DNA of 64,000 nucleotides, taken from Rhodomicrobium lacus (GTDB lineage Bacteria > Pseudomonadota > Alphaproteobacteria > Rhizobiales > Rhodomicrobiaceae). The position numbers were made by a program, and so were the translations under genes. The DNA lies in contig NZ_RZNF01000002.1 of the NCBI RefSeq assembly GCF_003992725.1, positions 124,001 through 188,000 on the forward strand, given 5' to 3'. Every line of letters starts with the position of its first letter. Within the stretch, counting starts at the first letter, position 1. This document shows, in pieces, positions 1-64,000 of the stretch. Under the pieces are notes generated by a model, which did no database searches, was not told where the DNA came from, and worked only from the letters and a program-made list of their open reading frames with translations.

Positions 1-1206
1 CGCCATCAGCGACAGCGGCAGCGTTATGCCCGCGACGATCGTGGCCGAGAAGGTGCGCAGGAACAGCAGCACCACCATGACGACGAGCGCGACCGAGAGG
101 ACGAGCGTGAATTGCACCTCTTCGACTGACGCGCGGATCGTGCCCGTGCGGTCGGCGACGATATCGAGCTTGACGCCCGCCGGGAGCGCGTCGACGAGCT
201 TCGGCAGGATCTTTTTCAACTCATCGACGGTGCCGACGATGTTCGCGCTCGGCTGGCGCTGCACGTCGATGACGACGGCGGGCGTGCCGTTGTAGCGGGC
301 GGCGACGCGTTCGTTTTCGAGCCCGGCGACGACGGTCGCCACGTCGCGCAGCAGCACGGGCGCCTTGTTGCGATAGGCCACGACCACGTCTTCATAGGCG
401 CGCGCGCTTTCAAGCTGGTCGTTCGCGCCGACGATGTAGGATTTTTCCGGTCCGCTGATGAGGCCTTTGGAGCCGGTTACATTGGCGTTCGCGATGGCCG
501 AGCGCATGGTTTCGAGCGCGATGCCTAGCGAGCCCAGTTGCAGCGGATTCGCCTGAATGCGGATTGCGGGCCGGATATTGCCCTGCACGGTCACGCGGCC
601 CACGCCTGCCACCTGCGAAAGCCTCGGTGCGAGCAGCGTGTCGGCAAAGTCCGACAGTCGTTCGAGCGCGACGCTTTGCGAGGTGAGAGCGATGGTCACG
701 ATGGGCGGGTCGGACGGGTTCACCTTCGCGTAGACGGGGGGGTAGGGGAGATTCTGCGGCAGCGATCCGCCCGCCGCGCTGATCGCGGACTGCACGTCCT
801 GTCCCGCCGCGTTGATATCGCGGTTCAGCATGAAGCGCAGCGTGATCTGCGAGAGCCCCTCCGAACTTGTCGAACTCATGTTTTCGAGCGAGGGGATCTG
901 TCCCAACTGGCGTTCGAGCGGCGCTGTCACGAGGCGCGCCATGGTGTCGGCGTTCGCGCCGGGAAGACGCGTCGTCACCTGAATGACGGGGAAATCCACC
1001 TGCGGCAGCGATGAGATCGGCAGCAGCGAATAGGCGAGAGCGCTCGCGAGGAAAATCGCCAGCGCGAGAAGCGAGGTTGCGATGGGACGCGCTATGAAGG
1101 GCGCGGAAATGCCGGATGGCGCGCCGCCGCCCGGCGCGTGGTCGGCTTCAGCCGCAGCGGCGTTGTGCGCCGCCGATGCTGGCTTATCCGCCGTCGGCTC
1201 GCTCAT
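1..1206 (-). CDS. RND multidrug efflux permease, HAE1/MdtB-like (partial)
   Basis: Inner-membrane proton-driven pump of a tripartite efflux system. Only the N-terminal 402 codons lie in the window; the gene runs off the left edge. The translation has an Ala-rich cytoplasmic N-tail, a first membrane helix at about residues 42-62 preceded by the family motif FIARPIATSLLALA, then a periplasmic porter segment (LPGANADTMARLVTAPLE) typical of AcrB/MdtB proteins. A second hydrophobic stretch (LVLSVALVVMVVLLFLRTF) sits at the edge. The start ATG overlaps the stop of the adaptor gene by 4 bp (ATGA), so the two are translationally coupled. Substrate cannot be told. Confidence 0.93.
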   Translation of the reverse strand, partial: MSEPTADKPASAAHNAAAAEADHAPGGGAPSGISAPFIARPIATSLLALAIFLASALAYSLLPISSLPQVDFPVIQVTTRLPGANADTMARLVTAPLERQLGQIPSLENMSSTSSEGLSQITLRFMLNRDINAAGQDVQSAISAAGGSLPQNLPYPPVYAKVNPSDPPIVTIALTSQSVALERLSDFADTLLAPRLSQVAGVGRVTVQGNIRPAIRIQANPLQLGSLGIALETMRSAIANANVTGSKGLISGPEKSYIVGANDQLESARAYEDVVVAYRNKAPVLLRDVATVVAGLENERVAARYNGTPAVVIDVQRQPSANIVGTVDELKKILPKLVDALPAGVKLDIVADRTGTIRASVEEVQFTLVLSVALVVMVVLLFLRTFSATIVAGITLPLSLMA

Positions 1207-2492
1207 GGGCGCCCTGCGGCTTCAGGTTTCGCTCCTTCGGGCTTTGCCGCGTCGGCTCCCTTGCCGTGACGTTCGCCCCGCTTCCGCTCGCCGTTCTCGG
1301 CCGGAGCAGCGCCGGGCGCCTGCTCACCATCCAGCTTGAGCTTCGAGCCGTCCTGAAGGTTCGAGAAACCGCTTGTCACAATGACGTCGCCTGCCGCGAC
1401 GCCTTCGCCGATCACCGCGTCCTTCTCGCCTTCCTGCACCACCTTGACGGAAACGATGCTTGCCGTGTTCTCCGGCGTGACGCGGTAGACAAAGGCTCCG
1501 TTCGCGCCCTGCTGAATGGCGGCGGAGGGAACCACCACGGCATTTTCGAGCGTCCTCAACCGAAGCTTGACGTTCACGAACTGCCCCGGCCAAAGCCGGT
1601 TCTCGTCGTTCGGGAACGTGCCCTTTATTTTCACGGTGCCGGTCGTCTGGTCGATCTGGTTATCGATCACGGCCACGGTGCCCTCGCCGAGCAAGCGGCC
1701 ACCGGCCTGCGCCTGAAGCGGAAGCGGCGATTTCGCATGCGCTTCGATTATGTCGGAGACGGCGCTTTCCGGCAGCGTGAACACGATGGAAATCGGCCGA
1801 AGCTGGGTGATGACGACGATGCCGGTGGAATCGCTCGACGTGACGAGGTTGCCCGCGTCGACCTGCCGGATGCCGGTGCGCCCGTCGATGGGCGCGCGGA
1901 TGGTGGTGTAGTCGAGGTTCGCGCGCGCCGTATCGATGGCGGCCTGATCCTGCTTCACCTGCGCTTCGTATTGCTGGACGGCGGATTTCGCGGTGTCGGC
2001 CTGCTGTTGCGAGGTGTAGTTCTGACCGACGAGGCTCGAATAGCGGGCCGCGTCGCGCCGCGCATTCGCGAGCAGCGCCTCGTCCTGTGCCTTCTTGGCG
2101 ACGGCTTCGTCATAGGCCGCCTGATAGAGGACGGGGTCGATACGGGCGAGCACATCGCCCGCCTTGACCTCCTGCCCCTCGCGGTAATTCACCTCGACGA
2201 GGCGGCCGGAAACCTGCGCGCGGACGGTCGCCGTGTTGAAAGCCTGCACCGTGCCGACGCCTGAGAGCCAGACGGGCACGTTTTCGAGACGCGCGGGCCT
2301 TGTCGTCGCGGAGACGGCCTGATCGCCGCGACGGAACCCGCCGCCGGGGGGGCCACCGCCTGGAGGTCCGCCCGCCGTGCCGAATGCGTCGCCGCGCCGC
2401 TCTGACGTGCCGAAGATGCGGTCGCTATAAACGAATAACGCTAGAAACGCCGTGATCAGAAGGAAGATCAACCAGGGCAGGAGCCTCTTCAT
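1203..2492 (-). CDS. RND efflux periplasmic adaptor (MdtA-like membrane fusion protein)
   Basis: Links the RND pump to the outer membrane channel. The 429-residue protein starts with an N-terminal anchor (LLPWLIFLLITAFLALFVY), followed by a Gly/Pro-rich linker. The biotinyl-lipoyl-like half motif (VQAFNTATVRAQVSGRL) lies near residues 83-99, then a coiled-coil hairpin, then the second lipoyl half with IRAPIDGRTGIRQVDAGN. Beta-barrel and membrane-proximal domains follow. The C-tail after about residue 390 is charged and low-complexity (GERKRGERHGKGADAAKPEG), an extension beyond the usual family end. It overlaps the genes on both sides by 4 bp, so the order channel-adaptor-permease is one operon read leftwards. 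Confidence 0.93.
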   Translation of the reverse strand: MKRLLPWLIFLLITAFLALFVYSDRIFGTSERRGDAFGTAGGPPGGGPPGGGFRRGDQAVSATTRPARLENVPVWLSGVGTVQAFNTATVRAQVSGRLVEVNYREGQEVKAGDVLARIDPVLYQAAYDEAVAKKAQDEALLANARRDAARYSSLVGQNYTSQQQADTAKSAVQQYEAQVKQDQAAIDTARANLDYTTIRAPIDGRTGIRQVDAGNLVTSSDSTGIVVITQLRPISIVFTLPESAVSDIIEAHAKSPLPLQAQAGGRLLGEGTVAVIDNQIDQTTGTVKIKGTFPNDENRLWPGQFVNVKLRLRTLENAVVVPSAAIQQGANGAFVYRVTPENTASIVSVKVVQEGEKDAVIGEGVAAGDVIVTSGFSNLQDGSKLKLDGEQAPGAAPAENGERKRGERHGKGADAAKPEGAKPEAAGRP

Positions 2493-3985
2493 GGCGTGGC
2501 CCTTTTTACATCGATGAGGGATGGAACTTCAGCGAGCGTTACGCCCTCGGGCTTGCTCCAGCCGCCGCCGAGAGCGCGATAGAGCGAAACGGCGGCTTCG
2601 AGGCGCGCCTGCCGAACGAGCGCGAGGCTGTTTTCGGCAGAAAACAGGGTTTGCTGGATGGAAAGCAGCGTCGTGATGTCGATGATGCCGCCCTGAAGCT
2701 GCGCCTGCGAAATCTCGTAGGCGCGGCGCGCGGCCTGCACGGCCTCGCGCTGGAGCCGCTCCTGTTCGGCGGTCTTGCGGTAAGCCACAAGCGCGTCTTC
2801 CACATCCTGGAAAGCGGCGATGATGGTCTTCTTGTAGGTCGCGAGGACCTCCGTATAGAGGGCGCGGTTCTGGTCCAGCGTCGCCTGCAATTCGACCATG
2901 TTCGTGATGGGCTGGGTCAGGCCCGCCGCCGCATTGTAGAAGGTGCTTTGCGGCTGGAAGAGAGAGGCCAGCGCCGCGCTCTGGAAGCCGCCCGCGCCCG
3001 TAAGCTGGATCGAGGGGAACATGGCCGCGCGCGCCTTCGAGACCGCGAAGCGCTGGGCGGCGAGCGTCGCCTCGGCGTCGGCGATATCGGGACGGCGGCA
3101 CAGCAGTTCCGAGGGAAGCCCCGCCGGTATCTGCGGCACTGCGATGGCGTAAAGGTCGTCGGCGCGCCACGAGAAGAACTCCGGCGCGCGGCCGACGAGC
3201 ACCGCGAGGGCATGCTTGTATTGCTCAAGCTGGCGTTGAAGCGGCGGGATCGTCACCTTGACATTGGCGACGAGCGTTTCCTGCTGCGCCACGTCGAGCC
3301 CCGAGGTCGTGCCGGCCTTGTTGCGCGCGACGATGGCGTCGAGCGTTTTTTGCGCGATGGCAAGGTTCGCCTTTGCGATGTCGATCTGCTTCTGTGTCGC
3401 AACGGCGTCGAAATAGGTGGTTGCGATGGTCGCGTCGGTGGTAATGGCGACGGTTGCCGCCGCGTAATCGGCGGCTGCCTGCGAGGCGATGGCCGAGGCG
3501 ACGCCAGAGCGGTTCTTGCCCCAGAAGTCGAGTTCGTAGCTCGCGCCGAGCTGGCCCACGACCGTGTCCGCGCGCACGGCGCGCCCGGTTGCGTGGCTGA
3601 AGGAGCGCGTGCCGCTGCCATCGGCCTGAATGGTGGGAATGAGCGCCTGACTGGCGACGCGAACCTGCGCCTCGGCCTGCTCGACGCGGGCGATGGCAGC
3701 GGCGATGTCGAGGTTGAAGCCGCGCCCTGCCGCGATCAGGTCGGTGAGTTTCCTGGAGCGGAACGCCGCGAAGTCGTAAGGGCTGCCTGCGGGGTGCTGC
3801 GAGGGCCGCGCGCTCTTTCCCCTGTAAGCGTCCGGGATCGCGATCTGCGGTGACGCCACGTTGGGATCGAGGCCCGTACAGCCACCCGCCGATAGCGCGC
3901 CGATAAGCACGGCTGCCGCCGCGCCTCGCAAAAGTCGCGTTTTTCCGCCTGTCGGCGCGTTGTCGCGTCGCATGGTGCCCAACAA
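2489..3985 (-). CDS. Outer membrane efflux lipoprotein, NodT/OprM family
   Basis: Outer-membrane channel of the efflux system. The 498-residue translation has a lipoprotein signal peptide ending in a lipobox (LSAGGC, Cys at about 36), followed by two OEP repeats rich in long amphipathic helices (for example VRVASQALIPTIQADGSGT and the matching second-repeat segment VSKARAAMFPSIQLTGAGGF). This duplication is diagnostic for NodT-type channels. A second Met lies four codons downstream and could be the true start. It is the first gene of the RND operon; its stop overlaps the adaptor start. The AT-richer stretch upstream (about 4030-4110) probably holds the promoter. No regulator gene is adjacent. 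Confidence 0.92.
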   Translation of the reverse strand: MLGTMRRDNAPTGGKTRLLRGAAAAVLIGALSAGGCTGLDPNVASPQIAIPDAYRGKSARPSQHPAGSPYDFAAFRSRKLTDLIAAGRGFNLDIAAAIARVEQAEAQVRVASQALIPTIQADGSGTRSFSHATGRAVRADTVVGQLGASYELDFWGKNRSGVASAIASQAAADYAAATVAITTDATIATTYFDAVATQKQIDIAKANLAIAQKTLDAIVARNKAGTTSGLDVAQQETLVANVKVTIPPLQRQLEQYKHALAVLVGRAPEFFSWRADDLYAIAVPQIPAGLPSELLCRRPDIADAEATLAAQRFAVSKARAAMFPSIQLTGAGGFQSAALASLFQPQSTFYNAAAGLTQPITNMVELQATLDQNRALYTEVLATYKKTIIAAFQDVEDALVAYRKTAEQERLQREAVQAARRAYEISQAQLQGGIIDITTLLSIQQTLFSAENSLALVRQARLEAAVSLYRALGGGWSKPEGVTLAEVPSLIDVKRATP

Positions 3986-4194
3986 GTTGCCCGCCCCGGA
4001 CTCTCTCTGCCCCCAGAGATTCGCCAGCCCGGAACACTTTCAATTTAGACTGTTACGAGGTAACGCGATAAAGGCTACATTAATTATGTATCGAAACGCT
4101 TCATACGCAACTTACTGAAATGCAGTGTCTTTTTCGCATCTCGCGCCGTTGTCGGACGAAAATGCGAACGCAACGCGAAGGCGAGTCGGCAGCA

Positions 4195-4851
4195 TCAGCC
4201 CGCTGCCGGCAGCATCGGCTGGCCTGAAAATGCGATGAGTTCAAGAAGCGTCTCGTCCGTCAGGCGACCGGTGACGGGGATGCCGCGATGGCGCTCGAAA
4301 TCCTTGATGGCGTTCGACGTCCAGACATCGAGGCGGCCTGAAAACGTCCCTCTGAAGAAGCCGAGGCCAAGAAGCGCCTTTTGCGTCTCGACGACGAGCT
4401 TCGGATTCAGTTCGGCGCGATCGGCGAACGCGCCGTGCGGCCCATGATTTGTGTCGAAAAGGACACGCTTCAGCAGCGCCTCGGTCGGCTCACCGGTGAG
4501 CGGCATTGCGTTGTCGAACTGATAGGCCAACACCGCGAGCCGAAGCCCGTTTTCGCCATGCTGCAACTGCTCCGAGTAGCCCCGCTGTCCAAGCTCGCGA
4601 TAAAGCGCGACATGCATGCGCGGCCCCTTCACGGTCGGGAGCGAGACCTGCTTGATGCCGCCGCCGGACAGGGCCGGAGCGACAGGCGATGCCTTGTCGT
4701 GCGGGAATTGCGTCACCGAAACGGACGTGCTGGGCAATCCGTTTGGATCGAACAGGCGCGCGCGATCCTGCAGGAACAGCGCGTTGCCCGCTGTCGCAAG
4801 AAAGATCGCCATCATGGCGAAAAGGGCCAGACGTGCTCGAAACCTGATCAT
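4195..4851 (-). CDS. Peptidoglycan-binding domain protein with N-terminal membrane anchor
   Basis: The 218-residue protein has an N-terminal hydrophobic segment (residues 8-26, uncleaved anchor or signal peptide), a central region without recognisable domain, and a C-terminal PG_binding_1 module at about residues 145-213 (VVETQKALLGLGFFRGTFSG, then AIKDFERHRGIPVTG). Such modules bind cell-wall peptidoglycan in the periplasm. No catalytic domain (lytic transglycosylase, amidase, L,D-transpeptidase) is present, so an enzymatic role is not supported. It stands alone: 209 bp separate it from the efflux operon start and the gene on its other side is divergent. Confidence 0.8.
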   Translation of the reverse strand: MIRFRARLALFAMMAIFLATAGNALFLQDRARLFDPNGLPSTSVSVTQFPHDKASPVAPALSGGGIKQVSLPTVKGPRMHVALYRELGQRGYSEQLQHGENGLRLAVLAYQFDNAMPLTGEPTEALLKRVLFDTNHGPHGAFADRAELNPKLVVETQKALLGLGFFRGTFSGRLDVWTSNAIKDFERHRGIPVTGRLTDETLLELIAFSGQPMLPAAG

Positions 4852-5078
4852 GTCCGTTATAATTGCACAAAACCCAATTTGACGAAAGATTGTTTGTGAG
4901 CGGAAGGGCGGGGGAAACTAAGAATGGACCCTTACCCAGTCGTTAACGAGCATCCAAAAATTGCAGCCAAATAGATTTCGATAAAAATTTATTAAACTAC
5001 AGGATCGCGCATTTCTCGTTCCTTCGCGGGCGAGACTTACGATCGTCTCACCTGGAAAAACGATGCGGGTGAGGGGTC

Positions 5079-5495
5079 ATGTTTTTCGTGTTGCGTCTCG
5101 TTTTCTGGCTTGGCCTTGTGTGTCTGCTCCTGCCCGGCGTCGGAGGTGACGCGGGACGGCATATTTCTTCGGTCGAGCAGACGGCAACGGATGTCAAGGG
5201 CTTCTGCGATCGGAACGAAGCCGTCTGCGAGGATGCCCGGGCGACGATGACGCTTGTGCTGGCAAGGCTCAAGAGCGGCGCGCAGGCGGCGCAAGCGTGG
5301 CTCGACGAGCAGAAGAGACAGAATCCGGGGCTTCAGGGACCGGTGCGCGAGGCAAAAATTCCCTCGATCGACCAATCTCTCCCGGCCAGCGCTCCGCGGC
5401 CGGTGGTGAAGTGGCATGACAACCTTCGCGCGGCGGACCGGGATATTCCCTGGCAGGAACCGCAAGGCGCTGCAAGCGGCCCTCGCCGGCTTTGA
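5079..5495 (+). CDS. DUF5330 family protein
   Basis: Small exported or membrane-anchored protein of 138 residues. It opens with MFFVLRLVFWLGLVCLLLPG, the conserved hydrophobic N-terminus of DUF5330, followed by a short soluble region with two cysteines (CDRNEAVCEDA) and a Gln/Ala-rich helix. This family is common in Hyphomicrobiales and has no assigned function. The long polar C-tail is Pro/Ala-rich. It precedes the TPR gene in the same direction, but that gene has its own sigma-54-type promoter, so the two need not be cotranscribed. Confidence 0.7.
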   Translation: MFFVLRLVFWLGLVCLLLPGVGGDAGRHISSVEQTATDVKGFCDRNEAVCEDARATMTLVLARLKSGAQAAQAWLDEQKRQNPGLQGPVREAKIPSIDQSLPASAPRPVVKWHDNLRAADRDIPWQEPQGAASGPRRL

Positions 5496-5505
5496 GCCGC
5501 TTGCC

Positions 5506-5521
5506 TGTCGGAAGTGCGACA
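5506..5521 (+). promoter_or_regulatory. NifA upstream activator sequence (TGT-N10-ACA)
   Basis: The sequence reads TGT, ten bases, ACA, an exact match to the NifA binding consensus. Its centre is about 95 bp upstream of the transcription start expected from the -24/-12 promoter at 5583-5598, which is the usual NifA distance. Either motif alone could be chance; the pair in the right order and spacing is persuasive. Confidence 0.65.
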
Positions 5522-5582
5522 ATCTGGCAGGATGCTTTCCACCCGTCACGACGAAAAGGCCGAATTTCCGGATATTTGCCCG

Positions 5583-5598
5583 TGGCATGCTCCTTGCT
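5583..5598 (+). promoter_or_regulatory. Sigma-54 (RpoN) -24/-12 promoter
   Basis: TGGCATGCTCCTTGCT matches the consensus TGGCAYRNNNNTTGCW at every defined position, with GG (5584-5585) and GC (5596-5597) separated by exactly 10 bases. Transcription would start near 5608, about 25 bp before the ATG at 5634. Confidence 0.75.
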
Positions 5599-5633
5599 TC
5601 GATCCGAAAGGACAAGCAGGAGCCTCGAAGCCC

Positions 5634-6134
5634 ATGTCCGACGCCAAGATCTTGTCCATCGCACGCGAAGACCTCGTGAGCTTCGGCGATATCCCCGCCG
5701 AGACGAACGCTCTTCTGCAACGTGGTGTTCTCGCCTACCGCAACGACCCGGAAGCCGCGGAGGAGCTTTTTCGCGAAGCTCTGGCTCTCGATCCGGCGCA
5801 ATTGCCGGTCTATTATTGCCTCTACAAGATCTATGCCTATCGTGGCCTTCTCGACAACGCGCTGGCGGTCGCCGAGGCGGGGCTTGCCGAAGCCGCGCGG
5901 CAGGCAGGCTGGAGCGACGATTTTCGCGCTTGGGAACGCGGGGCCGTTTCATCCGGCGGCCCGGAGCGTTTTGCGCTTTATACGTTGAAGGCGCTGGCGT
6001 TCATCCATCTGCGGCGCGGCGAAGCCTCTTCCGCGCAAGCCTGCCTCGACAAGCTCGCGGAGCTTGCACCCGATCAGGAGCTGGATTTCACCGTCGTCGC
6101 GGCGCTCGCGGAAAAGGTAGCCGAGCGCTTCTGA
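5634..6134 (+). CDS. Tetratricopeptide repeat protein under an apparent NifA/RpoN promoter
   Basis: Soluble helical-repeat protein of 166 residues. The start at 5634 (MSDAKILS) is chosen because an AGGAG lies about 12 bp upstream and because it follows the sigma-54 promoter; an in-frame ATG at 5514 would sit upstream of that promoter. TPR-like helices are visible: LLQRGVLAYRNDPEAAEELF with ALALDPAQLPVYYCLYKIY, then YRGLLDNALAVAEAGLAEA and LKALAFIHLRRGEASSAQA. TPRs mediate protein-protein contacts. The regulatory sites suggest expression under nitrogen-fixing conditions, so it may be an accessory nitrogen-fixation protein; this is inference. The gene downstream is convergent. Confidence 0.75.
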   Translation: MSDAKILSIAREDLVSFGDIPAETNALLQRGVLAYRNDPEAAEELFREALALDPAQLPVYYCLYKIYAYRGLLDNALAVAEAGLAEAARQAGWSDDFRAWERGAVSSGGPERFALYTLKALAFIHLRRGEASSAQACLDKLAELAPDQELDFTVVAALAEKVAERF

Positions 6135-6140
6135 ACCCGC

Positions 6141-6806
6141 TCATTGATGGTCGCAGCGAAACGTGACGCGCTCGGCAAACTGCGAGCCGATGTTGCTCGC
6201 CGGATCGATGTTCTCGCCAAGCTGCGACAGCTTCTTCTCCTGACCCACGGCGCGGTCGCCCACATGCGGCGTGCAGAGGGGCGGCTTCACTCCGGCGGGA
6301 GCGGCAAGCTTCACCGGATCGTCCTTCGCGAAGGTGAGCGAGACATACATGCCGGGATCGTAGATGGAGAAATTGAAGTCCTTCAGGTGTTCGCGCGGTA
6401 CGGGTTTTTCCAGCGGCAGCGTGAAGTAGAGCGTCAGCATGTCGTCCTTGTGCTCAAGACGATAGTCGGATGTCGGTTCCTTCAGCGCGACCCTTGTCTT
6501 GCCGACAAAGGCGTAAGTGAAATATTCGAATTCCTTAAGCGCCTCGACATTGGTTTGGGCCAGCGGCTTCAACTCCTCCTCGCTGTAGACACCATCGCCG
6601 TTCGTATCCATGCCTTCAATGGCGAAGGAGGTGTAGAACTGGTCGAAAGTCCATTTATGGCGGAAGGCGACGACCTCGCCGTTTTGCCCCAGCTGCAATT
6701 CGGTGTGCATTGTCACCCACACGTGCGGATGCGCCGGGACAAGCGCCGTCTGGGCGGCAAGCGCGAACAGGATGAGGCCGAGGCGGGAAAACCAACGCTG
6801 TATCAT
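6141..6806 (-). CDS. DUF1007 family periplasmic protein (zinc uptake locus)
   Basis: Exported protein of 221 residues beginning MIQRWFSRLGLILFALAAQT, a clear signal peptide ending near AHPHVWV. The start at 6806 is preferred to an in-frame ATG at 6899, which would put 31 polar residues before the signal sequence. DUF1007 proteins keep the mature N-terminal HPHVW motif and an EF-hand-like acidic segment (MDTNGDGVYSEEEL), as here. They recur beside Zur-regulated zinc transporters. It is divergent from zrgA across an intergenic region with a Zur-like box, which would let one site control both sides. Confidence 0.85.
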   Translation of the reverse strand: MIQRWFSRLGLILFALAAQTALVPAHPHVWVTMHTELQLGQNGEVVAFRHKWTFDQFYTSFAIEGMDTNGDGVYSEEELKPLAQTNVEALKEFEYFTYAFVGKTRVALKEPTSDYRLEHKDDMLTLYFTLPLEKPVPREHLKDFNFSIYDPGMYVSLTFAKDDPVKLAAPAGVKPPLCTPHVGDRAVGQEKKLSQLGENIDPASNIGSQFAERVTFRCDHQ

Positions 6807-6910
6807 GGTCTTGCTTTCAAATGCCAGCGCCTGTGGAACAGCACGGAATTCCGGCTTTTTGAAGTGTGCCAAATCCTGCTGCCTGCGTTGTCGATCCACA
6901 ATGGCGACAC

Positions 6911-6931
6911 AAATGTAATACTATAACGTTA
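6911..6931. promoter_or_regulatory. Zur-like operator between DUF1007 gene and zrgA
   Basis: The core GTAATA-C-TATAAC differs by one base from the Zur half-site arrangement GTTATA-N-TATAAC, and the flanks (AAAT and GTTA) also fit the proteobacterial Zur palindrome. It lies 105 bp from the DUF1007 start and 75 bp from the zrgA start, between divergent genes of a zinc-uptake type. Confidence 0.7.
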
Positions 6932-7005
6932 CACGCAGGCGGCCTGCGGAGCGTCTTCCGGCAGTACCGCTCTATGCTACCCGGCAAAACTCGCGAGACC
7001 TTCCC

Positions 7006-7620
7006 ATGGAAATCCTGAAAACGATCCCTCTGGCCGCGCTCCTGTCGGCCTGCGCCCTCACAGCATCTCAGGCTGAAGAGCATCGCCAACTCGGCGCGCA
7101 TGTGCACGGGCACGGCAAGCTCAACATCGCCCTCGAAAAGAACGTCCTCTCGATCGAACTCGAAGCGCCCGGCGCGGACATCGTCGGCTTCGAGCATGAA
7201 GCGGCCACGGAGGAAGACAAGGCCAAGCTCGAAAAGGCGAAAGATAGGCTCGAAAAAGGGCTTGAGCTTTTCACGCCCCCCGCGGCCGCAGGCTGCAAGC
7301 AGAGCCTCGTGGCGGTCAATCTCAAAGCCGAGCATGAAGAAGAGGGCGGCGAGGAGCATGAGAAACACGAGCACGATAAGCATGCCGACGCCAAGGATGA
7401 CGACCACGACCACGAGGGCGGCGAGCATCACCACTCGGAATTCCACGTCGAATATTCTTTCCAATGCTCCGCGCCGGACAAGATCACGAGCCTGACCTTC
7501 GGCTACTTCAAGCACTTTCCGAATGCGCAGGAACTCGATGTGTCTGTCATCACACCGAAGGGTCAATCGAGCTACGAAGTGACGAAGGACAAGCCGAAGC
7601 TCGAACTTAAAGGTGTCTGA
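7006..7620 (+). CDS. zrgA: Zinc-binding periplasmic protein, ZrgA family (DUF2796)
   Basis: Periplasmic zinc-binding component of an ABC-type zinc uptake system. The 204-residue protein has a signal peptide (LLSACALTASQA), a conserved HRQLGAHVHGHGKLNIALE opening, and a central His/Asp/Glu-rich loop at about residues 108-146 (clusters HEKHEHDKHADA and HDHEGGEHHH). A beta-rich C-terminal domain with FQC and the tail TKDKPKLELKGV follow. This matches the DUF2796/ZrgA family described in the Zur regulon of Vibrio cholerae. It overlaps the ATPase gene by 8 bp and heads the operon zrgA-ATPase-permease-DUF3299. Confidence 0.88.
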   Translation: MEILKTIPLAALLSACALTASQAEEHRQLGAHVHGHGKLNIALEKNVLSIELEAPGADIVGFEHEAATEEDKAKLEKAKDRLEKGLELFTPPAAAGCKQSLVAVNLKAEHEEEGGEEHEKHEHDKHADAKDDDHDHEGGEHHHSEFHVEYSFQCSAPDKITSLTFGYFKHFPNAQELDVSVITPKGQSSYEVTKDKPKLELKGV

Positions 7621-8383
7621 GTTGATCGCTTCACCGTTACCTTCCACCGAGGACAAGCCGCGCCGCCACGAAGGTGGCGCGGACGTCGTCCGCATCGACA
7701 GTGTGCGGTTCACATGGCCGGGCCGCAATCCGTTCGCGCTCCGCATCGACGGCTTTTCCCTGGGACGAGGTGAGCGGCTCTTGCTGATCGGCCCCTCGGG
7801 CAGCGGCAAGTCCACGTTTCTGAGCCTGCTCGCCGGGATCGCGAAGCCCGACGCGGGCAAGATCGATGTGCTGGGCACCGACATCGCGCGGCTCGACGGC
7901 GCGGCCCGCGACCGCTTCCGCGCCGAGCACTACGGGATCATCTTCCAGATGTTCAACCTCCTGCCTTACGGCTCTGTGCTCGACAATGTGTTGCTGCCGC
8001 TGAGCTTCTCGCCGTCACGGACAAAGCGGGCCGATGAGCGCGGCGGCGGACGCGCCGAAGCCGCGCGGCTCCTCGCCAATCTCGGGATCGAGCCTTCGCT
8101 GATCGCGAGCGGCAATGCTGCGAGCCTCAGCGTCGGCCAGCAGCAGCGGGTCGCCGCGGCCCGCGCGCTCATCGGCTCGCCCGAAATCGTCATCGCCGAC
8201 GAGCCGACATCGTCGCTCGACCGCAACCGCCAGCAGGCTTTTCTCGACCTCCTGTTCGCGGAGGTAGAAGAGGCGGGCGCGACCCTCGTCATGGTGAGCC
8301 ACGACGAGAGCCTCGCGGGGCGCTTTTCGCGCGTCGCCGACCTTGCCGAAATCGCGCAAACCTCGCGCGGGGGGCGGTCATGA
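7613..8383 (+). CDS. ABC transporter ATPase, LolD/MacB type, of the Zrg-like zinc locus
   Basis: Cytoplasmic nucleotide-binding subunit of 256 residues. Walker A (GPSGSGKST) is near residue 60, the Q-loop is IIFQMFNLLPYGSVLDNV, the signature is LSVGQQQR and Walker B is IVIADEPTSSLD, followed by the switch His (MVSHDE). All catalytic residues are intact. By sequence it is a LolD/MacB-like ATPase, but it sits between the zinc-binding protein and an FtsX-like permease, so transport or periplasmic mobilisation of zinc is more likely than lipoprotein sorting. It overlaps neighbours by 8 bp upstream and 4 bp downstream. Confidence 0.88.
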   Translation: MSELIASPLPSTEDKPRRHEGGADVVRIDSVRFTWPGRNPFALRIDGFSLGRGERLLLIGPSGSGKSTFLSLLAGIAKPDAGKIDVLGTDIARLDGAARDRFRAEHYGIIFQMFNLLPYGSVLDNVLLPLSFSPSRTKRADERGGGRAEAARLLANLGIEPSLIASGNAASLSVGQQQRVAAARALIGSPEIVIADEPTSSLDRNRQQAFLDLLFAEVEEAGATLVMVSHDESLAGRFSRVADLAEIAQTSRGGRS

Positions 8384-9639
8384 TTATCGTTCGCCTCGCG
8401 CTGCAGTCGCTCGCCAACCGCCGGCTGACGGCGTGCCTCACGATCCTTTCCATCGCGCTCAGCGTGATGCTTCTGCTCGGCGTCGAGAAGGTGCGCACCG
8501 GCGCGCGCCAGAGTTTCGCCGACACGATATCCGGCACCGACCTCATCGTCGGCGCGCGGTCCGGCAATCTGAACCTGCTGCTCTATTCGGTCTTCCGCAT
8601 CGGCAACGCGACCAACAATATCACCTGGAAGACCTATCAGGACATCAAGCAGCACCCGGACATCGGGTGGATCGTGCCGATCTCGCTCGGCGACAGCCAT
8701 CGCGGCTTCCGCGTCATGGGCACCGTGCCCGAGTATTTCACGCATTATCATTACCGGCGCGGCCAGCCGCTCGCCTTCGCGGCGGGCGAGCCCTTCCGCG
8801 ATCTGTTCGATGCGGTCATCGGCGCCGACGTTGCCGAACAGCTCGGCTACAAGGTGGGCGACAGGATCGTCGTCGCGCATGGCGCGGGCGCGGTGTCTTT
8901 CGTCGAGCACGACGACAAGCCGTTTCGCGTATCGGGCATTCTCGCGAAGACCGGGACGCCGGTCGACCGCACTGTGCATGTTAGCCTCGAAGCCATCGAA
9001 GCGATCCATGTCGACTGGCAGAGCGGCTCGCGCGATCCGACGAAGGCCGTGTCTGCCGACGTCGTGCGCAAGATGGATCTGACGCCCAAGGCGATCACGG
9101 CTGCATTCGTGGGGCTCAAGTCGCGGCTCGCCGCCTTTCGCGTGCAGCGCGAGGTGAACAATTATCGGCAGGAGCCGCTTTCCGCGATTCTTCCGGGCGC
9201 GACGCTTCAGGAGCTTTGGGGCCTCGTCGGCACAGCGGAAACCGCGCTTTCGGCTGTCTCCGGCATGGTGGTCGTCACGGCGCTGCTCGGCATGGTGACG
9301 ATGATCCTGACGACGCTCAACGAGCGCCGCCGCGAAATGGCGATCCTGCGTTCGGTCGGCGCGCGGCCCTCCACGATCCTTTCGCTGCTCGTCGTCGAGG
9401 CGGGCGTGCTGACTTTTCTGGGGGTTCTCGCCGGAACGCTGTTGCTCTATGGCGCATTGATCGGGCTTCAGCCCTATATTGACCGCACTTACGGGCTTCA
9501 CATCGCGGTCGATCCGCCGAGCGCGGATCAGTTGAAGATCCTCGGCGGCATCCTGGCGGCGGGTTTCCTTGCGGGGCTGTTGCCTGCGCTTCGCGCCTAT
9601 CGCCTCTCGCTCGCGGACGGCATGACGGTCCGCACCTGA
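8380..9639 (+). CDS. FtsX/MacB-like ABC permease of the Zrg-like zinc locus
   Basis: Inner-membrane permease of 419 residues. An N-terminal helix (LTACLTILSIALSVMLLLG) is followed by a large periplasmic domain of the MacB_PCD type (about residues 40-260), then three C-terminal membrane helices forming the FtsX domain (VSGMVVVTALLGMVTMIL, then STILSLLVVEAGVLTFLGV, then ILGGILAAGFLAGLLPALRA). The conserved coupling segment NERRREMAILRSVGA precedes the second of these. Its start overlaps the ATPase stop (ATGA). It is the membrane partner of the upstream ATPase. Confidence 0.88.
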   Translation: MIIVRLALQSLANRRLTACLTILSIALSVMLLLGVEKVRTGARQSFADTISGTDLIVGARSGNLNLLLYSVFRIGNATNNITWKTYQDIKQHPDIGWIVPISLGDSHRGFRVMGTVPEYFTHYHYRRGQPLAFAAGEPFRDLFDAVIGADVAEQLGYKVGDRIVVAHGAGAVSFVEHDDKPFRVSGILAKTGTPVDRTVHVSLEAIEAIHVDWQSGSRDPTKAVSADVVRKMDLTPKAITAAFVGLKSRLAAFRVQREVNNYRQEPLSAILPGATLQELWGLVGTAETALSAVSGMVVVTALLGMVTMILTTLNERRREMAILRSVGARPSTILSLLVVEAGVLTFLGVLAGTLLLYGALIGLQPYIDRTYGLHIAVDPPSADQLKILGGILAAGFLAGLLPALRAYRLSLADGMTVRT

Positions 9640-9652
9640 CGGAGAAGGACAG

Positions 9653-10228
9653 ATGAAGAGACTGGCGGCGGCATGCGTGGTGCTTCTGTTGACGGCGGCT
9701 TTCGTGCCGATCGACAACGAGCCGCCGGTTGAAATCGGGTGGAGCAAGCTTGTTCCGCCCGCGCCCGTCGCCCCGCCGAACGTGAAGTCGAAAAGCTTCC
9801 TGTCGGGCGCGACGCCGTCGCCCGCGCTCGGCGGCAGCGAGCCGCCACCGCCGCTGCTTCCGCCCGGCGAGGACAGGCCGTGGCTTTCCGAGCGGCGCAA
9901 TCAGCCGGGGGCGGGCGCTCCCGTGCCGGTGGTGCAGGAACTGGACGGCAAGCGCGTCAAGATCGGCGGCTATGTCGTGCCGCTCGATTTCGACGCGACG
10001 AACGTGAAGGAGTTTCTGCTTGTGCCCTTCGTCGGCGCCTGCATCCACGTTCCGCCGCCGCCGCCGAACCAGATCATCTACGTGAAGGTTGAGCAAGGGT
10101 TCGACGTGGCAGGCTCGTTCGATCCCGTGTGGGTGACGGGCAAGATTTCGGTCGCCTCGCAATTCACCGGGCTCGCCGAGACGGGCTACGCCATCGACGC
10201 GGACGCGGTCGAGACGCGCAAGGAGTAG
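9653..10228 (+). CDS. DUF3299 family exported protein (zinc locus)
   Basis: Protein of 191 residues with a signal peptide (LAAACVVLLLTAAFVPI) and a Pro-rich linker. Its C-terminal DUF3299 domain shows the conserved segments KIGGYVVPLDFDATNVKEFL and LVPFVGACIHVPPPPPNQII. The family recurs at the end of Zrg-type zinc operons; its biochemical role is unknown. A GGAGAAGGA ribosome binding site precedes the ATG, 13 bp after the permease stop, so it is the last gene of the operon. The Cys-Ile-His motif is a plausible metal ligand set, which is inference. Confidence 0.83.
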   Translation: MKRLAAACVVLLLTAAFVPIDNEPPVEIGWSKLVPPAPVAPPNVKSKSFLSGATPSPALGGSEPPPPLLPPGEDRPWLSERRNQPGAGAPVPVVQELDGKRVKIGGYVVPLDFDATNVKEFLLVPFVGACIHVPPPPPNQIIYVKVEQGFDVAGSFDPVWVTGKISVASQFTGLAETGYAIDADAVETRKE

Positions 10229-10248
10229 CGCGCCCCGACCTTTCGGTC

Positions 10249-11472
10249 TTACCGGCGCTCGCACACGAGGATCGGCGCGTACCGGATCAGGAACAGGCCG
10301 AACGCCGCGAGCCAGAGCACGCCCGAAGCCGTATAAAAAAACATTGCGTGCTCGGGCAGGAACCCGGCGAGCGGCCGCGACAGTCCCGCCAGCACGAGCG
10401 TGACATAACTCGCCTGCGTGATGAGCGAGGCCGCCAGCGTCCGGCCCGTATGCGCGAGGCTCGCCCGCGTCATCACGGCCACGATCATGGTGGAGATGAC
10501 ACCTACGGTCAGGATGTGGAGCACCGACCATGTCGGCACGAGGTCGAGCGCGGCGGCGGCGATGGCGGCGAATGCGAGCGGCACGAACGCATAGGCGACA
10601 TGCAGGATGAAGAGCAGCGGGTCGCTCGCCGCCTTCCAGCCGCGCCAGCGATAGAGGCGATAGCTCTGCATCGCGAAGGCGAGGCCCGCCGGGAACGCGG
10701 TCCAGGCGTTCGACGGCGCGGCGGTATAGAAGCCGAGCGCGACCGCTCCCACGGCTATGGCGGCGATGTCGTAGCGGCCGAACGGCACCGGCAGCGGCTT
10801 CCTGCCGAGGCGGTTGAGCCAGTTATGCGTGAAGCTCGGAACGATCCGGCCGCCGACCAGCATCACCATCACGGTAAAGGCCGAGACGCCGAGCCGCGCG
10901 GGGGTGGTCTCGTCGCCGCCGGTGATGACCGCCGCATGAAACCAGACGTTCGCGCCCGTCAGGAACAGCACCGCGGCGAGGATTTTCAGATCGCCCCATT
11001 TCTTCCCCGCGATGAGTTCCCGCGCCACGATGAAGGCGAGGGCAGGCAGAAACAGCGCGTCGATTGCGGCGGAGGCGGTGACGCCAAGCGTGTCCGGCGC
11101 AAGCATGGCGGCGCGCCCCGCGCACCAGATCGCAAACAGGGCCGCGAGCGGCCAGCCAGAGACGGGCAGGCGTCCCGTCCAGTTGGGTATGGCCGTCAGC
11201 AGGAAGCCCGCGAGCGCTGCGGTAGAGAAGCCGAACAGCAATTCATGCGCGTGCCAGTACGTCGCCCCATAGCTGCCGCCGATGGGCAGGTGTCCGGCAA
11301 GCGCCGCGATCCAGAGCGCCATCGAGGCGAAGGCCCATACGCCCGCCCCGAGGAAGAACGGCCGGAAGCCGTAGGAGAAGAGAACGGGGCCGGTGCGGGC
11401 GAGGCCGCGCGGTGTGCCTCCGCGCGGAGCGGCGGCGGGTCGGGGTGAGACGGTAGCTGTGGCGCTGGTCAT
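10249..11472 (-). CDS. nnrS: NnrS family membrane protein
   Basis: Polytopic membrane protein of 407 residues with about 12 hydrophobic helices. Family hallmarks include FSYGFRPFFLGAGVWAF near the N-terminus, YWHAHELLFGFSTAALAGFLL, and the conserved middle segment VMLVGGRIVPSFTHNWL. NnrS proteins are haem- and copper-containing membrane proteins tied to nitric oxide stress and denitrification. The upstream gap contains a TTG-N8-CAA site fitting a Crp/Fnr-family NO regulator, and such a regulator is the next gene upstream. It is convergent with the zinc operon. Confidence 0.9.
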   Translation of the reverse strand: MTSATATVSPRPAAAPRGGTPRGLARTGPVLFSYGFRPFFLGAGVWAFASMALWIAALAGHLPIGGSYGATYWHAHELLFGFSTAALAGFLLTAIPNWTGRLPVSGWPLAALFAIWCAGRAAMLAPDTLGVTASAAIDALFLPALAFIVARELIAGKKWGDLKILAAVLFLTGANVWFHAAVITGGDETTPARLGVSAFTVMVMLVGGRIVPSFTHNWLNRLGRKPLPVPFGRYDIAAIAVGAVALGFYTAAPSNAWTAFPAGLAFAMQSYRLYRWRGWKAASDPLLFILHVAYAFVPLAFAAIAAAALDLVPTWSVLHILTVGVISTMIVAVMTRASLAHTGRTLAASLITQASYVTLVLAGLSRPLAGFLPEHAMFFYTASGVLWLAAFGLFLIRYAPILVCERR

Positions 11473-11525
11473 GGGCGAAAATCCTTCGTTCGCCTCACTT
11501 TAGCGGAATTCCGGCGGGCGCCTGT

Positions 11526-11539
11526 TTGTCGCGGCGCAA
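11526..11539. promoter_or_regulatory. Crp/Fnr (NnrR/DNR)-type box upstream of nnrS
   Basis: The sequence is TTG, eight bases, CAA. Allowing one mismatch the arms extend to TTGTC and CGCAA. It is 54 bp upstream of the nnrS start, between it and a Crp/Fnr regulator gene. The half-sites fit NnrR-type regulators better than TTGAT-type FNR sites. The motif is short, so chance is possible. Confidence 0.45.
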
Positions 11540-11578
11540 CTTCAGAAGCGGTTCGCTCCTGTTTCGGTCGGGAGAAGG

Positions 11579-12367
11579 TTAGTCGCGCGTTGCGTCGGCG
11601 AGCCTTGCGAGTTTCGCGGGATCGCGCACCACGAGCTTCCGGCGTCCACCTTCGACAAGCCCTTGCGCCTCCCACGCACTCAGGATGCGCGATACGGTGT
11701 GCAGCGTGGTGCCGGTCATCTCGGCGATGTCGCGCCGGCTGATGGGGAAATCGACGCGCGTGCCGCCGGCATCCGCCTTGCCCGCCTGATCGACGAGCCG
11801 CAGCACCGTGTGCGCCACGCGCCGCTCCACTTCCTGTGTCGACATTTCCCTGATGCGCGTATGCGCCTCATCGAGCCGCTGCCCGATGGTTCGTATCGCG
11901 TTCATGGCGAGATTCGGGTTCGCCTCGACGAAGGCGTTCCAGTTGGCGGAGGACCACCCCGCGACGACGCTGTCGACCACGGCCGTCGCGGTGCCGGGGT
12001 AATCGGGGCGGGAGAGCGCACAGGCGAAGCCCAGAAGGTCGCCCGGATTGACGATGCGGACGATGATCTGCTGCCCGTCGGCGGCGATCTGGTGGACCTT
12101 CAGGCGGCCGTCGAGCAGCAGATAGAAAGACGTGGCCGCCGCACCCTGTTCGAAGACGGCCGCTCCTTCGGCGACACGTCGCGCCGTGGCGCGCGCTGCG
12201 AGCAGCTCGATTTGCGCGTCGGTCATCGACCCAAACAGCGTAAATCCCTTGAACACGCCCTTGTCCAACGCCAAGATGACTGCCTTTCTCCTGGCCGCTC
12301 TTCGATCGTTTCCGAGCCGACAGCGGTACGCTTGGAACCCATCATACAGGAAAACGCCGGTCACCAC
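11579..12367 (-). CDS. Crp/Fnr family transcriptional regulator (NnrR/DNR-like)
   Basis: DNA-binding regulator of up to 262 residues. A cyclic-nucleotide-binding-type sensor domain spans about residues 40-155 (FYLLLDGRLKVHQIAADGQQ, then VNPGDLLGFACAL). A helix-turn-helix follows near residues 205-235 (ISRRDIAEMTGTTLHTVSRI). The sensor has no N-terminal Cys cluster, so it is not an oxygen-sensing FNR; DNR/NnrR proteins, which sense NO through haem, also lack it. The neighbouring nnrS gene and box support that reading. The first 25-30 residues look unconserved, and a later non-ATG start near FKGFTLFG is possible. It lies 44 bp downstream of the P-type ATPase gene. Confidence 0.82.
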   Translation of the reverse strand: MVTGVFLYDGFQAYRCRLGNDRRAARRKAVILALDKGVFKGFTLFGSMTDAQIELLAARATARRVAEGAAVFEQGAAATSFYLLLDGRLKVHQIAADGQQIIVRIVNPGDLLGFACALSRPDYPGTATAVVDSVVAGWSSANWNAFVEANPNLAMNAIRTIGQRLDEAHTRIREMSTQEVERRVAHTVLRLVDQAGKADAGGTRVDFPISRRDIAEMTGTTLHTVSRILSAWEAQGLVEGGRRKLVVRDPAKLARLADATRD

Positions 12368-12411
12368 TTCAAACGCAAGTCCCGTGAAATGGTGTTTTCG
12401 GCGAAACCGTT

Positions 12412-14701
12412 TCAGGCGCTTGCGAGGGACTCGTAAACGTCCTCCTCCTGCGCGTTGTGAAGGCGCACCAGAGACTCGAGGTTCTCGATGACCCGTTGCG
12501 CGTCGCGAATGAGATAACGGTCGGCGTCGCCCGATGACAGGCTCTCGGCAAGCCGCGCCAGAAGCCGAGCCAGGTGCAGGATTTCCCGATGCGCGCGGCT
12601 CATCGCCGACATGGCGGAAACATGCTCCGGAAATGTCGAGAGCTTCGGATAAAGCTCGCTTTCGTCGGCGCGTTCATGTCTGACGACGCTTTGCTGAACG
12701 ATCCGGTTGGCTTCCTCGATGAGCGTCGCGGCGCTGCGGCCCGTCGCATCGTCAAGCGCGTCGGCGATCTCGCGCAAGCGATCGAGGCTCTTTTCCAGCG
12801 CGCGGTGATCCGCTCCGAAAAACTCGGCGGAAAGCCCTACCGATGCAAGAGGCGGTCGCTTCCTGCCCGCGCCGAGTGCCCGAAGGGCATTAAGGATCAC
12901 CAGCACATCGATGGCTTCCTGAGAGATGGCGGCGGGAACGGGCGCCAGCCAGCCGAGCAGCGCCGCGATCATGGCGAGGCCGGAAAGGGCCATGCCGGCG
13001 ACGATGCTCTCGCGCGCAATCGCGACCGTGCGGCGCGCGATCTGCACGGCTTCCGCCACCCGGTCGAGGCGGTCCACGAGAATGACGACGTCTGCGGCCT
13101 CGGACGAGGCCGTCGCACCGCGCGCGCCCATGGCGATACCGACATCGGCCGCGGCCAGAGCCGGGGCATCGTTTATGCCGTCTCCCACCATGACCGTCGC
13201 GTGGGCCTTGCGCTCGGTCGCAACGGCATCGACCTTGTCCGCAGGCGAGCGTTCGGCCAGAACCGTGTCGAGATCGAGAGCGGCGGCTATGGTTTCGGCG
13301 GCATCCGCCCGGTCGCCCCGTGACCATCACGATGCGGCGGACGCCCGACGCCCGCAGGGTCTGGATCGCGCGCGGCGCTTCCCTGCGCAGTTCGTCGGCG
13401 AAAAGCAGTGCGCCGATTACCTGACCGTTCCGCGCCACGAACACACAAAGAGCCGAACGCCAGCTGGCTCGCCGCAAGGCCCGCGTCGCCCAGTCGGGCA
13501 GGCTTCGTCCGCCGAAAATCAGTTCGGCGGATCCGGCCCTGACACGTTGCCCTGCCAACATGCCTTCGAGTCCCGAACCGGCCTCTTCACGGACATTCGC
13601 GGGGAAATCGAGTGAAAGCCCTCGATTTCTCGCGGCGGCGACGATGGCCGAGGCGATGACGTGATGGGAGGCTTGTTCGAGACCGGCTGCGAGGCGCAGC
13701 ACTTCGTCGGCGTCCTCGCCCGGCGCCGTTTCTATGGCCGACAGGCGCGCTCCGCCGGCGGTCAGCGTGCCGGTCTTGTCGAACATCACGGTGTGGACGC
13801 GGCCGAGCGCTTCGAGCGGTGCGCCACCCTTGACGAGGATGCCATGCCGCGCGGCCCGGGAAACGCCCGCGATGAAGGCGACGGGAGCCGCAAGGATGAG
13901 AGGGCAGGGCGTAGAGGCGACGAGCACCGCCAAGGCGCGCATGGGATCGTCGGAAATCACCCACGCGATGGCGGCCAGCGCGAGCGTCGCCGGAAGCAGC
14001 AACAAGGCATAGCGGTCCGCCATGCGGATGAACGGCGCCTTCGCGGTCTGGGCGGCCGTCACCATCTTGACGATGCCCGCATAGGTGCTGTCGGCCGCCG
14101 AGGCGGTGGCCTGCATCTCGAAAGCTTCCCCCGCGTTGACGGCGCCGCTTCGCACCGGTTCGCCCGCCTTGCGTTCCACCGGGATGGGCTCGCCGGTCAG
14201 GGCCGATTCATCGAGCGTAGCCTTCGTGGCAAGGAGAGTTCCATCGGCCGGAACGATCTCGCCCGCGCGGACGAGGAGCCTGTCCCCGGTTCCGATCGCG
14301 TCGACCGACACGTCGTCGAGATGGTCGCCGACAAGCCGGTGAGCGAGGCGAGGGGCGCGGTCCAGCAGGTCTTTCAAATTGCGCTCGGCGCGAGTTACCG
14401 CGAAATCTTCGAGCGCGTTTCCGCCCGCATACATGACGGCCACGACGATCGCAGCGAGGTTCGCTCCAAGAAGGACCGCGGCCCCCATGCCGATGAAGGC
14501 CACGGCGTCGACGCCCATCCGGCCCGCAGCCAGATCGCGGGCGATGGATACGCCAAGCGCGAGGAGGACAGGCAGCGTGCCGAGAAGCCAGAATAACTGC
14601 GCAGTCTCCGGCCTTCGCAGGGAGTACGCCGCCAGCCCCGCCGCAAGCGCAACAAGCGAATAGAAGATCAGTCCGCGCCGTATGAACCGTTGACCGATCA
14701 T
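12412..14701 (-). pseudogene. P1B-5 (Nia-type) metal ATPase with C-terminal hemerythrin domain, frameshifted
   Basis: Read through one frameshift, this encodes a metal-exporting P-type ATPase of about 760 residues. The N-terminal frame (14701 to about 13316) has the TGE actuator motif, the membrane motif STPCPLILAAPVAF (TPC at 264-266) and DKTGT (Asp308). At 13315-13319 one extra base breaks the frame within the conserved TGD motif; removing it restores TGDRADAAETIAAALDLDT, then GDGINDAPA and two C-terminal helices. The last 130 or so residues form a hemerythrin-like domain (VRHERADESELYPKL, then LHNAQEEDVYESL). TPC plus hemerythrin marks the Nia subgroup, reported to handle Ni and Fe. The error sits in a GGGG run, so it may be a sequencing error, a recent mutation or recoding. 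Confidence 0.85.
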
Positions 14702-14976
14702 CGCGGACCTTTCTTGCTGCCGGCAGGGGCGCCGTGCGCGTTCCTCGCCCCCGCCCTCCAGTTTTGACTGGAGGTGCGCATGGAGAGGTTGTGTCTTGTC
14801 GCACGACGCGCGAAACGGAGTGGCGGAACCTCGCGTTGCCTGTTATTCGATAGACTTGATCGAAAGAGTCTTGGCATAGCCTGAGAGCGAATAGCCGCCG
14901 GAAAGCGCGCCCGGAATCTTATGCGCAAAAGGTGTTGTGCGCCCTAACGTCGGCCTGAGGCCGAACGACAACCGAT

Positions 14977-16089
14977 GTGATCAACGCTGTGAAGCCGTCC
15001 CTTTTTCGTCTCAGCCTCCTGCTGGTCCTCGTGATCCTGATGCGTCCGGCTTCAGCGTCAGACGGCCTTGCGAATGTTCAGCGGCTGGTCTTCGTGGCGG
15101 GGCGCGATACGACGTCGGTCGTTGCTGTCCGCACGGATACGGATACTCTCGTCGGCGGCATCGACCTTGGCGTGGTGCCGCGCGGCATTCAGGTCTCGGA
15201 GGCCCTGGCCAAGCTGGTGGCGATCGACGGGAAGAGCCCTGGCGTCTTCGTGGCGGATCTGGCTTCAGGCTTCGTCAGCGTTGTCCCGCTTCGGTTTGTG
15301 CCGGTACGCCTCGTCCTGACGACAGACGGGCGCACCGCGATAGCCGCAAAGGACGAGACCGGCGAAATCGCGCTTCTCGATCTGGCGGCGTTGCGAGAAA
15401 AAGTGCGGATCGATGGGCCAACCGGCATCCGCGATCTGATGGCCCGGCGAGACGGACGATCCATCTTCGTTGCCGCGAAATCCGTCGAAGGCGTCGCCGT
15501 TTACAACGCCTCGACCGGGAAACGAACCTCGATTATCGGTCGACGGCAGGCCAGCGCGCTGGCGCGCTCGCTTGTCGGACATGACGGCTTTGCCCTATCC
15601 GCCGAAGATGCGCGAGATGCGCGGTTCATCACACGCTTCGACATGGAGACCGGTGCCTTCTCGGAAATGCCGGGCCGCGGAGCGGCCATCTACCCGGCGA
15701 TTCGTTGGCTTCTCCTTCCCGATCCCGCATCGCGGACCGTCGATCTGCTGCCGCTCGACGGTGGACGGAAGCCAACCCGGCTCGGCGCAGATGCGAGCGT
15801 CTACGCCGCTTACAGCGGACTTTTCGATACCGTCGCCTTCGTGCCCGGCGCGAAATCGGTTTTCGTCTACGATCTGGACAGGCTGAAGCCCCTGAACGAA
15901 ATCCCGCTTCCGGGCGCGCCGGGGCCCGGTGTCGTCACGCCGGAAAGCACGAAGCTTTATCTTCCGGTCGCCAATGCGCGGGAGTTGCTCGTGATCGATG
16001 CCGCGTCGCGCGCCGTGGCCGGGCGGATAAAACTCGATTTTTCGCCGTCACTGGCCGTCATGGCTGGCGGCTATGGCGTGTGCCACTGA
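14977..16089 (+). CDS. Exported YncE-like beta-propeller protein
   Basis: Protein of 370 residues with a signal peptide (LFRLSLLLVLVILMRPASAS) followed by repeated 40-45-residue beta-rich units typical of YVTN/YncE propellers. Examples are QRLVFVAGRDTTSVVAVRTD, DGRTAIAAKDETGEIALLD and STKLYLPVANARELLVIDAA. No catalytic motif is visible; periplasmic binding or scaffolding is the usual guess. The start is a GTG at 14977, since the ATG two bases before it is followed at once by a stop. It is divergent from the P1B-5 ATPase gene and convergent with the glycyl radical activase gene. Confidence 0.7.
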   Translation: MINAVKPSLFRLSLLLVLVILMRPASASDGLANVQRLVFVAGRDTTSVVAVRTDTDTLVGGIDLGVVPRGIQVSEALAKLVAIDGKSPGVFVADLASGFVSVVPLRFVPVRLVLTTDGRTAIAAKDETGEIALLDLAALREKVRIDGPTGIRDLMARRDGRSIFVAAKSVEGVAVYNASTGKRTSIIGRRQASALARSLVGHDGFALSAEDARDARFITRFDMETGAFSEMPGRGAAIYPAIRWLLLPDPASRTVDLLPLDGGRKPTRLGADASVYAAYSGLFDTVAFVPGAKSVFVYDLDRLKPLNEIPLPGAPGPGVVTPESTKLYLPVANARELLVIDAASRAVAGRIKLDFSPSLAVMAGGYGVCH

Positions 16090-16094
16090 ACAGA

Positions 16095-16166
16095 AGCCTG
16101 TCCTCAAACCGGAAGACGCTTCAGCTGTGTCAGCCTGCGCTGAACTCGGTTTGAAGCAGACAGGCT
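16095..16166. repeat. Long imperfect inverted repeat between convergent genes
   Basis: Arms AGCCTGTC...CAAACCG (16095-16111) and CGGTTTG...GACAGGCT (16147-16166) pair over about 15 positions with a 3-base bulge and a 35-base loop. A second inverted repeat, CGCAAATC (16177-16184) with GATTTGCG (16203-16210), follows. Both lie in the gap between the convergent propeller and activase genes, so transcript 3'-end folding or termination is plausible. There is no T-run. Confidence 0.5.
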
Positions 16167-16219
16167 GAATCGACAACGCAAATCGCAGCGTCGTGCCGCG
16201 CAGATTTGCGGCATGACGC
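16130..16219 (+). repeat. Dispersed intergenic repeat, copy A
   Basis: This segment aligns with 37756-37851 from TCAGCCTGCGCTGAAC (copy B: TCAGCCCGCGCTGAAC), through GCAGACAGGCTGA and CAAATC, to the shared end GCATGACGC. Identity judged by eye is roughly 70 percent with small gaps. It carries a self-complementary CGCAAATC/GATTTGCG pair. It is next to the 3' end of the activase gene. Confidence 0.5.
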
Positions 16220-16223
16220 CGTC

Positions 16224-17138
16224 CTACCGGGGCGCGACAGTCACGTCGAGCCCGTAGTTGCCGAGAATGGCAGCGGCTCGCTCCGCCTTCGGCTCTATCC
16301 GCGAATGAACGGTATAGGTCTTTCCGAGCGCGGTATATTTCGACACCCCGAACTCATGATAAGGCAGGACTTCGATCTTCGGCAGGCGCACAGTCTGCAT
16401 GAAGCGGCCGAGCGCGTGGAGATTGTCGTCCGTATCGTTGTAGTCGGGAATGAGCGGCAGCCGGACGATGACCGGAAATCCCCGTTCGCCGAGGTGGCGC
16501 GCGTTTTCGAGGATGCGGGCGTTGCCTATGCCGGTGGCCTCCCGGTGGCGGGCGTCGTCCATGTGCTTGAGATCGAGCAGGATGAGATCGATCGCGGGAA
16601 GAAGCGTCTCGAAGCTCTCCCACGGCAGAAAGCCGGTCGTGTCGAGACAGGTGTGAAAGCCAAGCTCGTCATGCAGAACGCCGAGAAGCGCGCCGGTAAA
16701 TGCGGGCTGCGCCAGCGCCTCGCCGCCGCTCAGCGTGACGCCGCCGCCGCTTTGCATGAAGATCCGCCAATGCTGGCGCACCTCCGTCGATACCTCCTCC
16801 ACCGTCATGCGTCGGCCCGATAATTGCCGCGCATCCTGCGGACAGACCGAAACGCAAAGCCCGCACAGCTTGCAGGCCGTTTCGTCGCGACGCAGTTCAT
16901 TATCCGCGACGGCGAGCGCCCCGTTCGGGCATTCCTCGACACAGATGCCGCACAGCGTGCAGAGCTTTTCGAAATGGAGAAGTTCGGGCAGGTGCTTCTG
17001 CGACTCGGGATTGCTGCACCACCGGCACGTCAGCGGGCAGCCCTTGAGAAAGACGGTCGAGCGGACGCCGGGGCCGTCATGCACGCTGAAATGCTGGATG
17101 TCGAAGACGATGCCGCTCGGATTGTCCGCCGGTTTCAT
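16224..17138 (-). CDS. Glycyl radical enzyme activating protein (radical SAM)
   Basis: Uses S-adenosylmethionine and a 4Fe-4S cluster to put the radical on the partner enzyme's glycine. The radical-SAM motif is KGCPLTCRWCSN (CxxxCxxC), near residues 33-40 from the start at 17138 (MKPADNPSG), which is preferred to an ATG at 17186 because the extra residues are unlike the family. Two inserted ferredoxin-type clusters follow (CTLCGICVEECPNG and CKLCGLCVSVCPQD), as in activases of eliminase-type enzymes rather than PFL-AE. The SAM-binding GGEA (LSGGEALAQP) is intact. It follows the glycyl radical enzyme gene by 67 bp and is the last gene of the operon. Confidence 0.92.
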   Translation of the reverse strand: MKPADNPSGIVFDIQHFSVHDGPGVRSTVFLKGCPLTCRWCSNPESQKHLPELLHFEKLCTLCGICVEECPNGALAVADNELRRDETACKLCGLCVSVCPQDARQLSGRRMTVEEVSTEVRQHWRIFMQSGGGVTLSGGEALAQPAFTGALLGVLHDELGFHTCLDTTGFLPWESFETLLPAIDLILLDLKHMDDARHREATGIGNARILENARHLGERGFPVIVRLPLIPDYNDTDDNLHALGRFMQTVRLPKIEVLPYHEFGVSKYTALGKTYTVHSRIEPKAERAAAILGNYGLDVTVAPR

Positions 17139-17205
17139 GTGAGATGGTTCCTGGTCCCGGCATGCGGGGCACGGGCGAGCCGTCATGGGGCTCGCCCGCG
17201 GTTTG

Positions 17206-19692
17206 TCAGCAGTCGAAGGTCAGTTCCGTGCGCGCGATGATCTCGTCCTGCACGCCCTTGTGCAGGCGCGTGAAGTAGGCGCTGAAGCCCGCCACACGCA
17301 CTGTCAGCCCCTTGTAGGCGTCCGGGTTCGCCTGCGCCTTCCGCAGGGTGTCCGACGTCACCACGTTGAACTGAATGTGCGAACCGCCCGCATCCATGTA
17401 CGTCTTGATGAGCGACAGAAGTTTCCGCGCCCCGCCGATGCCGGAAAGGGCGCTCGGATGGAACTTCATGTTGAAGTGGTTCGAGCCGTACTTCACCGCA
17501 TCAACGGCTTGTGCCGCGGACTGGATCAGCGCGAGCGGTCCTTTCTTGTCGGTGCCGGGCGTCGCGGACACGCTGCCGTCCGTCAGCGGCCGCCCTTTCT
17601 GGCGTCCGCTCGGCAGCGCGCCGGTCTTCAGGCCGTAGTAGTTGTGGATCGAGAGCGAGTAGGCCTCGATGTTCGCGATGTGGTCGCCGAAGTAGCTGTA
17701 GCCGGCGGCGTGGAACGTCTTGAAGGCGTCGTCATAGACGCGGCGCACAAGCGCATCGATCTCGGGATCGCCGTTGCCGTGCTTCGGCGCGTTGAGGCAC
17801 AGCGTTTGAATGCGCTCATGGCCTTCGAAGTTTGCGTCGACGGCATCGAGCAGTTCGCCGAGTGTCACTCGCTGGGTGTCGAACACGAGATGCTTGATCG
17901 CGGCGAGCGAGTTCGCGGCATCGATGCCCGCATTGCTGATGACGAAATAGAGGTAGTAATCCACCCCGCCGTCGAACACGTGCTTGCCGCGTTCGAGGCA
18001 GCCGCCGTAAAGCGCGGAGCGGAAGGCGGGCGCGATCGTGTCGCCGAGCGCCTTGGTCGAGACGGAACCGAAAGCGCGCTGGACGTTGAAGAGGTGGTCC
18101 ACCTGGCGGAGCCACGCGGCATAGACGTCCTCGAAGCTCTTGAACGCGCGGGCGTCGCCGGTGCGGGCGCCGACGAAGAGGCCCGTGCCGGGGTCGACGC
18201 CGTCATGCAGCGCGAGTTCGATGCACTTCGCGAGGTTGAACGTCCCGCCTTCATGAATGAACGCAGTTCGCCCTTCGACGCCCGTGCCGACGCAGCTCAT
18301 GTTGATGCTGGCGCGCGCGTCCTCGATGGTGACGCCAACCTTGGCGTGCCGCGCGAGCGTCCGCTCGATGATGAGGCGCGTGTTCATCCATTGCGGCTGG
18401 CCGAGGCCCGTGCGTTCCAGTTCGACGGCCTTGAGCAGGAAGTCTTCCTTCAGGCCGTCGTGATAGAGGATGGTGATGGTCGGCTGGATGTTTTGCAGTT
18501 CGATTTGCGTGTCGAGGAGGACGTAATCGAGTTCAGTCGTGGCATCCTGTCCGGCCGCGTTGAAGCCGCCGAGATTGATGGTGTGCCCGGTGTGGCCCGA
18601 GTTGGTGCGCGCCGAGATGAGACCCTGATAATAGCCATATTCGAGGATCTTCACGAAAAGGCACTTGAACCATGCCTGCGCGTCTTCCCGCGTGAAGCCA
18701 TTTTGCAGCTTGTCGGCCTGGAACCACGGGTCGAGATACTGGCCGATGCGTCCGGGCGACGAGCCGCAGCCGCTCTGTTCGATCTGGTTGCCGAGGTGCA
18801 GGAACCACCAGAACTGAATGGCCTCGCGGAAGTTGCGCGGCGGATTTTCCGGCACGTGGCGGCACACTTCGGCGATTTGCAGAAGCTCCGCGCGGCGCAC
18901 GGCGTCGCCCGTCTCGCCCGCGAGCTTGTCGGCGAGATCGGCGTAGCGGTGCGCGAGATGGATCAGCGCGTTGAGCGAAATCAGCACTGCGCGATAGAAG
19001 TCGATCTTCGACGCGTTGTCCTGAGTAAGCGGAAGCGCCTTCAGCCGCCCTTCCGTTTCGCGGATGATGTCGCCAAGGCCGCGCCGGATGAAGGTTGCAT
19101 AGTCGAGGGTGCCCGAGCCGATGGTGTAGGGCGCGGTTTCGGTGATGAGGCCAGCGGCGACGCTGTCGCGCGGATCGAAGCCGTGAAGCTCACGCGAAAG
19201 CTCGCGGGCCCGCGCCTCGGCGGAGCGCGTCTGGAAGTATTTCGCGGTCTCGATGAGGGTCGCGCGTTCCTCATCGCTCAACTCGACCTCGCCGAGATGG
19301 CTCACCATCGGCTGATCGGCTTCGCGAAGGATCCACTCCGAGCCCCATTCGGGATAGGGGTAAACGCCGGCTGGCTTGCTCGTCACCGTGCCGACGAGCG
19401 GGTTGTCGTCGATGTAGAGCGTCTTCTTTTGCAGAACGCGCTCGAAGACGCGGGCGCGAAGAACCACGGTCGGCTCTTGCGCGTATTCCCGATACACGTC
19501 GAGGAGATGGGTCAGCCGTTCGGTGTCGATCTTCTGAGGGGCGTCGAGCAGAAATTCCTTTGCGCGCGAGGCGGCTTCGGCACAGCGCGCGGACTGGGCG
19601 GCGTTCGTCAGCTTTCCGTCTGCGCGGAACGGGCTGAGGCCGGGAATCGAAGATACGAGCAAGGCCTCCGGTGAGGCGTTCGGTACGGGCAT
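17206..19692 (-). CDS. Glycyl radical enzyme with atypical thiyl-cysteine motif
   Basis: Oxygen-sensitive radical enzyme of 828 residues, close in length to CutC, IslA and BssA. The C-terminal glycyl loop is RVAGFSAYFTRL (Gly802). The predicted thiyl cysteine is Cys467 in NMSCVGTGVEG, followed by FNLAKCIELALHDG, which fixes its place in the barrel. Known eliminases and decarboxylases of the superfamily have GCxE with an acid/base Glu two residues after Cys; here that position is Gly469 and the first Glu is at +6. PFL has paired Cys and BssA-type enzymes LCMSPG, so it is neither by motif. AAGGAG lies 8 bp before the ATG. The operon context (SsuABC-like importer, activase) points to anaerobic use of an imported small acid; the reaction is unknown. 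Confidence 0.92.
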   Translation of the reverse strand: MPVPNASPEALLVSSIPGLSPFRADGKLTNAAQSARCAEAASRAKEFLLDAPQKIDTERLTHLLDVYREYAQEPTVVLRARVFERVLQKKTLYIDDNPLVGTVTSKPAGVYPYPEWGSEWILREADQPMVSHLGEVELSDEERATLIETAKYFQTRSAEARARELSRELHGFDPRDSVAAGLITETAPYTIGSGTLDYATFIRRGLGDIIRETEGRLKALPLTQDNASKIDFYRAVLISLNALIHLAHRYADLADKLAGETGDAVRRAELLQIAEVCRHVPENPPRNFREAIQFWWFLHLGNQIEQSGCGSSPGRIGQYLDPWFQADKLQNGFTREDAQAWFKCLFVKILEYGYYQGLISARTNSGHTGHTINLGGFNAAGQDATTELDYVLLDTQIELQNIQPTITILYHDGLKEDFLLKAVELERTGLGQPQWMNTRLIIERTLARHAKVGVTIEDARASINMSCVGTGVEGRTAFIHEGGTFNLAKCIELALHDGVDPGTGLFVGARTGDARAFKSFEDVYAAWLRQVDHLFNVQRAFGSVSTKALGDTIAPAFRSALYGGCLERGKHVFDGGVDYYLYFVISNAGIDAANSLAAIKHLVFDTQRVTLGELLDAVDANFEGHERIQTLCLNAPKHGNGDPEIDALVRRVYDDAFKTFHAAGYSYFGDHIANIEAYSLSIHNYYGLKTGALPSGRQKGRPLTDGSVSATPGTDKKGPLALIQSAAQAVDAVKYGSNHFNMKFHPSALSGIGGARKLLSLIKTYMDAGGSHIQFNVVTSDTLRKAQANPDAYKGLTVRVAGFSAYFTRLHKGVQDEIIARTELTFDC

Positions 19693-19740
19693 GGAGCGGG
19701 CTCCTTCTGGGATGTGTAATGAAAAAAAGGCGAGCGGGCG

Positions 19741-20511
19741 TCAGGCCGCTTCCTGACCGGCTTCGAAGACATTCATTTCCGCGAGGACCTCGCTCTGCAG
19801 GGCGACGAATTCGCGGCTTGCGCGATTGCGCGGGTAATCGAGATCGACGGTGAGCCGGCGGGAGATGCGGCCGGGCTTGGCGCTCATCACGGCGATCTCG
19901 TTGCTGAGGAAGATCGCCTCGCCGACATCGTGCGTTACGAGGATCATGGTCGTCTTCTCGAAGCGCCAGATGCGGAGCAGTTCGTCCTGAAGGCGCAGCC
20001 TGGTGAGCGCGTCGAGAGCGCCGAGCGGCTCGTCGAGGAGGAGCACTTCCGGCTTGTTGACGAGTGCGCGGGCGATGGCCGCGCGTTGAGCCATGCCGCC
20101 CGACAACTGGTAGGGGTAGGCTTGCTCGAAGCCGTTCAGCCCGACGAGCGTGATATGCTCACGAACGATCTTCGCCTTTTCCTTCGACGATCCGGGCGCG
20201 TTTTCGAGGCTCAGCGCGACGTTCTGCTCAAGCGTCAACCAGGGCAGCAGCCGGTGATCCTGAAAGACGATGCCCCGCGCGAGGCTCGGCCCCGAGATCT
20301 GTTTTCCGTTGAGAAGAATGCTTCCCTCGTAATCCTGATCGAGACCCGCGATCAGGCGAAGCAGCGTCGACTTTCCGCAGCCGGAAGGGCCGACGATGCT
20401 GAGGAACTGTCCGGATTCGACGTTCAGTTCGATGTTCGAGAGGACGGTCAGGCGTCCGCCGTCGTGGCCCTGGTAGTGTTTGCCGACCGACCTGATTTGC
20501 AGTTTGGACAT
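19741..20511 (-). CDS. ABC transporter ATPase, SsuB/TauB-like
   Basis: Energises import of the presumed glycyl-radical substrate. The 256-residue subunit begins MSKLQIRSVGKHYQG. Walker A is GPSGCGKST, the Q-loop GIVFQDHRLLPWLTLEQNV, the signature LSGGMAQR, Walker B VLLLDEPLGALD and the switch VTHDVGEA. This set is typical of ATPases for nitrate, sulfonate and taurine. In-frame codons extend upstream without a stop, but they overlap the permease gene in another frame and are not conserved-looking. It lies 23 bp after the permease stop and 48 bp before the glycyl radical enzyme start. Confidence 0.93.
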   Translation of the reverse strand: MSKLQIRSVGKHYQGHDGGRLTVLSNIELNVESGQFLSIVGPSGCGKSTLLRLIAGLDQDYEGSILLNGKQISGPSLARGIVFQDHRLLPWLTLEQNVALSLENAPGSSKEKAKIVREHITLVGLNGFEQAYPYQLSGGMAQRAAIARALVNKPEVLLLDEPLGALDALTRLRLQDELLRIWRFEKTTMILVTHDVGEAIFLSNEIAVMSAKPGRISRRLTVDLDYPRNRASREFVALQSEVLAEMNVFEAGQEAA

Positions 20512-20534
20512 CTGTGTTTTCCGTTTGAGATCGA

Positions 20535-21368
20535 TCAGCCTTCGAAACCCTGCTTCCAGCGCAAAAGCCTGCGCTGCGCCAGATACATGATCCTGTCGAT
20601 GGTGAAGCCCACGAGGCCGATGATGATCATGCAGACGACGAGTTGGTCGGTGAGCAGCAGCCCTTGCGCGCGGAAAATCAGGAAGCCGAGCCCTTCGAGG
20701 CCGCTCAGTCCTTCCGCGATAACGACCATCGCCCATGCGAGACCGGCCGCGTAGCGCAGCGAAACCATGATCGAAGGGAAGGCGGAAGGAAGGACGACTT
20801 TCCGCACCATCTGCCAGCGCGTCAGCGTCAGGACGTTCGCCAGTTCGATATGGCTCTTTTCGACGTTCCTGATGCCCTGAAGGGTATTGAGAAACACAGG
20901 GAAGAAGACAGCCTTCGCGATGACGAGCACCTTCGCGGGCGCACCGATGCCGAGCCAAAGAACGATGAGCGGCAGCCAGGCGATGCCGGGAATATGGCGC
21001 AAGGTGTCGAATGTCGGCCCGAAAAACTGCTCGACGCGTTTTGAAAGCCCGGCGGCGATGCCTAGCACGATGGCTGCGGTCGCGCCGTAGACCAGCGCCT
21101 GCCCGACGATGGACACGCTCGAAATGAAGTCGTTCGCGAGGCGCTGCTTCGTGACCATCAGCCAGAAGGCTTCGGCCACCTTGACCGGCGCAGGCAGGAA
21201 GACGGCCTCCACCCATTGGTAGGTGGAAGCCGCCTGCCAGAGCGTGACGATGATGAGGGGCAAAAGAAGCCCGATGACGTTGATTTTCCCGAGAAACCTT
21301 GCCGCCCTTCGCGAGGGCGGCCGGGCTTCTGCCAGGTCCAGATAGCTGCTTGTGGTGCTCATTTCCAT
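20535..21368 (-). CDS. ABC transporter permease, SsuC/TauC-like
   Basis: Inner-membrane subunit of 277 residues with about six helices. The N-terminal segment NVIGLLLPLIIVTLWQAAS and the EAA-type loop near residues 170-195 (ELANVLTLTRWQMVRKVVLP) are those of BPD_transp_1 permeases for sulfonates, taurine, nitrate and related anions. The ATG at 21362 two codons later is an alternative start. The gene is 41 bp downstream of the solute-binding protein gene and on the same strand as all five operon members. Confidence 0.92.
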   Translation of the reverse strand: MEMSTTSSYLDLAEARPPSRRAARFLGKINVIGLLLPLIIVTLWQAASTYQWVEAVFLPAPVKVAEAFWLMVTKQRLANDFISSVSIVGQALVYGATAAIVLGIAAGLSKRVEQFFGPTFDTLRHIPGIAWLPLIVLWLGIGAPAKVLVIAKAVFFPVFLNTLQGIRNVEKSHIELANVLTLTRWQMVRKVVLPSAFPSIMVSLRYAAGLAWAMVVIAEGLSGLEGLGFLIFRAQGLLLTDQLVVCMIIIGLVGFTIDRIMYLAQRRLLRWKQGFEG

Positions 21369-21409
21369 CCGCCCAACGGGCGCCTCGCTCTGGAGGCGCC
21401 CGAAATTAA

Positions 21410-22492
21410 CTAGTTGTAGATGGAGTATTCGCCGCCGACGAAGAACCGCCCGTCGATGAAGGTGTCGACCTGCTCATCGGTCAGCCTGCGCTCGTTCAGG
21501 ATGTCGTCGCCGTTGGCCACATACCATTCCTGGAAGGTCTTGATGGCGAGGCGAGCCTTGTCCGCGCGCGGCTCACCTGCCATGAATTCCCACTCGCCGG
21601 GGTGCGTAATCTGGAAGCGGGCGACCTCAGCCGGAACGCGTGTTTCGCGGGCCACGATTTCAGTGGCTTCCTCGACATGGTCGAGCGCCCATTCGCGGGT
21701 GCGTTCGCGCGCGATCAGAAACGCTTTCACCACCTCGGGGTATTTGTTCACGAAGTCGCGCCGCGCGAAGTAGGTGACGCGGCCGGCGTGATTCACGTAG
21801 ATGCCGTCATCAGGGGAGCGGCTCACGACCTTGAATTTGCCGGAAAGCCACGGGCCGGTGAAGGCGCTGGCGGCAAGATGCGCGGTCGTGGCGTCGGTCG
21901 CGCCGGAAAGAACGGCGGAAATCGCAACGGCCGAGTTGTCGATGGATTCGTAACGCACGCGCCCCTGCTTCAGGCGTGAATCGAACGGCAGGCCCGCCTG
22001 GGTCAACTGCTCGAAAGGAGACGACCAGTAGCAACTGATGCGGCTGGAACCGAATTTCTTGCCGTCGAGATCCTTGACGGTCTTGATCGCGTCGTTATCG
22101 GCCCGTGCCAGGATCGGCGCGCGATAGCGGTTCGAGGGCTCGGATGCCCAGATGATGACGCCGTCGAGGCCGTTGGCGCGGTGAATGGTCGCCGGATAGA
22201 TCATGCGCTGCGCGATGGCGATAGCGCCGCCACCGACCGCGGCGGCTTCAGCGCCGAGAAGATCGGCGGCACCGCCCGCAATGAGGTTGATCTTCGTCGT
22301 CCCGATCTTGTCGAACTCTTCTTTGAAGAAACCCTTTTCCCGCGCAATCACGGTCCATTGCGTCAGCTGCAGATTAATTGAAGGCAGAACATCGGCGCGC
22401 GCCACAGGAGCGCTCACCCCGACCATCATCGACACTGCTGCTACACAAGATGCAATGCGCACCCACCGTCTGATCCTGCTATCCACGGTCAT
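21410..22492 (-). CDS. ABC transporter substrate-binding protein, NMT1/SsuA-like
   Basis: Periplasmic receptor that would set the importer's specificity. From the start at 22492 (MTVDSRIRRWVRIASCVAAV) it has 360 residues with a signal peptide ending near APVARAD. An in-frame ATG at 22591 would add 33 residues that do not look like signal sequence. The mature protein has the NMT1 fold pattern (INLQLTQWTVIAREKGFFKE near the N-terminus, then YSLDGKKF-like VKDLDGKKFGSSRIS). Family members bind sulfonates, nitrate, pyrimidines or aromatic acids, so the ligand cannot be read off. It is the first gene of the glycyl-radical operon. Confidence 0.9.
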   Translation of the reverse strand: MTVDSRIRRWVRIASCVAAVSMMVGVSAPVARADVLPSINLQLTQWTVIAREKGFFKEEFDKIGTTKINLIAGGAADLLGAEAAAVGGGAIAIAQRMIYPATIHRANGLDGVIIWASEPSNRYRAPILARADNDAIKTVKDLDGKKFGSSRISCYWSSPFEQLTQAGLPFDSRLKQGRVRYESIDNSAVAISAVLSGATDATTAHLAASAFTGPWLSGKFKVVSRSPDDGIYVNHAGRVTYFARRDFVNKYPEVVKAFLIARERTREWALDHVEEATEIVARETRVPAEVARFQITHPGEWEFMAGEPRADKARLAIKTFQEWYVANGDDILNERRLTDEQVDTFIDGRFFVGGEYSIYN

Positions 22493-22875
22493 CCTCTCAA
22501 AGTTTATGATGATATCTTTTATAGACGATGACGACGATGTCAACGCAAAGATTTTCTCCACCGAAATCAAATTCCGCCTCCGTGGAGGCAAAAGCTTCCC
22601 CTCATAATCCGATGCGATGCGAAAGACAGCCCTTCATTGGCCATCCCAGGCATGAGCAACGGCCCGCGGGATCGTCATGAGGACTTCGGTGCCGAAAGCG
22701 CGGGAACCGGAGAACTGGCGTCCAAAGTGAAAAGGTATCTAAGTACGTCTAGCGATCTACTCAAAAATGACTGGACCATTCGTGTCGTCTCTCTATAAAT
22801 CATCGGATTCTGGGCTTGCCCCGAGCGGGCCCGGGTGGCCGCTCGTTGCGCCGCGTCGCCAATTCCAAATCAGAA
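22493..22875. other. Intergenic region between divergent glycyl-radical operon and acs
   Basis: About 380 bp with no convincing gene. It must hold the promoters of the leftward transporter/glycyl-radical operon and the rightward acs operon. The part next to the binding-protein gene (about 22500-22560) is clearly AT-richer than the surroundings. I saw no FNR-type, sigma-54 or strong palindromic operator here. Confidence 0.5.
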
Positions 22876-24864
22876 ATGCACATGGCTCATTCCGAAGTTT
22901 ACCCGGTGCCGCCGGACTTTGCCGCCCGCGCGCATGTCGATTCGGCCGCCTATGAACGCCTTTATCGCTGGTCCATCGAGGATCCGGACGGGTTCTGGCG
23001 CGAAGAGGCCGCGTTCCTCGACTGGATCAAGCCGTTTACGGAGGTGTCGGATACCAGTTTCGATTTGAGCGATTTCCGCATTCGCTGGTTCGCCGATGGC
23101 ACGCTCAATGGTTCCGTCAACTGCATCGACCGCCATCTTCCGGCGAAGGCGAACAAGCCCGCCGTTCTTTGGGAAAGCGATAAACCGGGCGAAAGCCGCG
23201 TCGTCACGTGGGGCCAACTCGCGGACAAGGTAAACCGGCTCGCGAACGTGCTGAAAAGCCTCGGCGTTGGCAAGGGCGACGTCGTTGCAGTCTATCTGCC
23301 CGTCATACCGGAAGTCATGGTGGCGATGATGGCCACCATCCGCATCGGTGCGGTTCATACGGTCGTGTTTTCGGGTTTCTCGGCGGAGTCGCTCGAAAAC
23401 CGGATCGCCGATTCGAAAGCGAAGGTTCTCATCACAGCCGACGAAGGGTTTCGGGGCGGGCGCGTGTCGCCGCTGAAGCGCAACGCCGACGACGCAGTGC
23501 GAGATCAGCCGAGCATCGAACACGTGATCGTGGTGCGCCGCTCGGGCGCCGACGTTCCGTTCACGCCGGGCCGCGATCTCTGGTACGACGAGGCAACGGA
23601 GGCGGCCGAGCCGTGGTGCGAGCCGGTCGAGGTGGGCGCGGAAGACCCGCTTTTCATTCTCTATACATCCGGCTCGACCGGCAAGCCGAAGGGGCTCGTT
23701 CACACGACCGCCGGCTATCTCGTGCATGCGGGCACGTCGTGGCGCATCATCTTCGACTGGCATGAAGGGGATGTGTTCTGGTCGACCGCCGATGTCGGCT
23801 GGGTCACGGCGCACAGCTACAAGCTTTACGGGCCGTTGCTCAACGGGGCGACAACGGTGATGTTCGAGGGCGTGCCGAGCTACCCCGATCCTTCGCGCTG
23901 GTGGTCGATCATCGAAAAGCACCGCGTCAATATCTTCTATACCGCGCCGACGGCGCTTCGCTCGCTCATGCGTGAAGGCGAGGCCCCGGTGAGAAAGCAC
24001 GATCTGTCGAGCCTTCGCGTGCTGGGCTCGGTCGGCGAGCCGATCAATCCGGATGCGTGGCGCTGGTTTCATTCCGTGATCGGCGGGGGCCGCTGCCCCA
24101 TCGTCGACAATTACTGGCAGACCGAAACGGGCGCGGTGACGCTCGTGCCGATTCCCGGCGCGATCCCGAACAAGCCGGGCATGGCGGCAAAACCCTATTT
24201 CGGCATTCGTCCCGAGGTCGTCAGCCCCGAAGGCGTTACGCTCGAAGGCCCGGCGGATGGAAACATGTGCTTCCGTGGCTCGTGGCCCGGGCAGGCGCGC
24301 ACCATCCTGCACGATCACGAGCGGTTCCTGAAAACCTACTTCGCGCCGTTTCCGGGGCGGTTCTTTTCCGGCGACGGCGTCACCAGAGACGAGGACGGCT
24401 ATTACCGCATCGCCGGACGTGTGGACGATGTGATCAACGTATCGGGTCATCGGCTCGGCACCGTTGAACTCGAAAGCGCCATTGCCTCTCACCCGGCTGT
24501 CGCGGAATCCGCGGTCGTCGGCTACAATCACGACGTGAAGGGGCAGGGGGTCTTTGCCTATGTCACGCTCAAGGCGGAGGTGCCCGAAACGGACGCATTA
24601 CGGCACGAGATCACGCAATGGGTGCGCGCGCGCATCAGCCCGATCGCTTCGCCGGACGTTATCCAGTGGGCGCCGGCGCTGCCGAAAAACCGCGCGGGCA
24701 AAATTCTCCGCCGCATTCTCCTGAAGATTGCCAACAACGATTTTTCGGATTTCGGCGACACCTCGACGCTCGCCGATGCCTCCACCGTCGAAGACATCGT
24801 CGCACGCCGCAAGGCCGAACTCGCCAGAACCGAAGCCGCCAGAACAAAAAGAGGAAACGCATGA
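22876..24864 (+). CDS. acs: Acetyl-CoA synthetase
   Basis: AMP-forming acyl-CoA synthetase that activates acetate (perhaps propionate) to the CoA thioester in two steps. Of its 662 residues, the N-terminal ACAS domain, the P-loop-like YTSGSTGKPKGLVHT, the NYWQTETG motif that helps bind AMP, the hinge GRVDDVINVSGHR and the catalytic lysine region LPKNRAGKILRR are all present, so the enzyme looks intact. Two ATGs lie close together (22876 and 22882) without a strong ribosome site. Its stop overlaps the OsmC gene start. It is divergent from the glycyl-radical operon, so a role in using that pathway's product is possible but unproven. Confidence 0.93.
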   Translation: MHMAHSEVYPVPPDFAARAHVDSAAYERLYRWSIEDPDGFWREEAAFLDWIKPFTEVSDTSFDLSDFRIRWFADGTLNGSVNCIDRHLPAKANKPAVLWESDKPGESRVVTWGQLADKVNRLANVLKSLGVGKGDVVAVYLPVIPEVMVAMMATIRIGAVHTVVFSGFSAESLENRIADSKAKVLITADEGFRGGRVSPLKRNADDAVRDQPSIEHVIVVRRSGADVPFTPGRDLWYDEATEAAEPWCEPVEVGAEDPLFILYTSGSTGKPKGLVHTTAGYLVHAGTSWRIIFDWHEGDVFWSTADVGWVTAHSYKLYGPLLNGATTVMFEGVPSYPDPSRWWSIIEKHRVNIFYTAPTALRSLMREGEAPVRKHDLSSLRVLGSVGEPINPDAWRWFHSVIGGGRCPIVDNYWQTETGAVTLVPIPGAIPNKPGMAAKPYFGIRPEVVSPEGVTLEGPADGNMCFRGSWPGQARTILHDHERFLKTYFAPFPGRFFSGDGVTRDEDGYYRIAGRVDDVINVSGHRLGTVELESAIASHPAVAESAVVGYNHDVKGQGVFAYVTLKAEVPETDALRHEITQWVRARISPIASPDVIQWAPALPKNRAGKILRRILLKIANNDFSDFGDTSTLADASTVEDIVARRKAELARTEAARTKRGNA

Positions 24865-25376
24865 ACGCCGACGACCTCCGCGCCCTTCAGGCGCCGCTGA
24901 AGGAGCGTTACAAGACCGAGCCCGAGGCTGCCACCATCACGCTGAAGGCCCGCGGCGACCTCGACGCCGACAGCGTCGTCTGCCGCGTCGACACCGGCAA
25001 GGCGCTCGTCGAGGCGGGATTGCATCCCGCGACCGGCGGAACGGGCGCTTTCGCCTGCTCGGGCAACATGCTGCTCGATGCGCTCGTGGCCTGCGCGGGC
25101 GTGACGCTGAAGGCGGTTGCGACAGCCATCGGCTTCGAGCTCAGGGGCGGCGTCGTGTCGGCGGAAGGCGACCTCGATTTTCGCGGTACGCTCGGCGTTG
25201 CGAAGGACGCGCCCGTGGGCTTTCGCGCCATCCGGCTCGCCTTCGATCTGGAAACGTCGGAGCCGCAGGAACGCATCGACCAGCTCGTGAAGCTGACCGA
25301 GCGCTATTGCGTCGTTTATCAGACACTAGCGAAGCCTGCCGACCTCGGTCTTACCGTCAGGACGACGGCGGCGTAA
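24861..25376 (+). CDS. OsmC/Ohr family protein
   Basis: Soluble 171-residue protein of the OsmC fold. The first conserved cysteine lies in GGTGAFACSGNMLLDALVAC and the second Cys at the end of that helix (VACAG), giving the two-Cys arrangement of peroxide-reducing OsmC/Ohr proteins. The C-terminal segment LVKLTERYCVVYQTLA holds a third Cys typical of the YhfA/OsmC subgroup. Its ATG overlaps the acs stop (ATGA) and a GAGGAAAC ribosome site precedes it, so the two are cotranslated. The catalytic activity (hydroperoxide or other thiol chemistry) is not determined. Confidence 0.82.
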   Translation: MNADDLRALQAPLKERYKTEPEAATITLKARGDLDADSVVCRVDTGKALVEAGLHPATGGTGAFACSGNMLLDALVACAGVTLKAVATAIGFELRGGVVSAEGDLDFRGTLGVAKDAPVGFRAIRLAFDLETSEPQERIDQLVKLTERYCVVYQTLAKPADLGLTVRTTAA

Positions 25377-25397
25377 GCGCCGCCACCGCCGCCCTGG

Positions 25398-26546
25398 CTA
25401 TTCCGCGCGCGCCTGCCCGAGCGCTTCCGAAAGGTCTTCGTAAAGATCGTCGACCGCTTCGAGGCCCACCGAAAGGCGCAAAAGATCTTCGGGGACGGGC
25501 GAGCGCGGCCCTTCGATGCTGGCGCGATGCTCGATCAGGCTTTCGACGCCGCCAAGCGAGGTTGCACGCTTCCAGATGGATACGCGTGCAGCCGTGGCGA
25601 TAGCGGCCCGCTCGCCCCCACGCACCCGGATGGAGAGCATTCCGCCAAAGCCGCCCTGCATCTGGCGGCTGGCGAGCTGGTGGCCTTTGAAGCCCGGCAG
25701 ACCGGGATAAAGTACTTCAGCAACCGCTGGATGGGCGGAAAGGCGTTCCGCCAGCGCCTGCGCCGAAGCGCATTGCCAGCGAACGCGCGCGAACAGCGTA
25801 CGCATGCCGCGCTGAAGAAGCCACGCCTCCAATGTGCCGGGCACGCCGCCGTTCTGACTTTGAACCGTCTTGATGTTCGCCCAGAACTCATCCTGCCGCG
25901 CAGTCGTAACCGTGCCGATGACCGCATCCGAATGGCCGTTGAGATACTTGGTGGCGGAGTGCATCACGATGTCGGCGCCGAGCGAGAGCGGCCGCGTGAG
26001 AACCGGCGTGGCGACGGTGGAGTCGACTGCGAGGCGCGCGCCCGCCGCATGTGCGATCTCGGCTGCCGCCGCGATGTCGTACACGGTCCACAGCGGATTC
26101 GCCGGCGTTTCGAGCCAGACGAGCTTCGTGCGGCCCGGAGCGATTGCGGCTTTCAGCGCGTCGATGTCGCCCGCATCGACGAAGTCCACCACAAGCCCCC
26201 AGCGTGACGCAAAGCCTTCGAGCCATGCCCGCAGCGCCCAGTACATCACGCGCGGAACGACGACATGATCGCCGGGCGTAAGCGCCAGAAACACGGCGTT
26301 CGCCGCCGCCATGCCCGAGCCGAACAGCGCCGTTTCGGCGCCGCCTTCCAGCGCGGTCAGCGTCTCTGCCGCCGTGTCGAACGTGGCGTTCTGTGCGCGG
26401 GAGTAGACGCGTCCGCGCCGATAGAGATTGTCGGGATCGCGGATATAGGTGGTCGTCGGATAGAGCGGGGGAATGAGTGCCCCCGTGGCTTCGTCTTCCC
26501 GGCCAAGCGCGCTGGCCGCGACGGTTTCGGGACGTTTCTTTGTCAT
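25398..26546 (-). CDS. PLP-dependent Cys/Met-metabolism enzyme (cystathionine lyase/synthase-like)
   Basis: Cytosolic enzyme of 382 residues from the start MTKKRPETVAASALG at 26546; in-frame ATGs at 26582 and 26699 give a poorly conserved extension. It has the family's YSRAQNATFDTAAETLTALEG segment, the PLP phosphate-binding GSGMAAANA, and the Schiff-base lysine in SATKYLNGHSD, with DSTVATP upstream. The C-terminal SLGGVESLIEHRAS motif is conserved in cystathionine gamma-synthase, beta-lyase and gamma-lyase. The exact reaction cannot be chosen between these, though a lyase (MetC-like) is common for this length. It is convergent with the OsmC gene. Confidence 0.87.
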   Translation of the reverse strand: MTKKRPETVAASALGREDEATGALIPPLYPTTTYIRDPDNLYRRGRVYSRAQNATFDTAAETLTALEGGAETALFGSGMAAANAVFLALTPGDHVVVPRVMYWALRAWLEGFASRWGLVVDFVDAGDIDALKAAIAPGRTKLVWLETPANPLWTVYDIAAAAEIAHAAGARLAVDSTVATPVLTRPLSLGADIVMHSATKYLNGHSDAVIGTVTTARQDEFWANIKTVQSQNGGVPGTLEAWLLQRGMRTLFARVRWQCASAQALAERLSAHPAVAEVLYPGLPGFKGHQLASRQMQGGFGGMLSIRVRGGERAAIATAARVSIWKRATSLGGVESLIEHRASIEGPRSPVPEDLLRLSVGLEAVDDLYEDLSEALGQARAE

Positions 26547-26732
26547 GTCGGGTTTTGTCCGGTTGGATGGTCTCCTGAGCATCGTCCCATATTTGAGCGC
26601 GTTGTGGCGCTTCGGATCTTGTCGAAACCCTATCACCTCCCCTTGATTCCCGAACGCGATTTCATCCGAAATCTCGTGCAGAGGATAACTCAAGGGCACC
26701 CCCTCGCCCTCGCGGCGAAATCGCAGGGTTCG

Positions 26733-27191
26733 TCAGCCTTCCGAGGGTGCATGAACATGCGCTCGTCCGTCGACGTGATGATGGGGGGGCGTCTCGTCGG
26801 GTATCAGATGCAGATTGCCGTGACGCACGCCGGTTTCCGCGATGGTGGCTTCAGCAAGTCTGCGGACTTCGTGGGTGTTTCCCTTGAGCAAGGCGACTTC
26901 GAGGCAATTCTCATAATCGAGATGGACGTGGAGCGTCGAAAGCACGAGGTGATGATGGGCATGTTGCGTCCGGGCCAGCCGCCGCGATAATTCGCGCTGT
27001 TCGTGGTTGTACACATAGGAGAGGCAGGCAACGGCGTCTTTCGCCTTGTCCTCTGTCAGCTTCTCCTGCTCCAGCCGGTCGCGAAGGAGATCCCGGATCG
27101 CTTCCGAGCGGCTGGAATAGCCTTTTTTTTCCAGATAGTTGTCGAACTGTCCGAGCAGATCCTCGTCCAGGGAGATCGTCACTCGTTCCAT
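26733..27191 (-). CDS. nikR: Nickel-responsive regulator NikR
   Basis: Ribbon-helix-helix repressor of 152 residues that senses Ni(II). The N-terminal DNA-binding module is MERVTISLDEDLLGQFDNYL with SSRSEAIRDLLRD. The ACT-like metal domain has the four ligands of the Ni site at His77, His88, His90 and Cys96, matching His76/87/89/Cys95 of E. coli NikR in spacing. The C-tail is unusually His-rich (PPHHHVDGRAHVHA). A strong AGGAAGGA ribosome site precedes the ATG. It is divergent from the nickel importer operon, with a NikR-like operator between them. Confidence 0.95.
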   Translation of the reverse strand: MERVTISLDEDLLGQFDNYLEKKGYSSRSEAIRDLLRDRLEQEKLTEDKAKDAVACLSYVYNHEQRELSRRLARTQHAHHHLVLSTLHVHLDYENCLEVALLKGNTHEVRRLAEATIAETGVRHGNLHLIPDETPPHHHVDGRAHVHAPSEG

Positions 27192-27303
27192 GGGGCATCC
27201 TTCCTGTCGCGGCCTTCCAGGCAGGATAAACCAGATCGGGTTCTGCTGCGCGGCTGTTCAGTCGCTCGGATTACCCCAACGTCGCGTTGACACCCGATAC
27301 CGA

Positions 27304-27337
27304 GTATGAAAAATGATAAAATCTTCATAACTCATAC
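27304..27337. promoter_or_regulatory. NikR-like operator upstream of nikK
   Basis: GTATGA (27304-27309) and TCATAC (27332-27337) are exact NikR half-sites but separated by 22 rather than about 16 bases. A closer near-match TCATAA (27325-27330) gives a spacing of 15. The inner symmetry GAGTATGAA against TTCATAACTC differs by one inserted base. It lies just upstream of nikK and across from nikR, so nickel-dependent repression of both is likely. Confidence 0.6.
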
Positions 27338-27351
27338 CCAGAGGGGAGTTC

Positions 27352-28119
27352 ATGCGCTTTCCTGCAAGCCTCGCCGCAAACTCGGTCGCCGCGCTTCTCA
27401 TGTTTTCAGCCGCCGCGCATGCGCATTTTCAGGAGCTGCTGCCGTCCACCGACATCGTTGCGGACGAGGGCGATCGCAAGGTCAAGCTTCAGGCCATCTT
27501 CACGCATCCGATGGAAGGCGGCCCGAACATGGATATGGGACAGCCGCAGCAATTCGGCGTTCTCGCGGACGGCGAGAAGGTGGACCTGAAATCTTCGCTG
27601 AAGCCCGTCGATGTCTCCGGCAAGAAGGCGTTTGAAGCCACCTATCAGATCAAGAAGCCCGGCGACTATGTGTTCTACCTTGAGCCCGCCCCCTATTGGG
27701 ACGAGGGCGAGAAGCACTTCCTGATCCATTACACGAAGGTTGTCGTCGACTTCGGATCGGGCGAGGGCTGGGACAAGCTCGTCGGCTTGCCGGTTGAAAT
27801 CGAGCCCTTGACCCGTCCCTATGGCGTGTGGACGGGCAATATCTTCCGGGGCGTGGTGCGCAAGGACGGCAAGCCGGTGCCGGGCGCTGTCGTCGAGATC
27901 GAATGGTCGAACGACGGGTCCGTGAAGGCTCCCTCCGATCCGTTCGTGACCCAGGTCGTCAAGGCCGACGACAACGGCGTGTTCGCCTACGCCATTCCGA
28001 AAGCCGGGTGGTGGGGCTTCAACGCCCTCATCGACGGCGAGACCAAAGGGCCGGACGGCAAGCCCGCCGCCGCCGAACTCGGCGGCACGATCTGGGTCAA
28101 AGCGGTCGACATGAAGTGA
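27352..28119 (+). CDS. nikK: DUF4198 periplasmic protein of nickel importer (NikK)
   Basis: Exported 255-residue protein with a signal peptide ending at AAHAHFQELLP, so the mature N-terminus begins with His-rich sequence as in other NikK/DUF4198 proteins. The mature chain is beta-rich with conserved GDYVFYLEPAPYWDEGEKHF and a C-terminal Ig/transthyretin-like part (GKPVPGAVVEIEW, then VFAYAIPKAGWWGF). NikK is an accessory periplasmic component of Ni-specific ECF-type importers, thought to capture the metal. GAGGGGAG precedes the ATG. It is the first gene of the operon nikK-M-L-Q-O. Confidence 0.88.
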   Translation: MRFPASLAANSVAALLMFSAAAHAHFQELLPSTDIVADEGDRKVKLQAIFTHPMEGGPNMDMGQPQQFGVLADGEKVDLKSSLKPVDVSGKKAFEATYQIKKPGDYVFYLEPAPYWDEGEKHFLIHYTKVVVDFGSGEGWDKLVGLPVEIEPLTRPYGVWTGNIFRGVVRKDGKPVPGAVVEIEWSNDGSVKAPSDPFVTQVVKADDNGVFAYAIPKAGWWGFNALIDGETKGPDGKPAAAELGGTIWVKAVDMK

Positions 28120-28169
28120 TTTGCCCCGGCGGGGCGCGGTGTGTGTCCCGCTGACACCGGAGCACGACG

Positions 28170-28781
28170 ATGGCTCATATTCCCGATGGCGTCCTGTCCG
28201 CCCCGGTTCTGGTTGCGGGCGCAGCCGTCAGCCTCGCGGGCTGCGCCCACGCGCTTCGCCGCCTCGATGAGGAGCGCATTCCCGAGGTGGCGATCCTCTC
28301 GGCGGTGTTCTTCGTCGCCTCGCTCGTACATTTCCCGGTCGGCCCGACTTCCGTACACCTCATCCTGAACGGGCTGACGGGCATTTTGCTTGGATGGGCC
28401 GCCTTTCCTGCAATCGCCGTCGCCTTGCTGCTGCAGGCCGTTCTTTTCGGCTTCGGCGGCCTCGTTGTACTTGGCGCAAACATCATGAACATGGCCGTGC
28501 CGGCGGTTCTGTGCGGCTACCTCTTTCAAGCGGTCGCCGGAGATGGGGCGAACCGCCAGCGCGTCCTCTGGGGCGCCGGACTGGCGGGGGGCATCGGCGT
28601 CCTCATCACCGCTTTGATGGTGGCGGCGGTTCTCGCCCTGTCGGGGAAGGAATTTATCGCGGCTGCAAAGCTCGTGGTCGTGGCGCACCTGCCGGTCGCC
28701 CTGATCGAGGCGGCTTTCAGCGTGGCGGTGATCGGGCTGTTGTCCAGGGTCAAGCCGTCGCTGCTCGGCTTTCGGGCGTAG
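28170..28781 (+). CDS. nikM: Nickel ECF transporter S-component NikM (CbiM family)
   Basis: Integral membrane S-component of 203 residues that binds the metal and gives specificity. The N-terminus MAHIPDGVLS is the CbiM/NikM metal-binding signature. Here Ala is inserted before His; removal of Met before Ala would leave His at position 2, as the Ni site requires. About six membrane helices follow, with FPVGPTSVHLILNGLTGILLG, the signature segment of CbiM. Its size is that of short NikM without a fused NikN domain; that role is served by the separate nikL gene 12 bp downstream. Confidence 0.92.
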   Translation: MAHIPDGVLSAPVLVAGAAVSLAGCAHALRRLDEERIPEVAILSAVFFVASLVHFPVGPTSVHLILNGLTGILLGWAAFPAIAVALLLQAVLFGFGGLVVLGANIMNMAVPAVLCGYLFQAVAGDGANRQRVLWGAGLAGGIGVLITALMVAAVLALSGKEFIAAAKLVVVAHLPVALIEAAFSVAVIGLLSRVKPSLLGFRA

Positions 28782-28793
28782 GAGATCACACGA

Positions 28794-29426
28794 ATGACGA
28801 GAGTTTCGATCCCCGCCCTTGTGGCCCTTATGCTCCTGATGTTCGGGGGCGGTGCGGAGGCGCACAAGCTCAAGGTGTTCGCCACAGCCACCGGTGCGGT
28901 GATAGAGGGCTACGCCTATTTTGGTACGGGCGGACGCGCCCGGCAGTCGTCGGTCACGGTGGCGAGCCCGGACGGAACGCTTCTCGGCAAGACGACGACC
29001 GACGACGAGGGAAATTTCCGCTACGAGGCCACGCGCCGCGTCGATCATGTCATCACCGTCGATGGCGGGGATGGCCATGTCGCGAGCTACACGGTTGCGG
29101 CCAACGAGTTGCCGCAAGCCTTGTCCAGCGGGGATGGCCCCGCCAGACTCCCGGCCGAGAGGACTGGCGCACCGGTCGCAGCGGCCCCCGCCATTTCGAG
29201 AGGGGGGGAAGACGCCGATCTCAAGGCTTTCATCGACCAGAGTATCGCCCGCCAGATCCGCCCGCTCCGCGAACAGATCGATGCGTATCAGGAAAAGATC
29301 TCGTTGCATGACGTGCTCGGCGGCCTTGGGTACATCCTCGGACTTGGCGGCCTCGCCTTCGGCTTTTCCCAACGTCGAAGGCGGGCACAAGACGGTGCCC
29401 CCGATCTGACGAGGGGCGCGCAATGA
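28794..29426 (+). CDS. nikL: Nickel importer accessory protein NikL
   Basis: Membrane-anchored periplasmic protein of 210 residues. A signal peptide ends at GGAEAHKLKVFA, placing His-Lys near the mature N-terminus. A transthyretin-like beta domain follows (AVIEGYAYFGTGGRARQSSV, then TDDEGNFRYEA), then a polar linker, a coiled segment and a C-terminal helix (LGGLGYILGLGGLAFGF) ending in Arg residues. This order matches NikL of NikKMLQO systems. AGGAGA precedes the ATG and the stop overlaps nikQ by 4 bp. Confidence 0.88.
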   Translation: MTRVSIPALVALMLLMFGGGAEAHKLKVFATATGAVIEGYAYFGTGGRARQSSVTVASPDGTLLGKTTTDDEGNFRYEATRRVDHVITVDGGDGHVASYTVAANELPQALSSGDGPARLPAERTGAPVAAAPAISRGGEDADLKAFIDQSIARQIRPLREQIDAYQEKISLHDVLGGLGYILGLGGLAFGFSQRRRRAQDGAPDLTRGAQ

Positions 29427-30235
29427 GCCTCGTGGGTGAGCAGACAGGCGCGGCGAACGAGTGCGGCTGCGACGGTGCTGTCGCTGTGACCGGTTCGCGG
29501 TCGAGCGGCGATCGGTGGAATTTCGTCCAATCCGTCGATCCGGGCATTCGTCTGCTCGTCTGCGCTTCGTTCTGCCTCGTCGTCGTGAGCTTGAACGGCC
29601 TCACGGCGCTTTCGCTCGCGCTAGGCGTCGCGGCGCTCGCCGTTGCGGCGGCCCGGCAGAGCCTCGGAACTGCGCTCCGGCGCATGGCCGCACTCGACGG
29701 TTTCATGCTGGTGGTGCTGGCGATGCTGCCCTTCTCGACGCCGGGAGAGCCGTGGTTCTCGGTCGCGGGACTGCCCGCAAGCCGCGAAGGCGCGCTCCTC
29801 GGAGCGACGATCCTCCTGAAAGCAAACGCGGTGGTGCTGATGATCCTTGCGCTGCTGTCGTCCATGGAGCCCGCGCTCCTCGGCCGGGCGATGAGCCGCC
29901 TGCGCCTGCCGAACAAGTTCGTTCTCCTGTTCCTCTTCACCCTGCGCTACATCGACGTTCTCGGGCCTGAATACCGGCGGCTGCGCACGGCCATGAAAGC
30001 GCGCGGATTTCGCATGCGGTGCGACCTGCATACGTGGCGAAGCGTCGGCTATCTCGTCGGCATGCTGCTTGTGCGCAGCATCGAGCGGTCGGAGCGGATC
30101 GTGGCCGCGATGCGATGCCGGGGCTTCAACGGCACGTTCCCCGCCCTTACCGAAAACGCCGCGCTTTCGTGGCGGGATGTAGCCTTTGCCGGAGTGTCTC
30201 TCGGCGTCTGCGTCGGCCTCGCGCTCGTGCGTTGA
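29423..30235 (+). CDS. nikQ: Nickel ECF transporter transmembrane T-component NikQ (CbiQ family)
   Basis: Membrane subunit of 270 residues coupling the ATPase to the S-component. It opens with a polar cytoplasmic tail, then DPGIRLLVCASFCLVVVSL and several helices. The two coupling-helix motifs carrying Ala-Arg-Gly signatures are present (MKARGFRMRC and MRCRGFNGTF), as in CbiQ/EcfT. The start overlaps the nikL stop. A 135-bp gap follows before nikO, unusual inside an otherwise tight operon. Confidence 0.9.
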   Translation: MSLVGEQTGAANECGCDGAVAVTGSRSSGDRWNFVQSVDPGIRLLVCASFCLVVVSLNGLTALSLALGVAALAVAAARQSLGTALRRMAALDGFMLVVLAMLPFSTPGEPWFSVAGLPASREGALLGATILLKANAVVLMILALLSSMEPALLGRAMSRLRLPNKFVLLFLFTLRYIDVLGPEYRRLRTAMKARGFRMRCDLHTWRSVGYLVGMLLVRSIERSERIVAAMRCRGFNGTFPALTENAALSWRDVAFAGVSLGVCVGLALVR

Positions 30236-30370
30236 ATTTTTGATTGTTCCACTCCCGCCGGGGGCAGCATAATTTGATGCGACACTCCAAACTGCACGAG
30301 AACCGGTTGGCTGCTGGTGCTGAGGCGCCACAAGAGTGGATGAGCGCGCGCGGCGAAAGGGATCGAATGT

Positions 30371-31054
30371 ATGCGCCAGAGCGCTAGTGGGAGCCCGGAA
30401 CTTTTGCGCCTGTCCGGCGTGAGCTTTGCCTACGACAGGGAACGCCCCGTGCTTCGCGGCGCCGATTTCGTTCTTCATGCGGGAGAACGCGTCGCGGTAA
30501 CGGGGCCGAACGGCGCGGGCAAGACGACCTTGCTTCATGTGATGGTCGGCCTCGTCAAGCCTTCGGCGGGAACGATGGAGGCGTTCGGCAAGATCAGGAT
30601 CGGCGAGGGCGATTTCGCCGAAGTCCGCCGCCGCGCCGGGCTGTTGTTTCAGGACGCCGACGACCAGCTTTTCTGCCCGACCGTCGCGGAGGATGTCGCT
30701 TTCGGTCCGCTGAACCTCGGCAAGTCTCGCGCCGAGGCCCGCGAGATCACCCGCCGCACCATCGCACGCATCGGACTTCATGGGTTCGAGGACCGGATCA
30801 CCTACAAGCTTTCGGGCGGTCAGAAGCGCCTTGTGGCGCTTGCGGCGGTGCTCGCGATGGAGCCGGAAATTCTGCTTCTCGACGAGCTGACGACCGCCCT
30901 CGATGCCGAGACGGAAACCCGTCTGGTCGACATCTTGAACAGTCTGCCGCAGGCGATGGTCATCGTTTCGCACGACCGCGCTTTCCTTGCGAAAGTCGCG
31001 AACCGATGGGTGAGGCTTGAGGGCGGCACGCTTCGTGAGGCCGCTTCGGCCTAA
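30371..31054 (+). CDS. nikO: Nickel ECF transporter ATPase NikO (CbiO family)
   Basis: Cytoplasmic ATPase of 227 residues. Walker A is GPNGAGKTT, the Q-loop LLFQDADDQLFCPTVAEDV is the CbiO/EcfA hallmark, the signature is LSGGQKR and Walker B reads EILLLDELTTALD. Leu takes the place of the usual Pro after Asp-Glu, a tolerated change. The switch His is in IVSHDRAF. It is the last gene of the nickel importer; the 135-bp gap before it contains no other gene, so it may have its own promoter or be expressed by read-through. Confidence 0.9.
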   Translation: MRQSASGSPELLRLSGVSFAYDRERPVLRGADFVLHAGERVAVTGPNGAGKTTLLHVMVGLVKPSAGTMEAFGKIRIGEGDFAEVRRRAGLLFQDADDQLFCPTVAEDVAFGPLNLGKSRAEAREITRRTIARIGLHGFEDRITYKLSGGQKRLVALAAVLAMEPEILLLDELTTALDAETETRLVDILNSLPQAMVIVSHDRAFLAKVANRWVRLEGGTLREAASA

Positions 31055-31460
31055 CCTCGCGCCATTGGCCGTCTTTTGCGATGGACCCCAAAGGCTCGCT
31101 CAAGCGTCCGGCCCGTTCAGGCTTTCGCTTTTGCCCTCGCCGTCGATGGGCTTCAGCCGACTGCCGTCGCCGAAAAGATAAGGGCCGGGCTCAGCCACCA
31201 AACGCTTGCCGCAGAGCTTCAGCCAAGCGGCGAGACGGCTTTGTCGTGACATCGGCCGCGCGACGATCCGCAACCGCAGCGGGAACACACCGTCATGCAG
31301 CGCCGATCATGGAGGTTCCGGTGGCCAGTTCGTGGAAAACGGTGCGGCTGTGCGGTTGGTCATCCTCGCACCACGCATATTCGCGTCATGCCAGCACAAT
31401 CGGCTTGCATCCATATCATTAGCATACTAATTAATAGCCATGCAGCAATATGGGAGCGAT
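31055..31460. other. Intergenic region between nikO and the MarR operon
   Basis: About 400 bp. The first 350 bp show no gene I can support; a leftward reading of 31100-31288 (ending GPYLFGDGSRLKPIDGEG) looks protein-like but has no recognisable family or full length. The last 45 bp are AT-rich and hold the MarR-type inverted repeat and presumably the promoter. Confidence 0.4.
31418..31431. promoter_or_regulatory. Inverted repeat, probable MarR autoregulatory operator
   Basis: ATTAG-CATA-CTAAT is a perfect 5-bp inverted repeat in a short AT-rich stretch directly upstream of the marR-like gene. Position and symmetry fit an operator for the regulator itself. Confidence 0.5.
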
Positions 31461-31934
31461 ATGCCGCCGGACGAGTCCGTCCGCAAACTTCGGGCGTCGT
31501 TAACGCGCTCGCTCATCCTTGCGTCTCGCCGCTGGAAAGCGCTCGCCGACGCAACCATGAAAAGCCGCGACCTCTCGCACGCGACGGCGCTCGTGGTCAT
31601 CGTCATCGACAGCCTCGGCAGCGCGGTGACCCAGATCGAACTCGCCCGCGAAATCGGCATCGAAGGGCCGACGCTCGTGCGGCTTCTCGATCAACTCGAA
31701 AAGCAGGGCCGGATCGAGCGGCGCGAAAACCCGGACGACCGGCGCGCGAAACTTGTAAGCCTCTCCAGGGCGGGCAAGGATCTCGTCGCGGAAATCCAGA
31801 TGGAACTTGAAAGATTGCGCGACGCGGCGTTCGGCGACGTCGATCGGCGCGACATCGAAGCAGCGCTTCGCGTCTTCGCCGCGATGCGCGATTTCACCCG
31901 TGACCGGACCGAAGCGGCGGGAGTGGACGAGTGA
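31461..31934 (+). CDS. MarR family transcriptional regulator
   Basis: Winged-helix repressor of about 157 residues. The HTH is visible in SAVTQIELAREIGIEGPTLV with RLLDQLEKQGRIERRE, and the beta-wing in NPDDRRAKLVSLSRAG, both classic MarR features. The start MPPDESVR at 31461 is preferred because a GGGAG lies a few bases upstream; an ATG at 31440 lacks a ribosome site. Its stop overlaps the FUSC start (GTGA). It heads an efflux operon like the aae/emr type, so it probably responds to a phenolic or lipophilic compound. Confidence 0.88.
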   Translation: MPPDESVRKLRASLTRSLILASRRWKALADATMKSRDLSHATALVVIVIDSLGSAVTQIELAREIGIEGPTLVRLLDQLEKQGRIERRENPDDRRAKLVSLSRAGKDLVAEIQMELERLRDAAFGDVDRRDIEAALRVFAAMRDFTRDRTEAAGVDE

Positions 31935-33970
31935 CCCTTCCCGATTTCCGCGCGTGGGTCTTTTCGGTCAAGGTCTTCTCCGCCGGGCTGCTCGCGCTTT
32001 ACATCTCGATGTGGGCCGGGCTCAGTCGTCCCTACTGGGCGCTCGCCACCGCCTATATCACGAGCCAGGCCTTCGACGGCGCGACGCAATCGAAGGCGAT
32101 CTACCGCGCGCTCGGGACTGCCATTGGCGCTGCGGCAGCGGTCGCCATCTTGCCGAATGTCGTCAACTCGCCTGAACTGACCGTGCTTGCCATAGCCCTC
32201 TGGGTTGCGGTCTGTCTCTACATCTCGATGCTCGACCGCACGGCGCGGAGCTACACCGCCATGCTCGCGGGCTACACCGTCGCGCTGATCGGTTTTCCGG
32301 CGGTCGATGACCCGGCGGGCATCTTTGAGGCGGCGGTGTCACGGACCGAGGAAATCACTCTCGGCATCCTGTGCGCGGCGCTTGTGTCGGGCCTCGTGCT
32401 GCCACGATCCGCCGCGCCGGTTTTTGCCGCGCAGCTCGGTGCGTGGCTCACATCCGCAAGAGCCTGGACGCGCGAAGTGCTGCGCCGCGAGCCGCGTGCC
32501 GTGATGGATACGCGGGCCGGTCGGCTAAGGCTCGCCTCCGATGCGATTGCGTTGGAAGCGCTCGCCTCGCAACTTCCTCACGAGGCCACAAGCTCCCCTG
32601 TCTCGGAGCACTCGCTCGCGCTGCTGCGCCAGCATATGCTGATGTTGCTCCCGCTTCTCACCTCCGTTTCCGACCGCCTCAAGGCCATCGACGGAACGGA
32701 AGCGGCTGCCGCTCTCCAGCCTGTCCTCGACGACGTGGCCGACTGGTTTCAGGCCGACGCCCCAGCCCCGGAGGATGCCGCCATCCTGCTCGCGCGCCTC
32801 GATGCGTTCGAACACAGCCTGCGCGAGGGCGATCTCTGGCGCGACCTCCTCGTTGCAGGGCTGGTCGAGCGGCTGCGCGAACTCGTGAACCTCAAGCAGG
32901 ACATCCGCCACCTTCGCGCGAATATCGAGACAGGCGGCCCGCTTGCAGCACCGTGCGCCTTTCAATACACGGCGAAGGCCCGAGAGGTGCGCCATCGCGA
33001 TCACATGATGGCGGTTTTTTCCGGGTTCGGCGCCTTCATCGCCATTGTCATGGTATGCGCGGTCTGGATCGCGACGGGGTGGCAAGACGGGGCTGCCGCG
33101 GCGATGCTGGCTTCCGTGGCGTGCTGTTTCTTCGCGACTCAGGACGATCCGGTACCCGCCATGATAGGCTTCGCCACCGCCGCCATCCTGGGCGTGGTTG
33201 GCGCCCTGTTCCACCAGTTCGCGTTGCTGCCTCGCGCAATTTCATTTGAGATGATTGCGCTGGCGCTCGCGCCCGGCCTTATCTTGAGCGGCCTTCTCAT
33301 GACGAACCCGGCGACCGCCGCCATCGGCCTCGGCACCGCCGTCAACGGCGCCATGGCGCTGGCCATTCAGGATCACTATTCGGCAGACTTCGCGGCCTTC
33401 GCAAATTCGGGGCTGGCGCTCGTCGCGGGGGTGTGGATCGCGACGGCATCCATTGCCGTCTTCCGGTCGCTCGATTCCGGATGGGCGGCAAGGCGGCTCC
33501 ACGCGCAAAATCGCGCGAGCCTGGCGCTGGCGGCGAGCGGGCGGGGCAGTGAGAGCGGTCTGGAACTCGCAGCCCTCATGCTCGACCGCGTCGCGCTGAT
33601 GGCGACACGGCTTTCCAAGCAGCCGCCCGACAAGTCCGCATTGTCGGCCACGCTGCTCCGGGAGGTGCGCATCGGCATCAACGTCGTGGAACTGCGCCGC
33701 GTGCGGCGGCAGGTCTCGAAGCCCGCGCGGCTTGCCATCAACCAAGCCCTTGCCGAAGTCGCGCGCCACTTCAGAAGCGACGGCGACAAACCGTCTGCCG
33801 CGCTCATCGAAGCCATCGACGCCGCGCTTGCCGTCTGCGTTCGCGAGCCCGAAACGAGCGCCGCCCAACATGCAACGCTTGGCCTTGCGGGACTGAGACG
33901 TGCGCTCTTCCCCACCGCTCCCGACCCTCGCTTGGCGCGGTTCGCCGACGAAAGAGCGGTGGCGGCATGA
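31931..33970 (+). CDS. FUSC family efflux protein (AaeB-like)
   Basis: Inner-membrane protein of 679 residues with the FUSC architecture. An N-terminal set of about five helices (VFSVKVFSAGLLALYISMW, then YTAMLAGYTVALIGFPAV) is followed by a soluble helical region (about 170-340), then a second helix set (GFGAFIAIVMVCAVWIATGW) and a C-terminal soluble domain. These proteins export aromatic acids and related compounds with a small DUF1656 protein and a membrane fusion adaptor, both encoded directly downstream. The GTG start overlaps the marR stop, and its stop overlaps DUF1656. Confidence 0.88.
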   Translation: MTLPDFRAWVFSVKVFSAGLLALYISMWAGLSRPYWALATAYITSQAFDGATQSKAIYRALGTAIGAAAAVAILPNVVNSPELTVLAIALWVAVCLYISMLDRTARSYTAMLAGYTVALIGFPAVDDPAGIFEAAVSRTEEITLGILCAALVSGLVLPRSAAPVFAAQLGAWLTSARAWTREVLRREPRAVMDTRAGRLRLASDAIALEALASQLPHEATSSPVSEHSLALLRQHMLMLLPLLTSVSDRLKAIDGTEAAAALQPVLDDVADWFQADAPAPEDAAILLARLDAFEHSLREGDLWRDLLVAGLVERLRELVNLKQDIRHLRANIETGGPLAAPCAFQYTAKAREVRHRDHMMAVFSGFGAFIAIVMVCAVWIATGWQDGAAAAMLASVACCFFATQDDPVPAMIGFATAAILGVVGALFHQFALLPRAISFEMIALALAPGLILSGLLMTNPATAAIGLGTAVNGAMALAIQDHYSADFAAFANSGLALVAGVWIATASIAVFRSLDSGWAARRLHAQNRASLALAASGRGSESGLELAALMLDRVALMATRLSKQPPDKSALSATLLREVRIGINVVELRRVRRQVSKPARLAINQALAEVARHFRSDGDKPSAALIEAIDAALAVCVREPETSAAQHATLGLAGLRRALFPTAPDPRLARFADERAVAA

Positions 33971-34182
33971 TCGGCGAACTCGACATCTACGGCGTGTTCG
34001 CGCCGGCGCTGCTCTTCTGGATGCTGATTGCCTACGCCGTCACCGCCGTCTTGCGCAGCCTGTGCCAGCGTCTTGGCCTCTACCGCTATGCGTGGCACCG
34101 CGCGCTGTTTGACATCTCCCTCTATTTTATTGTGCTGGGCGCGGTCGTCGCGCTCGAAACGAGCCTGTTACCCGGATCATGA
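33967..34182 (+). CDS. DUF1656 small membrane protein (AaeX-like)
   Basis: Membrane protein of 71 residues with two helices: VFAPALLFWMLIAYAVTAVL and ISLYFIVLGAVVALETSLL. The linker LGLYRYAWHRALFD with its HRALFD signature is typical of DUF1656/AaeX, always found between FUSC/AaeB and adaptor genes. ATGA overlaps couple it to both neighbours. Function is presumably to assist the efflux complex. Confidence 0.88.
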   Translation: MIGELDIYGVFAPALLFWMLIAYAVTAVLRSLCQRLGLYRYAWHRALFDISLYFIVLGAVVALETSLLPGS

Positions 34183-35162
34183 CAACACCCGCAAAAACCT
34201 CGCCGTCGAAGGCGTCCGCTCCCTTTCTCCTGCGCTTTTTGGTGACACTTGCGATGTCGGGCGCGGCGCTGCTGATCGGAGCCTCGCTCTGGTATTACTA
34301 CATCGATGCACCCTGGACGCGCGACGGACGCGTGCGCGCCGATGTCGTTGCCGTCGCGCCGGATGTGCCCGGCCTCGTGACGGAAGTGCTCGCGGCGGAC
34401 AACAAGCGCGTGAAGCGCGGCGATGTCCTGTTCCGCATCGATCCCGAGCGGTTCCGTCTTGCGCTGGCGCAGGCAGACGCGGTGCTGGAGGGCCGCAAGG
34501 CCGCGCTCGAACAGGCATCGAGCGACTACGACCGCTATCGCAACATGACCGAAATCGCCGTCTCAAAGCAGAAGGTCGAGGCAGCGCTCGAAGCCAAGCT
34601 CACCGCGAAGGCGGCCTACGATCAGGCGATTGCGGACAAGGCCGTCGCGAAGCTCAACCTCGAACGCTCCACTGTGCGCGCACCGGTCAACGGGCGCCTC
34701 GTGAACGTGTCGCTCTTGCCGGGCGCTTACGTCGCCACCGGTCAGGGCGTCTTTGCTCTGCTCGACGAGGACAGCCTGCGCGTGGAAGGCTATTTCGAGG
34801 AAACGAAGCTCGGACGCATCCATGTCGGCGACAAGGCGCGCATCCGGCTGATGGGCGAGAGCATGGAATTGATGGGCCGCGTCGAAAGCATCGCCGCAGG
34901 CGTGGAAGACCGCGAGCGCAGTTCCGGCGCGAAGCTTCTTCCGAACGTGAACCCGACTTTCTCATGGGTGCGGCTCGCGATGCGTGTGCCGGTCCGTATC
35001 GCGCTCGATAACGTGGCCGACCGCGAGAAGCTCGTGTCCGGCCGAACGGCGACCGTCTTCATCGAGAACGGAGCGCTGAAGAAGTGGGCGCCGGACCTCA
35101 AGCTCGATACCAGCGCATCCTTGTCCACGGAAGGAGACATTCAGGCGAAAAGATCGCGATGA
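34179..35162 (+). CDS. HlyD/AaeA-type membrane fusion protein
   Basis: Periplasmic adaptor of 327 residues anchored by one N-terminal helix (LVTLAMSGAALLIGASLWYYY). The first lipoyl half (DGRVRADVVAVAPDVPGLV), a coiled-coil hairpin (about 85-160) and the second lipoyl half (LERSTVRAPVNGRLVNVSLL) follow, then a beta-barrel domain. It ends the marR-FUSC-DUF1656-adaptor operon, which would export aromatic or lipophilic acids. No outer membrane channel gene is adjacent, so a shared channel is likely. Confidence 0.9.
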   Translation: MTTPAKTSPSKASAPFLLRFLVTLAMSGAALLIGASLWYYYIDAPWTRDGRVRADVVAVAPDVPGLVTEVLAADNKRVKRGDVLFRIDPERFRLALAQADAVLEGRKAALEQASSDYDRYRNMTEIAVSKQKVEAALEAKLTAKAAYDQAIADKAVAKLNLERSTVRAPVNGRLVNVSLLPGAYVATGQGVFALLDEDSLRVEGYFEETKLGRIHVGDKARIRLMGESMELMGRVESIAAGVEDRERSSGAKLLPNVNPTFSWVRLAMRVPVRIALDNVADREKLVSGRTATVFIENGALKKWAPDLKLDTSASLSTEGDIQAKRSR

Positions 35163-35339
35163 CGTAGGGAGCGGCAACGCGGCGCGGATAATGCCTTCAG
35201 GGGCTGCGCGGCTCTTCGCGATCGCGGCAAAAGGGCGAAAATCGGGATGGAGACCGCGTAAGCCCACCGTCTCGGCAACTGGCAGAAGCACGGCCCTGCG
35301 CCATCCAGGCGTGCTTCGCGAACGCCTCGCCGTTGAAAT

Positions 35340-35356
35340 ATACCGTACGGGGGTAT
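35340..35356 (+). promoter_or_regulatory. CsoR-like operator upstream of copper ATPase
   Basis: ATACC-N7-GGTAT inverted repeat with a run of five G in the spacer resembles CsoR-family sites, which have AT-flanked G/C tracts. It overlaps a plausible promoter (TTGAAA at 35333 and TATAGAT near 35354) just upstream of the copper ATPase. No csoR gene is in the window. Confidence 0.4.
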
Positions 35357-35381
35357 AGATTGCGGGCAAGGAGAGCCTGCC

Positions 35382-37754
35382 ATGACCGGACACAATTCCC
35401 CGAACGAGCACCGCGCCTGCTGCGGCGGCGGGCAAAACGGCGAGGGCGGCAATCCGGCGCAGAGTTTGCACGCCATCGATCCCGTCTGCGGCATGGCCGT
35501 CGATCCTCATGGCGCGAAGCATCGCGCAACTCATGAGGGTCGCACTTATTATTTCTGCTGCGACGGCTGCAAGGTGAAGTTCGAGGCCGACCCGCGCCGA
35601 TACCTTGAAAAGGACAGCGTGCCTCCATCGGCGCCGGTGCCGGAGGGCGCAGTCTATACCTGCCCGATGCACGCGGAGATCCGCCAGATCGGCCCCGGCA
35701 CGTGCCCCATCTGCGGCATGGCACTCGAACCCGAGATGCCCGCCGCCGATACCGGGCCGGACCCCGAACTCATCGACATGACCCGCCGCTTCAGCATCGG
35801 CCTTGCGCTCACGCTCCCGGTGTTCGTCACCGAAATGGGCGCGCACTTTTTCGGCTGGCACGCGCTCGACCGGCAAAGCCTCAACTGGCTGCAATTCGCG
35901 CTCGCCACGCCGGTGGTGTTGTGGTGCGGATGGCCATTTTTCGCGCGCGGCTGGCAATCGGTGCGGACCGGCCATCTCAACATGTTCACGCTGATCGCCA
36001 TCGGCACGGGCGTCGCCTACGCCTACAGTGTCGTCGCCACGCTGGCGCCGAGCCTGTTTCCGCCCGCGTTCCGGGGGCATGACGGCGCCGTGCCCGTATA
36101 TTTCGAGGCGGCGGCGGTGATCACGGTGCTGGTTGCGCTGGGGCAGGTGCTGGAACTTCGCGCACGCGCGGCAACCGGCGGCGCGATCCGCGCGCTGTTG
36201 GACCTTGCGCCGAAGCAGGCGCGCCGCATTCGAGCGGACGGTACGGAAGAAGACGTTTTGCTCGGCGTCGTTTCAAAGGGCGACCGCTTGCGCGTTCGCC
36301 CCGGCGAGGCCGTGCCCGTCGACGGCGAGGTGATCGTGGGCGCGAGCGCGGTGGACGAGTCGCTTGTTACCGGGGAGTCGATGCCTGTGTCGAAGGAGCC
36401 CGGCGCGAAGGTCATCGGCGGCACCATCAACAAGAGCGGCAGCTTCGTCATGCGCGCGGAGAAGGTCGGCCGCGAGACGATGCTCTCGCAGATCGTCGCC
36501 ATGGTCGCGACCGCGCAGCGAAGCCGGGCACCGATCCAGCGCCTCGCCGACCGGGTGTCTGGCTGGTTCGTGCCCCTCGTGCTCGCAGCCGCAGCCGTTG
36601 CATTCGCGGCTTGGGCGCTGGTCGGACCCGAACCGCGCCTCACCTTCGCGCTCGTCGCGGCCGTCTCGGTGCTCATCATCGCGTGCCCCTGCGCGCTCGG
36701 CCTCGCAACGCCGATGTCGATCATGGTCGGCGTCGGGCGCGGCGCGCAAGCGGGCGTGCTCGTGAAGAACGCGGAGGCGCTTGAGCGGATGGAGCGCGTC
36801 GATACGCTCGTTGTGGACAAGACCGGCACGCTGACGGAAGGCAAGCCCGCGCTCGCCGCCCTTCACGTCGCACCCGGCTTCGACGAGGCGGAGGTGTTGC
36901 GCATCGCGGCGAGCCTCGAACGCGCGAGCCAGCATCCGCTGGGGGAGGCCATCGTAAGGGCGGCGACGGCACGCGGACTGGCGCTTGACGATGCGACAAG
37001 CTTCGACGCCCCGACCGGAAAGGGTGTCGCCGGTATCGTCGACGGCAGGCGCGTCGCCATCGGCAATGCGCGCATGCTGGGCGAATCGGGCGTCGAACCG
37101 GGCGCGCTCGAAGCCGAGGCGGCCCGCTTCCGCGCCGAAGGTGCAACGGCGGTTTTCATCGCCATCGATGGCGCGCCCGCTGGCTTGGCTGCTATCGCGG
37201 ACCCGATCAGGACGAGCACGCCCTCGGCTCTTGCGGCGCTGGAAGCCGACGGCATCCACGTCGTCATGCTGACCGGCGACAACGCCGCGACGGCGCGCGC
37301 GGTGGCCCGGAAACTCGGTATCGAAGATGTCGAGGCAGACGTGCTTCCCGAAGACAAGGCGAAGGTGGTCGAGCGCCTGCGCGCGCAAGGTCGTGTCGTC
37401 GCCATGGCGGGCGACGGCGTGAACGACGCGCCCGCGCTCGCCGCCGCCGATGTCGGCATTGCGATGGGGACCGGCGCGGATGTCGCCATGGAAAGCGCTG
37501 GAATCACGCTGCTCAAGGGGGACCTGATGGGGCTTGTGCGCGCAAGGCGTCTGTCGGAAGCGACGCTCGCCAACATCCGTCAGAACCTCGCCTTCGCCTT
37601 CGTCTACAACGCAGCGGGCGTACCGATTGCGGCGGGTGTGCTCTATCCTGCGTTCGGCATCCTGCTTTCGCCGATGATCGCGGCGGCGGCGATGGCGCTG
37701 TCATCGGTGAGCGTGATCGCGAACGCGCTCAGGCTGCGCGAGGCGAGGCTATAG
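35382..37754 (+). CDS. Copper-exporting P1B-type ATPase with YHS and HMBD domains
   Basis: Pump of 790 residues that moves Cu(I), possibly Ag(I), out of the cytoplasm. The N-terminus has no HMA repeats. A Cys-rich lead (HRACCGGG) is followed by a YHS domain (IDPVCGMAV, then [19 protein letters not shown]) and a heavy-metal-binding segment ([22 protein letters not shown]). The membrane CPC motif is Cys435-Pro-Cys437, followed by [20 protein letters not shown], a HP locus (SQHPLGEA), TGDN and [10 protein letters not shown] are all intact. AAGGAGAG precedes the ATG. It appears monocistronic, with a structured repeat copy after the stop. Confidence 0.93.
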
Positions 37755-38100
37755 ATCAGCCCGCGCTGAACCGGCATCGATGCGATGCAGACAAGCTGAT
37801 CGGCGAGACAAATCCGAGGCGCGGCGCCGCGCCCCATTTGCAGCATGACGCTTTGGACCCGCTGCAGGCGGGAGCCGCCAGGTTTTGAGCCCGTTTGTCA
37901 GAAAAATTTCGCATTACCCGTCAGACCTCGGCCGAGTGGTAAGCGCGATACAATTTTCGGCGCAGAGATTGGCGCGGCGAGCTTAAGCTCAATCGCATCC
38001 CGGCGTGTTATTCCTGCGGGTGAGTTCTGCCAGGGTCGCAACTCTGTAATACGGTTCCGCGACAGTCGCGGAGGCCATGGCGCTTTCGAGGAGGTCAAGT
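37755..38100. other. Intergenic region after the copper ATPase
   Basis: About 350 bp without a supported gene. It starts with repeat copy B (37756-37851), followed by a CCCGC-TGCA-GCGGG-like hairpin near 37857-37870, and then about 200 bp of unremarkable sequence that should contain the promoter of the small secreted protein gene. Confidence 0.45.
37756..37851 (+). repeat. Dispersed intergenic repeat, copy B
   Basis: Related to 16130-16219: shared TCAGCC-GCGCTGAAC start, GCAGACA-GCTGA, ACAAATC or GCAAATC centre and ATTTGC-GCATGACGC end. In this copy the centre is a strong GGCGCGGCGCCGCGCC palindrome flanked by AAATC and CATTT, so it too folds into a hairpin. It begins one base after the ATPase stop codon. 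Confidence 0.5.
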
Positions 38101-38481
38101 ATGGCAAAAACGGTGAAAGTTCTGGGCGCGTCGCTTGTGGCGCTGACCATGGCGGTGAGCGCCACCGCGTTTGCCGCGACCGACGAAACGCCGGCTAACG
38201 GCACGCCTCAGACCGAAAACGGAGGCGGCAAGTCGTACCTCCCACCGTGGATGCAGAAAAAGGACGGTGAGACCGCGTCCCAAACCTCGGCGGCTGGCCC
38301 CTCGGCTGCGTCGGGCGCGGGTGCTGCCGCGCCGGCGAGACCGGCGGCCAATGCGGTGTCGCAGCAGGCCGATGCGCAACGCAGGCGAGCGCGAACGCAG
38401 CCCCCTGCACGGCAGACCCGCAACTCCAACGTTCCGTTCTTTCGCGGCGTTGCTTCTCTCTTCGGCGGCCTCGCCCGATAG
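38101..38481 (+). CDS. Small secreted protein, unknown function
   Basis: Protein of 126 residues starting MAKTVKVLGASLVALTMAV, a signal peptide with cleavage likely after AFA. GAGGAGG at optimal spacing supports the start at 38101 over an ATG 24 bp upstream. The mature chain is Ala/Pro/Gln-rich and disordered, with a conserved-looking patch (GGGKSYLPPWMQKKDG) and a short hydrophobic end (NVPFFRGVASLFGGLAR). I do not recognise a family. It is convergent with dusB. Confidence 0.65.
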   Translation: MAKTVKVLGASLVALTMAVSATAFAATDETPANGTPQTENGGGKSYLPPWMQKKDGETASQTSAAGPSAASGAGAAAPARPAANAVSQQADAQRRRARTQPPARQTRNSNVPFFRGVASLFGGLAR

Positions 38482-38527
38482 GGCGGCTTCGAGATCGGTA
38501 AGGCAGTTCCTCCCGATCCTCGCAAAT

Positions 38528-39550
38528 CTACATTAGCGGCGCCCAGAAAGCGCGGATCAGTGCGCGCACTTCCCCCGCTTCTTCGGCTCCGTTGACGGCG
38601 CGGCGGAAATCCTCTGCGCCCGGCAGGCCCGCGCCATACCAGGCGAGGTGCTTTCGCGCGATGCGCACACCCGCGCGGTCGCCGTAGTATCCTAGCATTG
38701 CCTCGAAATGCTCCGCCACCGTTTCGGCCTGCTCGCGCATGTCGGGGGAACCACGTGCGGCGTCCCCCCGTAAAAATGCGGCGACCTCGGCGATGATCCA
38801 CGGGCGTCCATAAGCCCCGCGCCCGATCATGACGCCATCGGCGCCCGACAGAGCCAGCGCGCGCGCCGCGTCGGCGGGTCCGCGAATGTCGCCGTTCACC
38901 ACGACCGGAATGGAAACCGCTTCCTTGACGCGGGCGACGAAGCGCCAGTCGGCGTCACCGCCGTAGAACTGGCATCGCGTGCGGCCATGCACGGTGACCA
39001 TCCCGATGCCGCGCTCTTCGGCGATCTTCGCAAGACGGGGCGCGTTGAGCTGATCCGGGCTCCAGCCCATCCGCATCTTGAGCGTTACCGGCACCGTTAC
39101 AGCCTTCACCACGGCATCGAAGATCTTCGCCGCGTGAACCTCGTCGCGCATCAGCGCCGCGCCCACCTGATCCCTGACCACCTTTTTCACCGGGCAGCCG
39201 AAATTGAGATCGACGATGTCGGCGCCCCGCTCCTCGGCGAGACGGGCGGCTTCCGCCATGATTTCTGGGTCGCGGCCCGCCAGTTGCACCGCGAGAAGGC
39301 CCCCCTCGTCCGTTGCCTCCCGCTCCGACATTCTCAGCGTCTTCCGGTGCTCGCGGATCACCGCCTTGCTGGCGAGCATCTCGGTCACGACCAGCTCCGC
39401 GCCGAATTTGCGCACCATGCGGCGGAAGGGCCTGTCGGTGACCCCGGACATCGGCGCCAGAATGACCGGGCTTTGCAGCGTCAGTCCGCCGAGGCGGATC
39501 GAGCGCAAACGGGCCTCGCCTGCCGGGAAATGCGGTGCGTCATCGAGCAT
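38528..39550 (-). CDS. dusB: tRNA dihydrouridine synthase DusB
   Basis: FMN enzyme that reduces specific uridines in tRNA D-loops using NADPH. The 340-residue TIM-barrel protein has APMSGVTDRPFRRM near the N-terminus, the signature VDLNFGCPVKKVVRDQVGAALM with the catalytic Cys, the HGRTRCQFYGGDADW segment and VNGDIRGP for FMN binding. The pattern CPVKK (rather than CPS) and HGRTRxQ are those of DusB. A helical C-terminal domain with ARKHLAWY completes it. In many proteobacteria dusB precedes ntrB/ntrC, but here the downstream gene is unrelated. Confidence 0.93.
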   Translation of the reverse strand: MLDDAPHFPAGEARLRSIRLGGLTLQSPVILAPMSGVTDRPFRRMVRKFGAELVVTEMLASKAVIREHRKTLRMSEREATDEGGLLAVQLAGRDPEIMAEAARLAEERGADIVDLNFGCPVKKVVRDQVGAALMRDEVHAAKIFDAVVKAVTVPVTLKMRMGWSPDQLNAPRLAKIAEERGIGMVTVHGRTRCQFYGGDADWRFVARVKEAVSIPVVVNGDIRGPADAARALALSGADGVMIGRGAYGRPWIIAEVAAFLRGDAARGSPDMREQAETVAEHFEAMLGYYGDRAGVRIARKHLAWYGAGLPGAEDFRRAVNGAEEAGEVRALIRAFWAPLM

Positions 39551-39621
39551 GGGCCGAAACGTATCACCACTTTGCGGCGACCAGCAACATGGCCGCAGTC
39601 CGGTGGCGTGCTTGCTCGCGA

Positions 39622-41097
39622 TCAGCGGTAGCCCCGGTTCATACGAACCTGACTGCGGTGGACGACACGTTCTCCGTCCTCTCTCTTCAATCCGCCGAAG
39701 ATGAACGTCGAGAGGATCGTCATGATTCCGAGGACGATAAAGGCTTCGTGAAGGCCGAAACCCATCATCTCCTTCATATGGGAAGGCGGATGCTCCGGAA
39801 TGAAGAACGCCGTTATCAGGCCCGCGACGGCGATCCCGAAGCTTATGGAGAGTTCCTGCGCGGTGCTCGCAATGGAGCCTGCGCTGCTCGTCTTGTGCGG
39901 GTCCATGTCGGCATAGGCCATGCTGTTCATCGTTGTATACTGCAACGAGCTGAAGGCTCCATAGAGCGACGCCTGCAAGACGATGAGCCAGACCGGCGTT
40001 TGCGGTCCCACCGTCGCGAACAGCATCAGGAGCGCACCGAGAATGATGGTATTCGACGTCAGCATGTTGCGATAGCCGAGCTTGTCGAGGATGCGCGACA
40101 GCGCAAGCTTGGCGAGAATGCCGCCGATGGCCTGAGGCATGATGAGAAGTCCCGACTGCATCGGCGTGAAGCCCAGCGGGATCTGGTAGAGAAGCGGCAG
40201 GAGGAAGGGCACGCCGCCGACTCCGAGACGGGTGAAAAAACTGCCGCTGACCGAGATGCGAAACGTGCGGATTCGGAACAGGCTTAGCTCAAGAAGCGGC
40301 CAGCGCGTCCGCATCGAGTGGTAGCCGTATGCCAGAATGAGGGCGACGGAAACGGCAAGAGCCGCGAGACTTTGGCTTGGCGTCAGGACATGCTCGCCGA
40401 AGATCTCCAGGACATAGGACATCAGGGCGATGCCCGCTCCGAAGAGCACGAAACCGAAGATATCGGGGGGCCTTCTCGCTTCGCGGTAATCGGGAAGATA
40501 GCGGGCGACCAGAATGAGGCCGAGAATTCCGATCGGGACGTTCACGAAAAAAATGAAGCTCCAATGGAGATGAGCGACCATGAAGCCGCCAATCGTCGGG
40601 CCGATGACAGGCCCCGCCCAGCCCGGAATGGTGACAAGACTTAACACGCGGATGAACTCGGTCCGGTCGAACGTCCGCACCAGCGTCAGCCGTCCCACCG
40701 GCACCATCATGGCGCCGCCGCACCCCTGAAGGATTCGGCAGGCGATGAGCATGTAGATGTTTTGCGAGAAGCCGGCCAGCAATGACGCCAAAGTGAACAG
40801 CCCGATCGCACCCGCGAACACGCGGCGCGTGCCGAAGCGGTCCGCCATCCATCCGCTGATGGGAATGAAGATCGCCAGACTGAGAGTATAGCTCGCCAGC
40901 ACGGCCTTCATGCTGAGCGGAGGCACGTTCATCGCTTGCGCGATCACCGGCACGGCGGTGTTGAGGATGGTCGTGTCGAGCGACTCCATGAAATAAGCGA
41001 CCGCGACCAGCCACGGGACAAGCCGCTTGACTGCCTCGGACGGCTCCGGGGAAGCGTTCATCGTTTCGGTTCGACGGGTGCTGACCTGATCGTCCAT
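39622..41097 (-). CDS. MFS multidrug exporter, DHA2 (EmrB/QacA-like) family
   Basis: Proton-coupled exporter of 491 residues with about 14 helices. The first helix carries the DHA2 signature MESLDTTILNTAVPVIAQ, followed by the A-motif GWMADRFGTRRVFAGAI and motif C in GWAGPVIGPTIGGFM. A second in-frame Met 12 codons later could be the start. No adaptor gene is nearby, so it may work alone. It is divergent from the GNAT-like gene across 229 bp and may be the product exporter of the neighbouring ATP-grasp/dioxygenase locus, which is inference from position. Confidence 0.9.
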   Translation of the reverse strand: MDDQVSTRRTETMNASPEPSEAVKRLVPWLVAVAYFMESLDTTILNTAVPVIAQAMNVPPLSMKAVLASYTLSLAIFIPISGWMADRFGTRRVFAGAIGLFTLASLLAGFSQNIYMLIACRILQGCGGAMMVPVGRLTLVRTFDRTEFIRVLSLVTIPGWAGPVIGPTIGGFMVAHLHWSFIFFVNVPIGILGLILVARYLPDYREARRPPDIFGFVLFGAGIALMSYVLEIFGEHVLTPSQSLAALAVSVALILAYGYHSMRTRWPLLELSLFRIRTFRISVSGSFFTRLGVGGVPFLLPLLYQIPLGFTPMQSGLLIMPQAIGGILAKLALSRILDKLGYRNMLTSNTIILGALLMLFATVGPQTPVWLIVLQASLYGAFSSLQYTTMNSMAYADMDPHKTSSAGSIASTAQELSISFGIAVAGLITAFFIPEHPPSHMKEMMGFGLHEAFIVLGIMTILSTFIFGGLKREDGERVVHRSQVRMNRGYR

Positions 41098-41326
41098 TCT
41101 GTCTGCTGTCTGCCCGGACCTGGTTCAGAACTCATGGGCTGATTGTTCGAGTAATCCTTCAAGCCGAGCCTTGGCTAAAAGGAAACATTGTCGATGCTCT
41201 TCTTTCACATCTAAAGAATATTGCTCGGAGAATCTTTCTTCGGGCCTTTATTTGCGGTGAACCAGCGCCCTCTAGAATCGTCGCCTTGAAAAGCAGTCGC
41301 TTTGCTCGCCGAGAAAAAGGTTCACG

Positions 41327-42295
41327 ATGCAGACGGACGCTCTCCTATTCGACCCTGATGAAGCCCGGATCGAAGCTCTCGACCGGCTCTTCGTCGATGC
41401 ATCGCTGGCGCAGGTTCATCCGCTGATCCGCGACTGGGGCGCCGTCGCGACCGACGCGGAGTTGCGCGAGGCTCAGCGCCACGCAATCCGCGCGGCTGTC
41501 GATGGAGGAGCGGGGCTGCGTCGGGCGGCTTTTGCCTCGCCGCCGCCGCCAGACATAAGCCGCCTCATCGAGTTCGACTGTCATCGGCTGATTGCGACGC
41601 TCGATGCTCACAACCCGGCGGGCGGCCGTCCGTTCATCCGTCTTTTCCGGTCAACAGTTCCGCCGGGCATGATCGCGGACTGGTCAGGCCTGAAGCGGCG
41701 GCTTCTCCGTCGATTTGCCGCGTTCGGGCCGGGGGAGGTTCTTTTCTTCCATCCGTCCCATCTTCCGCTCTGTGTGGAAACCGCGGGGATCGACGATCAC
41801 CTCCTTGCCGCTCCCGTCGGGAAAATGAGCGGGATGCCGAAGGCCGCAGGGTCAATGCGCGTCACACTGAAGCGAAGCTCCAGCCTCGCATTCTACTCGC
41901 GTTACAAGGCCGTCTACGAGGCGACCTATGTGGAGCGCCCGGGACTGCGCGGAGAGGTGCGAACGGAGACAGAGGACAGCCTTGGCTTCTGTCTCAGGCA
42001 CGGCTTCCTTTTCGAGATCCTCGTCGACGGCAGATGGGCCGGCGTCGTTGCCGCGAAGTGGCGGACGCTTGCCGGCATCCGGGGCGTCTTCATGGTGGAG
42101 ATCGTGCTTGACGGTGACGTGCGCGGCCAGAGGCTTGGACCGGCGGTCCATCAGCTCTTCGCCGAGGCGGTTGCGATGAGCGCGCCCGAAGCGGTCATCA
42201 TCGGTACGATTTCGGCAAAAAACCCCTGGTCGCTGCAAGCGGCGCGGCGCGCAGGGCGGATCGAGATCGGCGCCTGGCATTGGGTGCACCTGTGA
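41327..42295 (+). CDS. GNAT-like acyltransferase domain protein
   Basis: Protein of 322 residues of no family I can name. The C-terminal 150 residues fit a GNAT fold: FYSRYKAVYEATY, a beta strand VFMVEIVLDGDVRGQRLGPA whose RGQRLGPA is an acyl-CoA pyrophosphate-binding loop, and NPWSLQAARRAGR like the GNAT end motif. The N-terminal half (about 1-165) has no recognised domain. It is convergent with the ATP-grasp gene (15 bp apart) and divergent from the MFS exporter, placing it inside a putative biosynthetic locus where it could acylate an amine. AAAAAGG precedes the ATG. Confidence 0.6.
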   Translation: MQTDALLFDPDEARIEALDRLFVDASLAQVHPLIRDWGAVATDAELREAQRHAIRAAVDGGAGLRRAAFASPPPPDISRLIEFDCHRLIATLDAHNPAGGRPFIRLFRSTVPPGMIADWSGLKRRLLRRFAAFGPGEVLFFHPSHLPLCVETAGIDDHLLAAPVGKMSGMPKAAGSMRVTLKRSSSLAFYSRYKAVYEATYVERPGLRGEVRTETEDSLGFCLRHGFLFEILVDGRWAGVVAAKWRTLAGIRGVFMVEIVLDGDVRGQRLGPAVHQLFAEAVAMSAPEAVIIGTISAKNPWSLQAARRAGRIEIGAWHWVHL

Positions 42296-42310
42296 TGCGG
42301 GGGCTGCCCG

Positions 42311-43621
42311 CTACTCGATTTCGACGCCGATCCACCCCAAGAGTTCGTTGGCTCTGCGCTGCGCGGCGGCGGCCGTCTTCCCCGACACGCAGAACTCGAC
42401 GAGATAGGCTTCCCTGTCCATCCGGTCGATTTCGCTCCCTTCGGGAACGAGCTTCCTGATGAACACGCAGTCGGACTGCTTTTGCACCTTGTCGAGGCCT
42501 CGGTAGCTCATCACCGTGCCGGATTTCTCCGGCTGGACCACGACGGTAACGAAGCTCCGTTCGACGCGGACCTTGTCGAGCACGGTCCTGATGCCAAGCT
42601 CATGCAGATTGATCGCGTGCATCGAAGCGACAAGGTCTGCAATCGAGCCGCCGCCAACCCTCGGATTGAATTCAACCGGCTTCATTCCGTATCTGCCCGA
42701 TCCCTTCACCTCGATATGAAAAGGCGAATTCTCGAACCCCACAATGCGCAGGAGCGATGAAACGCAGTCGACGGCCTGTCTAGTCGGATGATCGTTGCAG
42801 ACGAGATATTCCAGGTCGCGGAAAACCGGTTCCTCCACCCTTCTCGTTTTCCGTTGCGCCACGAAATAGGCGATGCCGCCGCCCGGGGTGGCGAAGCCTT
42901 CCATGCTCTGTTCGATACCTTCGATATAGGCCTCGACGAGGACGAAATCGTTCACCGGACGACGGCTGGCGAGTTCCAGAAAGGGTGCTGCGATCCTGTC
43001 GCCGTACATGCCACGCTGCAAGGACAGGGCTTTCTCGGCCGCACGCCCAAGATTGCGCTCGAACGCATCGCCGTTCCCGACAAGGGTCACGCCGAGTCCG
43101 CCCGAGCCCACGACGGGCTTAACGATCAGGCGGCCGCTCCGCTCCGCCAGCGCGCGCAACGGCGGAAATCGAAGGATGTCCGGGCTGGAGACGTATCGCC
43201 TCGGCAGGAGAACATAGGGAACGTGGTGCTCCGTCTGCCTCAGGAGGAACCGCAGATTGGGCTTCACCGACGTCTTGACGATATGAGACGGGGGCATCCC
43301 TGCGGCCGAGGGAAAGGCGCGTCTGAGGTCGAGGTAGCAGAGCCACATGCGGTCCTGCCCGTTGAGGATGGCTCTGACGCGGATGCGCCTTTCTTCGAGG
43401 AAGCGCCCCAGCTGGCGGATATCGTCCGCCAGCGCGCGGTGATCGCGATTGACGTTGGCCGACCGCAGGATCTGCCTGTCGGGCAGCCAGCCGCTGTAAT
43501 CGGCACCGTCCCGGTTGAGGATCGCGATCGGTGTCAGGGCCGCTGCCTTGGCTGCCTGGATCGCGGGTACAACCCCGCCAAGCGCGTCGTAGCCGAGTAT
43601 CAGGGCCACATCCACAGCCAT
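42311..43621 (-). CDS. ATP-grasp ligase family protein
   Basis: Probable carboxylate-amine ligase of 436 residues. The N-terminal pre-ATP-grasp domain starts ALILGYDALGGVVPAIQAAK. The ATP-binding segments are GRLIVKPVVGSGGLGVTLV (Lys and Gly-rich loop) and FVLVEAYIEGIEQSMEG. The Mg ligands appear as FHIEVKG followed by PVEFNPRVGGGSIADLV, matching the E-x-N-x-R-x-G-G pattern of L-amino-acid ligases and carbamoyl-phosphate-synthase-like enzymes. Substrates cannot be deduced. It lies 68 bp downstream of the OPT transporter gene on the same strand. Confidence 0.83.
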   Translation of the reverse strand: MAVDVALILGYDALGGVVPAIQAAKAAALTPIAILNRDGADYSGWLPDRQILRSANVNRDHRALADDIRQLGRFLEERRIRVRAILNGQDRMWLCYLDLRRAFPSAAGMPPSHIVKTSVKPNLRFLLRQTEHHVPYVLLPRRYVSSPDILRFPPLRALAERSGRLIVKPVVGSGGLGVTLVGNGDAFERNLGRAAEKALSLQRGMYGDRIAAPFLELASRRPVNDFVLVEAYIEGIEQSMEGFATPGGGIAYFVAQRKTRRVEEPVFRDLEYLVCNDHPTRQAVDCVSSLLRIVGFENSPFHIEVKGSGRYGMKPVEFNPRVGGGSIADLVASMHAINLHELGIRTVLDKVRVERSFVTVVVQPEKSGTVMSYRGLDKVQKQSDCVFIRKLVPEGSEIDRMDREAYLVEFCVSGKTAAAAQRRANELLGWIGVEIE

Positions 43622-43689
43622 GTTCCGCTCTCTGCGTCAGTTCCGAACCGGGCGTACGATGTGCGAAAATCCCTTCGATTTCGATAGCC

Positions 43690-45579
43690 TTACCTGATGT
43701 GCACCCCGACGGCGGCCAGCAGGGGAATCAGGAGGCCTCCAAGCACCGCCTCGCCCGCGATCATTCCCGAAGCGACGGTGATCGCATACCGGTCGTAGGT
43801 TTGCCGGTGGAGGCGCCTCCAGACGAAACCCGCTATGCCGCCAAGCGCAATGGGAATGTTCAATTCCCCCGGAAGAATGAGCGCGAACCCGAACCCTGTG
43901 ACGCTCGGTATCCAGCCAACCCATGCCCTGTCCGACATCTCTCTGACGACGCTGACGGCGACCCCGGCGATAGCGGCAATGATTGTCGCGATGAGCGCGT
44001 AGTCGGGCAACGCCTCCACGCCCTTGGAAAGCAGTACGGCCATGTTGGCGATCTTGAGCCCCGTGGGCGCGACGAGGCCATCGCCGCCGAGGCCGTATTT
44101 GTCGATGAGGATCGGGTACATGATGGCGACGGCCGCCGCGCCGATCGGAACGGTCGCGATCTGCACATAGGTGAGAATTTGCGGGGAGGAGCCGACGATC
44201 CTGCCGGTCTTGTAGTCCTGAATCATCCCCTCGGATTGCGAGGTTATGTTTCCGGCTATGCCCGCCGCGATCAGGTTCGAGCTGATATGCGTCGGCCAGA
44301 ACACCGCGAACAGCGCCTGAAGGGCGTTCGCCATGGCCGAGACCGGGCCGATGTTGGTCTCCCCCTGAACGCGCATGCCGATGAGCATGAGCGGTAACGA
44401 TGCGAGCACCGCAACGAAGGTCTGGAGGTAGGACATCTGGAAAAAGGCGTGCTGGATCACGGCGAGCAGCACCGTCAGGCATACGGCGCTGACGGCGATG
44501 GCTCGCAGCGGAATATCCTTTTCTCTGAAACCTCGCTCGATGTGGAGATCCTGAAAAATCTCCATGATCGAACGCCATTTCATGAACAGCGTCGTGAAGG
44601 TCGCCGTCACCATGAGCGCGGTCGCGGGCCACATCACCCAGAAGACGACTATCGGGAAATATTTCTGGGCGTGCATGTTCTGCATGAGCCCGCAATGCTG
44701 GGAGATGAACAGCGCCTGATCGCGCGCCGGTTTGACGAGCGCGACGAGCGCCTGACATCTGTCCCAGTATTCGGGCGCGATCTGGCCCCGGACGATGCTG
44801 TCCCCGATCCCCGACCCGATCACCCACGGGCCGATGACGTATCCCGTCACGAGCGTGCCGAGCAGCATGGAAAGCCCGACATTCAACCCGACGAGCAGGC
44901 CGCTGCCGATGTTGAGAAAGCTCCACTCGAACCCCATGCGATAGGGTTTCGACAAATAGAGCGTCGGCAGCCACGACAGCCCTTCGCGCAGCCACACCAC
45001 GCCTGCGGAAGCCATCGCCGCCAGTCCGAGCGCGCGCATCTTGTGCCGCGCCTCGCTCGGATGAGAGTCGAGAACCTCGATGGTTTCCGCCGCAGCCACG
45101 CCGCTTGCGAAAACCATTCTCGGGTCATCCAGAATGTGCCTTCGGAAAATCACCGTGAACACGACGCCGATCATCCCCGAGCAGGTCAGCCACAGAAACA
45201 TCGGCCACGGTTCGATCTTGAGGTGCATCTCGACAGTGTCGTTCAGGTCGAGATAGCCGAATGCGGCGGCGACAACGCACATGAACGCGGTCGAAGCCGC
45301 ACTTGTCCCGGCGGTCTGGATGACGTTGTTGAGAAAGCGGTTCTGGCCGCGCGTGCGGTAGGCGGTGACGTTGAGGAACATCGCGCCCAAGAAGGCCGAC
45401 ACCACGCTCGCGTTCGGACCGAAGCCAAGCTTGAGGACGATGTAGGGATAGGCGCCCGCGACGAGCGACGAGATCAGGGCGGCGCCGGCGACGGATTGCC
45501 ATGTAATCGCTCGAAGCGGCGACCTGTCGGGCCGCGTGACCCGTTCGGGTATGCCAGAGGGGTCTAGCGAGTGATCCAT
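43690..45579 (-). CDS. OPT/YSL family oligopeptide or metal-chelate transporter
   Basis: Membrane transporter of 629 residues with about 14-16 helices. Signatures include an early ISSLVAGAYPYIVLKLGFGPN with NASVVSAFLGAMFLNV, and the family motif EGMIQDYKTGRIVGSSPQ in the second half. OPT proteins import oligopeptides, glutathione conjugates or, in the YSL branch, metal-nicotianamine complexes, by proton symport. It is cotranscribed with the ATP-grasp gene and divergent from the dioxygenase gene, which suggests uptake of the compound made by this locus or of its metal complex. Confidence 0.87.
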   Translation of the reverse strand: MDHSLDPSGIPERVTRPDRSPLRAITWQSVAGAALISSLVAGAYPYIVLKLGFGPNASVVSAFLGAMFLNVTAYRTRGQNRFLNNVIQTAGTSAASTAFMCVVAAAFGYLDLNDTVEMHLKIEPWPMFLWLTCSGMIGVVFTVIFRRHILDDPRMVFASGVAAAETIEVLDSHPSEARHKMRALGLAAMASAGVVWLREGLSWLPTLYLSKPYRMGFEWSFLNIGSGLLVGLNVGLSMLLGTLVTGYVIGPWVIGSGIGDSIVRGQIAPEYWDRCQALVALVKPARDQALFISQHCGLMQNMHAQKYFPIVVFWVMWPATALMVTATFTTLFMKWRSIMEIFQDLHIERGFREKDIPLRAIAVSAVCLTVLLAVIQHAFFQMSYLQTFVAVLASLPLMLIGMRVQGETNIGPVSAMANALQALFAVFWPTHISSNLIAAGIAGNITSQSEGMIQDYKTGRIVGSSPQILTYVQIATVPIGAAAVAIMYPILIDKYGLGGDGLVAPTGLKIANMAVLLSKGVEALPDYALIATIIAAIAGVAVSVVREMSDRAWVGWIPSVTGFGFALILPGELNIPIALGGIAGFVWRRLHRQTYDRYAITVASGMIAGEAVLGGLLIPLLAAVGVHIR

Positions 45580-45737
45580 GGTCCCATCGCGCGCGGCAAC
45601 TCAACCCACGATACGCATGAAAGGTTTCGTAATGGATCAGCAAAACCGAGCTTTGCGAACGAACTCGATTGCCGCGCGCGCCCGCGGAAGGACTTTTGAA
45701 GTTTTTGTGGTCCAGTCAGGGAGAGGTGCGCGAAGGC

Positions 45738-46751
45738 ATGAGCCGTGCCGGCAGGGAGCCTGATCGCGCCCGCAGCCCGGATGAGAAAGAGATGGTTCAC
45801 GAAGACACACGCGATGCGTTGCCGTTCATCGCGTCAGCGGAACAGGCGCCGTGTCCTGTTTCACTCATCGACTATTTCACCTTGTACGAGCCTTCTCTTC
45901 GAGGGGCGCTCTACAGGCATGGCGCGATCCTCTTTCGCGGGTTCGATATCGTCGACGAGGCGGCGTTCGGCGCCGCAGGAAGCCGGATGGCCGGGCCTCT
46001 GCTGGATTATCGCGGCGGCGTGGCGCGGCGGCACCAGCTTGGCCGCGGCGTCTACAACTCAACCGAGATGCCCGCCGACCGGACGCTCGCCGCCCACAAT
46101 GAAAAATCCTATTCGGTCTTGCATCCCGATCTCGTGCTCTTTTGCAGCGTGACGGTGGCAGCCACGGGCGGGGCGACACCCCTCGCCGATGGCCGCCGCG
46201 TCTGGCAAAGGCTGAGCAAGCGCCTCAAGGACCGGCTCCGCTCGACGAAAATCACCTATATCCAGAATCTGCACGGCGGCACCGGTGCGGGAAAATCGTG
46301 GATGGCGGCTTACGAGACCGAGGACAAAAGCGAGGTCGAGGCCTTTCTGACCTCCAGCGGCGCGCGCTTCCGCTGGAAGCCGAACGGGGCGCTCAACGTC
46401 GAGGAGACCGTTATTCCGTTCAAGGTGCATCCGGTGACGGGAGCGGAGGCTTTGTTCTGCCCGGTCGACACATGGTATCGCGGCACGAGCGAATTCGGCG
46501 GCGGTCGAAAAGGCGCGCACCGCGCGGCGGACGAGTTCCCACAATACTGCCGGTTCGAGGACGGCGACGAAATCCAGCCCTGGATGGTCGATGAAATCAG
46601 AACCGCGATTGTGACGGAGCTGCGCGCGTTCCAATGGCGTCGGGGCGATGTGCTGCTCGTCGACAACCGCATCGCGCTTCATGGGCGGTCGTCGTTTACC
46701 GGCGAGCGGCTGGTGCTCGTCGCGATGGGGAACGACGCCCGCGCCGCATAG
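45738..46751 (+). CDS. TauD/TfdA-like Fe(II)/2-oxoglutarate dioxygenase (SyrP-like)
   Basis: Non-haem iron oxygenase of 337 residues from ATG 45738, chosen for GGGAGAGG upstream; ATGs at 45669 and 45792 are alternatives. The iron triad is visible: His120 and Glu122 in LAAHNEKSYS, and the distal His315 in VDNRIALHGRSSFTGER, whose Arg324 would bind 2-oxoglutarate. The surrounding VYNSTEMPADRTLAAHNE pattern is that of SyrP-type enzymes, which beta-hydroxylate amino acids in peptide natural products. Glu in place of Asp in HxD/E is normal for SyrP-like proteins. It is divergent from the OPT gene. Confidence 0.82.
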   Translation: MSRAGREPDRARSPDEKEMVHEDTRDALPFIASAEQAPCPVSLIDYFTLYEPSLRGALYRHGAILFRGFDIVDEAAFGAAGSRMAGPLLDYRGGVARRHQLGRGVYNSTEMPADRTLAAHNEKSYSVLHPDLVLFCSVTVAATGGATPLADGRRVWQRLSKRLKDRLRSTKITYIQNLHGGTGAGKSWMAAYETEDKSEVEAFLTSSGARFRWKPNGALNVEETVIPFKVHPVTGAEALFCPVDTWYRGTSEFGGGRKGAHRAADEFPQYCRFEDGDEIQPWMVDEIRTAIVTELRAFQWRRGDVLLVDNRIALHGRSSFTGERLVLVAMGNDARAA

Positions 46752-46769
46752 TCCGTGCTCGGGAAGGCG

Positions 46770-49241
46770 TCACGTTCCGCGCGGCTTGGCCCGCGCTGTC
46801 GGAGCGGCCGAGGCGGGATCGTCGGGCCACGGATGGCGCGGATAACGGCCCTTCATCTCGGCCTTCACCGCTGCCCATGACCCCTTCCAGAAGCCCGGAA
46901 GATCGCGCGTTATCTGGATCGGTCGATGCGCGGGCGAAAGCAGGTGCAGCGTAAGCGGCAGCTTGCCGTCCGCGATGCAGGGATGCCGCGTCAGCCCGAA
47001 CAACTCCTGCACCCGGATATGCAGCGCGGGCGCTCCGGCTGTCTCGTAGTCGATGGCATGGCGGTTGCCGGTCGGTGCCTCGAAATGCGTGGGCGCTTCG
47101 TCGTCGACGCGCCGCTTCAAGGTCCATGGCAAAAGCGCGTCGAGCGCCGCGCCCAGATCGTCCGCGCCGATTTCCGCCAGCTTCGTCTTTCCGTCGAGGA
47201 AAGGCGCGAGCCATTCGCCCGCCGTGGCGGCGAGCGCATCGTCGGACAGATCCGGCCATTCTTCGCCCTCGGCGGCGCGCAGGAAGCCGACACGGTGGCG
47301 AAGCTGGATCTGAGCCTTGCTCCACGGCAGACGGTCGACGCCGAGCTTTGCGATGCCTGCCGCCAGCATGCGTGCGGTTTCGTCGCTCGCCACCACCGCG
47401 CGCGGCTCGTTTGCAAGACGGATGGCGTCGAGACGCCGGACGCGGCGCGCCTTGAGTGTGGCCGTTTCCTGATCGAAGTCCGTTTCATCGGCCTCGCGGA
47501 TGCGGTGCCCTGCGGCGGCGATGACGTCGGCTTCATCGGCGGCAGCCGCAAGCAGGATGCGCGTGGAGGCCGCCGAGCCGGAAAGCTCCGCCGCGACGAT
47601 ATAGGGCGAGCGCGCGAGGGGATGCGCCGGATCGAGATTGGCGCCGCGCCCATTGGCGAGAAGGAATTGGCCGGGAGCGCCCCGCGCCTTGCCGATCCGC
47701 TCCGGAAAGGCAAGCGCCAGCAGCCGCGCGAGCGACATGTCTTCCCGCAACGCGGCGGGGTGCCCCGAGCTTGCTACACGGGCCCAACCCGCAGCGAGCT
47801 TTCGCATGTCGCCCGCGCGGCGCGAGCGGTCCCGGCGGAATCCTTCCAGCCGCAGCGCAAGATCGATATCGTTGCCGCCAAGCCCGCGCTCCACCATTAG
47901 CGCGGCGATTTCGGCGGCTTCGTCCGCCTGGCCGTTTCCGGCGGCGGCGATCACCATGCGGGCGAGCCGGGGCGGCAAGGGCAGGGCGCGCAGCCGCTTT
48001 CCCATGGCCGTGATGCGGCCCTTCGCGTCGAGCGCTTCCAGCTCTGTCAGTTCCTCGCGCGCGGCCTCGATCGCGGTACGAGGCGGCGGATCGATCCACG
48101 ACAGCGCAAGCGGATCGGTCGCGCCCCATTCGGCGCAATCGAGGAGGAGGCCCGAAAGGTCGGCGGAGCGGATTTCAGGTTCCCCGAAGGCGGGCAAGCT
48201 TTGCGTTTGCGGCTCGTCCCAGAGGCGATAGCATACCCCCGGCTCGGTGCGGCCGGCGCGGCCCCTTCGCTGATCCGCTGCGGCCCGTGACACCCGCACG
48301 GTTTCGAGCCGCGTCACGCCGACATCGGGCTCGAAGCGCGGTACGCGCGCGAGGCCGCAGTCGATGACGACCCGCACGCCCTCGATGGTGATCGACGTTT
48401 CGGCGATGGAGGTGGCGAGCACGACCTTGCGCAGGCCCGCGCGCGAAGGTTCGAGCGCAAGATCCTGCGCCTTCGCGTCCATTGCGCCATAGAGCGGAGC
48501 CAAAACCACCGCCGGATCGCAGACGCGCTCCTTCAGCCGTTCCTCGACGCGGCGGATTTCGCCCTGTCCCGGCAGGAATGCGAGAATCGAGCCGCTTTCC
48601 GCGCGCAGCGCACGCAGCACCGCGTCCGCCATCTGATCCTCGATGCGCGCGTTCGGATCGCGGGCGAGATGACGCGTCTCGACGGGGAAGGCGCGGCCTT
48701 CGCTCTCGATCACGGGCACGTCGCCGAGAAGCTTCGCCACGCGCGCGCCGTCGAGCGTCGCCGACATCGGCAGGATGCGAAGATCGTCGCGCAATCCCCG
48801 CTGACAGTCGAGCGCCAGCGCAAGCCCCAGATCGGCATCGAGCGAGCGCTCGTGAAACTCGTCGAACAGCACCGCGCCTACGCCGGAAAGCTCGGGATCG
48901 TCGAGGATCATGCGCGTGAAGACGCCCTCTGTCACCACCTCGATCCGCGTCTTCGGCCCCGATTTCGAGACCATGCGCGCGCGAAGCCCGACGCGCTCGC
49001 CGACGCTCTCCGACAGCGTGCGCGCCATGCGCTCGGCGGCAGCCCGGGCGGCGATGCGGCGCGGCTCCAGCACGAGGATCTTGCGCCCGCCGAGCCAGCT
49101 TTCCCCCATCAGCGTGAGCGGGACGCGCGTCGTTTTCCCGGCTCCCGGCGGTGCGACAAGGACCGCCGAGGCGTGCGCGCCGAGCGCACCTCTCAAGGCA
49201 TCGAGGACATCGTCGATCGGAAGCGGCGTATCGAACTTCAT
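46770..49241 (-). CDS. hrpB: ATP-dependent RNA helicase HrpB
   Basis: DEAH-box helicase of about 823 residues. Motifs in order are GAGKTTRVPL (Walker A), DEFHERSLDADLGLAL (DExH), SATLDGARVAKLLGD, then the HrpB helicase C-terminal motifs TSIAETSITIEGVRVVIDCG and QRRGRAGRTEPGVCYRL, and the HrpB-specific C-terminal domain ending HPWPDDPASAAPTARAKPRG. The start at MKFDTPLPID (49241) is preferred; ATGs at 49271 and 49394 extend it into sequence without family similarity. Its cellular role in bacteria is poorly defined. It is convergent with the dioxygenase gene, 18 bp apart. Confidence 0.92.
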   Translation of the reverse strand: MKFDTPLPIDDVLDALRGALGAHASAVLVAPPGAGKTTRVPLTLMGESWLGGRKILVLEPRRIAARAAAERMARTLSESVGERVGLRARMVSKSGPKTRIEVVTEGVFTRMILDDPELSGVGAVLFDEFHERSLDADLGLALALDCQRGLRDDLRILPMSATLDGARVAKLLGDVPVIESEGRAFPVETRHLARDPNARIEDQMADAVLRALRAESGSILAFLPGQGEIRRVEERLKERVCDPAVVLAPLYGAMDAKAQDLALEPSRAGLRKVVLATSIAETSITIEGVRVVIDCGLARVPRFEPDVGVTRLETVRVSRAAADQRRGRAGRTEPGVCYRLWDEPQTQSLPAFGEPEIRSADLSGLLLDCAEWGATDPLALSWIDPPPRTAIEAAREELTELEALDAKGRITAMGKRLRALPLPPRLARMVIAAAGNGQADEAAEIAALMVERGLGGNDIDLALRLEGFRRDRSRRAGDMRKLAAGWARVASSGHPAALREDMSLARLLALAFPERIGKARGAPGQFLLANGRGANLDPAHPLARSPYIVAAELSGSAASTRILLAAAADEADVIAAAGHRIREADETDFDQETATLKARRVRRLDAIRLANEPRAVVASDETARMLAAGIAKLGVDRLPWSKAQIQLRHRVGFLRAAEGEEWPDLSDDALAATAGEWLAPFLDGKTKLAEIGADDLGAALDALLPWTLKRRVDDEAPTHFEAPTGNRHAIDYETAGAPALHIRVQELFGLTRHPCIADGKLPLTLHLLSPAHRPIQITRDLPGFWKGSWAAVKAEMKGRYPRHPWPDDPASAAPTARAKPRGT

Positions 49242-49506
49242 GCCGTTTGTATCGAGGCGCAAATTCCGCATCGCAAGCGCAATCTGCGTTGATCTTCGCG
49301 AGCCCGGTCCGATCCGACCAAATCGGTAAGCCGGGCGGGGCCGCTGAAACGGATGAGCATGCAACCGCTCACGCCCGGCCAGATGTAAACCCAAGGCTGA
49401 GACTTCGCGTTATACAAATAATCACATATTTCACGGAACGGAGGCTTCCGCCAAGTTTTCCCCTGCCTGAGGATTTGCGTGGTGGCAATAATTGTGGAGG
49501 AAAGTC

Positions 49507-49779
49507 ATGGCAGTCGAGACACTGATAGTATGGCTTATAATAGGCGCAGTCGCAGGATTCCTGGCTGGCCTGATCGTCACCGGATACGGTTTCGGGATAA
49601 TCGGCAACATCGTCGTTGGAATTCTTGGTGCATTCTTGGGAGGAGCAATATTGCCGCGGCTGGGGCTGTTCACTGGCAGCGACTTGCTCGGGCAGATCGT
49701 CAGCGCGACGATCGGTGCCGTCATCCTGCTTTTTCTTATCGGTCTCGTGAGGAGATCCGGCACGGCCTCGCGCCTCTGA
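49507..49779 (+). CDS. GlsB/YeaQ/YmgE family stress membrane protein
   Basis: Transglycosylase-associated small membrane protein of 90 residues with three helices. Glycine motifs are typical: WLIIGAVAGFLAGLIVTGYG and IIGNIVVGILGAFLGGAIL. The start at 49507 has GGAGGAAAG at good spacing, better than a non-ATG codon 15 bp upstream. Members of this family are often general stress-response genes. A rho-independent terminator follows at 49801. Confidence 0.9.
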   Translation: MAVETLIVWLIIGAVAGFLAGLIVTGYGFGIIGNIVVGILGAFLGGAILPRLGLFTGSDLLGQIVSATIGAVILLFLIGLVRRSGTASRL

Positions 49780-49800
49780 AGGGTCTGGCCGGTCGTTGCG

Positions 49801-49830
49801 AAAAGGGTGCCGGGGAGGCGCCCTTTTTTT
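49801..49830 (+). terminator. Rho-independent terminator after the GlsB-type gene
   Basis: GGGTGCC and GGCGCCC form a 7-bp stem with a GGGGA-type loop, flanked by AAAA before and seven T after. It lies 22 bp after the stop codon. Confidence 0.85.
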
Positions 49831-49849
49831 GCCGCATCATCCGTCTGGG

Positions 49850-51037
49850 TCAAACCGCCTGTCCCGCGCACCAGCCGCTCGACCAGGCCCACTGGAAATT
49901 GTAGCCGCCGAGCCATCCGGTGACGTCGACGGCTTCTCCGATCGCATAAAGCCCCTTCACTTCGCGCGCTTCCATCGTTTTCGACGACAGATCCCGCGTA
50001 TCGATGCCGCCCACGGTCACCTCGGCCTTTGCGAACCCCTCCGTTTCCAGCGGCGCGAAATGCCAGCTTTTCAGATGCTCCGCGAGCGCCGACAGAATCC
50101 GGTCCGGGATGTTGGCCATCTCTGTGGGAGGAAGGTGAATGTCCGCCAGCACGTGCGCAAGTCGCGCGGGCAGAACCTCCGAAAGCACGGCGCGCCCCGA
50201 AGCCCTTGGCCGCGTGCGTTTGCGCTCCTTCAGAAACGCGGCGGCATCGATTCCCGGCAGAAGATCGACGGCAATCGAAGCGCCCGGTCGCCAGTATGAC
50301 GAAATTTGCAGGATTGCCGGACCGGAGAGACCGCGATGGGTAAAAAGAATGCTCTCGCGGAACGAGCGGTTCTCAAAAGAGACGATCGCATCGAGGGAAA
50401 CGCCCGCGAGAGACGCATCGAAACCCGGAGCCTCCTCCTTTGCCCTGAACGGCACAAGTCCAGGCCGTGTCTCGGTAACGCGCAGGCCGAAATGCCGCGC
50501 CACATCATGGCTGAAGCCCGTGGCCCCCATTTTCGGGATGGAAAGTCCGCCCGTTGCCAGCACCAGCGCGGGCGCCGTGAAGACGCTTGAGTTCGTCTCC
50601 ACCCTGAAACCGTCCGGTTTCGAGATGCTGGAGATGCCCTGTCCGAAACGCAGCGTCACCTGGCCGCCTTCGCACTCCTCAAGCAGCATGTCCACTATGG
50701 CGCGCGCGGAGCCATCGCAGAACAACTGCCCCAGGGTCTTCTCATGGTAGGCAATGCGATGGCGCTCGACGCGGGCGAGGAAATCCCGTTGCGTGTAGCG
50801 GCGAAGCGCGGAGACGCAGAAATGCGGATTGCCCGAAACGAAGCGGTCGGGCGCGATCCCGCGGTTGGTGAAGTTGCAGCGTCCACCGCCGGAAATCAGG
50901 ATCTTGGCGCCCGCCTTGTCCGTGCGTTCGAGCAGCAAGACCCTGCGGCCGCGCTGCCCGGCGGTCAGAGCGCACATCAGCCCCGCCGCGCCCGCGCCGA
51001 TGATGATGACGTCGAAATCTGTGGTGCTCTGGCGCAT
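49850..51037 (-). CDS. NAD(P)/FAD-dependent oxidoreductase, BaiN/HI0933 (YhiN) family
   Basis: Flavoprotein of 395 residues. The FAD-binding Rossmann motif is DVIIIGAGAAGLMCALTAGQ, followed by the family signature GAKILISGGGRCNFTNR, and the second FAD motif at the C-terminus (YAIGEAVDVTGWLGGYNFQW). The middle HI0933-type insert is present. The physiological substrate is unknown. It lies on the opposite strand to the GlsB-type gene with a terminator between them. Confidence 0.9.
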   Translation of the reverse strand: MRQSTTDFDVIIIGAGAAGLMCALTAGQRGRRVLLLERTDKAGAKILISGGGRCNFTNRGIAPDRFVSGNPHFCVSALRRYTQRDFLARVERHRIAYHEKTLGQLFCDGSARAIVDMLLEECEGGQVTLRFGQGISSISKPDGFRVETNSSVFTAPALVLATGGLSIPKMGATGFSHDVARHFGLRVTETRPGLVPFRAKEEAPGFDASLAGVSLDAIVSFENRSFRESILFTHRGLSGPAILQISSYWRPGASIAVDLLPGIDAAAFLKERKRTRPRASGRAVLSEVLPARLAHVLADIHLPPTEMANIPDRILSALAEHLKSWHFAPLETEGFAKAEVTVGGIDTRDLSSKTMEAREVKGLYAIGEAVDVTGWLGGYNFQWAWSSGWCAGQAV

Positions 51038-51130
51038 GCGTTCGCTTTATAAGGCGTCGCGCTCTCGATGCACCAGCGGTTTTGCGGCCGTACTTCCGGG
51101 GAGAGGAAGGGGAGGGCAATGCCCTCGCCC

Positions 51131-52264
51131 TCAATGGACGAGCGAGTCGCGCGTGATCTCCGCAATGCTCCGTGCGCCGGTCAGCGCCATGGCGACGCGC
51201 ATTTCCTTTGCGAAGAGGTCGAGGAGGTTGGCGACGCCCGCCTCGCCCGCTGCCGCAAGCGCGTAAGTGTAGGCGCGGCCGATCATTGTCGCGTCGGCCC
51301 CGAGCGCCAGCATGCGGACAACGTCGAGGCCGGAGCGGATGCCGGAGTCGGCGAGGATGGTGAGATCGCTCTTCACGGCGTCGGCGATGGCCGGAAGCGC
51401 GCGCGCCGACGACAGCACGCCGTCGAGTTGCCTGCCCCCGTGATTGGACACGATGATGCCATCGGCACCGAAGCGGACCGCGTCGCGCGCGTCTTCCACG
51501 TCAAGGATGCCCTTGATGATCATCGGACCTTTCCAGAATTCGCGGATCCACTCCAGATCCTTCCAGCTGATCGATGGATCGAAATTCGCGCCGAGCCAGC
51601 CGATATAATCGCCGAGCCCCGTCGGTTTGCCGAGATAGGCGGAAATATTGCCGAGATCGTGCGGGCGCCCGCGCAGGCCCACATCCCATGACCAGCCCGG
51701 ATGCGTGACGGTCTGAAGCATGCGCCGGAAATGGGCATTCTTGCCGGACATGCCGGAATGCGCGTCACGGTAGCGCGCGCCGGGGACGGGCATGTCCACG
51801 GTGAACACGAGCGTCGTTATGCCGGCGGCCTGCGCGCGCTCCAGCGCGTTCCGCATGAAGCCGGGATCCTTCAGCACGTAAAGCTGGAACCAGATCGGCG
51901 CGGGCGATTTTTTCTGCACCTCCTCGATGGAACAGACGGAGACGGTCGAGAGCGTGAACGGCACACCGCGTGAAGCAGCCGCGCGCGCCGCCTGCACCTC
52001 GCCGCGCCGCGCGTACATGCCCGTGAGACCCACGGGGGCGAGCGTTACCGGCATGGCGAGCTTCTGGCCGAAAATCTCGGTTTCCAGACTGAGATCCGCA
52101 ACGTTCTTCAGAACGCGCTGGCGCAGCGCGATGCCGGCCAGATCCGACACGTTGTGACGCAGCGTGTGCTCCGCATAGGCGCCGCCGTCGATGTAATGAA
52201 ACAGGAAGGGCGGCAGCCTGCGGCGCGCCGCCTCCCGGTAGTCTGTGGTCGCGGAAATGATCAT
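51131..52264 (-). CDS. lldD: L-lactate dehydrogenase, FMN-dependent (LldD)
   Basis: Membrane-associated quinone-linked enzyme oxidising L-lactate to pyruvate. The 377-residue TIM barrel starts [20 protein letters not shown] at 52264. FMN and substrate motifs are [10 protein letters not shown]-type ([17 protein letters not shown]), [20 protein letters not shown], and the catalytic [10 protein letters not shown] with the base His, followed by [16 protein letters not shown]. These fit LldD rather than glycolate oxidase, and the neighbours agree. It is 10 bp downstream of lldR and last in the lldPRD-type operon. Confidence 0.93.
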
Positions 52265-52274
52265 GGAAAGAGAC

Positions 52275-53108
52275 TCAGCCTTTATTCTGGAATGCTGCCG
52301 AACGCGCGGCGGCAAGCCGTGCTTTGCGGGCGAGATCGTCATCGATGCTTTTGATCGTCGTTTCGACGAAATGGAGGTGGCGGTCCGAGACTTGCCTTGC
52401 GCCTTCGGCATCGCCCGCCTCGATCGCGTCGATGAGCGCGCGATGCTGCTGCGAAAGGGCATCGAACGTCTGCGGTACGGTGTAGAGCTTTTCGAGACTT
52501 TGCGAGATGCTGTCCTGAAGAAGGCCGAACATGCTCGACATCACCTGTCTCAGAACGGCATTGTGTGAAGCCTCGGCGATGGCGAGATGGAAAGCGGCGT
52601 CCTTGCGCGCTTCTTCTATCGGGGTCACGGCGCCGTGGTTCTTCCCCATCGCGTCGAAAGCGACGCGAATCCGGGTCTTGTCGTTGGCATCGGCGCGAAG
52701 CGCCGCATAATAGGCCGCAGCGCCCTCAAGCGCCTGACGGATTTCAAGCACGTCGTGGCTATAGCCCGTATCGAAGGCGACGAGAGGCGCAAGCGGCGCG
52801 CTGATCGTTTCTTTCGCCCACGAGGAAGCAACGGGGGCTTGTGGTGCAATCGAGGTGTGCGGCTCGGCGACCAGAATCCCGGTTTTCCGAACCGTAAGGC
52901 ATCCTCGCGCCGCCATGCGCCCGACGGCTTCCCGCAGGCTGGCCCGGGAGACCCGGGCCATTTCCGCAAGAGCGCGCTCCGAGGGCAGACGGTCGCCGGG
53001 GCGAAGGCCATGATCTTCGATGAAGGTCTGGATCATGGCTTCCGCACGCTCCGACACGCGCGGTGCCGGAGACGTTTTGGCCTGATGTGCTTTGGTATGA
53101 GCGATCAA
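52275..53108 (-). CDS. lldR: GntR/FadR-family lactate repressor LldR
   Basis: Regulator of 277 residues. The winged HTH is near residues 35-70 ([20 protein letters not shown], then [15 protein letters not shown]). The C-terminal FCD domain is all-helical with metal-ligand type residues ([20 protein letters not shown], then [20 protein letters not shown]). Position between lactate permease and LldD, with palindromes TTGGTC-N-GACCAA upstream of the operon, identify it as LldR. Its start overlaps the permease stop (ATGA). Confidence 0.92.
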
Positions 53109-54778
53109 GGGATCATCCAGGGCGTCACGTAAGCTTGAACGGTGGTGATAACACCGATGAGCGCGGCGAGCGCAAGGCTATGCTTCACCGTGAAGCGGAA
53201 CAGGTCCGATTCCTTGCCGACGAGCCCAACCGCCGCGCAGGCGATGGCGATGGACTGCGGCGAGATCATCTTGCCCGTCACGCCGCCTGTGGTGTTCACC
53301 GCGACGAGAAGCACGTCGCTCACCCCGATCTGATGGGCGGTCGTTGCCTGAAGCGCGCCGAACAGGGCGTTCGAGGATGTATCCGAGCCCGTCACGAACA
53401 CACCGAGCCATCCGAGGAACGGCGAGAAGAACGTGAAGGCCGGGCCGGTATGCGCGAGCGCGAGCGCCAGCGACGACGACAGCCCCGAGAAGTTGGCGAC
53501 GAAGGCGAAGGCGAGGACCGTGCCGATGGAATAGATCGGGATGGCGAGGCTTTTCAGCGTGCCCCCGAACGTCGCGATGGCCTTGCCGGGGCGCATGCCG
53601 AGCAAGATGATCGAGGCGATGGCGGCAAGGAAGATGGCGGTGCCGGTCGCCGACAGCCAGTTGAACTTGAACACCGCGTCAAGAAGCTTCGGCTGCGCCG
53701 AAACGGGCGGAACCTTCTGCACCAGCATGTCGAGGAATGGCACGTGGAAGGAGAGGATCGTATTCACGAGCGGACCGTTCGCCGCGAACAGCGCCTTGAA
53801 GGCAGGGATGCTCCACAGCGTGACGAACGCGGTCAGGATCAGGAAGGGTGCCCAGGCTTTGACGACCTGGCCTGTCGTGTAGCGAGCGACCGGCTCCACG
53901 CTCAGCGGGACGGCGGTCGATCCATCGGCCGCGACTTCCCTGGCGTCGAAGCGGAAGATATTGCGCGGCTGCCAGACCTTCAAAAACAGCGATGTGCAAA
54001 CGAGGGACGCGAGCGCGGCCGTGATGTCGGGAAGTTCCGGGCCGATGAAATTCGCGGTGAAGAACTGCACGACGGCGAAGGAGATGCCGCACACGAGGAT
54101 CGCCGGCCACGTTTCACGCACGCCCTTGACGCCGTCCATGATGAGGATCAGCCAGAAGGGGATGATGATCGACAGGAGCGGAAGCTGACGACCCGCCATC
54201 TGGCCGATCAGGAACGGATCGATGTTTGAAACCTGTCCCGCCACGATGATCGGGATCCCCATCGCGCCGAACGCGACAGGCGCTGTGTTGGCGATGAGGC
54301 AGAGGCCCGCTGCATAGAGCGGCCGGAAGCCGAGACCGACGAGCAGCGCGGCCGTGATGGCGACGGGTGCGCCGAAGCCTGCCGCGCCCTCCAGGAACGC
54401 GCCGAAGGCAAAGCCGACGAGCAGAAGCTGGAGCCGCTGGTCTTCGGTGACGTGCAGGATCGAGCGGCGGATGATGTCGAACTGACCCGTTTCGACCGAA
54501 ACCCGGTAGAGAAAAACCGCGGCGATGATGATCCAGGCGATGGGCCAGAGGCCGTAGAGGAAGCCGTAGACGCCAGCCGCCGCGGCGGTTTCGACGGGCA
54601 TGCGATAAAAGCCGATGCCGATGCCGATGGCGAGCAGCAGGGTAATGGTTGCTGCGAGATAGCCTTTCAGACGCAATTTGGTGAGCGCGATGAAGAAGAA
54701 GATGATCGGGATCGCCGCGACGAGGCTCGAAAGCCATATATTCCCGAGCGGATCGTAGTTCTGCTGCCAGACTGCCAT
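53105..54778 (-). CDS. lldP: L-lactate permease (LctP/LldP family)
   Basis: Proton-coupled lactate (and glycolate) importer of 557 residues with about 13 helices. Family signatures include [20 protein letters not shown] at the N-terminus, [23 protein letters not shown], and the C-terminal [14 protein letters not shown] with [24 protein letters not shown] precedes the ATG. It is the first gene of the operon lldP-lldR-lldD; LldR palindromes lie 17 and 106 bp upstream of the start. Confidence 0.95.
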
Positions 54779-54794
54779 TCCATACCCCTCAAAT

Positions 54795-54807
54795 TTGGTC
54801 TGACCAA
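54795..54807. promoter_or_regulatory. LldR operator 1
   Basis: Perfect palindrome TTGGTC-T-GACCAA, matching the FadR-subfamily TGGT-N3-ACCA core and the LldR site of E. coli. It lies 17 bp before the lldP start. Confidence 0.75.
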
Positions 54808-54883
54808 CCGGAGCAGACGCTGGCTACCTATTCTTGAGAAAGACGGAATGTGTCAAACGAGACTATGGTAGAAGATCAAGGGA

Positions 54884-54896
54884 TTGGTCGGACCAA
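54884..54896. promoter_or_regulatory. LldR operator 2
   Basis: Perfect palindrome TTGGTC-G-GACCAA, identical in both arms to operator 1 and centred 89 bp from it. Two sites flanking the promoter would allow looping, as at E. coli lldPRD. Confidence 0.75.
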
Positions 54897-55397
54897 AGGG
54901 GCTTTGGAGCGATAAGCTCCAATCGGCCGAGTAGTACACGCCGGTTTATTGCGTGCGAAATTCAGGAAGCCTGGTCCGTCTCGCGCGCGTTCAATTCTAC
55001 GTGTGAGCGACTTCCTGCAATCTTGAAGGTTCGACTTTTGCGCATCGTTGGGGAAACAAGCGGGCATCATGCCCGCCGTATCGGCTCGACCAAAACTCCG
55101 GGCTTGTGCGCGACGGTCTCCGATAGGTTGCCGTGCGTGGCTGTCGACCCGGTTGCGAATGCCTCCGGGTCATCGCGTCGCGCGGTGCGTGAGCTTTGGT
55201 TCTCGGTCGGCTTCTCTGCGCAGGCCACAGGCGGAGCGGAAGCGATCGAAGTTCCGCTTCACTCCATCGGGATGCGCCCCGGCCTTATCAAAAGAGCTGA
55301 ACCGGCCGCCGCAACTCCGCGCTGCGGGAGCCATCCGCCCTTTGCCTCTTAAGTGATGATGTAAACGCCGCCTGACGTTCGCGCAGGGGGGCAAATG

Positions 55398-55448
55398 GCA
55401 CTCGCCCGACAGCTTCCGCCAAGCTGCCTTGTGATGATGGGCGAGTGC
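55398..55448. repeat. Inverted repeat with nested hairpin
   Basis: GCACTCGCCC (55398-55407) and GGGCGAGTGC (55439-55448) are perfect 10-base arms around a loop that itself contains AGCTT/AAGCT. It lies just past the 3' end of the AhpD-like gene. No T-run follows on either strand. Confidence 0.55.
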
Positions 55449-55482
55449 ACAATTACAGGTGCTATTTATAAGCGATTGCGCT

Positions 55483-55836
55483 TCAGGCGGCGCGCTTGCC
55501 GGAAAACTGGTCGAAAGCCGCGATGGCGTCGGCGGCATACATGAGCGAGGGTCCGCCGCCCATGTAGACGGCCATGCCGAGCACTTCCAGCACCTCTTCG
55601 CGCGTCGCGTCGAGCTTGGCGAGCGCTTCGGAGTGGAAGCCGATACAGCCGTCGCAACGCGCGGCGACGCCGAGCGAGAGAGCGATGAGTTCCTTGGTTT
55701 TCTTGTCGAGCGCGCCGTCCTTGGTGGCGGCCGCGGCGAGTGCACCAAAGCCCTGCATCGTTTCGGGTATGCCCTTGCGCAGTTCCTTCAGGTTTGCAGA
55801 GATGGTGCGCGTGATGTCGGCGTAATTCTTTTCCAT
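55483..55836 (-). CDS. Carboxymuconolactone decarboxylase/AhpD-like protein
   Basis: Small all-helical protein of 117 residues. The redox motif is ARCDGCIGFH (Cys61, Cys64, His68), the CxxCxxxH of AhpD-type peroxidase partners, rather than the residues of true carboxymuconolactone decarboxylase. GAGGAGG precedes the ATG. It is divergent from the BigR-type repressor gene with a BigR-like operator between them, so a role in sulfide or peroxide stress is likely; its exact thiol chemistry is unknown. Confidence 0.87.
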   Translation of the reverse strand: MEKNYADITRTISANLKELRKGIPETMQGFGALAAAATKDGALDKKTKELIALSLGVAARCDGCIGFHSEALAKLDATREEVLEVLGMAVYMGGGPSLMYAADAIAAFDQFSGKRAA

Positions 55837-55875
55837 GGAGCCTCCTCGGGGCTTGTGTGCGGAAACGTTCCTCGT

Positions 55876-55895
55876 ATATTAGATATCGCTAATAT
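55876..55895. promoter_or_regulatory. BigR/SqrR-like operator
   Basis: ATATTAG-ATATCG-CTAATAT is a perfect 7-base inverted repeat in the 68-bp gap between divergent AhpD-like and BigR-like genes. AT-rich sites of this kind are bound by BigR-type repressors, and the position would control both directions. Confidence 0.7.
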
Positions 55896-55904
55896 GGTGT
55901 CAAG

Positions 55905-56228
55905 ATGAAGCAAGAGAATGCCACGGTCGCGGGCGCGGCGGATGCAATGAAAGCCCATGCCGAAGCCGCGGCCGAGATGCTGAAGCAACTCGCGAATTCG
56001 CATCGGCTCCTCATTCTCTGCCAGCTCATCGGCGGGGAAAAGTCGGTCGGAGAGCTCTGTGAAACAGTCGATTTATCGCAGTCCGCTGTTTCTCAGCACC
56101 TTGCGAAACTGCGCGAGTCCGGCATCGTCGGGGCTGAGAAGCGGGGGCAGATGGTTTATTACCGGCTGTGCAGCATGGAGGTTCACGCCCTGCTTTCGAC
56201 GCTTTATCTGATCTATTGTCGCCCCTGA
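55905..56228 (+). CDS. bigR: ArsR-family persulfide-sensing repressor, BigR/SqrR type
   Basis: Winged-helix regulator of 107 residues. The HTH is KSVGELCETVDLSQSAVSQH with LAKLRESGIV, and the wing AEKRGQMVYYRL. It lacks the metal-binding ELCVCD of ArsR/SmtB. Instead Cys39 (LLILCQL) and Cys105 (LYLIYCRP) are 66 residues apart, the same distance as the redox pair of BigR (42/108) and SqrR (41/107), which form a disulfide or tetrasulfide on persulfide exposure. The tail HALLSTLYLIYC is the family end. It precedes the rhodanese gene by 31 bp. Confidence 0.9.
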   Translation: MKQENATVAGAADAMKAHAEAAAEMLKQLANSHRLLILCQLIGGEKSVGELCETVDLSQSAVSQHLAKLRESGIVGAEKRGQMVYYRLCSMEVHALLSTLYLIYCRP

Positions 56229-56259
56229 AAACATTAGAGAGAACTAAAGGAAAACCTCG

Positions 56260-56622
56260 ATGCCGATTCAACTCGTCGACCCCGCTTCGGTAAAAGCCTG
56301 GCTCGAACGCGGCGATGTCATCCTCGTCGACGTGCGCGAACCTCAGGAATACGCGGCAGAACATGTCGCGGGCGCGACGCTCGTGCCGCTGGGGACGGTC
56401 TGTTGCGCGAAGCTGCCCGATTACACGGGAAAGAAGCTCGTCATCATGTGCAAGCTCGGCGGGCGCGGCGGGAAAGCGTGCGAGAAGCTGGCCGGCGAGC
56501 TTTCGCCCGAAGCGGTCGTCTACAATCTCGACGGCGGCATAGAGGCATGGAAACAGGCGGGATTGCCGGTGGGGCGCGCCCCGCGCCGGGGCTTCATGAG
56601 CTGGCTCACGGGGCGCGGCTGA
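56260..56622 (+). CDS. Rhodanese-like sulfurtransferase
   Basis: Single-domain rhodanese of 120 residues. The active-site loop is IMCKLGGRGGKAC with Cys64 as the expected persulfide carrier, preceded by the CH2A-like VDVREPQEYAAEHVAGA. A vicinal Cys pair (TVCCAKL) is an unusual addition. The end YNLDGGIEAWKQAGLPV is typical. AAAGGA precedes the ATG. Cotranscription with the BigR-type repressor suggests it moves sulfane sulfur when sulfide or persulfides accumulate. Confidence 0.92.
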   Translation: MPIQLVDPASVKAWLERGDVILVDVREPQEYAAEHVAGATLVPLGTVCCAKLPDYTGKKLVIMCKLGGRGGKACEKLAGELSPEAVVYNLDGGIEAWKQAGLPVGRAPRRGFMSWLTGRG

Positions 56623-56749
56623 ACAGCGGCGCAAGGCTCGGCGCTTTGGCTGAAAAACAGCGCCGCAATGCAAATTTTGGCTCGCTTTCCGCGCGGGTTT
56701 GAGTATAAGTCACGGACCCGGCGGCGAGGTGACTCGCCGCATCGCCAGA

Positions 56750-56824
56750 GCGGGCGTAGCTCAGGGGTAGAGCATAACCTTGCCAAGGTTAGGGTCGGGC
56801 GTTCGAATCGCCTCGCCCGCTCCA
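56750..56824 (+). tRNA. tRNA-Gly(GCC)
   Basis: Cloverleaf with acceptor GCGGGCG paired to CGCCCGC, D-arm GCTC-AGGGGTA-GAGC, anticodon stem AACCT/AGGTT around loop TGCCA with anticodon GCC, T-arm GGGCG-TTCGAAT-CGCCT and an encoded CCA end. It stands alone, 127 bp after the rhodanese gene. Confidence 0.95.
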
Positions 56825-56948
56825 GTTTCTCCCAAACTCCCCAACCCAACCGCCGCCGCACTCCCCGCAAAAAATGGGCAATGCGGTCCTGCCGCGTCGG
56901 CGTGCGCCCGCACGCGGTGCTGTCTTCTTCGCGTTCGGAAGAAAATGC

Positions 56949-57722
56949 TCAGGCGCTTGCGCCGGTTTTCAGCAAATCGTAAGCCGCATTGACCCTTTTG
57001 AGCTTTTCCTCGCGGCTCCGACGCGTACGAGGCGTTACCGAAACGGCGAGGTCCGGGTGCAGTTTCAGCGCCAGCTTGCGCCGTGCAGCATCGAGTTGTT
57101 CACGAGAAAAAGGGTAGGCGAGACCGAGAACGCCAAGCGCATCCGTGAAGGAATCCGTGCGGCCGGTAGTGCCCCGTGCCTTTTCTCGCGCAGCACGTTC
57201 CGCCTCCTCGCGCTCGCGCCGCGCGCGCTCCTCTGCCGCTCGGCGCTCCCGCTCTTTTTGGGCGAGGAACGCTCGAAAGCTGTCGGCAAAATGGACGTCG
57301 GGTGCCCTTTTCAGGCCGTCAAACGTCCATAGAAAAAAATAGCCGCAAAGAGCATCGAGCGCGAAAATGATCGCGACAAACTGCGGATGGGATCGGGCGT
57401 AGGCAATCGGGTCTCCCATATGGTCCGCATTCAGGACAGAAGCGATCGCTCCGGCTGCGCCCATGTACAGGATATAGATTGCCGACTTCGCCAAAGACGT
57501 GCTTTTCCGGTTTCTTTCGTTGTATCGGTTTTCGAGTGACTCGAGTTCGGCGAGATAAGACTCCGGCGATTTCGGGGGTTCTCGAAGTGAATAAGAGCGA
57601 TAAGCTTCTTCGAGAAGACGATTGCAGCGCAGGCGAAGAAGGATGAGCGGCAGGGTAACGAAAAGCCCACGTGCCACCGGCGCCAACATAAGTGCCAGAT
57701 CAAAAGGAATATTTTGAGCCAT
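56949..57722 (-). CDS. Membrane protein with C-terminal J-domain
   Basis: Protein of 257 residues. Two or three hydrophobic segments (LMLAPVARGLFVTLPLILLR, IYILYMGAAGAIASVL, and FVAIIFALDALCGYFFLW) are followed by a charged coiled-coil (EERARREREEAERAARE) and a J-like domain with the essential HPD motif (LALKLHPDLA). J-domains recruit and stimulate Hsp70/DnaK. The topology (membrane N-part, C-terminal J-domain in the cytoplasm) suggests local DnaK recruitment at the membrane. No partner gene is adjacent. Confidence 0.75.
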   Translation of the reverse strand: MAQNIPFDLALMLAPVARGLFVTLPLILLRLRCNRLLEEAYRSYSLREPPKSPESYLAELESLENRYNERNRKSTSLAKSAIYILYMGAAGAIASVLNADHMGDPIAYARSHPQFVAIIFALDALCGYFFLWTFDGLKRAPDVHFADSFRAFLAQKERERRAAEERARREREEAERAAREKARGTTGRTDSFTDALGVLGLAYPFSREQLDAARRKLALKLHPDLAVSVTPRTRRSREEKLKRVNAAYDLLKTGASA

Positions 57723-57823
57723 CAGCTTCGCGACGGAAATGGAGAAATAAAAAAATATAATCGTAATGATAATTATTATGGAGATTCGAGCGTCGCTGCA
57801 ATCGGCTACCAGCGCTCTTCACC

Positions 57824-57850
57824 AAAAAAAGAGCCGCGTTTCCGCGGCTC
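57824..57850 (-). terminator. Rho-independent terminator after ettA
   Basis: On the minus strand GAGCCGCG and CGCGGCTC form an 8-bp stem with a 4-base loop, followed by seven T. It lies 25 bp past the ettA stop. Confidence 0.88.
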
Positions 57851-57874
57851 CCGAAATTGCAGACAGGTTTGTCG

Positions 57875-59533
57875 TTACCCTCGGGCGAAGCGCGCGAATT
57901 TGGCCTTCGGCGTGTCGGCGGCCGCGGCACCCAGGCGGCGCAGCTTGTCTTCCTCATAAGCCTGGAAGTTGCCCTCGAACCACTCGACATGGCCATCGCC
58001 CTCAAAGGCGAGGATGTGCGTCGCAAGGCGGTCGAGGAAGAAGCGATCATGGCTGATGACCACGGCGCAGCCGGGGAAATCTTCCAATGCGGCTTCGAGG
58101 CTCGACAGGGTTTCCACGTCGAGGTCGTTCGTCGGTTCGTCGAGGAGGATGAGATTGCCGCCCTCTTTCAGCATCTTCGCCAGATGTACGCGGTTGCGCT
58201 CACCGCCCGAAAGCAGCCCCACCTTCTTCTGCTGATCCGGCCCCTTGAAGTTGAACCAGCCGCAATAGGCGCGTGAGTTCACTTCCTTCGTGCCGAGCTT
58301 GATCTGGTCGAGCCCGCCGGAAATTTCTTCCCAAACGCTCTTCTTCGGGTCGAGCGCGTCGCGGCTCTGGTCGACATAGCCGAGCTTCACCGTCTCGCCG
58401 ACGCGGAACGAGCCCGCGTCCGGCTTCTCGTTGCCGATGATCATCTTGAACAGCGTCGTCTTGCCCGCGCCGTTCGGGCCGATCACGCCGACGATGCCGC
58501 CGGGCGGCAGCTTGAAGTCGAGGCCGTCGATCAGCGTGCGGCCGTTGAAGCCCTTCTTCAGCCCCTCCGCTTCGAGCACGACGCCGCCGAGGCGCGGGCC
58601 GGTCGGGATCTGGATCTGCGCCGTGCCGACCTTGTCGCGTCCGGCTTCCTCAGCCAGCTTCTCGTAAGCGGTGATACGTGCCTTGCTCTTGGCTTGGCGC
58701 GCCTTCGGGCTCGCCCTGATCCACTCCAGTTCGCGCGCCATGGTGCGCTGCTTGGCTTCATCCTCGCGGGCTTCCTGCGCGGCGCGCTTGGCCTTCTGTT
58801 CGAGCCAGCTCGAATAATTGCCCTTGTACGGCACGCCCTGGCCGCGATCGAGTTCGAGCGTCCATGTCGTGATCGAGTCGAGGAAGTAGCGGTCGTGGGT
58901 GACGAGGATCACGCAGCCCGGATAGTCTTCGAGGAAGTGCTGCAGCCAGTCCACCGTCTCGGCGTCGAGATGGTTGGTCGGTTCGTCGAGCAGCAGGATG
59001 TCGGGCTTCGACAGCAGAAGCTTCGTCAGCGCGACGCGGCGCTTTTCGCCGCCCGACAGATTTTCCACGCTCGCATGCGGCGGCGGGCAGTTCAGCGCGG
59101 CGAGCGCCTGTTCGACCTGCGCGTCGAGATCCCAGAGATTGTGCCCGTCGATGATGTCCTGAAGCTTGGCCATCTCGTCGGCTGTCTCGTCGGAATAGTT
59201 CATCGCAAGCTCGTTGTAGCGGTCGAGCATCGCCTTCTTGTCGGCCACGCCGTCCATCGCGTTGCCGAGCACGTCCTTCGACGCGTCGAGCTGCGGCTCC
59301 TGCGGCAGATAGCCGACGCGCACGCCTTCCGCCGCCCACGCCTCGCCCTGATGTTCCTTTTCGACGCCCGCCATGATCTTGAGCAGCGTCGACTTACCGG
59401 AGCCGTTCACGCCCACCACGCCGATCTTCGCATCGGGGAGGAAGGACAGCGAGATGTTGTTCAGCACCTGCTTTCCGCCGGGATAGGTCTTGGAAAGCTT
59501 CTGCATCACGTAAACGTATTGCGGCGCGGCCAT
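57875..59533 (-). CDS. ettA: Energy-dependent translational throttle protein EttA (ABC-F)
   Basis: Ribosome-bound ABC-F ATPase of 552 residues that gates the first elongation step by the ADP/ATP ratio. It has two nucleotide-binding domains without membrane helices. NBD1 has GVNGSGKSTLLK, the EttA segment VRVGYLPQEPQLD, LSGGEKRR and LLDEPTNHLDAE; NBD2 has GPNGAGKTTLFK, LSGGERNR and LLDEPTNDLDVE. The arm and linker (RTMARELEWIRASPKARQAK) are EttA-like. A terminator follows. Confidence 0.94.
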   Translation of the reverse strand: MAAPQYVYVMQKLSKTYPGGKQVLNNISLSFLPDAKIGVVGVNGSGKSTLLKIMAGVEKEHQGEAWAAEGVRVGYLPQEPQLDASKDVLGNAMDGVADKKAMLDRYNELAMNYSDETADEMAKLQDIIDGHNLWDLDAQVEQALAALNCPPPHASVENLSGGEKRRVALTKLLLSKPDILLLDEPTNHLDAETVDWLQHFLEDYPGCVILVTHDRYFLDSITTWTLELDRGQGVPYKGNYSSWLEQKAKRAAQEAREDEAKQRTMARELEWIRASPKARQAKSKARITAYEKLAEEAGRDKVGTAQIQIPTGPRLGGVVLEAEGLKKGFNGRTLIDGLDFKLPPGGIVGVIGPNGAGKTTLFKMIIGNEKPDAGSFRVGETVKLGYVDQSRDALDPKKSVWEEISGGLDQIKLGTKEVNSRAYCGWFNFKGPDQQKKVGLLSGGERNRVHLAKMLKEGGNLILLDEPTNDLDVETLSSLEAALEDFPGCAVVISHDRFFLDRLATHILAFEGDGHVEWFEGNFQAYEEDKLRRLGAAAADTPKAKFARFARG

Positions 59534-59677
59534 GGGCTTCTCTTCTTGTGTGCGTCGATGAATGGGGAATCTTCCCCCTATGTAGCGTGGTTGCGCGCGG
59601 TTGTCAGCCTCGGGGTTGGGAAGCGCACCATCGGATCATGCGGGAGGATGATCGCACAGAATTGAAGCAAACCGGAA

Positions 59678-60382
59678 TCAGATGGCGAAGCGCATGGGCA
59701 GAGCATGAAGAAGCGCCGAGCAACGGTTCTCAACGACGACGGTCGTTTCGCCGCCGTTGGTATCCATACGCGACAGTGCCATACCTTTGTCTGGAAGATC
59801 GCAAAACGGCGCAGGCGCCGCATAAAGCGCGTCCATAACTCCCGCCTCTAGCCGCTTGCGCAGGCGGTCTCCGGGACCAAACTCGGCGATGAAAATACGC
59901 ATTTCACGGCATTGAGCGATCGACGCCATCGAAACCATTCGGCAGCGCTCTGCAAAAGCGACTGCTTTTTTTGTTTGATAGCAGGTGATTTCGTTTCCCC
60001 AGTCGAATGAATATCCAATTGCACGTTGACGTTCGGCCAGTGCGGCTGCTTTGGCGTTTGTTTTCCACCAGTCTGAATATCCATTCCAGACGAGGTAGCG
60101 GACGCCCGCCTTTATTTTCTCGACGTCAAAGATGTCTATTTGATCGCCGAGCCGCCGCTTTCTTTCGTGTTGGGCAAAACGATTTCTAATATTCGTTGCG
60201 TGACCGGCGCAGTAAATAATATAACCGCCAAAATTATATTCAAATGCCTGAATATAAACACCGCATATTTTTGGCAGGGACGGAAAGTTGTTATCGGTCT
60301 CAAATCCGGGCCAACTATAGGGGCCTTGCCAGTCGGCGATCAAAATTTCGCTTTCTACGGCGTTGAGCATCACTTCAACCAT
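59678..60382 (-). CDS. GIY-YIG-like domain protein, unknown function
   Basis: Protein of 234 residues. The first half resembles a GIY-YIG nuclease domain: ICGVYIQAFEYNFGGYIIYC with AGHATNIRNRFAQHERKR places GVY, YIIYCAG and the conserved Arg and His at family spacing, and KAAALAERQRAIGY could carry the late Glu. The canonical YIG is altered to YCAG. The C-terminal 100 residues are unrecognised. By eye the gene is markedly AT-richer than its neighbours, suggesting a recent arrival. It is an orphan between ettA and the small-ORF cluster. Confidence 0.6.
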   Translation of the reverse strand: MVEVMLNAVESEILIADWQGPYSWPGFETDNNFPSLPKICGVYIQAFEYNFGGYIIYCAGHATNIRNRFAQHERKRRLGDQIDIFDVEKIKAGVRYLVWNGYSDWWKTNAKAAALAERQRAIGYSFDWGNEITCYQTKKAVAFAERCRMVSMASIAQCREMRIFIAEFGPGDRLRKRLEAGVMDALYAAPAPFCDLPDKGMALSRMDTNGGETTVVVENRCSALLHALPMRFAI

Positions 60383-60503
60383 AGCCTAGATTAATCAATA
60401 TTCTTGATAAAAAGCAGTAACAGACAAATGCTTCATTGTCTCGGAAGACAAGCGCGGAACACCCCGCGTCGCCATTCCTTCCCCTGTAAAAGGAGTGGCA
60501 ATC

Positions 60504-60776
60504 ATGACAGACCCGACAGCACCGGGCGGACCCGCAGGCGCGGGGCTCCCCGGCGGCCTCCCGCCAGACCATCAGCCGGGCATCCCGACCGGCCCGGGCC
60601 CGGACGCTATCCCCGGCGCGCCGCCGGACGGCGGCTTCGGCAAGCCGGGCAGGGGCGGCGTTTGGCCCGAGCCGCAGCCGGAAGGCCAGCCGCGCCCGCC
60701 ATCCGAAGGCCCGGACAGCGACGTCGCGCCGGACGGCGACCGCATCCTCGAAGACATCAAGGAAGGCACGCGCTGA
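60504..60776 (+). CDS. Pro/Gly-rich small hypothetical protein
   Basis: Protein of about 90 residues, almost wholly low-complexity Pro/Gly/Asp (PGGPAGAGLPGGLPPDHQPG), ending in a charged helix (DRILEDIKEGTR). The ATG at 60504 has AAAGGAG 8 bp upstream; a GTG three codons earlier overlaps that ribosome site. I recognise no family. It leads a run of three small same-strand genes. Confidence 0.5.
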   Translation: MTDPTAPGGPAGAGLPGGLPPDHQPGIPTGPGPDAIPGAPPDGGFGKPGRGGVWPEPQPEGQPRPPSEGPDSDVAPDGDRILEDIKEGTR

Positions 60777-60865
60777 ACGCCGCCGCACCCGCCGCGCAAC
60801 GCAGGGCTTCGAGGCGGCGGGAACACCGTCAGCCGGGCTTCGTTAAATCCCATTGGGAGCGCAGA

Positions 60866-60979
60866 ATGCCGAAGAACAGGAACCGAGGCGCGCAGGGCGT
60901 CCGTGCCGATCCCAACAAGGCGTCCAAGCAAGACTTCGAGGTTCATCGCTGGGCCGCCCAGTCGGAAGGAAGACAATGA
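60866..60979 (+). CDS. Small basic hypothetical protein (37 residues)
   Basis: Short ORF MPKNRNRGAQGVRADPNK ending QSEGRQ, with GGGAGCG about 4 bp before the ATG. Its stop overlaps the next gene's ATG (ATGA), which favours real translation. No family recognised. Confidence 0.4.
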   Translation: MPKNRNRGAQGVRADPNKASKQDFEVHRWAAQSEGRQ

Positions 60980-61191
60980 ACAAGACGAAGACAGGTATCG
61001 GCTCCTATTCGCCGGAGGATGACGACGCGATTTCGCCCGACGACGCCGACGCGAAGGTGGGCCAGAAGGCGTGGGACAGGCGCGACCGCGAAAAGCCCGA
61101 CGAGGAGAAGATCCGGCGCGATCTTGAGAAGTATAACGAGGAGATGGCGGAGGACTCGGCCGGCACCGGCACCCCGGAAGACAATCCATAG
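60976..61191 (+). CDS. Small acidic hypothetical protein (71 residues)
   Basis: Hydrophilic protein beginning MNKTKTGIGSYSPEDDD and ending TGTPEDNP, highly charged and probably disordered. GGAAGGAAG precedes the ATG, which overlaps the stop of the 37-residue ORF. No family recognised; the abundance of Asp/Glu/Lys resembles small stress-related proteins of Hyphomicrobiales, which is inference. Confidence 0.5.
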   Translation: MNKTKTGIGSYSPEDDDAISPDDADAKVGQKAWDRRDREKPDEEKIRRDLEKYNEEMAEDSAGTGTPEDNP

Positions 61192-61320
61192 GCGGCTTTT
61201 CGCTTCCCCCGCGCAAAACGGTGCCTCCTTTTTTGGAATTGCCGCCTCGCCGGGGCCGCATGCGTGGGTCAACGCAGCGAAGCGGAGCCCGCGAAATAAA
61301 GAAGCAGGGCTTGCGAAATA

Positions 61321-61348
61321 AAAAAGGAGCCTCTTGCGGCTCCTTTTT
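61321..61348. terminator. Bidirectional rho-independent terminator
   Basis: AAAAAGGAGCC and GGCTCCTTTTT pair over 11 positions around a TCTTGC loop, giving a T-run on both strands. It serves the rightward small-ORF cluster and the leftward DUF1328 gene. Confidence 0.9.
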
Positions 61349-61364
61349 CTTCATCGTGCAACGG

Positions 61365-61538
61365 TCATATGTTGCCTCGCCCTTTCAGCAGATAGCCGAT
61401 CAGAGAAACGACAAGAAGCACGAGAAAGACGTAGAATATGATCTGCGCAATACCGGCGGATGCGGCGGCGATACCGCCAAAGCCGAAAATGCCGGCAACA
61501 ATCGCAATCACAAGGAAGGTCAAGGCCCAGCCTAGCAT
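61365..61538 (-). CDS. DUF1328 small membrane protein
   Basis: Membrane protein of 57 residues with two helices: [20 protein letters not shown], then [20 protein letters not shown], ending in [10 protein letters not shown]. The [12 protein letters not shown] centre is the DUF1328 signature. GGGAGA precedes the ATG and the terminator lies 17 bp after the stop. The family is widespread in proteobacteria, often stress-induced, with no defined function. Confidence 0.9.
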
Positions 61539-61604
61539 GGTTTTCTCCCTGAAAATGCTTTCTCGTCAGGTCAAACACGAGTGGACGCTGCCCGTTCCGG
61601 GAGA

Positions 61605-62402
61605 TCAACCGCGAGCAAAGGATTTCGCCGCCGAGGGCGAAAAGCGATCCGCCCGCGCTGCCGTGCCCTCTCTCAGCCAGAGCGTGCTGACGATAGCCGC
61701 CGCATCCGCCTCGACGATCCAGAAGCCGTTCGCCTCGCCCCGCAAGCGCGCGGAAAGCGCGGTCGGGGCGCCGAGCGCAACCAGCTTGCCCCAGGCGCTC
61801 TGCACCTCGATGGCGAAGCTCCGATGCGTGTGGCCCGACATGACAAGCTCGACACCGGATCGCGCAAATGCCCGCAGCGCTTCGTCCGCGCGGCGGACGG
61901 GCCGCGCACGTGGCTCGCCCGGCACGCGCATCATCGGGTGATGCGCGGCGACGGCCTTGAACATGTCCGGGGACATGCGTGCGAACTCCGCTTCCGCCGC
62001 GTCGATATCGCGCCGTCTCGCCACGCCTTCCTGCCAGCGCAGATGCGGCTGCCAGGACCGCGCCGTGTTGAACCCCAGAACCGCGCCGCCGCCGCCTTCG
62101 AACACCGGCATCAGATGCGGTGTGCCCGTTGCCTGATGGAAGCGATGAAAGGGATCGGCGAACCTCTGAAACAGGTTGAAATAGGGCAGGTCGTGGTTGC
62201 CCGGAAGCACGAGCGCGGGCGTGCCAAGCGCACCGAGCCAGTTCTTCGCAGCCTCGAATTCGCGCCGCCGCGCGCGCAGCGTCAGGTCGCCCGCGACCAC
62301 GATGACGTCGGGACCCTCCGCCTGCATCGCGTCGCGCAGGGCCTCTTCGAGGCCCATCGGCACACTGCCGAAATGAAGGTCCGCGCAAAGGGCGATCTTC
62401 AT
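61605..62402 (-). CDS. Metallophosphoesterase
   Basis: Calcineurin-like phosphoesterase of 265 residues starting MKIALCADLHFGSV. Metal ligands are in order: CADLHFG (DxH), VVAGDLT (GD), LPGNHDLP (GNHD), AAHHPMMR (H) and SGHTHRS (GHxH), so the dinuclear site is complete. It overlaps the upstream lipid kinase stop by 4 bp, so the two form an operon. The natural substrate (cyclic nucleotide, phospholipid head group or other) is unknown; linkage to the lipid kinase hints at lipid metabolism. Confidence 0.9.
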   Translation of the reverse strand: MKIALCADLHFGSVPMGLEEALRDAMQAEGPDVIVVAGDLTLRARRREFEAAKNWLGALGTPALVLPGNHDLPYFNLFQRFADPFHRFHQATGTPHLMPVFEGGGGAVLGFNTARSWQPHLRWQEGVARRRDIDAAEAEFARMSPDMFKAVAAHHPMMRVPGEPRARPVRRADEALRAFARSGVELVMSGHTHRSFAIEVQSAWGKLVALGAPTALSARLRGEANGFWIVEADAAAIVSTLWLREGTAARADRFSPSAAKSFARG

Positions 62403-63313
62403 CGCGCGTCTTCCGAAACCGGCACCAGCACGGTGAGCGCCGCGGGGCGCACACGGTATTTGAGCGGCGTCCGCATCCTCACGACTTCCCCATCGTTCGA
62501 CAGGCGCAGCGTCTTTTTTCGCCGCGTCATGATGGTCACCTCGGAGGCGCTGAGCCGTTCCAGCCTGTCGTCGCCCCGCCACAACCCGAGCGACGCGCGG
62601 GCCAGCACCCAAATCAGGCCCAGCCCGCTATGCGGCTTTGCGATATAGACGCCGAGCTTCCCGTCCGAGAGGCCCTTGCGGGAAAACACGAGACCCGGCT
62701 TTTCATCATAGAGATTGTTTGAAACCGCGAGCGAAAACACCCGCACGCGCTTGCGCTCCGTCTCCGCGCCATCGATGGCGATGTCGAGATGGCCGCGCGA
62801 GGCAATCACCGTTTTCAAAAGCGCGAAATAGCCGCGTATCCTCTCGCCAAGGGGGCGCCCGCGAAGGGCCTGTCGCCCGGCGCTGATTTTCGGCGGCAAT
62901 CCCAGAAGCGAATTGCAGAGGAACGCTTCGCCGTTCACCTCGGCGACGTCGATCTTGCGGAACTCGCCCGACGCGAGCGCACCAAGCGCGGCGTCGGGGG
63001 CCAGCGGAATGCCGAGGTCGCGCGCGAGGCGGTTCACGGTCCCAAGCGGCAGGATGGCAAGGGCGGTCTTGCTGCCGAGCAGGCGGCGTGCCGCACTGGT
63101 GACGGTACCGTCGCCGCCCCCCGCCAGAAGCACATCGGGTTTTTCGGCTGCGGCGCGATCGAGTGCCGCACTCAGCATTGCGGGCTCTACCAGGTCCGAC
63201 GTGATCGTATGCCCAGCCGCCTCGAAAGCCGCTCTCGCCTTGCTGGCAAGATCTTCGCCTGAAACTCCAAGCGCTTGCCCGGCCCGGCTGTTTATCACGG
63301 CATGCACGCGCAT
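62399..63313 (-). CDS. Diacylglycerol kinase family lipid kinase (YegS-like)
   Basis: Lipid kinase of 304 residues. The N-terminal catalytic domain has VLLAGGGDGTVTSAARRLLG, the GGGDGT nucleotide loop of DAG and sphingosine kinases, and LPLGTVNRLARDLGIPL. A beta-rich C-terminal domain follows (LFSLAVSNNLYDEKPGLVF-type segment, then the end VRMRTPLKYRVRPAALTVLV). GGGGGGGAG precedes the ATG. Lipid substrate unknown. Confidence 0.9.
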   Translation of the reverse strand: MRVHAVINSRAGQALGVSGEDLASKARAAFEAAGHTITSDLVEPAMLSAALDRAAAEKPDVLLAGGGDGTVTSAARRLLGSKTALAILPLGTVNRLARDLGIPLAPDAALGALASGEFRKIDVAEVNGEAFLCNSLLGLPPKISAGRQALRGRPLGERIRGYFALLKTVIASRGHLDIAIDGAETERKRVRVFSLAVSNNLYDEKPGLVFSRKGLSDGKLGVYIAKPHSGLGLIWVLARASLGLWRGDDRLERLSASEVTIMTRRKKTLRLSNDGEVVRMRTPLKYRVRPAALTVLVPVSEDAR

Positions 63314-63539
63314 TCCCGCTCCCCCCCGTTTTCAGCCATTGTATCCTTGAACACTCGAATTGTGTGCCGGTTCGGCGAAACGAATTTGCGGTGGCCGCGT
63401 TTAAATTTACTTGCTCTCAGTAATGGAATATATATTCTAACATCCTTCGGCGATCTGGCAGTCGTCCATTGGGCGCTACGACAAAATATTCGCCGTTATC
63501 GGCTTGGATTAGAGTAATTATGAAGGTTGCGCGGCAATA

Positions 63540-64000
63540 ATGATACGTTTGGTCGTCGATCCCGGAAAAGCGATCGGAGACGTTCTCTCTTCCTCTGGAT
63601 CATATTCCACATGGCGCGTCTCGTCTCACGGGGGAGGGGCTCTGCCTCCTTGCGACGAAGTGGTTATTGTCGCTGCGGGAGCGGACGATCATACGTGTCA
63701 GAACGTTCTTTTGCCTTTCGTAAAGGCCGGGGCGGAAACAGCGAAACGGATCGTTCTGCTGTCATCGTTCGACGTCTATTCGATGCGAGGTCTTCCGCTG
63801 GATGAGGGTTATCTCGATCCTCGCGCGGCCCGCACGGGGCTCGGTCGGCTGGAACACGCCGTGTCGGAAAGCGCTCCGCGCGGCGTTGTGCTGAGGCTGC
63901 CGGATGTCTTCGGGCCGTCAATCACACACGGCACGGCGGGCGCTCTCATCGGTCGCGACGCGTCGGGGCTCAACCGCGTCGCCATTCACCAATGGTACCC
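63540..64000 (+). CDS. NAD-dependent epimerase/dehydratase-like protein (partial)
   Basis: The first 153 codons of a gene that runs off the right edge. The translation starts MIRLVVDPGKAIGDVLSSSG and contains VVIVAAGADDH, then IVLLSSFDVYSMRGLPLDEG, where the SSxxVY element with a following acidic turn recalls the Ser-x-x-x-Tyr region of extended SDRs, then LRLPDVFGP like their VRxxNVYGP. The usual N-terminal GxxGxxG is not visible, so cofactor use is uncertain. A weak GAAGG precedes the ATG. Confidence 0.6.
   Translation, partial: MIRLVVDPGKAIGDVLSSSGSYSTWRVSSHGGGALPPCDEVVIVAAGADDHTCQNVLLPFVKAGAETAKRIVLLSSFDVYSMRGLPLDEGYLDPRAARTGLGRLEHAVSESAPRGVVLRLPDVFGPSITHGTAGALIGRDASGLNRVAIHQWY

Follow-up and report, generated by a model that had tools for sequence, protein, structure and literature searches.

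Which imported compound is processed, and by what chemistry, by a glycyl radical enzyme (GRE) that lacks the catalytic glutamate of the GRE eliminases and is encoded together with an ABC importer? The question is raised by five genes of Rhodomicrobium lacus in the window, as the whole 64,000-nucleotide stretch of DNA analysed here is called. Their positions, and those of the codons for three residues of the enzyme, are as follows.

16224..17186, minus strand: GRE activase with radical SAM and 4Fe-4S domains, 320 amino acids (NCBIfam TIGR02494, 327.1 bits; cut-off 174.35)
17206..19692, minus strand: GRE of the CxE-less clade C1, 828 amino acids (Pfam PF02901, PFL-like, 496.5 bits; PF01228, Gly_radical, 93.3 bits)
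17287..17289, minus strand: codon for the predicted glycyl radical residue Gly802, within RVAGFSAYF (position derived from the ORF start)
17476..17478, minus strand: codon of His739 in SNHFNMK, of the Asn-His pair of the CxE-less clade (from the alignment)
18292..18294, minus strand: codon for the predicted thiyl residue Cys467, within NMSCVGTG (position derived from the ORF start at 19692)
19741..20511, minus strand: ABC ATPase (Pfam PF00005, ABC_tran, 118.3 bits)
20535..21368, minus strand: ABC permease, 277 amino acids (Pfam PF00528, BPD_transp_1, 89.8 bits)
21410..22492, minus strand: periplasmic binding protein of NMT1/SsuA-like type, 360 amino acids (Pfam PF09084, NMT1, 36.8 bits; cut-off 20.5)

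The five-gene locus

The first-pass annotation had described five same-strand genes separated by short gaps, and this order was confirmed: with the starts as taken here, the gaps from binding protein through permease, ATPase and GRE to activase are 41, 23, 48 and 19 bp. The ATPase start was set by eye at the ATG at 20511, the listed open reading frame beginning further upstream, within the permease gene; the start of the binding protein, also judged by eye, resembles a signal peptide. No promoter-like sites were found at the locus and terminator-like sites were no commoner than in shuffled sequences, so that the operon structure rests on gene order.

The description of the importer as SsuABC-like was not upheld as family membership, since its components score below the curated cut-offs for SsuA_fam (TIGR01728; 74.7 bits against 163.5), SsuB (211.5 against 395) and SsuC (164.6 against 347). 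Matches of the binding protein in the PDB are weak (SsuA, E = 0.002) and its predicted model is poor (pLDDT 48).

A glycyl radical enzyme below the curated family cut-offs

The barrel, the Gly_radical domain, the Cys and Gly loops and the accompanying activase place the enzyme in the GRE superfamily; a Pfam profile search of the R. lacus genome yielded one Gly_radical match. The atypical character noted earlier is supported by scores below every curated GRE family cut-off: HpsG/HpfG (NF048011, 424.7 bits, and NF048009, 398.4 bits; cut-offs of 1000), the trans-4-hydroxy-L-proline dehydratase HypD (NF043068, 467.8 bits; cut-off 1100, a profile passed by three of ten reference rows), CutC (TIGR04394, 380.0 bits; cut-off 1050) and the arylacetate decarboxylases HPAD and IAD (NF033715, 405.0 bits, cut-off 1150; NF033718, 464.3 bits, cut-off 1100). 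In the tree it falls into a supported clade of its own. This clade, C1 (16 tree rows, full support), comprises sequences from alphaproteobacteria, Desulfovibrionales and termite-gut Rhodocyclales; its sister, C2, is a Desulfovibrionales clade, and both lie inside a larger clade of 38 rows without the CxE glutamate. C1 loci kept outside the tree are L002, a near copy of the window locus, and L009, L011 and L016, which are short or partial (L011 was also left out of alignment A1); L047, L049, L050, L052 and L053 duplicate L004, L005, L006, L013 and L014 and were left out of the counts. Genes of the relatives were picked by codon score and many neighbours were named by eye; either may be wrong.

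Within the class of the window, the GRE was found in one of 385 genomes, whereas in the Desulfovibrio-type order close members of the CxE-less branch were matched (E <= 1e-150) in 50 of the 297 genomes sampled. A plasmid search with the GRE gave a best identity of 32.4% among 12 listed of 140 records, and no publication on the enzyme was found among the matches listed from titles and abstract starts in open-licence PubMed Central.

Cys467 sits in INMSCVGTGVEG, and both it and Gly802 are unchanged across the 33 sequences of alignment A1, in agreement with the normal glycyl loop reported at first. The CxE motif is a conserved Cys-loop feature of GRE eliminases as described in PMC8473560. It is absent here, the sequence being Cys467-Val468-Gly469, and the glycine noted earlier at Cys+2 is thus real; CutC, HypD and HpsG rows have Glu at this position. 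The trait is not unique to this enzyme, being shared by the larger clade and by some other GREs. The mismatches to two further motifs also stand: there is a single Cys (SCV) in place of the paired Cys of pyruvate formate-lyase (TIGR01255, 90.9 bits; cut-off 994.2), and SCVGTG in place of the benzylsuccinate-type CMSPG, the CMSPG row L102 branching outside.

The glutamate at Cys+6 of the window enzyme (VEG) is no substitute catalytic residue, since it is replaced by Ala in 16 of the 17 other C1 rows; Glu is also present in the near copy L002. An Asn-His pair (NHxNxK) occurs in 38/38 rows of the CxE-less clade and in 0/19 other GRE rows. Transfer of CutC active-site numbering by fixed offsets failed at four of nine positions (Y208, D216, F677 and G821); these were dropped and the Cys and Glu columns retained. 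The predicted structure of the enzyme (pLDDT 89.9) gives a Z of 45 to glycerol/propanediol dehydratases and of 38.5–40.4 to X-succinate synthases (BssA and MasD).

Linkage of importer and enzyme

Of 20 C1 loci, counting that of the window, 12 have the importer cassette beside the enzyme, either on the same strand or divergently, and its pieces are 52–76% identical to those of the window (92–98% in the near copy L002). The remaining eight C1 loci have TRAP or DASS transporters in four cases and none seen in the stretch in the other four. Binding proteins 58–73% identical to that of the window are present in ten other loci, and because the arrangement of GRE and importer recurs in other lineages with binding proteins of 58–76% identity it exceeds chance.

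Binding protein and enzyme are alike in their scattered occurrence. The former was detected (E <= 1e-60) in a single genome among 367 of the class, the window's own, and in four among 297 of the Desulfovibrio-type order, where it always lies about 2 kb or less from a C1 or C2 enzyme; the importer thus appears to be dedicated, as had been suggested, given that 4/4 carriers in this order have it beside such an enzyme. Searched against plasmids, the binding protein had a single partial match (32% identity).

Organosulfur genes around the importer

The four cassette loci found to have no GRE within the 20 kb examined (L120, L121, L126 and L127) all carry homologues of flavin-dependent organosulfur monooxygenases, 0.25–9 kb away. 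NtaA/DmoA (TIGR03860, cut-off 279.7) is encoded in L120 (589 bits), in L127 (596 bits) and in L126, where it is cut by the end of the stretch; SfnB/DszC-type homologues occur in L121, L126 and L127, and L126 also has MsuE (249.5 bits; cut-off 212.5). In L126 and L127 the monooxygenases lie 5–9 kb from the binding-protein gene. L120 further contains a family 2A encapsulin and a cysteine desulfurase, and L127 contains TauE. Among the loci with a GRE, L012 (C1) has an SfnB/DszC-type gene beginning 9 bp past the ATPase, and just one of the 12 complete loci that pair the cassette with an enzyme of C1 or C2 has a flavin sulfur monooxygenase. By tblastn these monooxygenases were found at cassette loci only, among 129 records that come mostly from other lineages and form a weak control. 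Of five SfnB/DszC homologues three were scored, none of them over the equivalog cut-off; the NtaA/DmoA and SfnB/DszC families act on other substrates too.

TauE, of the sulfite-exporter family, lies no more than 5 kb from the enzyme at 11 of the 19 C2 places, a count that includes several close relatives and is therefore not one of independent cases, and in which L094 and L096, outside the tree, were assigned to C2 by 46–47% identity and layout. The R. lacus genome itself contains a gene of the nitrite/sulfite reductase family (PF01077, a match that fits sulfite or nitrite reductase) and a family 2A encapsulin. In R. capsulatus, as reported in PMC11423573, SsuCAB and an oxygen-independent enzyme take up the sulfur of isethionate, and ntaA and sufS2 are co-induced. 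The earlier suggestion of sulfonates as candidate substrates gains support, widened to other organosulfur anions, from the monooxygenase homologues at 4/4 of the GRE-less importer loci.

Proposed cleavage of a C–S bond

Since the relatives of the importer sit among sulfur-scavenging genes, the pair of importer and enzyme can be read as a means of C–S cleavage without oxygen. An imported organosulfur anion would be cleaved anaerobically at its C–S bond by the GRE, as an oxygen-independent counterpart of the flavin route; judged from sequence, we give this reading an even chance of being correct. The dedicated importer would take up a small organosulfur anion, either a sulfonate or a related sulfone, sulfinate or thioether acid, and the activase would place the radical on Gly802, from which it would transfer to Cys467. 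The thiyl would then abstract a hydrogen atom from the carbon adjacent to the C–S carbon and the β C–S bond would break, with release of sulfite, or of sulfur in another reduced form, and of a carbon product for which no additional dedicated enzyme would be needed. The sulfur would be assimilated in Rhodomicrobium and could be respired in sulfate reducers. Lack of the CxE glutamate means that a 2-hydroxy substrate such as isethionate is not required, and His739 is a candidate acid/base in place of that glutamate. Neither sulfosuccinate nor taurine, which were weighed as specific substrates, is selected by the data.

Several observations argue against C–S cleavage, among them the single flavin sulfur monooxygenase in those 12 complete loci and the other limits given above for the monooxygenase homologues. 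The sulfonate site of IslA is formed by Arg189, Gln193 and Arg678 according to PMC8473560, and these residues appear to be absent: when the columns are mapped through HpsG rows, no IslA sequence being included, Arg189 corresponds to a gap, Gln193 to Ala/Ser and Arg678 to Glu676, the latter in 16/16 C1 rows. The TRAP and DASS transporters of four C1 loci, types often carrying carboxylates, suggest a different kind of substrate.

A broader and more tentative proposal is that the enzyme represents a third kind of glycyl-radical C–S-cleaving enzyme, possibly one with the conserved histidine of NHxNxK instead of the catalytic glutamate, acting on organosulfur anions without a neighbouring hydroxyl as the O2-free counterpart of the flavin sulfur-scavenging monooxygenases found behind the same importer, with a sister clade of related chemistry in many Desulfovibrionales that works with a HesB-like protein, in some of them of selenoprotein-like appearance. 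If true, radical C–S cleavage would extend beyond hydroxysulfonates, a function would be assigned to the CxE-less branch of GREs, and an oxygen-free supply of sulfur or electron acceptor from organosulfur compounds would be explained in phototrophs, gut symbionts and sulfate reducers. Because the radical enzyme and the flavin monooxygenases seem to replace each other behind one importer, the substrate can be tested directly.

Alternative explanations

An organic anion without sulfur, for instance a dicarboxylate, taken up by an organic-anion importer and eliminated, decarboxylated or rearranged into central metabolism, is an unlikely substrate, yet one with some context in its favour. In L078 (456.4 bits; cut-off 198.6) and, cut by the contig end, in L013 a DASS symporter gene comes after the activase, as do TRAP genes in L006 and L077, and PrpR-type sigma-54 regulators are encoded near the enzyme in L006 (by Pfam) and in L013, L014, L077 and L078 (by homology). 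Both L013 and L014 have fumarase genes 5–8 kb away from the enzyme, together with other dicarboxylate-type genes. This context was observed at those two loci only, and L078, which has the enzyme nearest in the tree to the L013 one, showed no such neighbourhood; the dicarboxylate pathway is ranked second for this reason. The GRE-less importer homologues, moreover, adjoin organosulfur genes. The nearest solved structures to the TRAP binding protein of one C1 locus are many and mixed, and do not indicate a ligand.

Formation or splitting of C–C bonds, as by the alkyl- and benzylsuccinate synthases that likewise lack the CxE glutamate, seems improbable. The CxE-less clade does adjoin the CMSPG enzyme L102 (support 96/97), and distant clade members lie next to genes named by eye as acyl-CoA dehydrogenases (L020) or a CaiB-type CoA transferase (L018); however, L102 is a long branch of unsure placement whose X-succinate synthase role derives from its motif only, C1 lacks that motif and no recurring beta-oxidation gene set was seen at C1 loci.

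It is similarly hard to credit that importer and enzyme are mere neighbours with unrelated substrates. Eight of the 20 C1 loci lack the cassette, in four genomes it occurs with no GRE seen nearby and in a further two it adjoins C2 alone, but the linkage recurs across lineages despite changes of order and strand, and those two (L083 and L122), from the Desulfovibrio-type order, are cases in which C1 is missing and the cassette adjoins the C2 enzyme instead. That the protein is a pyruvate formate-lyase-like or eliminase relative of lost activity or trivial role is very improbable, in spite of the absent catalytic Glu and of the name pyruvate formate-lyase given in PMC4641369 to Desulfovibrio operons related by layout only, because Cys467, Gly802 and the Asn-His pair are kept in 16/16 C1 tree rows, no stop codon breaks any of these rows and 19 of 20 loci have an activase alongside, the exception being L011, where the contig ends past the enzyme.

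Comparison with known systems

The isethionate sulfite-lyase IslA/IseG and the DHPS sulfolyase HpsG, which cleave C–S bonds in anaerobes and are known from Desulfovibrio-type bacteria (PMC6453916; PMC12890257), likewise combine a GRE with an activase and often a dedicated anion transporter. Both use CxE (PMC8473560 and the HpsG rows), whereas the window enzyme has CVG, is 27–28% identical to their structures and lacks Arg and Gln at the mapped sulfonate positions. HypD and the glycerol/propanediol dehydratases are the nearest characterized sequences and folds, but HypD rows have CxE and the window enzyme remains under the HypD cut-off in a separate supported clade. The Cys-loop motif of the X-succinate synthases BssA and MasD is CMSPG, with no Glu at Cys+2. 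The lack of this Glu is shared with the window enzyme, to whose clade L102 is possibly sister, although the CMSPG motif itself is absent from the window enzyme and the structural Z is lower.

Another purple bacterium, R. capsulatus, couples an SsuABC-type importer to oxygen-independent C–S cleavage for sulfur supply, much as proposed here for R. lacus, but its isethionate reductase IsrBHDK is described in PMC11423573 as nitrogenase-like and not as a GRE. The two-component flavin monooxygenases (SsuD/MsuD, SfnG, DmoA and DszC) have homologues near the same importer cassette. Flavin organosulfur monooxygenases require oxygen, by which a GRE is expected to be destroyed.

Locus organization and family assignment

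As first annotated, the five genes of the glycyl radical enzyme (GRE) locus share one strand and retain the order binding protein, permease, ATPase, GRE and activase, with gaps of 19–48 bp by the starts read here.

16224-22492 (-), five-gene locus
17206-19692 (-), GRE
12412-14701 (-), metal P-type ATPase, apparently split between two frames (ORFs 12890-14701 and 12412-13191, by eye)
25398-26699 (-), Cys/Met-metabolism PLP enzyme

Domain searches of the window identified complete PFL-like and Gly_radical domains in the GRE, a 4Fe-4S-containing GRE activase and an NMT1/SsuA-like importer. The 3.88 Mb genome containing the window has a single Gly_radical match, and the closest named locus is that of Rhodomicrobium udaipurense (95% GRE identity). 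The split ATPase seems to reflect a frameshift or sequencing error. Cys/Met-metabolism PLP enzymes also lie near the GRE at L010:13493-14845, where the enzyme is 48% identical to that of the window, and at L004:13454-15613, where a QueG-like 4Fe-4S domain precedes an O-acetylhomoserine sulfhydrylase in a single frame; L003 has a 43% homologue of this QueG-like domain.

The window GRE does not belong to a CHARACTERISED family, scoring under every curated NCBIfam cut-off among the families matched (best TIGR01774, 489.6 against a cut-off of 678.2), and none of the ten relatives scored (two from its own clade C1, three from the sister clade C2 and five outer rows) passed a curated cut-off. Among solved structures, glycerol dehydratase, HypD and propanediol dehydratases come closest to it (~30% identity), and its model (pLDDT 89.9) predicts the standard fold (Z ~45).

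Phylogeny and the Cys loop

Scanning of the genome collection yielded 44 loci, 17 of which, at 64–95% identity, carry the SCVGTG loop; these, the window and two loci from the Desulfovibrio-type order (L048/L077 and L051/L078) make up 20 distinct C1 loci. The phylogeny proposed in the first-pass annotation, run by maximum likelihood on 57 rows, placed the window GRE in a supported clade of its own, the monophyletic C1 (16 rows; 100/100), whose sister is C2, comprising 15 Desulfovibrionales rows (100/98). Together with Formimonas L041 and L018–L021, both belong to a larger clade of 38 rows (100/100), leaving 19 others; the next branch outside it, L102 (96/97), is long and its position unsure.

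The residue at Cys+2, read as Gly in the first-pass annotation, is never Glu across the larger clade (Gly 21, Ser 11, Gln 5, Ala 1), but Glu is also missing in five of the 19 other rows (U_L029, U_L036, CutClike_L098, CMSPG L102 and PflB), so that its loss alone has no clade-defining value. Asn738-His739 (NHxNxK) is present in 38/38 clade rows, and either residue at those positions in 0/19 others.

By eye, the distant CxE-less GREs of L018 and L020 (Dehalococcoidia and a deltaproteobacterium) adjoin acyl-CoA dehydrogenases or a CaiB-type CoA transferase, and L020 has three such GREs, one ending at the contig end. GRE homologues at L036:2362-4728 and in L040 have the radical loop RVATYSAYF, with Thr replacing Gly; the aminoacyl radical enzymes described in PMC11528403 offer a comparison.

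Linkage of the importer to the GRE

The importer cassette of binding protein, permease and ATPase, whole or as the part fitting on the contig, adjoins the GRE in 12 of the 20 C1 loci, in variable arrangement (same-strand or divergent).

Transporters in the C1 loci
Cassette: window, L002, L003, L004, L005, L007, L009, L010, L011, L012, L015, L037
TRAP genes: L006, L077
DASS symporter: L013 (interrupted by contig end), L078
No transporter in the stretch examined: L008, L014, L016, L017 (three of the four contigs begin 0.3 kb or less from the GRE)

In the order of Solidesulfovibrio G394, the binding protein occurs in 4/297 genomes, each time ~2 kb or less from a GRE: beside C1 in G386, between C1 and C2 in G387, and beside C2 in G609 (L083) and G654 (L122). 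The window's class has the binding protein in 1/367 genomes and the GRE in 1/385; the order of the Accumulibacter MAG G389 has them in 3/230 and 1/230, respectively, and the family of G741 has the binding protein in 4/170.

Neighbourhoods of clade C2

Among the 19 C2 places with flanks (L079–L096 and L122), 11 have TauE within 5 kb of the GRE, and the same 11 have an amino-acid-type permease and a sigma-54 regulator (at least 61% identity). A HesB/ErpA-like small protein was found by tblastn in 18 of the 19, and by eye in L092. Its conserved position, Cys in the other loci read, is an in-frame TGA in otherwise open frames at L081:12560-12910 and L082:12750-13150, as expected for a putative selenocysteine. 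In 14/20 C1 loci (interrupted in L016), but not in the window, the GRE and activase genes flank a similar small protein. Judged by layout alone, D. vulgaris DVU2272-2269, named pyruvate formate-lyase and accompanied by a divergent sigma-54 regulator in PMC4641369, looks like C2.

In L085:9058-19785, TauE and an amino-acid-type permease separate the C2 GRE from a true CutC (1352.5 bits, cut-off 1050) ~6 kb away. A DUF4125 protein is encoded at L087:13193-13819 (237.8 bits), and similar ones were seen by eye near C2 GREs in L085, L090, L094 and L095.

Sulfur genes and the proposed substrate

Four genomes, which we infer from the search centre to be betaproteobacteria (G741, G896, G989 and G942), have the cassette but no GRE by tblastn in the 20 kb read; genome-wide, no GRE was matched at E <= 1e-150 in G741 and G896, the two so covered. 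Homologues of organosulfur-family flavin monooxygenases are found at all four of these cassette loci, versus 1/12 complete cassette loci with C1 or C2.

Sulfur genes near cassettes
L120: NtaA/DmoA (589 bits, cut-off 279.7), 2.2 kb off the binding-protein gene; at 3.8-6.3 kb, rhodanese, family 2A encapsulin (535.5 bits, cut-off 380) and encapsulin-cargo-type cysteine desulfurase (554.5 bits, under cut-off 800)
L121: SfnB/DszC homologue (tblastn only) sharing 42% identity with its L012 counterpart, divergent to the binding-protein gene at 0.25 kb
L126: at 5.3 and 6.6 kb, two homologues of SfnB/DszC, of which one was scored (270.9 bits, cut-off 430.9); MsuE above cut-off, 8.2 kb; incomplete NtaA/DmoA, 9.2 kb
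L127: NtaA/DmoA (596 bits), 8.3 kb; SfnB-type (379.6 bits, cut-off 430.9), 7.0 kb; TauE, 4.1 kb
L012 (GRE locus): DszC/SfnB-type gene beginning 9 bp past the ATPase stop (308.3 and 260.5 bits, under both cut-offs)

Among the 129 records examined (1.41 Mb; L117 is part of L121), these monooxygenases are restricted to cassette loci, a weak control because most records come from other lineages. MsuE-fed members of the two flavin-monooxygenase fold groups oxidize DMS, sulfone, sulfinate and methanesulfonate (PMC13352529), and isethionate induces ntaA, SsuCAB, sufS2 and a rhodanese gene in R. capsulatus (PMC11423573).

Import of an organosulfur anion by the cassette is the best-supported step of the putative pathway and is fairly likely. 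From it, by parsimony, follows a putative C–S cleavage by the GRE, for which we consider the chances to be even. The main threat to the organosulfur reading comes from the TRAP/DASS transporters and PrpR-type regulators of some loci, which point to carboxylates.

A MauG/MbnH-like di-haem enzyme recurs beside the cassette in L120 and L121, and a TPR protein follows the cassette ATPase in both and, by eye, in L126.

Active-site residues and comparison with IslA

His367, Arg558, Asn738 and His739 occur in every one of the 16 C1 rows and in none of the 19 rows outside the larger clade; His367 and Arg558 are conserved in 33/38 rows of the larger clade. In IslA, the sulfonate is bound by Arg189, Gln193 and Arg678, according to PMC8473560, and R-S-S-I-Q and R-Y-V-P-F align at matching spacing in the HpsG rows. 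Mapped through these rows, the C1 columns differ from the IslA site, with a gap for the first Arg, Ala or Ser for Gln, and Glu676 for Arg678. The IslA-type Arg/Gln/Arg appears to be missing at the mapped columns; a sulfonate, if it is the substrate of the C1 enzymes, would be bound in another way.
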